From a virus: 27,529 nt of DNA. Both the position numbers and the translations under genes were made by a program. Where the stretch lies: IMG/VR virus record IMGVR_UViG_3300033571_006362, positions 1-27,529 of that record, one strand, 5' to 3'. Below are positions 1 through 27,529 of the stretch, piece by piece. The notes below the pieces were generated by a model that saw only the letters and a program-made list of their open reading frames with translations, did not search any database and was not told the origin of the DNA. Every line of letters begins with the position of its first letter. The first letter of the stretch is position 1.

Positions 1-818
1 CTGCCTTGGGGATGGACGAGCTTCGCATGCGAGCGGAGGGCGAGTTCACCACGGAAAGCACGCTCATGTACCCGTCGTTCAATCCTGCTGTGCATGTTCT
101 GCGGCGAGAGGATCTACCCGATGGACGGGTTCCGGCCGACTGGACGCGCTATGTTGCAATCGATCCTGGCCACACGGTCCTTGCGTGCGTGTTTGGAGCG
201 GTTCCCCCAGATGAAAAGTTCCTTCTCATCTACGACGAACTGTACATCCGCCAAGCCAATGCGCTGATCTTCGGGGAGCAGTTCGCCCAGAAGGCAGACG
301 GGCAGAGCTACCGGACATTCATCATCGACATGCACGGCGGCATGCTCAGAGACTTAGGCTCCGGTCGCCTTCCCCATGAACTGTACTCAGAGGAACTCAA
401 GAAGCGCGGCATCAAGTCGCAGATGAGCGGCTACGGGTTTATCCCCGGCTCTGACGACATCCCGGCCCGCACGGCGCTCGTCCGACAGATGCTCCACATC
501 CGGGGAGACGGTTCGACCAAGCTGAAGTTCTTGGACGGTGCGTGCCCGAATCTCATGCGCGAGATCCGCCGCTACCGCAAGAAGACGACGAGCGTCAACG
601 GCCAGGTGTATGTCACCGACGAGCCGCAGAGCCGCGGGGAAGTCCACGCCATTCAGAGCGTGGAGTACCTCTGCGCTTACGAACCAAAATACCACGCACC
701 CCCAAAGACCTATGGCCCCGATCCATGGTGGGTGCGTTACCTCGCGGATAAACGCCGCAGGCAGCAGTCGTCCGAAGACAACTGCATTGTTCTCGGGCCA
801 ATGGGGAGTAGACGATGA
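1..818 (+). CDS. terL: Terminase large subunit, C-terminal nuclease part (5' partial)
   Basis: The frame is open to the left edge, so only the C-terminal ~270 residues are present and the ATPase domain lies upstream of the window. The visible part fits the RNase H-like nuclease that cuts concatemeric DNA during packaging. Counting from the TTG at 6, there is a beta strand ending in the first catalytic-type Asp (YVAIDPGHT, D53), then YDELYI (D77/E78), then FIIDMHGG (D108), and a further acidic pair at D150/D151. This spacing is typical of TerL nucleases. The C-terminus is basic (DKRRRQQ). Placement directly before the portal region supports the call. The stop TGA overlaps the next gene's ATG (ATGA), implying translational coupling. 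The family is fairly sure; the exact TerL type is not, because the ATPase motifs cannot be seen. Confidence 0.82.
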   Translation, partial: ALGMDELRMRAEGEFTTESTLMYPSFNPAVHVLRREDLPDGRVPADWTRYVAIDPGHTVLACVFGAVPPDEKFLLIYDELYIRQANALIFGEQFAQKADGQSYRTFIIDMHGGMLRDLGSGRLPHELYSEELKKRGIKSQMSGYGFIPGSDDIPARTALVRQMLHIRGDGSTKLKFLDGACPNLMREIRRYRKKTTSVNGQVYVTDEPQSRGEVHAIQSVEYLCAYEPKYHAPPKTYGPDPWWVRYLADKRRRQQSSEDNCIVLGPMGSRR

Positions 819-1135
819 CGAACGATTACGTGATGCCGACCGCGGAACTGGGCGACTGGGTGTTCTTCCGTGCCCATGAGGGTGCCGAAACAGTCCCGGC
901 CTTGGTGACCAAGGTCAGCCAGCGCACCCTGACCCTGTGGGCCTTGGCCCCCGGTTACGGCGGGAACGAGAAGCAGAGCGTCCACCATGTCACCGACCCG
1001 GGCGTGGCTGAGTTCCCGGCCTGGAAGGACTACGGATTCTGGGAACACAAGCCCCAGAAGAATGCGATTCTGGCCGAGAAAGTGGCCCTTCTGGAGAAGA
1101 GGGTAGCGGAGTTGGAGAGCCGAAAGGGCAAGTGA
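815..1135 (+). CDS. Small hypothetical protein with C-terminal coiled coil
   Basis: 106 residues. I do not recognise the family. The first ~75 residues look like a small beta-rich fold (GDWVFFR, PALVTKV, TLTLWALAP), and the last ~30 form a heptad-like helix rich in Leu, Lys and Glu (LAEKVALLEKRVAELE), suggesting oligomerisation. The ATG overlaps the terminase stop (ATGA), so it is probably translated by coupling with terL. A role in packaging or head structure is inferred only from its position between terminase and portal. No signal peptide or membrane segment is visible. Confidence 0.7.
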   Translation: MTNDYVMPTAELGDWVFFRAHEGAETVPALVTKVSQRTLTLWALAPGYGGNEKQSVHHVTDPGVAEFPAWKDYGFWEHKPQKNAILAEKVALLEKRVAELESRKGK

Positions 1136-1160
1136 GGGCACTTACCTATAGGAGTTCTCC

Positions 1161-1868
1161 ATGCCGCCTAAAGCCGTGTTTGATGTTGCAAAAGCCGCCG
1201 CCCTTCACGCCAGCGGTCTGTCGCTGGCGGCGGTAGCCCGTCAGCCGGGAATGCCTTGCGCCAAAACCTTGGAAACGCATCTGAGGGAAATGGGCTACGA
1301 CGTCTGGAAGGGACGCCGGAAATTGGATGGAGTAAGCAAGGACAGGCTGTACGAATTGCATCACGCCCAAGACCTATCAGCGTCAGCGATAGGCGAGATA
1401 TTCCATTGCAGCGGCAGCGCAGTGAGAAGGAAGCTGGTGGAGCTTGGCATCCCGAAGGGGTCAGGCAACCACCGCGCAGCGACCGGACCACTGCACTGGA
1501 GTTGGAAGGGCGGCAGGCATGTCGATGCGCGCGGCTATGTGCGCGTGCGTTGCCCCGGCCACCCAAACGCCAGTAAATCTGGCTACGTTTTAGAACACCG
1601 CAAGGTAGCTTCCGACGCGATTGGAAGGGCGCTGCTTGCCGCAGAGGAGGTGCATCACATCGATGGTGACAAAACCAACAACATTCCTAGCAATCTGATT
1701 GTTGTCCCCAGCGGAAAGCACCAGCGACTGCACGCCGATGTAATGCGAGAATTGCAGGCTTTGCGACAAGAAGTGATGCGATTAACTGAAAGGTCTTCTG
1801 CAGGTCAGGCTTCGTCAGTGCCAAATAGCTCCAATCCGCAAACAGTAAACTGGAAGGTGATCGGATGA
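1161..1868 (+). CDS. HNH endonuclease (homing-type) with helix-turn-helix segments
   Basis: 235 residues. The N-terminal ~110 residues contain two helix-turn-helix-like stretches (LSLAAVARQPGMP and LSASAIGEIFHCSGSAVRRK), probably for DNA binding. The HNH nuclease follows: LEHRKVA, then EEVHHIDGDKTNN, then NLIVVPSGKHQRLH, giving the His-His/Asn/His pattern that coordinates a divalent metal. The C-terminal tail (ELQALRQEVMRL) is helical and ends in a Ser/Asn-rich stretch. A good ribosome-binding site (AGGAG at 1150-1154, 6 nt spacing) marks this ATG, and the stop overlaps the portal start (ATGA). Free-standing HNH enzymes between terL and portal are common in phages. Some are selfish homing elements, while others assist terminase cleavage; the sequence alone does not decide which. 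Confidence 0.85.
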   Translation: MPPKAVFDVAKAAALHASGLSLAAVARQPGMPCAKTLETHLREMGYDVWKGRRKLDGVSKDRLYELHHAQDLSASAIGEIFHCSGSAVRRKLVELGIPKGSGNHRAATGPLHWSWKGGRHVDARGYVRVRCPGHPNASKSGYVLEHRKVASDAIGRALLAAEEVHHIDGDKTNNIPSNLIVVPSGKHQRLHADVMRELQALRQEVMRLTERSSAGQASSVPNSSNPQTVNWKVIG

Positions 1869-3844
1869 GCTTGGACAAGCCTTTGCGGCCGATAGTGATG
1901 CGCTGGCAGGAGTGCATAAAAAATGCTCTTGCCCACAAGCGTCCGTTCACAGAGGACGGTGACGAGGCGATGAACTTCTTCGCGGGCGACCCAGACTTCA
2001 TGTGGAAGGATGGGTATGCCCGTGGAGAGAGGGGTTACAACAAGGGCATGACGCCCCCCGCGTTTCGCATGCAGGTGAACCGTGTGTGGGAGGCCGTCCG
2101 TTTGTTTACGGCAGTCATCCACCACCGGAACCCAAGCCGCGCGGTGACCCCCAAGGAATACCCCATCATTGGGCCAGCACTCCTTGGCATCCAGCCCCAG
2201 CCCCCCATCCCCGCCATGGGGCCGGACGGCCAGCCCATCATTGGTCCCGATGGCCAGCCGGTGATGATGCCAGACCCGGGCATGCAGATGTACCAGCAGG
2301 GCCTGCAAGATCAGCAGATGATGCTGGAGCGGCGCAGGCTCGTCTCCCGCCTCTTGGAAGACTACCTCAACTACACCCCCAACGAGCTTGACCTAAAGAA
2401 GCACTCGCGGAAGGTGGTGGAGGAAGCGTTCATTAAGGGTGCCGGTGTCTGGTGGCATGAACTTTATTCGCCTCCCGGGTCGCAGCTGAAGATGGCGGGC
2501 AGTTTCTACGACAGCATCGACAACTTGGTATGGGATCCAGATGCCGATGAGTTTGAGGACATCCGCTGGGCGGCGAGGAAGCGCGTCCAGCCTGTGGACG
2601 AGGTGATCCAGAAGTTCGGCCTTTCCAGGGAGGATTTGAAGGGGCACATCGAAAGCTACTCGTCACGCGGCGACAGCAACGAGCGCGGCTTTGAGTACAA
2701 GAAAAAGCTCGGGAAGACCAACGACCTCATCGTCTATTGGGAAATCTATTCCAAGACTGGGTTCGGTGACCGGCTCAAGAACGCCGACAAAGACCTCCGC
2801 GGCAAGTTCGATGCCTTCGGCCCCAACTGCTACATCGTTGTGGCAGAGGGCGTCGATTTCCCGTTGAACATGCCTGAGCAGATGCTGCAGGAGGAAGTGG
2901 ACGAGACGGGTGTTCCGCAGTCGATGTTCATGGCGGCGCAGTGGCCCATCCCATTCTGGGCAGAACCAGGCGGCTGGCCGTTCACTCCGCTGGTCTGGCA
3001 CGGCAAGCCAGGGTACAGCTGGCCCATCTCTATCATTCGTCCCGGCATCGGTGAGCTTCGGTTCATCAACTGGGCGATGAGCTTCCTTGCTACGCGCATT
3101 GCAACGAGCGCACAGGTGCTGATCGGTGTAGCGAAGTCCGCAGACCCGGATCTAAAAAGTAAGATTCTGGAGAAAGACGAGGGCGGGTTCAAGATTGTTG
3201 AAATCTCTGAAGCCATCGGCCGGTCGGTCAACGATGTGATCTCGGTGTTCCAGATGCCCGGTGTCACATCGGACATGTACCAGATCATCTCTGAGGTGAC
3301 CGCGCTGTTCGACCGTCGCGTGGGTCTGACAGAACTCATTTACGGCATGACCAGAAATTCCTTTAGGTCAGCTGCAGAAGCGACCGTGAAGGCTGAGCAG
3401 ATTTCGGTGCGGCCGGACGATTACGCAAATATCCTGGAAGACGCTCTGTCGCTCGTCGCCCGCAAGGAAGCGTTGCTTGCGCGGTGGTTGATTGGGCCGC
3501 AGGACGTTGCTCCCCTGCTTGGGCCTATGGCTGCACAGGCGTGGCAGATGCACGTACAGGGCGAAGACCCGGATTCAGTGGTGCGCGAGTATTCGTACCG
3601 CGTCGAAGCTGGGTCTGTGAAGAAGCCCAATAACGCCACGCGCATTGAGAACATCACGCAGGCGATGCAGATCCTTGCTCCGATCAGTCAGGGCTTGCTC
3701 CAGGCCGGACGGCCGGAACTGTTCAACGCCCTCTTGGAAGACTGGGGCAAGGCGATGAACGTCGATGTGAGCCGGTACATGGTGCCGCCTCCACCTCCAC
3801 CAGGACCGCCCCCCGAAGGACCGCCCAATGGAAATCCCGGTTGA
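1865..3844 (+). CDS. Portal (head-tail connector) protein
   Basis: 659 residues, a normal size for a podovirus portal. Portals form the dodecameric ring at the capsid vertex through which DNA is packaged and ejected. Characteristic segments are the N-terminal helical region with FRMQVNRVWEAVR (about 60-72), and SFYDSIDNLVWDPDADE (about 213-229) followed by WAARKRVQPVDEVIQKFG, a pattern I recognise from phage portals. A helical region later carries LTELIYGMTRNSFRSAAEA. Residues ~109-142 hold a Pro/Gly-rich insertion with two GPDGQP copies, possibly a surface loop. The C-terminus is a flexible polyproline tail (PPPPPPGPPPEGPP). It overlaps the HNH stop by 4 nt and the next gene by 17 nt. The call rests on these motifs plus context. 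Confidence 0.85.
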   Translation: MSLDKPLRPIVMRWQECIKNALAHKRPFTEDGDEAMNFFAGDPDFMWKDGYARGERGYNKGMTPPAFRMQVNRVWEAVRLFTAVIHHRNPSRAVTPKEYPIIGPALLGIQPQPPIPAMGPDGQPIIGPDGQPVMMPDPGMQMYQQGLQDQQMMLERRRLVSRLLEDYLNYTPNELDLKKHSRKVVEEAFIKGAGVWWHELYSPPGSQLKMAGSFYDSIDNLVWDPDADEFEDIRWAARKRVQPVDEVIQKFGLSREDLKGHIESYSSRGDSNERGFEYKKKLGKTNDLIVYWEIYSKTGFGDRLKNADKDLRGKFDAFGPNCYIVVAEGVDFPLNMPEQMLQEEVDETGVPQSMFMAAQWPIPFWAEPGGWPFTPLVWHGKPGYSWPISIIRPGIGELRFINWAMSFLATRIATSAQVLIGVAKSADPDLKSKILEKDEGGFKIVEISEAIGRSVNDVISVFQMPGVTSDMYQIISEVTALFDRRVGLTELIYGMTRNSFRSAAEATVKAEQISVRPDDYANILEDALSLVARKEALLARWLIGPQDVAPLLGPMAAQAWQMHVQGEDPDSVVREYSYRVEAGSVKKPNNATRIENITQAMQILAPISQGLLQAGRPELFNALLEDWGKAMNVDVSRYMVPPPPPPGPPPEGPPNGNPG

Positions 3845-4361
3845 AGTTAAACGCGCTGGCGAAGAAGCCATCGCAACGTACAAGCGTGCCCTGCCCTACG
3901 GCGAGAAGTGGGCCGCTATGGTCGCCATGCAAACGCCTCCCGGCACCAAGGGCACCGACCGTGCGTTTATGGAAGGCCGGATGAACAACCAGCAGCTGGA
4001 CGACATGCCCGTTCGCCAAGCCAAGTACGTAGCCGCAGAAGCCAAGAGTGCCGGTATCAACATCTCTGGCAAGCACTATGTGGGTGGGCTGGCTGACAAG
4101 CGAGGTTGGCGGGATCCCGAAGCGTGGGTGTCCAACAACGATGATGTCCTCAAAGTCGCCCACAAGCGCCGCCTCTCAGTGGCAGGCACGGTGAACTACG
4201 ACCCAGGCCCTGCGGATCCGAAGCGCAAGCTGATCAGCGAGTCGATTGTCAGGGAAGCGGTCGCCAAGGAGAAGAGGCTGAATCCTTCTGCAAAGGTAAG
4301 CGATCTCAGGGAGAAGGTGATTGAGACGCACGCCTATCGGGTAAAGGGGCGAGGCTTATGA
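3828..4361 (+). CDS. Hypothetical protein downstream of portal
   Basis: 177 residues; family not recognised. It is charged and largely helical at both ends (EVKRAGEEAIATYKRAL; ESIVREAVAKEKRL). Its centre is Gly/Trp-containing (KRGWRDPEAWVSNNDDVLKVAHKRR), which reads like a conserved block. It starts inside the last codons of the portal gene (17 nt overlap) and ends in an ATGA overlap with the first fibre gene, so it is translationally coupled on both sides. A scaffold or capsid gene might be expected here, but the protein is far too small for a major capsid protein and lacks the long highly charged helices typical of a scaffold. I therefore leave it without a function. Confidence 0.75.
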   Translation: MEIPVEVKRAGEEAIATYKRALPYGEKWAAMVAMQTPPGTKGTDRAFMEGRMNNQQLDDMPVRQAKYVAAEAKSAGINISGKHYVGGLADKRGWRDPEAWVSNNDDVLKVAHKRRLSVAGTVNYDPGPADPKRKLISESIVREAVAKEKRLNPSAKVSDLREKVIETHAYRVKGRGL

Positions 4362-5203
4362 AGGGCTATAGGCTCGTTCAGTTCCGGCGCGGCACCGCAG
4401 AGGAATGGCGCAACGAAAATCCCATTCTTGCCGCGGGCGAGATGGGCTATGAGCGGGATGTCGCTGTGTCAGTTGGGCCAGACGATGACACTTACGGCTA
4501 CTCCGATGCCGCCACTGGTACTGGGTTAATTAAAATTGGCGACGGGGTCACGCGCTGGACTGATCTTCCTTACCTGTTGACCTCATTGCGTGTGTCCGCG
4601 GTAGCTGGAAGCACAAATCAGACCATCACGCTTTCGGGCGATGCGTCTGGATCCGGTACGACTTCAATTACGGTGAACATTGCGTCCGGCGCGGTGACTA
4701 ACGGGAAGTTGGCAACGGTCAACACGGGCACGCTGAAAGGCAGGGCATCGGCTTCCGCTGGCTCTCCCGAAGACCTCACCCCATCGCAAGCCAAATCTAT
4801 TCTTGCGATTGTCCCTGGTGACATCACGGGCTTTGACACGCAAGTCCGTTCTAACCCGCTTAACCTTCATTCTGCTGCAACCGGCAGCTACAGCATGGGG
4901 GGGTACGGCCTGACGAACGTGGCTAATCCTACCAACGCCCAAGACGTTGCCACCAAAAGTTACTGTGACAATATCTCTACGGCCGTCCCCGCAATCTACG
5001 CTGGGCAAACTACCATAACCACCCTTGGAACCATTGCCACAGGAGTATGGCACGGCACGGCGATAGCAGTTTCCTATGGTGGTTTAGGGCTGACTTCTGC
5101 GGTAACTGGCCTGCTGAAGGGAAACGGCACTACCTACGTCGCCGCCGTTGCGGGCACTGATTATCTGGCACCTGCGTCCGATATCGACGGTGGTTCGTTC
5201 TAG
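4358..5203 (+). CDS. Tail-fibre-like protein with Mtd-type N-terminal domain
   Basis: 281 residues. The N-terminal ~70 residues match the attachment domain found on many phage fibres and on the major tropism determinant: VQFRRGTAEEW, ILAAGEMGYE, then IKIGDGVTRWTDLPYL. This domain normally fixes the fibre to the virion. The rest is a Ser/Thr/Gly/Ala-rich beta repeat region ending in LLKGNGTTYVAAVAGTDYLAP and a short IDGGSF terminus, typical of fibre shafts. No C-type lectin variable domain follows, so it is not a complete Mtd. The start overlaps the previous stop (ATGA). Its likely role is a fibre or fibre adaptor in host attachment. Confidence 0.75.
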   Translation: MKGYRLVQFRRGTAEEWRNENPILAAGEMGYERDVAVSVGPDDDTYGYSDAATGTGLIKIGDGVTRWTDLPYLLTSLRVSAVAGSTNQTITLSGDASGSGTTSITVNIASGAVTNGKLATVNTGTLKGRASASAGSPEDLTPSQAKSILAIVPGDITGFDTQVRSNPLNLHSAATGSYSMGGYGLTNVANPTNAQDVATKSYCDNISTAVPAIYAGQTTITTLGTIATGVWHGTAIAVSYGGLGLTSAVTGLLKGNGTTYVAAVAGTDYLAPASDIDGGSF

Positions 5204-5244
5204 TCGCGGGACACTAGTCTTTAGGGCCTATTCGCGGGAGTCTC

Positions 5245-6963
5245 ATGGCAACCATTCGCATAAAGCGCAGTAACACGGCCAGCGCAACCCCGTCCGCGCT
5301 GCAAGACGGCGAAATCGCCATTAACCAAGCGGATGGGAAGCTGTGGTATAGGACTTCGGCGGGTGGAGTTGCGTCCTTTGTTTCTGGTGTGACGGATGGC
5401 AGCAAGGGTGATATAACGGTTAGTGGATCTGGTGCAACGTGGACGATCAATGCAAATGCGGTGGTGACTGCCGACATCGCAGGCAGCGCCGTCACCTACG
5501 CCAAGATTCAGAACGTCTCTGCCACCGACCGACTGCTTGGCAGGTCTACCGCGGGGGCTGGGGTTGTTGAGGAAATTGCTTGCACGGCGGCGGGGAGAGC
5601 GTTGATCGACGACGCTGACGCTGCTGCTCAGCGCACCACGCTGGGGCTTGGGTCTATTTCCACGCAGGCGAGCAGTTCAGTAGCGATCACGGGCGGAAGC
5701 ATTAACGGCACTGCCATCGGCGCGACCACTGCATCGACCGGCGCGTTCACCACCGTGTCCACTACCGGCAACGTGGGCGTTGGCACCGCATCTCCAAACA
5801 ATCTGTTGGTTGTGTCGGCCGCTGACACCAGCAACTCTCTAACAAACTCATCTGCCGCAATCACCCTGGTTGTCGCTAATAGCGCTGCATTTGGGCGGGC
5901 CACCAACCTCAACTTCAACCAAGGCGACAGTTCTGCCGCGCAGCGCATAGCGACCATTGCGGGCGTGTATACCGCTTACAGCACCTCCGTTGGCGGTTCT
6001 TTGGCATTTAGCACTGCCGATGGCACTGGTGCGGTTACGGAGAGAATGCGTCTAAGCCATACCGGAAACCTTGGGGTCGGCACGGCTTCTCCTGTGGGTC
6101 GCTTGCATGTTTCCGGTCCCGACACCGCGGCTATCGCGCTGGTGGGGGGGCCAACGCACGGCGTGCGCATCGGTACCGTTTCTGCTGGCGGGACTATCGA
6201 AGCCGTGGATTCTACTGGGTCTGTTTCGTATCAGCCCCTTCTGATTGGCGGATCGGAAATACGACTACGCCTTAGCAACAGTGAGTTAGCACGCCTAACC
6301 TCCACTGGGCTTGGCATTGGCAGAACGGCCCCGGCTTCCGCGCTGGATGTTAACGGTGTCATCACTGCATCCCTCGGTTCTGTGACCGCACCCGCCCTCA
6401 CGTTTACCGGCTACTCCACTACAGGCATTTACTCGCCTGGCGCAGACCAGTGGGCTGTAACCACTGGAGGTGTCCAACGCATCCTCGTCTCTGCTGCGGG
6501 AAATGTCCAGGTTGGCGCGGGTGCAGTGAGCGGGTCGCGATACTTGGATATCGCCAACACGGATACGGGATCTAGCAGCGGCAGTGAAGTGCGACTGACA
6601 TCTGCGAACGTGGCTGGCGCAGCTACGGCCGCGGCTAGTCTGATTAAGTACAAGAACGGTCAATTCTCAATTCGGAACGCCGAAACAGACGCCGCTGCTT
6701 TCACTAGTTTCACTGTAGGAAGCACTGAGTGCTTGCGAGTGTCTGCGACAACTAGCAATTTCTCTACCAGCCTGACGGTTGGCGGCAGTGCAGTGATTTT
6801 GGCTACGGACGCACGCCTGTCAGACGCCCGCACTCCACTGTCTCACACCCAAGCTGCTTCCACCATTACCGGGCTAGCCGCCGTGGCTACATCTGGTTCG
6901 TACAACGATCTCACTAACCAGCCGACGATCCCGACGTTCGGCCGGTTCCTAGCCCTTTGTTGA
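5245..6963 (+). CDS. Tail-fibre protein with GVGTASP-type repeats
   Basis: 572 residues. The N-terminus (IRIKRSNTASATP, DGEIAINQADGKLWYR, about 4-40) is a second, related fibre attachment module. The shaft is low-complexity beta structure with recurring units such as GNVGVGTASPNNLLV, GNLGVGTASPVGRLHV and GLGIGRTAPASALDV, followed by GIYSPGADQWAV, all common in long phage fibres. The C-terminus contains SYNDLTNQPTIPT and then stops abruptly after FGRFLALC. There is no peptidase S74 chaperone domain, although many fibres with these repeats have one. The 41-nt gap before it carries an 8-bp direct repeat (TCGCGGGA at 5204-5211 and 5232-5239) and a GGGAG ribosome-binding site. Likely role: host recognition. 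Confidence 0.75.
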   Translation: MATIRIKRSNTASATPSALQDGEIAINQADGKLWYRTSAGGVASFVSGVTDGSKGDITVSGSGATWTINANAVVTADIAGSAVTYAKIQNVSATDRLLGRSTAGAGVVEEIACTAAGRALIDDADAAAQRTTLGLGSISTQASSSVAITGGSINGTAIGATTASTGAFTTVSTTGNVGVGTASPNNLLVVSAADTSNSLTNSSAAITLVVANSAAFGRATNLNFNQGDSSAAQRIATIAGVYTAYSTSVGGSLAFSTADGTGAVTERMRLSHTGNLGVGTASPVGRLHVSGPDTAAIALVGGPTHGVRIGTVSAGGTIEAVDSTGSVSYQPLLIGGSEIRLRLSNSELARLTSTGLGIGRTAPASALDVNGVITASLGSVTAPALTFTGYSTTGIYSPGADQWAVTTGGVQRILVSAAGNVQVGAGAVSGSRYLDIANTDTGSSSGSEVRLTSANVAGAATAAASLIKYKNGQFSIRNAETDAAAFTSFTVGSTECLRVSATTSNFSTSLTVGGSAVILATDARLSDARTPLSHTQAASTITGLAAVATSGSYNDLTNQPTIPTFGRFLALC

Positions 6964-6970
6964 GTAACCA

Positions 6971-7342
6971 ATGGCCAACCCAAACATCAATACACCGACA
7001 TCCTGCTACGCCAACAACGCCCTGCTCTCGCTAACGACAACTAGCGAAACGCTGCTTATTGCCAACGCCGCAGCGACCAACAAGGTGCTTCTGTTCGACT
7101 CAATTCTGGTGGCGAACACAGGCGCGGCAGGTGCGGACATCACCATATCGCAATACGCTGCCGCTACCAACACCGGCACTGCCTACCGGATCGCGAACAC
7201 CATCACTGTGCCTGCGAAGTCCACTCTTGTGATTGTCAGCAAGACCGCAGGAGTCAGCCTCAAAGAGGCACAGAGTCTGTATTGCACTGCGAGCGCAGCC
7301 AACGCACTGCATGTCGTTGCCTACTGGAAGGAATTCGCATGA
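6971..7342 (+). CDS. Small beta-rich structural protein (paralogue A)
   Basis: 123 residues, almost entirely predicted beta strands and rich in Ala, Thr and Asn. A recognisable pattern is TNKVLLFDSILVANTGAAG, then ITVPAKSTLVIV, then a C-terminal strand ALHVVAYWKEF. The same order (strand, IPAKTLFN, acidic turn, hydrophobic C-terminal strand) occurs in the protein at 7576-7944, so the two look like diverged duplicates. The stop overlaps the next ATG (ATGA). Such small proteins often sit in phage tail or fibre modules, but I cannot name the family. A virion surface or fibre-associated role is inferred from context only. Confidence 0.7.
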   Translation: MANPNINTPTSCYANNALLSLTTTSETLLIANAAATNKVLLFDSILVANTGAAGADITISQYAAATNTGTAYRIANTITVPAKSTLVIVSKTAGVSLKEAQSLYCTASAANALHVVAYWKEFA

Positions 7343-7572
7343 GGCGACTCCGCTCTCGCATAGTAGCCACCAAGCCGCATAACAAAGGTTTGCGAAGTGG
7401 AGTATTTGCAATCGACTCCGATCCCGACGACGACGGGATAATCGGTGGGCAGACATACATCGCATTGTGGCAGGGAATTGCAGACTCCGCGACTGTCGTT
7501 GATGACACGCCACCCGCCAATGTGCTGCTGCCGTTCTACTTTGAAGACACTTTGCCTTATTACTGGAGTTGA
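7339..7572 (+). CDS. Small hypothetical protein in fibre module
   Basis: 77 residues starting at an ATG that overlaps the preceding stop. An upstream extension in the same frame would run through the previous gene and is not used. The N-terminus is strongly basic (MRRLRSRIVATKPHNKGLR) and is followed by an acidic turn (DSDPDDDG), then QTYIALWQGIADSATVV and an aromatic C-terminus (FYFEDTLPYYW). It sits between the two related beta-rich proteins and is probably co-translated with them. No known domain is visible. The gene call rests on exact 4-nt coupling and a 3-nt gap to the next start; the function is unknown. Confidence 0.6.
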   Translation: MRRLRSRIVATKPHNKGLRSGVFAIDSDPDDDGIIGGQTYIALWQGIADSATVVDDTPPANVLLPFYFEDTLPYYWS

Positions 7573-7575
7573 CGC

Positions 7576-7944
7576 ATGCCTGCCCCCGATCTTGCTCGCC
7601 CGTCGAAAGTCGAAGCGAAACTCATCACCCGCGCACCGGCAAATGCGACTGCCATCACAGTGCTGACATGCCCTGCCAATGCAACAATTCGGCTGCGCAC
7701 AATGTATGTAACGAACACCCTCACCACCGCGCAGGTGTTTACGCTTTCCATCAATCGCGGAACCATCGGCGGCGGCGGCTCCTTTAATATGCACGCCGGT
7801 GTAACCATTCCGGCTAAGACTCTTTTCAACGCCACCACTATCGATGACGCGGTGTACCTAGAGGAGGGCGACAGCATTGCGTTCGCTCAGGCTTCTAGCA
7901 CTGCTGCTCTCAACCTATTTGTGTCCTACGAATTGGTGACCTAA
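7576..7944 (+). CDS. Small beta-rich structural protein (paralogue B)
   Basis: 122 residues, resembling the product of 6971-7342 in length and strand order. It contains TIRLRTMYVTNTLTTAQ, a Gly-rich turn, VTIPAKTLFNATTI, the acidic loop YLEEGDSIAFAQ and a terminal strand LNLFVSYELV. This arrangement suggests a small beta sandwich. It lies 3 nt after the previous gene, and its TAA overlaps the next ATG by one base (TAATG). A structural role in the tail or fibre complex is likely from context, but the family has no name I can give. Confidence 0.72.
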   Translation: MPAPDLARPSKVEAKLITRAPANATAITVLTCPANATIRLRTMYVTNTLTTAQVFTLSINRGTIGGGGSFNMHAGVTIPAKTLFNATTIDDAVYLEEGDSIAFAQASSTAALNLFVSYELVT

Positions 7945-8747
7945 TGCCAAAGTTGAACTACGGCTTCAAGGGTGAAACCGCGTTCACTCTGACGCAAGCC
8001 CTCGCCGCTGGTGCTGCCGTTTCATCGGCAGATTACGGCTACTTCGTACAGCTTGGCGGCATCACTCCGGTAAGCGGGTTTGAACCGATGGCGGTTCTGC
8101 TCACCTCTGGAAGTACTTACTCACCACCCGCCGGTGCGACCAGTATGAAGGCATGGGCGGTGGGTGGCGGCGGTGGAACAAGGGGCGGCGGTGGAGTTGG
8201 CGGTGCAGGCGGTACAGCATTCAAAACTTGGAGCGTGTCTGGCGGAAGCTCCGTATCGTATGGTGTCGGTGCTGCTGGTGGGATGGGTATGAGTTTTGGG
8301 CCGGGTGGTGACACTACCGTGACATATGGTGGTACGACCATAACAGGTGGCGGCGGTGGGTATGCTGGTTCTTCAGGCTACAGTGGTGCCTTCACAATTG
8401 GCGAGGGTGGCACACATTCCGGCGGCGACGGAGGAGCGGACGGCGGGGCTGGCACACGCCCTTCTGGTGAATGCGGCGGGGCCGTTGGTGGGAACAGCCA
8501 GCCAATTCTGATGTGTCCCGGCTACGACTACCAAGGCCGCAGACCGGCGACTGATGTATCGGGCCTTCTTGAGGCAGTAGCGTTGGCCGGTGGAGTTGCC
8601 ACACCAGTTTGCAGCGACACAGGTTCATTCGGGTCTGGGTCGCATGGCATGGAAAAGTTCTCATCCGGGCGACCTGCTGGGCTGGGCGGCGGCGGCAGCG
8701 CAGGAGGCAACCCCGGTGGTGGCGCAGTGGTCTTGTACTTCACTTAA
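7944..8747 (+). CDS. Glycine-rich tail tip / adhesin-like protein
   Basis: 267 residues. After an N-terminal ~60-residue segment comes YSPPAGATSMKAWAVGGGGG, the typical entry into a phage glycine-rich domain. A long run of Gly-rich motifs follows (GGVGGAGG, GGGGGYAGSSGYSG, GGDGGADGGAGTRPSG). It ends with GGGGSAGGNPGGGAVVLYF, the usual closing strand of this family. Such domains in phage tail tips are thought to form polyglycine sheets that display variable receptor-binding loops. Four Cys residues lie in the C-terminal half. Position among fibre genes agrees with receptor binding. The first base overlaps the previous stop. Confidence 0.75.
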   Translation: MPKLNYGFKGETAFTLTQALAAGAAVSSADYGYFVQLGGITPVSGFEPMAVLLTSGSTYSPPAGATSMKAWAVGGGGGTRGGGGVGGAGGTAFKTWSVSGGSSVSYGVGAAGGMGMSFGPGGDTTVTYGGTTITGGGGGYAGSSGYSGAFTIGEGGTHSGGDGGADGGAGTRPSGECGGAVGGNSQPILMCPGYDYQGRRPATDVSGLLEAVALAGGVATPVCSDTGSFGSGSHGMEKFSSGRPAGLGGGGSAGGNPGGGAVVLYFT

Positions 8748-8757
8748 GGAGCAGTCT

Positions 8758-9273
8758 ATGGGCAACATGCTGCGCAGCCCGACAAACCATAACGCCATAT
8801 TGCTGACGCCGCGAACGGGTAGCCATTCGCTCACTCTGGCAGCCATCGCTCAGTGGTGGCCGGATACTGTGATTGTGGACTCAGTCCAGCATCCGGCTTG
8901 CTGGATACCACATCAAGAAAGTTACGAGCGAGGCACCAAGGAGAATGTCGGCATCATTGTTCGCAATCCGGTCGAACGGTTTCGCTCCATGATCGCGCAC
9001 AAAAATCTCAATATTGACGAGCAGTTGGCCCGCCCGATTTACGGCCCGCTTCCGGCAGGCCCGTTTGTCAGATATTTCCGGTTTGAGGATCAACTGGACG
9101 ACGCTGCCGAATGGCTGGGTTTGCAGACGCCGCTGCCGCAAGAAGACGCGACTAGTGAAGCTAACAAGCCTACGCTCACGCCAGTGCAGGAGGCCCGCGT
9201 TAGAGAAATCTACGCAGCCGATATCGCCCTGTGGGAATCTCTTCAGCCCACCAATGACACCGAAGGTCAATGA
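8758..9273 (+). CDS. Small sulfotransferase-like protein
   Basis: 171 residues. The start at 8758 is chosen because AAGGAG (8746-8751) lies 6 nt upstream; longer versions of this frame would overlap the glycine-rich gene. Two sulfotransferase signatures are visible. One is the 5'-phosphosulfate binding loop ILLTPRTGSHSL (14-25) after a beta strand. The other is the 3'-phosphate binding block IVRNPVERFRSMI (67-79). A C-terminal helix, VQEARVREIYAADIALWESL, resembles the end of many sulfotransferases and glycan-modifying relatives. These enzymes move sulfate from PAPS to sugars, lipids or proteins. The protein is short for the family (usually 250 or more residues), so it may be a minimal form. 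The acceptor is unknown. It overlaps the adaptor gene by 4 nt. Confidence 0.7.
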   Translation: MGNMLRSPTNHNAILLTPRTGSHSLTLAAIAQWWPDTVIVDSVQHPACWIPHQESYERGTKENVGIIVRNPVERFRSMIAHKNLNIDEQLARPIYGPLPAGPFVRYFRFEDQLDDAAEWLGLQTPLPQEDATSEANKPTLTPVQEARVREIYAADIALWESLQPTNDTEGQ

Positions 9274-10409
9274 TGCTCACCTACTACGACGCCGTTGAGC
9301 ATCTGATCACCAGTAGTTTTGGTGGTCCGCAGGACGCAGAACAAACAGACATCCGCTCCTCCATTCAGAGAGCCTACAGCGAACTCTCTACGATCCGCGA
9401 CTGGAACTACTACCAGACTCACGGGCGGATCCGCTTCTCCATTAACTGGAACGGCAGCGTCACGTACAGTGAGGCCACAAGGTTCTTTGACTTGGCGTCT
9501 GGTGACGCATTCCCGAATAATGCGGTGCTGTGTCGCATGCGGCTCAACAACACGGTCGCCAAAATCGCCACGCGCGTCAGCAGCACCCGACTGCTGTGCG
9601 ACCCGATCCTGACGCCGTCCAGCGACTTCGTCAACGCGACCGTCGCCACGCTGTACCAAGACACCTTCCCCCTGCCCTCTGACTTCCGGTCACTGGACTC
9701 GCCCATTGATCATGTGGCGTGGACGCGATTCATCTATGTGTCCCCAGACCAAGCGATGAAGCTGGAGAACGCCAACAACCTCGCTGGCCCGCCGCATGCG
9801 TGGACGGTCATCAAAGACCCGCAGGGAACCGGCTGGGCAATTAAGGTCGTTGGGTATCCCGTAGCCAATTCCAACCTGGACTTCACCTACCGGCGTCTTC
9901 CACGGCGTCTTCGGATCTCGGGCCATGAGGTCAGTTCTAGGCAGGGCACAGTCACCATTGCCGGGACCGCCGTCACAGGCACTGGCACAGCCTTCACCTC
10001 TGCCATGGTTGGGTCCGTTCTGCGAGTGGGAACGTCCACGGATTCCCCGGGCAGCGATGGATCTCTTATCCCGTACCAAGGCGAAGCGGTCATAGCCTCC
10101 GTAGCCAGCGCGACCTCTTGCACGTTGGCAACCTCACTCACGGCCACGGGGGCCAAGTACCTTGTCACCGACATAGTGGATATGTCCACGGGCATGCACA
10201 ACGGGTTCTTGTCCTGCGCAGGGTATTGGCTGGCCCGCACGCGCGGCACTAAGCCCGACAATGCGTTCGCTATGTATCAGCGGGACTTGCGGCTGGCCAT
10301 GGAGTCGGATGCGCTCACGCCGTTTCAGCAACCGCAGCGCGTCATCTTCGACGCCATGGCTTGGCGTACTCCGCTCCAAGCCGACAACTTTGACGGGGGT
10401 TCGCCGTGA
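9270..10409 (+). CDS. Head-tail adaptor / tail tubular protein A-like
   Basis: 379 residues. It has the sequence pattern of podovirus adaptors that join portal to nozzle: an N-terminal helical segment (DIRSSIQRAYSELSTIRDWNY), TFPLPSDFRSLDSPI near residue 135, a proline-rich WTVIKDPQGTGWAIKVVGYP segment and a strand ending DFTYRRLPRRLR near 213. A C-terminal helical part (FAMYQRDLRLAMESDA) follows. Between about 218 and 305 lies an extra beta domain (GTVTIAGTAVTGTGTAF and later EAVIASVASATSCTLA), similar to Ig-like or SH3-like insertions often seen in adaptors. It is coupled to the genes on both sides by 4-nt overlaps. The role is clear by pattern and position; the exact homologue (T7 gp11-like or another) is not. 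Confidence 0.75.
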   Translation: MMLTYYDAVEHLITSSFGGPQDAEQTDIRSSIQRAYSELSTIRDWNYYQTHGRIRFSINWNGSVTYSEATRFFDLASGDAFPNNAVLCRMRLNNTVAKIATRVSSTRLLCDPILTPSSDFVNATVATLYQDTFPLPSDFRSLDSPIDHVAWTRFIYVSPDQAMKLENANNLAGPPHAWTVIKDPQGTGWAIKVVGYPVANSNLDFTYRRLPRRLRISGHEVSSRQGTVTIAGTAVTGTGTAFTSAMVGSVLRVGTSTDSPGSDGSLIPYQGEAVIASVASATSCTLATSLTATGAKYLVTDIVDMSTGMHNGFLSCAGYWLARTRGTKPDNAFAMYQRDLRLAMESDALTPFQQPQRVIFDAMAWRTPLQADNFDGGSP

Positions 10410-10681
10410 TCGTCATAGACAAGTGGACAGGGTTGGTAACCAACGCATCGCCGTACTCCATCCCTGCAGGGTCAACGGTACAGCAGATCAACCTGCAGTG
10501 CTTAGTCCCGGGGAAGCTCACCGTTCGCCCCGGCTTGACCCCTATCACGTTCGCATCAGCAGACTCCACCACCTCTCCGGTTGTGTCTGCTTACCGATAC
10601 CAGAACGGCACGGCTGAGCATCTTGTCTACCAAGACTCGGCCGGTCGGATCTACTCCTCCGTAAAGACAGGCAGCGCCTAA
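10406..10681 (+). CDS. Tail nozzle N-terminal part (split gene)
   Basis: 91 residues. The sequence reads as the beginning of a nozzle protein: KWTGLVTNASPYSIPAGSTV, QQINLQCLVPGKLTVRPGL, then VSAYRYQNGTAEHLVYQDSAGRIYSS, which resembles the first strands of a propeller. It lacks the rest of the domain, which appears to continue in the next gene (FNDLYVFDGMGRGLRWDG at about 97-114 there). The TAA stop overlaps the ATG of that gene by one base, and the frames differ by one. The two chains therefore probably assemble together, or arose by fission of one gene. A sequencing or assembly frameshift could also give this layout, but the clean TAATG junction argues for a real split. Confidence 0.65.
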   Translation: MIVIDKWTGLVTNASPYSIPAGSTVQQINLQCLVPGKLTVRPGLTPITFASADSTTSPVVSAYRYQNGTAEHLVYQDSAGRIYSSVKTGSA

Positions 10682-13266
10682 TGTCCTATCTGGCTCAGCG
10701 ACGGTCTGGCCAAGTCGTCTCCATCTCCCTGACCACTGGAGGATCGGGGTACACAGCCCCACCGTCAGTGAGCTTTTCTGGCGGCGGCGGCAATGGAGCG
10801 GCTGGTGTCGCCCATATGGCTGGCACACAGGTGGAATCGGTAGTTATAACAAATGGTGGAACTGGCTATACATCCGCGCCGACCGTCACTCTCTCTGGCA
10901 ACGCATCCGCTACCGCAAGCGTGTATACAGGGCCGATAGTGCCTGCCTCGTTTGTGCGCTCGCGATTCAACGACCTGTATGTTTTCGATGGCATGGGCCG
11001 CGGTCTTCGGTGGGATGGGGCCGCTGGCACCATGCAGCCCGTTGGCTTGCAGAAGCCGCACAAGGGACCGGCAGTCACTATCGCCAGCACCGCCATGGCG
11101 GGCTATGTGGACGCCGTCAATGTGGTCAGCCCCGGCAATGGCTATTCGGCAGCGCCGACTGTTACGTTCTCGGGAGGAACGCCCACCACGCCCGCAGTGG
11201 CGCGCGCGGAAGCCGCCGGGGGACGAGTAATCGGCATCACGGTATCCGATCCAGGTGCTGGCTATCAGTCTGCGCCATCGGTCACACTGAGCGCCAGCAA
11301 TGCCTCTGGTGCTACCTTCTCTGTCGGCCTGCTAGGTTCGGTGCGTGCGGTCACTATTTCTGCAGGCGGGACCGGCTACACCTCTGCCCCGACTGTTGTG
11401 TTCTCCAGCGCGCAGGGTCTGACCAAAGCGAATGCGACTGTCACCATCTCGGATTCTGGTTCGATCTCTGCTATTGACCTGCTCAGTGGTGGCACGGGAG
11501 CCACGGGTGCCGTGACGGCCTCCCTGTCTGGCGGCGGCGGGACGGGGGCCAGTCTGTCTGTCGGCATGCAGTTTGGCGTCTCGGCCGTGACGGTTGCCAG
11601 CGGTGGCACGGGTTTCCTGACGCCTCCTGCCATCTCGTTTCTCCCTGACCCCACCGACACAACGGCATCTGTGGCCGCCGCTACGGCGGCAGTGTCCGGC
11701 GGCAGCATCACTAAGGTGACCGTGTCCGGCGGCGGGAGCTACGCGCTGCCACCCACGGTCATCCTTGGCGACTACAACGCGACGGCTACGGCGACCATCT
11801 CCAACGTGATGCGCGGTAAGTACAAGTGCGCCATTCGCTACATCGACTCCACGCCAGAGAAGTTTCGCGGGCCGGTCAGTTCATCGATCTCTGAGCTTGT
11901 GGAGGTGGACACGCAAGGCGGGGCATCGTCGCTAACGTGGACGCTATCCCATGCCGGTCTAGATGACCGCGTCTCTGCCGTTGAGCTTTGGCGAACCACC
12001 TCCGACCAGAGCGTCCTCCTGTTCCGCGTGGCCAAGATTCTACGCAGCGCTGGCAACTTTACGGGCACCTACACAGACACCCTAAACGACGACAAGCTAT
12101 CGGATGCCACGCGCGATGGCTACGGTCTGCTCCCCGTGACTCTTCCAAGCGGGCAGTTGAATGCGAGGCGCTTTGGTGTGCCTCCCGCCAACTTCTCTGT
12201 CGCCTGCATGTTCCAAGACCGCTGCTGGCTGGCAGTGGATACCACCGGGGAGAAGCCCAACAGCTTGTACTACTCGGAGGTGGACGAACCCGAATCCGTT
12301 CCGCTGGAGAACGAGATTGTTGTCCAAGAGAATGCTGGCGACTCTGACACCATGGTCGCGCTCATCCCTCTTGGGTCGTTCCTCATCGCGGCCCAGGCTC
12401 GCCATCTCTACAAGCTGACCTATGTGGCCCAGCCGGTGCTTGACGCCAGCATCATGCTGGTGGCGTATCGGGGAGTCCTCAACAGCAGGTGCTGGGACGT
12501 TATGGGTGGCGTGGCGTTTATTGCGGACAGCTATGGAATCTATGTGTTCGATGGCCAGAGCGACCAGCCGATTTCCATGCCCGTCGATAACTATTTCCGC
12601 GACGGCATCATCGACTTCTCCAAGTCCTCCCAGTTCTTTATGCGTGCGGATCTGGCTACGAAGGTGGTGCGCTTCTTCTACTGCAACTCCACTGACTCAA
12701 CACCTTCTCGCGCACTGTGCTATTCCGTTACCACCAAAGCCTGGTGGGAGGAACAGTACGCCATGCGCATGACGGCCTCTGCACCGTACGCGGTGGGCGG
12801 GCAGCAAGGCGTTGCGTACGCCTCATCTGGTTTCCACCGCTTGGCGGGCTATTCAGACAACGGCACTGCGATCCCGTACAGCTTCCGGTCTGGAGATATG
12901 GCGATTGTCAACGAAGAAGGCAGGCAGGCCGTCAGTGTGCTGTACACGCCGACTGCCGGGGATGCCTCGCTCTCCTTGTCCCGGTTCTTCAATGGATCTG
13001 ACACAGCCCGACAGAATGCCGTGGCCAGTGACCGCGGGGACGGCTTTGTCCCGACCTCCCCGGGCGCAGTTTCTGTTCTGAACATGAACCGCACACGCTC
13101 TCCTCTCGGTGACGCGAGTGGCGTAGCGCGGGCAATGTTCTACGGCGGCAACGAAGAGCGTTCCGCTGGTGCCGACCGACATGTCGCGATTGCGTTTGCT
13201 GGCACACAGTCCTCGTCCGCAAATGCGCCCGCGATCCACGCCGTGATTGTGGAGGGCGTTAAGTAG
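10681..13266 (+). CDS. Tail nozzle / tail tubular protein B-like with eight GGxGYT repeats
   Basis: 861 residues. The C-terminal half (about 380-861) looks like a podovirus nozzle: FVACMFQDRCWLA-type strands (here FSVACMFQDRCWLAV), NSLYYSEVDEPESVP, IPLGSFLIAAQARHLYKLTY, GVAFIADSYGIYVFDG, FFYCNSTD and CYSVTTKAWW, which are propeller-type blade strands. The N-terminal ~370 residues hold eight copies of a ~23-residue beta repeat of the form hxxVxVxxGGTGYTxAPTVxxSG, starting near residues 12, 51, 143, 183, 221, 262, 300 and 343. One propeller-like strand pair (about 90-130) sits between copies 2 and 3. Such repeats probably decorate the tail surface. The last codon overlaps the next start. Confidence 0.75.
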   Translation: MSYLAQRRSGQVVSISLTTGGSGYTAPPSVSFSGGGGNGAAGVAHMAGTQVESVVITNGGTGYTSAPTVTLSGNASATASVYTGPIVPASFVRSRFNDLYVFDGMGRGLRWDGAAGTMQPVGLQKPHKGPAVTIASTAMAGYVDAVNVVSPGNGYSAAPTVTFSGGTPTTPAVARAEAAGGRVIGITVSDPGAGYQSAPSVTLSASNASGATFSVGLLGSVRAVTISAGGTGYTSAPTVVFSSAQGLTKANATVTISDSGSISAIDLLSGGTGATGAVTASLSGGGGTGASLSVGMQFGVSAVTVASGGTGFLTPPAISFLPDPTDTTASVAAATAAVSGGSITKVTVSGGGSYALPPTVILGDYNATATATISNVMRGKYKCAIRYIDSTPEKFRGPVSSSISELVEVDTQGGASSLTWTLSHAGLDDRVSAVELWRTTSDQSVLLFRVAKILRSAGNFTGTYTDTLNDDKLSDATRDGYGLLPVTLPSGQLNARRFGVPPANFSVACMFQDRCWLAVDTTGEKPNSLYYSEVDEPESVPLENEIVVQENAGDSDTMVALIPLGSFLIAAQARHLYKLTYVAQPVLDASIMLVAYRGVLNSRCWDVMGGVAFIADSYGIYVFDGQSDQPISMPVDNYFRDGIIDFSKSSQFFMRADLATKVVRFFYCNSTDSTPSRALCYSVTTKAWWEEQYAMRMTASAPYAVGGQQGVAYASSGFHRLAGYSDNGTAIPYSFRSGDMAIVNEEGRQAVSVLYTPTAGDASLSLSRFFNGSDTARQNAVASDRGDGFVPTSPGAVSVLNMNRTRSPLGDASGVARAMFYGGNEERSAGADRHVAIAFAGTQSSSANAPAIHAVIVEGVK

Positions 13267-14753
13267 TGTTCACCCAGAGCATGCCTGCCCTGGCGCAGGC
13301 TTTGTCAGGCGCTCTCCCAGAGGCGGCTCTGCGTCAACTGATGCAGTCTCTAGGAAACTGCCAGCAACCGCTCACGCACCGCGGCACTGTCAACCTTCAG
13401 CCACCTGTCTCCACGGGGGTGGGCGCGCTCGCTCGCCCGGGGACATGGCGTCCATCCGACTACTCGGACCTCCTGCCTACCGCAGGCCAAGGCGGTTACG
13501 TTGATGTTGCGGGCAACACATACAACACCACCAACAACAACAACAACTATGACGGCCATCAGTTCCATTGGCCGATCAACCAAGACTTCGCCTTTAACAA
13601 CTACTTCGGCGGCGAAACATTCAACGTGGCTGGCGACAGCACGTTCGATAACACAAGCACCACCACACTCACCACCTCCAAGCTGAATGTGGACTTCATC
13701 AACGACACCTACGTAGGCGCAGACGGCCGCGACGGCGCTGCCGGGGCGAACGGTTTTAACGGCTTTGATGGCTTTAATGGCTTTAATGGCTTTAATGGAT
13801 TCAACGGCATCAATGGCGTGACGCGCGTGTTTTTCTTCGGCGGCGGCAGGCAGGGCGTGCGTGAAACCAAAGCGTTGATTTCTGAGGTCAAAGTGCAGGG
13901 ATCGGTGGTGGTGCCCACGGTCACTGCCGCCACAGTATCGTCCACGGCGGTAACTGTTGGCACCTCGCAGCGGGAGGTAACTGTCAACGTAGACGGGACT
14001 GTCATTGTGCCGACAGTCAAAAGCGCCAGCGTGAGTGGCATCAGTACCAGCGGATCTGTGACCGTCCCAATCGTCACTGGCGGGACGCTGACAGGGGCGA
14101 CTGCCAGCGGCAACATCTCATACGACACCTACCCAACCGCAACGTGCAGCCCAATCACAGGATCGGTTGCGCTCCCCACTGGAGGTACTTTCTCGGCCAC
14201 GCCCACCGGAATCGCTGCTGCGGCTACCGTGGGCACGCTGACCGGAGTAGTGGCCTATAAATATGCGTCCGGCGGATACTTGGATGCCTCTTGCAATCTT
14301 GTGCTGACCTACGCCAGCACAACGGCAGCTGTGACGATTTCTGGATCACCCGCGGTTACTATCAGTTCGCAGGGGGCCGTGTCCGGTGCAGTCACGCTGA
14401 CGGGTTCTACATCCGCACCCGTCACCATCTCCACCCCAACGATTACTCCGAATAAGTCCTCCTCATCCACCCCCGCCACACTCACGGTCAACGGCGGCAC
14501 GTTCAGTCCAACGACCGGCAGCACCACATCTGCTGTCACAGTCAGCAGCGCGGGGGCCGCAGTCACGTTGACCTACGGGACTACAAGTGTTCCCGTACAG
14601 TCGAATGGGTACTTCTTTATCACAGAGCCGACTGGGGCGGGCACTTTGCAGACGGCCGCCGTTACGATAGCGGCAAGTACGGCTACCAAGCAGTTGATCC
14701 TCAAAGTCAACACGCCCCGCGCTGACTTGATTACGTACTTGAGGCCAAACTAG
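13266..14753 (+). CDS. Collagen-like tail/fibre structural protein
   Basis: 495 residues from a GTG that overlaps the previous TAG stop; GGAGGG about 8 nt upstream supports this start, although an ATG 15 nt further in is possible. Residues 1-60 are helical and may anchor it. A beta region with NNNNNYDGHQFHWP follows. Residues 151-186 are twelve uninterrupted Gly-X-Y triplets, seven of which are nearly identical Gly-Phe-Asn, a collagen-like trimerising segment. The remaining ~300 residues are Thr/Val/Ser-rich beta repeats with recurring GSVVVPTV, GTVIVPTV and GSVTVPIV units, then Ig-like strands, ending ADLITYLRP. It probably forms a trimeric fibre or tail appendage next to the nozzle. I do not know a named family. 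Confidence 0.7.
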   Translation: MFTQSMPALAQALSGALPEAALRQLMQSLGNCQQPLTHRGTVNLQPPVSTGVGALARPGTWRPSDYSDLLPTAGQGGYVDVAGNTYNTTNNNNNYDGHQFHWPINQDFAFNNYFGGETFNVAGDSTFDNTSTTTLTTSKLNVDFINDTYVGADGRDGAAGANGFNGFDGFNGFNGFNGFNGINGVTRVFFFGGGRQGVRETKALISEVKVQGSVVVPTVTAATVSSTAVTVGTSQREVTVNVDGTVIVPTVKSASVSGISTSGSVTVPIVTGGTLTGATASGNISYDTYPTATCSPITGSVALPTGGTFSATPTGIAAAATVGTLTGVVAYKYASGGYLDASCNLVLTYASTTAAVTISGSPAVTISSQGAVSGAVTLTGSTSAPVTISTPTITPNKSSSSTPATLTVNGGTFSPTTGSTTSAVTVSSAGAAVTLTYGTTSVPVQSNGYFFITEPTGAGTLQTAAVTIAASTATKQLILKVNTPRADLITYLRPN

Positions 14754-14755
14754 CC

Positions 14756-15961
14756 ATGACCTGCTCATGCTGTCAGACTGGCCGGTGCTGCAATGGTGCC
14801 ACCTGCACTGCGACGACGACCTCTGGGTGTGCTTCCACTAGCGGCACGTTCACTGCGGGCGCAACTTGCGGGGCAGTGGCGTGCGTAGACCCATCGGCCA
14901 TTAGCGCCTGTTTTGTAACGAACTGGTGCGCGTGTGCATCCGAGGGCAAGGGGTACACAACTACGCCGTATTCAAATTGCAACTGCGTGACTCTGACCGC
15001 AGCAGGATATGCCAACGGCGGATGCTCTGCTTGGAATTGCAAAGTGTGCCATTCTAGTGGCGGATGCGTTGACGGCTGTGCTGCGCCGCGGGAGTGTTGC
15101 GGCGGGACATGCTGCCCGTTATCCCAGCGCTGCGGTGTGGGGTTTGCTTGCGTGAACAAGTGTACGACCGGCACGTTCTGCGCTGGAACGGGGTCGGCCT
15201 ACGCCTGTTGCACATCCGGCCAGAAGTGCTGCGGGGCATCGGGTTGCTTGGCGACATCAACCGCCAGCTTCACCGTCAATGTCGCCGCCAATGCGTGGGT
15301 GGACACGGGCGTGACGCTTGCCGCAGGGGCGAGCGTGGCTATTACGGCCACCGGCACCGTAGAGTGGGCCGGGGACGGTTCAGCGGCCACTCCAAACGGC
15401 GTGCCTGCTGACTCATGCGGCTGTTGCGATGGCGGAAGTGTGACCTCGTCCTTTTGCCACATGGCGCTGATCGGCAGGATCGGCACCAGTGGAACTCCAT
15501 TCTTGGTTGGCTCCAGCTACTCCGGGTCGCCCGGAGCGGGTCTGCTGTACCTTCGCCAGAACGATACGGTTGTCGGAGACAACAGCGGATCCTTTACCGG
15601 GACCATCACCACGGACCCCTGCCCTGGCTACACCCCCGCGGCCGTTGGTGAGCCAATCGTTTACGAAGCCGGGGAGGAACCGCCAAAACCGTTACCGGGG
15701 CCTGGGGCTGCGCTGAAATCCCTCCTTCGCTTGGCCGGAATAGTCGCCTCCCCCAACTGCAGCTGTAACGCCAGGGCCGCACAGATGGATGCTTGGGGCG
15801 AATGGGAGTGTCTGAAACGCCTCCCAGAAATCTGCGGCTGGCTCAAAGAAGAGGCCAAGAAGCGGGAATTGTGGTTTTTCCCACCGGCCGGGGTGGCTTT
15901 GATTCTGGCTGCGATTTCCCTGTCGGCACTGAAACGACCGTTCCGGGGCACTGATAAGTAG
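14756..15961 (+). CDS. Cysteine-rich protein with LecA-like domain and C-terminal membrane segment
   Basis: 401 residues in four parts. Residues 1-164 contain 32 cysteines, many as CC pairs (CCGGTCC, CCTSGQKCCG), suggesting a disulfide-rich or metal-binding stalk. Residues ~171-287 resemble the galactose-binding lectin PA-IL/LecA fold: FTVNVAANAWVDTGV, GASVAITATGTVEW, ALIGRIGTSGTPFLVGS, LYLRQNDTVVGDNSGSF. Residues 335-370 carry CSC, RAAQMDAWG, two more cysteines (352, 360) and WLKEEAKKR, a motif I associate with Planctomycetota. Residues ~374-392 are hydrophobic, a likely membrane segment, followed by a basic tail. No N-terminal signal peptide is visible. A receptor- or glycan-binding virion protein is the best guess. 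It starts 2 nt after the previous stop. Confidence 0.7.
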   Translation: MTCSCCQTGRCCNGATCTATTTSGCASTSGTFTAGATCGAVACVDPSAISACFVTNWCACASEGKGYTTTPYSNCNCVTLTAAGYANGGCSAWNCKVCHSSGGCVDGCAAPRECCGGTCCPLSQRCGVGFACVNKCTTGTFCAGTGSAYACCTSGQKCCGASGCLATSTASFTVNVAANAWVDTGVTLAAGASVAITATGTVEWAGDGSAATPNGVPADSCGCCDGGSVTSSFCHMALIGRIGTSGTPFLVGSSYSGSPGAGLLYLRQNDTVVGDNSGSFTGTITTDPCPGYTPAAVGEPIVYEAGEEPPKPLPGPGAALKSLLRLAGIVASPNCSCNARAAQMDAWGEWECLKRLPEICGWLKEEAKKRELWFFPPAGVALILAAISLSALKRPFRGTDK

Positions 15962-15970
15962 GAGACTTTC

Positions 15971-17164
15971 ATGGCATTTAACGGTTCCATCATCGCCCCT
16001 TGGGGTGCCAACACGGCCAAGGAATACGCCACGGCGGTTGGCTCGCAGATCGCCGCCGCCCCTGCCCAGTTCGGCCAGACGCTGGGTCAGATGTACGACT
16101 CCTACAACAAGGGCTATGGCAGCTACAACCAGGCGTTGCAGGGGCTTGGGAATAGCTACGCGCAGAACTACGCCGCTCTGGCTAGCGGGACTGCCGGTGT
16201 CGCCAACGCTCTTGGCAATACGTGGAACAACGCCCAAGCCAACAACCAGGCCGCGTCCGCTGCCGCGGCTGCGCAACAGGCTGCGATATCCAATCTCGGC
16301 ACAGCCGCCATGCAGAACTACGGCAACGTGGCTGGGCAAGGAATGCAGGCATGGGCTGCGAACCAGAACGGCTACCAGAAGTCGCTGGCCGATATGAATG
16401 TCGGCAACCAGAACGCCGTCAGCCAGTTGGGTATTGGTCGGTACAACGCTTTGGCTGGGCTGGGCAAGTCTGGTGCTGCGATGCAGGTCGGACGCGATGT
16501 CTCGGCTGCGCTTCCTGGGCTGGCCGGTAATGCCTCCGGTGGATCTCCTGCCAGCGGCGGCGAGGGCTTCAGCATGCTGGACGGCTTGCGCAGTGACATC
16601 AATAACGGCGCTGAGCTTTCCACGCTGAACGACAACTACTACTCCGGTCTTGGCTCCCTCAATGCCGACCAAGCCATAGCTCGCAACATGCCGAGAACGA
16701 TGGTGAGCGATGCCTATGGCGCACTGATGGACTTCAACAAGCTGAATCTCGGCGCGTCCAGCAGTGGAATGGATCAGTTCTATAACTTTGCCAGAGAGTC
16801 TCAGGCGAACAACTACCGCCCAGGCCAAGCCATCCCGACCGGCTCGCTCCTTGAGGCGCTTACTGGCGGTTACTCGGACTCTGCGGGTCGGATTGGAACC
16901 GTCCAGAAGGACTTGAACTCCGGCTGGTCGGACAACAAGAACATCTACAACTCGTCCGTAGCTGGCGTGAACAACCTGTTCAACCGCACTATCGGCAACA
17001 CCGGCGCGTTTAACAGCGCGGCGCAGAATCAGCAGGCCGAATATGCAATGCAGGACGCCGCCATGGCCCGCAGCAAGCGGCAGGCTGCCCAGCAAACGCG
17101 AGACATTCTGGCCAAGTTTGGATCGCCAGAAGCCTACGGTCGCGCTCTCCACGGATACGCCTAA
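15971..17164 (+). CDS. Probable internal virion protein, Ala/Asn/Gln-rich
   Basis: 397 residues with a clear ribosome-binding site (AGGAG at 15960-15964). The first ~180 residues are highly enriched in Ala, Asn, Gln, Gly and Tyr (YNKGYGSYNQALQGLGNSY, NNAQANNQAASAAAAAQQAA) and lack the charged hydrophilic character of an enzyme. The C-terminal end is helical and basic (AAMARSKRQAAQQTRDIL). Composition and position after the tail genes resemble small internal core or ejection proteins of podoviruses, which leave the head and line a channel in the cell envelope. No family name is recognised. An alternative is a minor tail protein. The stop overlaps the next ATG by one base. Confidence 0.65.
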   Translation: MAFNGSIIAPWGANTAKEYATAVGSQIAAAPAQFGQTLGQMYDSYNKGYGSYNQALQGLGNSYAQNYAALASGTAGVANALGNTWNNAQANNQAASAAAAAQQAAISNLGTAAMQNYGNVAGQGMQAWAANQNGYQKSLADMNVGNQNAVSQLGIGRYNALAGLGKSGAAMQVGRDVSAALPGLAGNASGGSPASGGEGFSMLDGLRSDINNGAELSTLNDNYYSGLGSLNADQAIARNMPRTMVSDAYGALMDFNKLNLGASSSGMDQFYNFARESQANNYRPGQAIPTGSLLEALTGGYSDSAGRIGTVQKDLNSGWSDNKNIYNSSVAGVNNLFNRTIGNTGAFNSAAQNQQAEYAMQDAAMARSKRQAAQQTRDILAKFGSPEAYGRALHGYA

Positions 17165-17430
17165 TGAACTCACCTTACACCCAATACCCATCGGGCCACC
17201 AGGACGTTTTCTCATCGCTCCTGCAGGGATCGCAGGCCGCTAACGACATGGAAGCTGCGCGGCGGCAGTCTGATCTTGGCAAGCAGGCAAAGCAGTTCGC
17301 CCAGCAGTACGCGCTCCAGGGCCTGCAGAATCAGATTCAATCGCAGGGTTATGGCAACAGCCTTGCGCAAAGCAAGTTGGACGGCGTCTTCGGTCCAGCG
17401 GGCAACATCTTGCGAGGGCTGTTTAATTGA
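17164..17430 (+). CDS. Small Gln-rich probable virion protein
   Basis: 88 residues, Gln/Ser/Ala-rich and largely helical (LLQGSQAANDMEAARRQSDL, FAQQYALQGLQNQIQSQGYG), ending in a hydrophobic GPAGNILRGLFN. The ending resembles that of the next protein (TSILGGLLN), suggesting that the two small proteins share an architecture. It overlaps the previous stop by one base (TAATG), and its own TGA overlaps the next TTG start. I infer an internal virion role from composition and neighbours, with no recognised domain. Confidence 0.6.
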   Translation: MNSPYTQYPSGHQDVFSSLLQGSQAANDMEAARRQSDLGKQAKQFAQQYALQGLQNQIQSQGYGNSLAQSKLDGVFGPAGNILRGLFN

Positions 17431-17804
17431 TTCCCCAGCAAAAGATTAACTCCAACTTCAACAACGAATACGCCAATGCGATTTCGCTTGGCGACCCCCG
17501 CTTGCAGATGAAGCAGATGGACCGCGGCGGGATGTCGCGCGGTGCTGGGCAGATGAGCAACGCCGGTATGCAGGGCGCGTCGAAGATGGCCGAGGGCATC
17601 GCCCGGGCGTACAGCACAAGGCAGACGGCGCAGGACTACAACAACGCCTTCTCCCTGCAGAACCAGCAGTCCGATGCCTCGCAGCAACAGGCACTGCAGG
17701 GACTCCTGCAGCAGCAGCAATACAACAACCAGATGGCCGCACAGCAGCGGCAGAACTCTGCGATGAACTTTGCGACTTCGATTCTTGGAGGCTTGCTTAA
17801 CTAA
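17427..17804 (+). CDS. Gln/Met-rich probable virion protein, TTG start
   Basis: 125 residues. The start is a TTG that overlaps the upstream TGA (ATTGA), and no ATG occurs before residue ~28, so translational coupling seems to set this unusual start. The protein is dominated by Gln, Asn, Met and Ala (QDYNNAFSLQNQQSDASQQQ, LLQQQQYNNQMAAQQRQN) and ends in a hydrophobic SILGGLLN like its neighbour. Long Gln-rich helices of this kind occur in phage ejection and internal core proteins. The function is inferred from context only. Its TAA stop overlaps the next ATG by one base. Confidence 0.6.
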   Translation: MIPQQKINSNFNNEYANAISLGDPRLQMKQMDRGGMSRGAGQMSNAGMQGASKMAEGIARAYSTRQTAQDYNNAFSLQNQQSDASQQQALQGLLQQQQYNNQMAAQQRQNSAMNFATSILGGLLN

Positions 17805-18079
17805 TGGCACGCATTGATTTTGACTTGGACGATCTGACGCAGGCCGGACTGAAGCGACTGGTGAAGCAGCTGCTCTCGGCCAGCGACGAAGAGGAAAAGA
17901 AGATCATCGCCAAGCTGGGTAAGGGCGAGAAGTCCGACAAGCAGCCGAAGAACGACCTTGCCGACTTGGACGAAGAGATGCACGGCAGGCCGAATACCCC
18001 GATGGTCGAAGACGACGACGGTCCAGAAGACGGCGAAGAGATGCCAGACCTACCGAAGAAGGGTAAGAAGCGTGGGTAA
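17804..18079 (+). CDS. Small acidic hypothetical protein
   Basis: 91 residues. The N-terminal half is helical and mixed-charge (LTQAGLKRLVKQLLSASDEEEKKII). The C-terminal half is an intrinsically disordered, highly acidic stretch (DLDEEMH, EDDDGPEDGEEMPD) closed by a basic KKGKKRG tail. Acidic disordered proteins in a phage late operon can be scaffold-like or assembly chaperones, but at 91 residues this is far below the usual scaffold size. The position among internal virion proteins suggests a partner of those. It overlaps the previous stop by one base and the next start by 8 bases. Confidence 0.6.
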   Translation: MARIDFDLDDLTQAGLKRLVKQLLSASDEEEKKIIAKLGKGEKSDKQPKNDLADLDEEMHGRPNTPMVEDDDGPEDGEEMPDLPKKGKKRG

Positions 18080-19274
18080 TCCTGCTAAGTGGCTGGACGA
18101 TCTTATCTCCAGCGGCGCCACAAGCGTCAACTCGCAATGGCTAAAGCAAGCTGCGGCCGCGGGCGTGATTAAGCCTGGAATGCCTGCCGACGAGATTCAC
18201 CGCGCGGTCGCCCGCATGGCCGTTCCTGTTCCGTCACGCCAGATGCAGCTTCCGATGAGTTCTGCCGATGCCGTCCCCGACATCCGCGCCCTCATTCGAT
18301 ACGGCACAAGCGGCCCCGGCGTGCCCGTCCAGCCCGTACGGCCGACCACCTACACTCCTGAGATGCAGGCCCAAGCGATGGCTAGCGGCACTGAGTCCGT
18401 AGCCACCGGCCCGCGTGTGGCCCAGAAGCAGGGTGGGCTTATCCCGACGCCTGTCGATCCGCGCCGCTTCACAATGGGCGACGTTCCTCCAGGCACGGGC
18501 TACACGCCTGAGATGATTGCCGAGGCGCAACGGCGAGTTGAGCCGACGTTCTTGGATCCAGCACGCTTTCACACGCGCGAAGCCTTGGATGAAGTAGTAG
18601 ATCCGTTCGATGGGCCAATGCTTGGTCTTCCCGGCCCTGTGGCCTCGCCCGCAGAGTTGGCTCGCATGCGGATGTACGGCGGTGCTGCTGGGCGTGCGGA
18701 CGACATCTTCCGCCAAGACCCATCCACGGCACTCATTCCCTTGGGTCTGGGCGGGCGGGGGGTGCCTGTCGATGGCGTCGCTGGCGGCTCGCGTGGCCTT
18801 ATCACAACGCCGAGCTTCGCTGACCAGATGCGCAGCATGGCGAGGCGCGGACTGAATGGCTTGGGTGGTGGTGAGCTACTAGCTGCCGCGGGCGTTGCTG
18901 GTGGCGGCGGGATGCTGATAGATGCGATGGATGGCGAATCCCCTATGACTACAGGTGGCGAGGCCGAGCTTGCCAATGAGTCACGCCCCGCGCCGGTGGT
19001 GATGCCGACACAGGAACAGACGCCTCCTCCCGCGCCTGAGGTGGAATGGGCAATGGACAAAGCCGACCCTGCAAAGGAGGCAAGGTTTACTGCCGCCTTT
19101 AAGAAGAGCTACCAAGCACATCACCCCGACTTCTCGGATCTGCCGGAACACAAACGACAGAGCGTCCAAGCACTGATGCGGGCGGGCATCCAACAGGATC
19201 GCGCCAGCGAAATTGTGCGCGGCAAGAATTCCCTCTCGCCGGACGAATCTAAACTTCTGCGCAACGCTCGGTAA
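18072..19274 (+). CDS. Probable internal virion protein, Pro/Met-rich, GTG start
   Basis: 400 residues if translation begins at the GTG at 18072, which lies inside the end of the preceding gene (8-nt overlap). The longer open frame upstream runs through that gene and is rejected. The N-terminus (VGNPAKWLDDLISSG) is amphipathic. The middle is Pro-rich and disordered, with two similar TYTPEMQAQA / GYTPEMIAEA segments. A Gly/Ala hydrophobic stretch (ELLAAAGVAGGGGMLI, about 270-285) could interact with membranes. The C-terminus is a charged helical domain (KKSYQAHHPDFSDLPEHKRQ). No family is recognised. Ejection protein is the best inference from position. Confidence 0.6.
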   Translation: MGNPAKWLDDLISSGATSVNSQWLKQAAAAGVIKPGMPADEIHRAVARMAVPVPSRQMQLPMSSADAVPDIRALIRYGTSGPGVPVQPVRPTTYTPEMQAQAMASGTESVATGPRVAQKQGGLIPTPVDPRRFTMGDVPPGTGYTPEMIAEAQRRVEPTFLDPARFHTREALDEVVDPFDGPMLGLPGPVASPAELARMRMYGGAAGRADDIFRQDPSTALIPLGLGGRGVPVDGVAGGSRGLITTPSFADQMRSMARRGLNGLGGGELLAAAGVAGGGGMLIDAMDGESPMTTGGEAELANESRPAPVVMPTQEQTPPPAPEVEWAMDKADPAKEARFTAAFKKSYQAHHPDFSDLPEHKRQSVQALMRAGIQQDRASEIVRGKNSLSPDESKLLRNAR

Positions 19275-19285
19275 AGGAGAACTAG

Positions 19286-21004
19286 ATGGCATACGGCACA
19301 CGCCCTTCACTTCCAAAGCGCGGTTCTACTCCTGCCGATCTGGATCCCGTGGCGGCGTCGTCCACCCCAATCACACCCGACCCGCGCACCGGCCCACGCA
19401 GGCCCGCTCCAACTCGTCCGCGCGTCAGCGGCAGTCCAGCCAGTGCTGACACGGAGGCCATAGCCGAGCTTAGGCGAATGTTTATCGAACAAGGCATCGA
19501 TCCCGGCACCGCCCAAGCCATGGCCGAGCAGCAGGTGCTGGACAACAAGCAAGGCGTTCTGGATGAGATGGATGCTCCCGGGATGGAGAGACAGGCACGC
19601 CAGCAGCAGGCCGCAGCCGCTGAACACCAGCGCAAGATTGATAGCGGCTACGTGCCCACAACAAACCCGGACGGCTCTGTTTCGTACCAGATGGCACCAG
19701 ACATGGAGCCGCTTACGGCGCAAGAGTTGCGCGGCCGCAAACAGAACCCACTCTCCGAGCCTGGGCCATCGACAGTAGACGGTTCTCCGATTACTCCTCC
19801 GCGGCAATTCCGCACTGAGCGAGAGGCGCGTGCCTATAACACACGCACGCCTGTCACTGACGAAAACCGCGCTCAGAGCAAGGCGACGGATGCAGCCTAT
19901 CTGCCTTCTCCGCGAGACGATGCAAATGCTGCTCGCGGCTTCTATTCTGTGTATCGCCCAGACGGCACGGTCGGCCTTTCGGTCGGCACTGGTTATGAAC
20001 AGCAAGGCGCACCCATGTCCTCTAAGGACGCGGCTGTGGCACAGGGCAGGGGAATTCCCGGTGGACTGGGCCGCAACGGTCCACGCAAAGACTTGGAGCC
20101 AGGGTTTGAGTTGGTGCCAGAGCGCGGCCCTAACGGCACTGTGTACGTGTATCGTCAAAACGACGAGTCGCGTGCGAAGCAGGAGAACTACAACAAGGAG
20201 CGGCAGCTATATCGCCGCGCGGCGGCAGCGGGCGTAACCCCCGCAGAGTTTGCCGCCCAGAACCCTGGTGTGTATGGGAACCTTGCCGCTGACGATGAGG
20301 CGAAGGCACGCATGCAGGTACAGGCCGGTAGGCAGGGCAAGGCCGACGCGCGAGAAGAAGCATGGCGTGCCCAGATGATGCTTGGCGGGGGCAGGCCGAC
20401 TGGCGGCATCGGTGGGTCCAAGGCCACTGTCAATGCGTGGCTCAACCTGCCGGAAGATCAGCGGGCCAGTGCAATGCGGTACATGCTCCCAGGCGGGCAG
20501 CTGTCGGCTACGGTGGACGCGAACAATGCTGCACAGGCTGGGCGCATGGCGCAGGCGGCAATGACGGCGTTCCTCAACGGCCAAAACTCCGGTCAGCTTA
20601 ACCCGCTGCAGCAACAGCAGCTGGCCCAGATGCAATCGCAATTGCCCGCGGCCGAGCAGGTGCCACTTCACAAAGACAAGCCGGGTGTTCATCAATCAGA
20701 GTTGAAGTACGCCGACGACTATGTTGGCACACACTACTCCAGTGGCGGCGGAATGTTTGGCATTAGCTCTGAGTTTTCCATGGCCGAGCAGCAGTCAGTC
20801 ATCGACCATCTCGTCAATGACATGGGCTACGCTCCGGCGAAGGCTCAGAAGATTGTGGACGAGATCGCCCGACGCCGTAATGCCGGATCTTGGATGGGTT
20901 CGCCAGTGCGCAACGCAGCCCCCGGTGCCGCGCCCGGATCCGCCGCTCCACCGCCTGCGCCGACACCAGGCAGTGATCCACGGGCGTGGGGAGGGGGGGC
21001 ATAG
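19286..21004 (+). CDS. Probable internal virion protein with disordered termini
   Basis: 572 residues, with AAGGAG at 19274-19279 giving a well-placed ribosome-binding site 6 nt before the ATG. The N-terminal 55 residues are Pro/Thr/Arg-rich and disordered. A helical region follows (AIAELRRMFIEQGIDPG, MAEQQVLDNKQGVLD). The middle includes NGTVYVYRQNDESRAKQEN, and a later helical block contains RMAQAAMTAFLNGQNSGQL and LQQQQLAQMQSQLPA. The C-terminus is again Pro-rich (PPPAPTPGSD). It is not an enzyme that I recognise. Size, composition and the place just before the 1163-residue protein fit an internal or ejection protein. Helix-rich scaffolding is a less likely alternative. Confidence 0.62.
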   Translation: MAYGTRPSLPKRGSTPADLDPVAASSTPITPDPRTGPRRPAPTRPRVSGSPASADTEAIAELRRMFIEQGIDPGTAQAMAEQQVLDNKQGVLDEMDAPGMERQARQQQAAAAEHQRKIDSGYVPTTNPDGSVSYQMAPDMEPLTAQELRGRKQNPLSEPGPSTVDGSPITPPRQFRTEREARAYNTRTPVTDENRAQSKATDAAYLPSPRDDANAARGFYSVYRPDGTVGLSVGTGYEQQGAPMSSKDAAVAQGRGIPGGLGRNGPRKDLEPGFELVPERGPNGTVYVYRQNDESRAKQENYNKERQLYRRAAAAGVTPAEFAAQNPGVYGNLAADDEAKARMQVQAGRQGKADAREEAWRAQMMLGGGRPTGGIGGSKATVNAWLNLPEDQRASAMRYMLPGGQLSATVDANNAAQAGRMAQAAMTAFLNGQNSGQLNPLQQQQLAQMQSQLPAAEQVPLHKDKPGVHQSELKYADDYVGTHYSSGGGMFGISSEFSMAEQQSVIDHLVNDMGYAPAKAQKIVDEIARRRNAGSWMGSPVRNAAPGAAPGSAAPPPAPTPGSDPRAWGGGA

Positions 21005-24000
21005 TTGGCATTACGCTCCCCGCTCTTCGACATCTATGACCCGTACGGCATCCTGCAACAGCAGGCGCAGAACGGGATGCTCCCTGAGATGGATGAAGAG
21101 CTTGACTCTATAGGTGTTGCTCCTCTCGGTCCGCGCAAGCCGCAACTCTCTGACCTCATGCCAGAGGAAGAGAAGTCCGCTTGGCTTAAGAAGCTCTCAG
21201 AGATGGGGTCGTCCGGCCTTGCTGGGCTGGGCTGGATAATGGACATCCCGGGCGCAGTGGTCCGCGGTGGGTTGTCTGGCGGCATCGGCAAGGCGCTGTC
21301 TGCTATCACCGATACCACTGACGAGCGTGTCACAGGCCGCGAGCTACTGCGACAGTACGGCATGGTGGGCGATGAGGATACGTGGGGAAATTTCACAGGC
21401 GGCTTGGCAGCTGAAGTCCTTTTAGATCCGACCAGTTGGCTGTCGCTTGGCGCAAACCAAATCCTTGGCAAGGGCGCGAAGACAGTCGCTGGCATGGGCG
21501 CTGGCCGCGCAGGGTTGCTGGAAGGTGCTGACGTTGCGGCCCGCAAGGCAAAGGTGGGCATCCGCCAGTACCTGCGTGAGAACACGCCGCAGTCGCTGAT
21601 TGATGCCGCTGCTGACCCCAAGTTGGCTATGGAGAATTTCCGCATCGCGGCTGGCAAAAACGCCGACAGTTTGCTGAACGATCCGATCACGCGGATGAAT
21701 CGGCTCAGTGTGCTTGGGTATGACCTGGGTGCTACGGATCTCTATGGCAAGGGCGTTGGCGACTACGTTGCCCGCGCCGCTGACCAACTGGGCGAAGGCG
21801 CTAAGACCGCGCCCGTCATTGGCACCGCTTACCGTTGGGGTCAGAAGGCTTTCAACCCGGATGTGCTTGGGTTCTCTGACTACGACCGGCAGTGGGAAGC
21901 CCGGGGGGTGGTTGATGCCGCCCGACGCCGTGAGGTTAAGGACCGCGGCATCCTTACGGAGCTTCAGTTCAATGCCAACGAAGCTCTGAAGGACGGCCCA
22001 GTCCGCATGGGCGATGACGAGTACAGCCGGTGGCTGCGCAATCTCGCTGAAGGGCAGGTCAACTCCCGGGCTGACTTTAAGAACTTCGACGCCTTAGACC
22101 AGATGTTCCAGAGCGGGCCGCACAAGGATCTCGCGGACTACTGGGACAACTACCGGCAGTCCGTGCAGGCCGAAGCCGACCGACTTGGCATCCCACTTAA
22201 TGAATTCAAGTCCAAGGTTGGGACAGACTTCTTCCCCAGGCAGCAGTCCGCGTTCGATTCGCCGCAGTTTCCCAAGTACCCAGATGGGGTTGAGGCTCCC
22301 AATCCTGCCGACAAGCGGGCCTACCTGCTCGCCAGCAAGGCGGCTCCTCTAAGCGACTCGCCTGGGCTAGGGCGAAGGGATTACACCGACCTCCCCGGCG
22401 GCACCGACACGCTCAACAAGATGTCCTTGGACGGTGCCCTGCAGGAATCCCTGCGTGGGGCCAACAACCAAGACGCCACGCGCATCCTGCAGGAGTGGGG
22501 CGAGAGGAGCGGGTTCGGCACACCGACCACAGCCGGTGCGCCAAGCGGCGACCTGTTTGAATGGGCCACTGACCAAGCCCAGCGGGACAAGCTCTACGAC
22601 AACCTCGCCAAGTTCGTTCGGAACATAGACCCGCAGCATGCCAAGAAGGGGGTGCCGATCTTTGGCAACCACTCCTTCAATGAGATGGCGACTTACCAGA
22701 TGCGGCGTGGGCGGGCGGCGAGCAACGCTGAGCAAATGCTTCAGCTGCTGAAACCGCAGATGGCCGACCAGAGTGCGGACCTCGTCACAGGTGGCGTGAA
22801 CTACACAGCCAAGGAGACGGCTCAAAAGCTGGGCTTCGATCCAGACACGTTCGGCCCCGCGTTTATGCGCGAGCTTGGCATCGACAACCTAGACACCGTC
22901 TCGTTCCCCAAGAAGTTCGTTGATGATTGGTCGCAGCGAGTGAACAAGGGCAGGGTGACGCCTGGTGCCGAGGGTCCGCTGGGATTGTTCGATGACTTCA
23001 CCGCATCTTTTAAGACGCTAGCTCTCCTCTCCACTGCCCGCTATGTCCGCGATGCCTACTCAGGCGCGTTCGCTGCGGCTACTCAGGGCGCGTTTAACTG
23101 GCGGGATTGGATGGCCGGTGTCAGTGCCCGCAATGGCAACTACGCACCGCTCCTTCGCAGGCTCAAGGATGCGCCCGGGTACAAGGAACTGGACGACGCC
23201 GAGAAGCTCCGCAAGTTTATGGTGGAGTCTGGGGCGCAAGGCATGGGCACTAGCACTGTCGCTGATGAGATGCTGCGTGGCGCGTCAGGGACGCAGATGC
23301 GCGGCTCCTACCCCGGTGCTGCGCCGCCGACTTGGTCTAGCCTGGGTAGGCGTGTCTACAATCCTGACCGCAGATGGAGGGAGGCACTGTATGACTTTTA
23401 CCCCTTCGCCGTCCGCTCTGGGTCTGGCAATCGCAACCCGCTCTTGGAACTGGGCGACCGCGCTGCCGAGACAACCGACGCTGGCAATCGACTGGGCACC
23501 TACCTCAACCAAGTTCGCAAAGGTGTGTCTCCAGAAGAGGCTCGCCGCATCTCGGACATCAGTCAGGTACGGTATCAGCCCGACGCTTTTACCGACCTAG
23601 AGCGCGACGTTTTAAAGCGGATTTTTCCCTTCTATTCATATACGAAAGGCATTGTCCCTCTCGTCGCTGACAACATCATCAACCGGCCCGCTGGCTTGCA
23701 AGGACAGTCACTCAGAGCCATCAACAGAGGATCCGAGCCTAGCGAAGAATTCTTTACGCCAGAGTACCTGCGACAGTCGGCCAGCATCCCCGTTCCAAAG
23801 GACTTGCCGTTCGTTGGGCTGAGCAGCAACCCAAACCTTCAGCGGTTCCTGACCAACATCGACTTGCCCTATGAGTCGCTGATCAACCTGTTCACTCCAG
23901 GCGTGGGGAACACGGCATTCGATAAGCTGTCGTCCAGTGCGCAAAAGTCCTTCCTCAACATCCTTGGCCAGACCAACCCGCTGTTTAAGGGACCGGCTGA

Positions 24001-24496
24001 GTTGATCACCAACCGCCAGTTCTTCTCAGGCAGGCAGCTGTCCGATCTGTACTCCATGCTAGAGCAGCCACTGGGTAGCCCCGGGCGCATTCTGGAACAG
24101 GTCGGCTCCAATCTCCCCGGCGGCTCGCGTGTCTTAGGGACGATTCGGCAGATTATGGACGACCGGCTCTCGCCAGCAGAGAAGCTGTCAAAGCTGGCAG
24201 TCAACACCCTGACTGGACTGAAGTTCCAAGATGTTGACCAAGAACGCACCAAGCGGCTCGCTGCCCGGGACATGCTGAACCAACTTCTGGAAACAACCCC
24301 CGGCGTGAAGAGCTACGAAAACATCTCGGTGCCCGACGATGTGATCCGACAGATGCCAGAGGAGCAGCGGCGCATGTACCTCCTCTATAGGATCGTCCAG
24401 AGCGAAGCCGCCAAACGGGCACGGGATAAGAAGAAAGCTGAGTTGGCACTGGACCCCCTCCAGGTTCTAGGGGTTACCCAATCAGTTCTAGGCTAG
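21005..24496 (+). CDS. Very large internal virion / DNA-ejection protein (1163 aa)
   Basis: The start is a TTG immediately after the previous TAG; GGAGGGG (20990-20996) about 8 nt upstream supports it over later ATGs. An early Gly-rich amphipathic region (LAGLGWIMDIPGAVVRGG, about 70-90) could insert in membranes. LLDPTSWLSLGA lies near residue 138. A long helical body follows, and near residue 873 there is IFPFYSYTKGIVPLVADN, a motif I recognise from large podovirus internal and minor virion proteins. The C-terminus is charged and helical. Such proteins are ejected first and form a conduit across the periplasm and inner membrane. No lysozyme or polymerase motif is evident. The last 23 nt overlap the integrase gene tail to tail. 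Confidence 0.7.
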   Translation: MALRSPLFDIYDPYGILQQQAQNGMLPEMDEELDSIGVAPLGPRKPQLSDLMPEEEKSAWLKKLSEMGSSGLAGLGWIMDIPGAVVRGGLSGGIGKALSAITDTTDERVTGRELLRQYGMVGDEDTWGNFTGGLAAEVLLDPTSWLSLGANQILGKGAKTVAGMGAGRAGLLEGADVAARKAKVGIRQYLRENTPQSLIDAAADPKLAMENFRIAAGKNADSLLNDPITRMNRLSVLGYDLGATDLYGKGVGDYVARAADQLGEGAKTAPVIGTAYRWGQKAFNPDVLGFSDYDRQWEARGVVDAARRREVKDRGILTELQFNANEALKDGPVRMGDDEYSRWLRNLAEGQVNSRADFKNFDALDQMFQSGPHKDLADYWDNYRQSVQAEADRLGIPLNEFKSKVGTDFFPRQQSAFDSPQFPKYPDGVEAPNPADKRAYLLASKAAPLSDSPGLGRRDYTDLPGGTDTLNKMSLDGALQESLRGANNQDATRILQEWGERSGFGTPTTAGAPSGDLFEWATDQAQRDKLYDNLAKFVRNIDPQHAKKGVPIFGNHSFNEMATYQMRRGRAASNAEQMLQLLKPQMADQSADLVTGGVNYTAKETAQKLGFDPDTFGPAFMRELGIDNLDTVSFPKKFVDDWSQRVNKGRVTPGAEGPLGLFDDFTASFKTLALLSTARYVRDAYSGAFAAATQGAFNWRDWMAGVSARNGNYAPLLRRLKDAPGYKELDDAEKLRKFMVESGAQGMGTSTVADEMLRGASGTQMRGSYPGAAPPTWSSLGRRVYNPDRRWREALYDFYPFAVRSGSGNRNPLLELGDRAAETTDAGNRLGTYLNQVRKGVSPEEARRISDISQVRYQPDAFTDLERDVLKRIFPFYSYTKGIVPLVADNIINRPAGLQGQSLRAINRGSEPSEEFFTPEYLRQSASIPVPKDLPFVGLSSNPNLQRFLTNIDLPYESLINLFTPGVGNTAFDKLSSSAQKSFLNILGQTNPLFKGPAELITNRQFFSGRQLSDLYSMLEQPLGSPGRILEQVGSNLPGGSRVLGTIRQIMDDRLSPAEKLSKLAVNTLTGLKFQDVDQERTKRLAARDMLNQLLETTPGVKSYENISVPDDVIRQMPEEQRRMYLLYRIVQSEAAKRARDKKKAELALDPLQVLGVTQSVLG

Positions 24497-25289
24497 GCAC
24501 CGCCCGCTTTAGGTCAGACAGAATGACCATATCTAGGTAGTGCCTTTTCATGCCCGGGGTCAAATGACCCAGGTGTCCAGTGGCGTCCATTCCCGCTAAT
24601 TGGGCGTAAGTTGCACTGGCCCTACGCAGGTATTTGCCTGACCCTGTCAGACCTGCGCGCTTGACCAGTGCGCGCATGGCCACTATTATCCGGCTCCTTC
24701 CGACCAGTCCCCCGAAAATCTTCGGGCCGCGACGAGGTAGGGAGCGAATGGATTCAAGGGCATTTGCGTCAAGGACGACGACATGTTGCTGGCGAGTTTT
24801 CTGCAGAACCGTAGCCAAACGATCCCCGCGAAGGGAATCGTAGGTAATGGCCAGCAGATCCCCCAAGCGCAGCCCGCTGCTGTAGCCGACAAGAATCCAT
24901 GCGGGCAGCAGGATTCGGTGCGGGCAGTACAGCGTACCCCCCGGCATCTCAGAGGCCACCGCAAGCAGTGTTCTCATCTCTTCATGGGTCCACGCGCGGA
25001 CCATCGGAAGGGTGTGCTTGACACGGCGGATAGGGCGTGTACAATCGTCCACCACAAGGCCGTCTCGGAGGGCGGCTCGTCGCAGGGTACTGAGCATACG
25101 CCTGTGATTATGAACCGTGGAGGCGGCGAGATGACCGAGAGCATTCGTCAGGTAGGCGTCGATGTTGCTGACGGTCAAGTCGGCCACCCCCCAAGGGAGC
25201 CGCTTGGTCAGCACAATGAGTTGCTCACGGTAACCGGGGCTAGCCCCCGACTGGAGGGCGTAAGCCTCCGCGAACTGTCGCACAGTCAT
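24474..25289 (-). CDS. int: Tyrosine recombinase / phage integrase
   Basis: 271 residues from the ATG at 25289, where MTVRQFAEAY gives a typical integrase beginning. A GTG at 25382 would add 31 residues (catalytic numbers below use that longer form). An N-terminal core-binding helical domain (SNIDAYLTNALGHLAASTV) leads to the catalytic domain: Arg I in YSSGLRLGDLL (R172), a possible beta-hairpin Lys in LQKTRQQH (K195), box II KYLRR (K250 where His is usual, R253), LGHL (H273) and the Tyr nucleophile RHYLD (Y282). It would integrate and excise the phage by site-specific recombination. It runs opposite to the rest of the operons and overlaps the 1163-residue gene by 23 nt. A tRNA-like element upstream is a candidate attachment site. 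Confidence 0.85.
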   Translation of the reverse strand: MTVRQFAEAYALQSGASPGYREQLIVLTKRLPWGVADLTVSNIDAYLTNALGHLAASTVHNHRRMLSTLRRAALRDGLVVDDCTRPIRRVKHTLPMVRAWTHEEMRTLLAVASEMPGGTLYCPHRILLPAWILVGYSSGLRLGDLLAITYDSLRGDRLATVLQKTRQQHVVVLDANALESIRSLPRRGPKIFGGLVGRSRIIVAMRALVKRAGLTGSGKYLRRASATYAQLAGMDATGHLGHLTPGMKRHYLDMVILSDLKRAVPSLELIG

Positions 25290-25331
25290 GGTGGTTTTGG
25301 AGATTGCGTGGAGCGTGTTGAGGGGGGTGAG

Positions 25332-25372
25332 AATACCCCCGCTTTTAGCAATCGCAATACCCCTGCTATACT
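25332..25372. repeat. Two imperfect direct repeats upstream of integrase
   Basis: AATACCCCCGCTTTTAG (25332-25348) and AATACCCCTGCTATACT (25356-25372) share about 12 or 13 of 17 positions, spaced 24 nt apart, roughly two helical turns. They lie just upstream of the integrase ATG. They could be integrase arm-binding sites or an operator. TATACT at 25367-25372 could also serve as a -10 element for + strand transcription, although no good -35 is visible. If the longer GTG start is right, the repeats would be inside the integrase coding region. Confidence 0.35.
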
Positions 25373-25382
25373 GTCGGGCCAC

Positions 25383-25631
25383 ATGGCACCCCTAGCTCAA
25401 TTGGATAGAGTCGGTCGAAGCGTCCCCCCTTCGGGGTGGATCTCCCGAATCATACGGGGTGCGGTCCTAGCTTCGCTAGTGGCCATCATCTTTCTGCACG
25501 GTGTGGGCACTCTGCTCACGTTCCTCGCTCTTGGACAGTTGGGCCGAGCGGCGGTTCTGTTCCGCCGCGGTCTTCGGAGGGAGTCTGTTCGCCGCACGGA
25601 GGCGGCTTCTTTTAAGGAGGTGTACAGATGA
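25383..25631 (+). CDS. Possible small membrane protein ORF
   Basis: 82 residues from the ATG at 25383. It carries one hydrophobic segment (about 25-52: GAVLASLVAIIFLHGVGTLL and onwards) and a very basic C-terminus (FRRGLRRESVRR). Its TGA overlaps the exonuclease ATG (ATGA), the coupling seen between accepted genes here. Against it, there is no ribosome-binding site, it runs through the tRNA-like element, and the same frame stays open for hundreds of bases upstream opposite the integrase, as GC-rich shadow frames do. A shorter form starting inside is possible. If real, it could be a holin-like or exclusion protein, but nothing beyond a membrane segment is shown. Confidence 0.28.
   Translation: MAPLAQLDRVGRSVPPSGWISRIIRGAVLASLVAIIFLHGVGTLLTFLALGQLGRAAVLFRRGLRRESVRRTEAASFKEVYR
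25386..25462 (+). other. Degenerate tRNA-like element, candidate attP core
   Basis: A 77-nt segment begins with a tRNA-like 5' half: acceptor strand GCACCCC, TA, then D-arm GCTC-AATTGGATA-GAGT, with the normal spacing and the conserved GG of the D loop. It ends with GGGGTGC (25456-25462), exactly complementary to the acceptor strand. The interior is not normal: no 5-bp anticodon stem with a 7-nt loop and no TTCRA T-loop can be drawn. Instead, competing hairpins form (CGAAG/CTTCG; CCCC-TTCG-GGGG; TTCGGG/CCCGAA), and no CCA follows. Next to an integrase, this suggests an attachment site derived from a host tRNA gene, or a decayed phage tRNA. Confidence 0.4.
25614..25621 (+). promoter_or_regulatory. 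Strong ribosome-binding site of exonuclease gene
   Basis: AAGGAGGT, the full anti-16S complement core, lies 6 nt before the ATG at 25628. It is the strongest such site in the window and fixes the start of the recombination operon. Confidence 0.75.
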
Positions 25632-26482
25632 GCAGTTTGCCAAGGAAGGTTGTGGGCATGAGCAATGCCGACTACCACAGCCAGAACGATTTTCTCGGCC
25701 GGTCCTACCTGCACTCGGTCGCCCGCTTTGGGGGCGAGGCGCAGCGGTGGATGGATCAAGGCTACTCCCTCTTCGGGGGGAACGCCGGAACCCGCACCGG
25801 CAGCAAGTTTGACACCATCGTCACTGCTGTCTGTGAGGGGAAGAAGTTGAGTGACGTTCTTGCCATCCCTCCCGCCGAGGTGCTGGCCAGTAACGGCCAC
25901 CGCCGTGGGAAAGCCTACGACCAGTGGAAGGAAGAGGCTGAGCGGAAGGGCTTGATCGACTGCAACGCTGAAGAGGCTTGGCAGTTGGAGGTGATGCTGA
26001 CGCACCTCTTGGAGAACCCCGCTGCCAAGGCACTGGTGGAACAGACCACTGAGACTCAGGTGTCGGTGTTCTTTGAACTGAACGGGCACCGCTGCAAGGT
26101 GCGACCGGACGGCTGCACACCGACGCTGTGGTGGGATCTGAAGACCACATCTTCTACGTGGGACAAGGTCTACCGCAGTGCGATGGACTTCGGCTACCCG
26201 GAGCAGGAGTGGCTGTACTGCCAAGGTGCCAAGGCTGTGGGCCTTCCGCACTTCCGCATGCCGTTCGTCTTCGTCCAGACGATGGCTCCCTACGGCGTCC
26301 ACGTTTTCTATCTGCCGACAGAGATCGTTGAGGAGGCGGGCCTGCGTATGACCCGCGTGATGGAGGAGGTTCGCCTTCGCAGGGAGACTGGCGTGTACGA
26401 ATCGGCCGATGCCGGTGAGATCACGGAGCTTCAGTTTCCCCAGTGGGCGAAGCGTCAGGAGGAGGAGGTAATCACAGTATGA
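25628..26482 (+). CDS. RecE-like / PD-(D/E)XK exonuclease
   Basis: 284 residues. The pattern fits the RecE-like, DUF3799-type exonucleases that phages pair with annealing proteins. An N-terminal helical region (SNADYHSQNDFLGRSYLH) and GTRTGSKFDTIV form the front of the fold. The nuclease core contains CKVRPDG (D161) and WWDLKTT (D170, K172), the D...DxK metal-binding set, followed by YPEQEWLYCQGA, the helix usually found after it. The enzyme would resect double-stranded ends 5' to 3', leaving 3' single strands for annealing. The C-terminus is acidic. The ATG has a strong ribosome-binding site, and the stop overlaps the ERF start by 4 nt. An attP-like region lies upstream. Confidence 0.8.
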   Translation: MSSLPRKVVGMSNADYHSQNDFLGRSYLHSVARFGGEAQRWMDQGYSLFGGNAGTRTGSKFDTIVTAVCEGKKLSDVLAIPPAEVLASNGHRRGKAYDQWKEEAERKGLIDCNAEEAWQLEVMLTHLLENPAAKALVEQTTETQVSVFFELNGHRCKVRPDGCTPTLWWDLKTTSSTWDKVYRSAMDFGYPEQEWLYCQGAKAVGLPHFRMPFVFVQTMAPYGVHVFYLPTEIVEEAGLRMTRVMEEVRLRRETGVYESADAGEITELQFPQWAKRQEEEVITV

Positions 26483-27135
26483 CTGATAGCCATGACATTC
26501 TGGGACCAAGCTCGTCGCCCGATACCAGCGCACTCACAGAGGCACTGGCCAAGGCTCAGGCTGAGTACAAGCACGTTGAGTTGGACGCCGCGAACCCGCA
26601 TTTCAAAAGCCGGTTCTCGTCCTACGCCACTTGCTGCGATTCGTTGCGTGGCCCGCTGACCAAGAACGGCTTGGCCTTGCCGGACTTCCGGCCGGGGCTG
26701 GTCGCCGGTCAGTGGGTGCTGGTCGGAACGCTTCGTCACAAGACGGGGCAATACATCACCGGCATCTCGCCGCTGGTGAACCCAAAGGGGGACATGCAGG
26801 GGTTCGGTGCGGCGATGACCTACGCCAAGCGCACGCTGCTGATGGCTCTCACCGGAGGTTTCTCTGGCGAGGCCGACGATGACGGCGACAGTGTGAAGGT
26901 GGAGTCCGCTCCGCAACGCGCCCCGCAGAAGCCGACTGCTACTGCGAGGAACCTGCAGTGGGAGCAGGAGTGGAAGAAGGCCATCACCGACGCGGCAGAG
27001 CGCGGCGTGGCTGTCAACGTGATGAAGACTGTTGAACTTCGTCTTCGCGAGAAGGCGATTGGGCGTGATGTGTATGACCGATGCAAGGCCGAATTCAATC
27101 GGCTCTGGAACCAGGAGGTAGTGACCAATGGCTAG
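26479..27135 (+). CDS. erf: ERF-family single-strand annealing protein
   Basis: 218 residues. The start at 26479 overlaps the exonuclease stop, and GGAGGAGG (26461-26468) provides the ribosome-binding site; the longer frame is not needed. ERF hallmarks are ALAKAQAEY in the first helix, ANPHFKSRFSSYATCCDSL (about 38-56), PLTKNGLALPDF, and GFGAAMTYAKRTLLMALTG (about 109-127). These form the ring-forming annealing domain that pairs complementary single strands. A disordered linker (APQRAPQKPTATAR) leads to a helical C-terminal part that may bind SSB or the exonuclease. It acts in the cytoplasm in phage recombination, possibly for genome circularisation or concatemer formation. It overlaps the SSB start by 8 nt. 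Confidence 0.85.
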   Translation: MTDSHDILGPSSSPDTSALTEALAKAQAEYKHVELDAANPHFKSRFSSYATCCDSLRGPLTKNGLALPDFRPGLVAGQWVLVGTLRHKTGQYITGISPLVNPKGDMQGFGAAMTYAKRTLLMALTGGFSGEADDDGDSVKVESAPQRAPQKPTATARNLQWEQEWKKAITDAAERGVAVNVMKTVELRLREKAIGRDVYDRCKAEFNRLWNQEVVTNG

Positions 27136-27472
27136 TTTCAACCGGACGATTCTCATGGGCAACATCACTGCTGACCCCGACATTCGTCGCGTTGGCGAGA
27201 AGGATGTTGTGAAGTTCAGCGTGGCCGTGAACAACCCTTACCGCGAAGGCAAGGTCTTGTTCCTGGATTGCGAATACTGGAAGGGCGGCGCTGTCGTCAA
27301 CTACCTCAACAAGGGCACTTCAGTCCTTGTCGAAGGCGAGTTGGATCAGCAGGTCTGGGAGCGTGACGGGCAGAAGCGATCCAAGATCGTTCTCAACGTC
27401 AATGGAATCCAGCTGGTTGGCGGCAAGAAGGAACCTGCCCGCGAAGAAGAGTTCGTTTCAGAGTTCCGCTAG
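27128..27472 (+). CDS. ssb: Single-stranded DNA-binding protein
   Basis: 114 residues forming an OB fold: FNRTILMGNITADPDIR, VKFSVAVNN, LFLDCEYWKGGAVVNYLNKG, VLVEGELDQQVWERDGQ, and a final strand SKIVLNVNGIQLVGG. This is the classical bacterial SSB order. It is short and lacks the Pro/Gly linker and the acidic DDDIPF tip that recruits host partners; it ends AREEEFVSEFR instead, only weakly acidic. It probably protects single strands produced by the exonuclease and replication, and works with ERF. It starts 8 nt before the end of the ERF gene. Confidence 0.85.
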   Translation: MASFNRTILMGNITADPDIRRVGEKDVVKFSVAVNNPYREGKVLFLDCEYWKGGAVVNYLNKGTSVLVEGELDQQVWERDGQKRSKIVLNVNGIQLVGGKKEPAREEEFVSEFR

Positions 27473-27474
27473 AA

Positions 27475-27492
27475 GGCGCGCTGCTCCGCGCC
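27475..27492. repeat. Short perfect inverted repeat after ssb
   Basis: GGCGCG (27475-27480) and CGCGCC (27487-27492) pair perfectly around a 6-nt loop, two bases after the ssb stop. A GC-rich stem here could stop or stabilise the transcript, but no T-run follows, so it is not a standard intrinsic terminator. Confidence 0.5.
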
Positions 27493-27502
27493 GCCCGGGG
27501 TG

Positions 27503-27529
27503 GAGAGCGGGAACCTCCGACCCGCTCTC
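27503..27529. repeat. 9-bp perfect inverted repeat at window end
   Basis: GAGAGCGGG (27503-27511) and CCCGCTCTC (27521-27529) pair perfectly around AACCTCCGA. It ends exactly at the window edge, so any following T-run or further pairing cannot be seen. A terminator at the end of the recombination operon or a regulatory hairpin is possible. Confidence 0.5.

Follow-up and report, generated by a model that had tools for sequence, protein, structure and literature searches.

Phages are known to encode a fibre together with a small downstream partner, for example fibre and chaperone, as with T4 gp38 and Tfa. Receptor binding is well known for a few groups of cultured phages, whereas hardly anything is known of it in phages that infect uncultured bacteria. 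In the lectin LecA (PA-IL), the residues HPDQ contact galactose. EclA has been described as the first case of a LecA domain joined to a further domain; it binds calcium via the side chains of Asp114, Asp121 and Asn122, and its galactose residues are not conserved (PMC11875179). Planctomycete envelopes, finally, have been described as protein that is rich in Cys and stabilized by disulfides (PMC3035269), and they contain the Cys-rich YTV proteins (PMC8567305).

We analysed an IMG/VR virus record of 27,529 bases, referred to as the window, in which a single gene joins a Cys-rich region, a LecA-like domain, a short module with a CxC motif and a hydrophobic helix. The Cys-rich part and the module are products of adjacent genes, termed A and B, in many other phages, and we refer to the window protein as the A-B protein.

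Domains of the A-B protein

The A-B gene (14756–15961, plus strand) encodes 401 residues plus stop, with 41 Cys in total. Its neighbours are co-directional and lie 2–9 nt apart, and other viral contigs encode full-length homologues with about 50–74% identity. In all three regions of the protein dN is well below dS, with some dS values saturated; within the fused family, dN was 0.31–0.58 for the Cys-rich part, 0.18–0.67 for the lectin and 0.04–0.26 for the module. Comparison of four homologues codon by codon revealed that 9–16 of the 32 N-terminal Cys codons had changed synonymously while not one Cys was lost. The tight same-strand neighbourhood, the homologues, the excess of dS over dN and the retention of Cys despite synonymous change show the ORF to be a genuine gene that evolves under purifying selection. 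The whole protein gave no match in Pfam, PHROGs or NCBIfam, nor did its pieces in NCBIfam. In a cultured phage collection neither the A-B protein nor unfused B was matched, and the module had no meaningful match. An AlphaFold2 model computed from 40 aligned viral sequences reached a mean pLDDT of 80.9, with values above 90 for most residues of the lectin and the module helices.

The Cys-rich region comprises residues 1–164 (14756–15247, plus strand). It starts with MTCSCC, the window's version of the N-terminal Cys cluster of gene A proteins. The count of 32 Cys given in the earlier note proved exact, and the content it had called extreme amounts to about 20%, as against a median of 0.8% in the conserved genes of related loci, so that chance is not the explanation. 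All 32 Cys are invariant across ten full-length viral homologues. From residue 41 the region is modelled with pLDDT mostly of 76–88, with a dip near 141–150, while residues 1–34 are poorly modelled (mostly below 50). A phmmer search of PDB sequences with the Cys part returned nothing convincing.

Residues 169–289 (15260–15622, plus strand) are predicted to form a LecA/PA-IL-like β-sandwich, as indicated by the model and a weak profile match. Comparison of the predicted domain with known folds gave a Z-score of 17.5 for LecA (1.6 Å over 115 residues of the 118-residue chain), 15.4 for PllA and 14.3 for EclA, with the next unrelated entry at 8.2; Foldseek E-values for the three lectins were between 7e-7 and 1e-5. 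At the sequence level, a profile built from ten viral lectin domains reached PllA (E 0.0027) and EclA (E 0.0057) weakly among PDB sequences. A single lectin domain used as phmmer query against the same sequences found nothing convincing, and neither Pfam nor NCBIfam linked the domain to a curated LecA family. The predicted structure confirms the LecA-like domain proposed in the earlier note, with the fold as the main evidence and the profile as a weak addition.

In the alignment with EclA, window residues D270, D275 and N276 take the places of the calcium ligands D114, D121 and N122, in a loop that is two residues shorter. These residues are absent from three of the ten homologues (L012, L017 and L039). 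The position corresponding to HPDQ of LecA is occupied by TPNG, no HPDQ equivalent was seen, and the viral domain seems not to have conserved the galactose site. As galactose residues are not conserved in EclA either, sugar binding by the predicted viral lectin is plausible. Unlike the 32 N-terminal Cys, those within the lectin domain vary between homologues. The domain is followed by a linker rich in Pro, Gly and acidic residues (residues 290–314; 15623–15697, plus strand), for which pLDDT is low around 291–310.

The CxC module and its distribution

The gene B-type module occupies residues 315–375 (15698–15880, plus strand) with the sequence GPG...SPNCSCNARA..MD.WG...C...EI.GWL.EEA..R and is predicted to be helical. 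Its consensus, GPGTELKxLLxxxGIxASPNCSCNARAxxMDxWG...C...EIVxWLxEEAxxR, includes the CxC...RAxxMDxWG...WLxxEAxxR motif that had been noticed before, which is conserved in the viral relatives. In most phages the module belongs to a separate protein B of about 120–260 residues, typically some 150, with a changing N-terminus. The N-termini fall into several unrelated modules (e.g. L049:5809-5950), among them RCxQRGYTLxEVxxCIVSxxGDxxTVDxxHPAYP, RPxGYxEDVLS and a zinc-ribbon-like type; as each protein carries one of these, gene B is itself modular. The B module was modelled as helical with pLDDT 89, and a fold search gave no PDB match (best Z 3.6), an absence that is no proof of a new fold. None of 39 B or module sequences had a significant match in Pfam or PHROGs, the known tail-fibre chaperone families included, and ten unfused A or B proteins matched nothing in Pfam.

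Relatives of the module were found in IMG/VR, a single query giving 27 viral loci and an alignment giving 93. Scanning 84,980 prokaryote species genomes once, with one short and narrow pattern, revealed a single relative, on a contig that was binned in a Planctomycetaceae MAG and that matches an IMG/VR virus contig in size and module. Two sets of Planctomycetota genomes, 294 and 392 in number and a sample of this phylum, were searched by profile and added one convincing copy, in the genome G217. In the planctomycete chromosomes covered by the sampled genomes and the one narrow pattern, no module homologue was found outside prophage or viral contigs.

The copy in G217 belongs to a divergent A-B pair (L135:10966-11925, minus strand), in which the module has CNEC in place of CSC. 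Its B protein, 40% identical over 81 residues, is encoded 9 nt after a 125-residue Cys-rich protein that starts with MCCEVVMVCCCEN. The pair comes after the gene of a head-maturation protease instead of a tail gene, and a DnaB-type helicase also adjoins it; with these two genes alongside, the locus is prophage-like.

The earlier label of a planctomycete-type motif was not borne out, as the genome searches yielded only the viral contig and the prophage-like copy. A planctomycete cellular motif is not supported, the module being present in more than 90 IMG/VR contigs and nearly absent from the cellular genomes covered by the sample and the narrow pattern. These viral contigs and the virus- or prophage-like nature of both Planctomycetota cases indicate that the module belongs to phages and is likely to be linked with Planctomycetota, and the phages carrying A and B probably have planctomycete hosts.

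The same data bear on the suggestion that the phage captured a host surface gene. The Cys-rich, disulfide-stabilized proteins of planctomycete envelopes (PMC3035269, PMC8567305) and the two Planctomycetota assemblies carrying the module or the cassette would fit such an origin. However, the Cys-rich half had no relative in 149 Planctomycetota genomes, a set without positive control, the module is almost missing from cellular genomes, no signal peptide was recognized by eye, and the locus is conserved in many phages. Capture of a host gene found no support here and we regard it as very improbable.

The two-gene cassette A-B

Among phages with a separate B, we found 66 dereplicated cases with a Cys-rich gene A directly upstream. 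The A proteins have a median of 9.0% Cys, and 55 of the 66 reach at least 5%; among 416 background genes nine reach this level, and eight of these nine are fused or A-type genes in their own right. A and B overlap by an ATGA stop–start in 49 of 66 cases, and the A protein ends with NP[LF]P or N[ST]FP in 27 of 66, compared with one of 416 other genes, although the significance of these counts should not be over-read since the sequences counted are related. It is unlikely that the NP[LF]P end merely results from the ATGA overlap: its codons vary, and NPLP is retained in L028 and L044, where the stop is TAA and the overlap is absent. At the N-terminus most A proteins have a CCC or CPCC cluster, commonly as CCC after GKLxxxGxL or as M[APS]CPCC.

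A is hypervariable and B is constant. In 101 phage pairs in which the tail protein cl1 is at least 50% identical, B matched in all 101; A was similar over its full length in 10 of these pairs and had no detectable similarity in 70. Variants of the cassette were also observed. Upstream of B, L079:187-5703 and L084:271-5703 have three Cys-rich genes in a row (31–52 Cys each), and in L021:2341-4842 and L022:2341-4842 the A position is taken by an 833-residue protein with a Cys-rich start and autotransporter-like GTGTVRLSGTNTYSGTT repeats at its end. In L029–L031 an HNH-like gene precedes B and the Cys-rich A is absent.

The number and spacing of Cys differ greatly among A proteins. This bears on the possibility that the Cys hold zinc or an iron–sulphur cluster in the cytoplasm and stabilize a piece of the tail, with no disulfides formed. 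Metal binding would agree with the CxC and CCC clusters, the 32 invariant Cys of the fused family and synthesis in a reducing cytoplasm. Yet such variability resembles small disulfide folds rather than a fixed metal site, and the even number of invariant Cys is compatible with full pairing; both points are suggestive only. We consider the metal-binding reading improbable and infer that the Cys of the A-B protein pair as disulfides.

The window protein has the Cys-rich part, with its N-terminal Cys cluster, before the module in one chain; the ATGA overlap and the NP[LF]P end are missing there because A and B are fused. A description of the cassette was not found in the open-access literature searched, and the A-B pair looks like an undescribed interchangeable attachment system. 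The earlier note knew of no description of the combination of domains in the window protein. The protein is not an isolated oddity, as its parts are adjacent genes in many phages.

Locus context, origin of the fusion and proposed function

Upstream of the A-B gene are located a gene for a tail nozzle-like virion protein (10681–13266, plus strand), with PHROG virion and connector matches obtained partly through repeats, and one for a collagen-like fibre protein (13266–14753, plus strand), whose stop is 2 nt before the A-B start. The first downstream gene (15971–17164, plus strand) is assigned to an internal or ejection protein by position only. Of the context described earlier, the nozzle and fibre genes thus held up, while the ejection proteins have position in their favour and no family match. 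In related podovirus-like contigs A-B likewise comes after nozzle and fibre; in siphovirus-like contigs it follows the tape measure gene and two or three small genes.

L110 and L111 are podoviral relatives of the window phage that share the nozzle (57% identity for L110), the N-terminal part of the syntenic fibre gene (47%) and several downstream genes. At the position of the window protein they encode an unfused A, with 59–63 Cys and an NPLP end, and B. The A protein of L110 showed weak similarity to the window Cys-rich part (E 1e-4, a single comparison). In a tree of the module the fused proteins form one branch (SH-aLRT 97), consistent with one change, in a tree of few columns with many unresolved forks. 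The last helix (residues 376–396; 15881–15943, plus strand) corresponds in the alignment to the final helix of gene B, which is not hydrophobic. Its best 19-residue hydropathy is 1.58–2.43 in the fused lineage as against 0.43–1.47 in unfused relatives, so the terminal hydrophobic segment reported before is present and limited to the fused lineage. The fused proteins, that of the window included, go back to one fusion of A with B, and their last helix has become hydrophobic.

Two further genes of the window were recorded. At 4358–5203 a protein with the N-terminal domain of the major tropism determinant is encoded (Mtd_N, Pfam E 2e-9), a family known from diversity-generating retroelements of other phages. 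At 24474–25382 (minus strand) there is a gene resembling tyrosine recombinases (Pfam Phage_integrase at E 4.5e-5, which falls short of the family cut-off); the window phage may thus be temperate.

The hydrophobic helix could place the fused proteins in a membrane rather than the virion. The cassette might then serve in lysogenic conversion, as a moron that is made in the lysogen or late in infection, is anchored by the helix on the host envelope and blocks superinfection or alters the surface. All fused members have the helix, the recombinase-like gene of the window is joined by integrase-cluster genes in 17 related loci, and hypervariability of A is also compatible with surface exclusion. Against this, the gene lies within a same-strand structural run with tight gaps, a signal-peptide-like N-terminus was not seen by eye, unfused B proteins are without a hydrophobic helix, and in virions of two tail types the cassette stands where the tail genes end. 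We regard a moron as unlikely, though less so than metal binding.

The reading we favour, and think probable, is a virion adhesin, composed of a variable, disulfide-rich and lectin-bearing part and a constant docking module, and fused from the two-gene cassette. An adhesin with maturation on the virion or after leaving the cell had been considered before; the place of the gene, the variability and lectin fold of its product and an N-terminus with no obvious signal peptide agree with it. The A-B chain would be synthesized in the cytoplasm and built into the virion near the tail by its conserved B module. The Cys-rich region, oxidized at or after lysis, would become a rigid, disulfide-knit spacer, and the LecA-like domain would then bind a glycan of the host envelope, possibly with Ca2+. 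Exchange of A would provide a new binding target, whereas B would retain docking. What we infer from the combined evidence is location in the virion, binding of a glycan, and docking by B and through the NP[LF]P tail. Counting against this reading are the protease gene ahead of the A-B pair in G217, the HNH-like gene ahead of B in L029–L031, the shortened lectin loop, the loss of the aligned Ca ligands in L012, L017 and L039, and the hydrophobic last helix.

More tentatively, and with less confidence than even odds, we propose a general system: phages of bacteria with Cys-rich walls, probably Planctomycetota, would use a dedicated and swappable adhesin, in which a hypervariable, disulfide-rich A with constant ends is recognized through NP[LF]P by a constant virion-docking B. 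It would operate across tail types and, in the window, would be fused with a LecA-type lectin. Since planctomycete envelopes are described as Cys-rich and disulfide-stabilized, a phage protein rich in Cys may be well suited to hosts of this kind, which is speculation. A constant B beside a hypervariable Cys-rich A provides a handle for finding likely host-recognition genes in many uncultivated phages, and the pair opens a testable route to how virions made in a reducing cytoplasm use Cys-rich proteins.

Compared with known systems, the A-B pair resembles fibre–chaperone pairs in that a large, variable protein has a small coupled gene directly behind it where the tail genes end. It differs from partners of the T4 gp38 and Tfa type in that no Pfam or PHROG family matches B significantly and that B is conserved while A changes and is fused to A in the window. 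The planctomycete YTV cell-wall proteins are Cys-rich like A, belong to an envelope described as disulfide-stabilized and possibly occur in the same hosts (PMC8567305), but the window protein is phage-encoded, without a recognizable signal peptide, and no sequence relation was found. LecA, PllA and EclA share the predicted β-sandwich (Z 14.3–17.5), and D/D/N residues of the window align with the side-chain Ca ligands of EclA, whereas identity to the three lectins is 24–27%, the ligand loop is shorter and the galactose site is apparently lost. Where EclA joins the LecA-type domain to a carbohydrate-binding domain, the window protein joins it to a Cys-rich region and a phage module.
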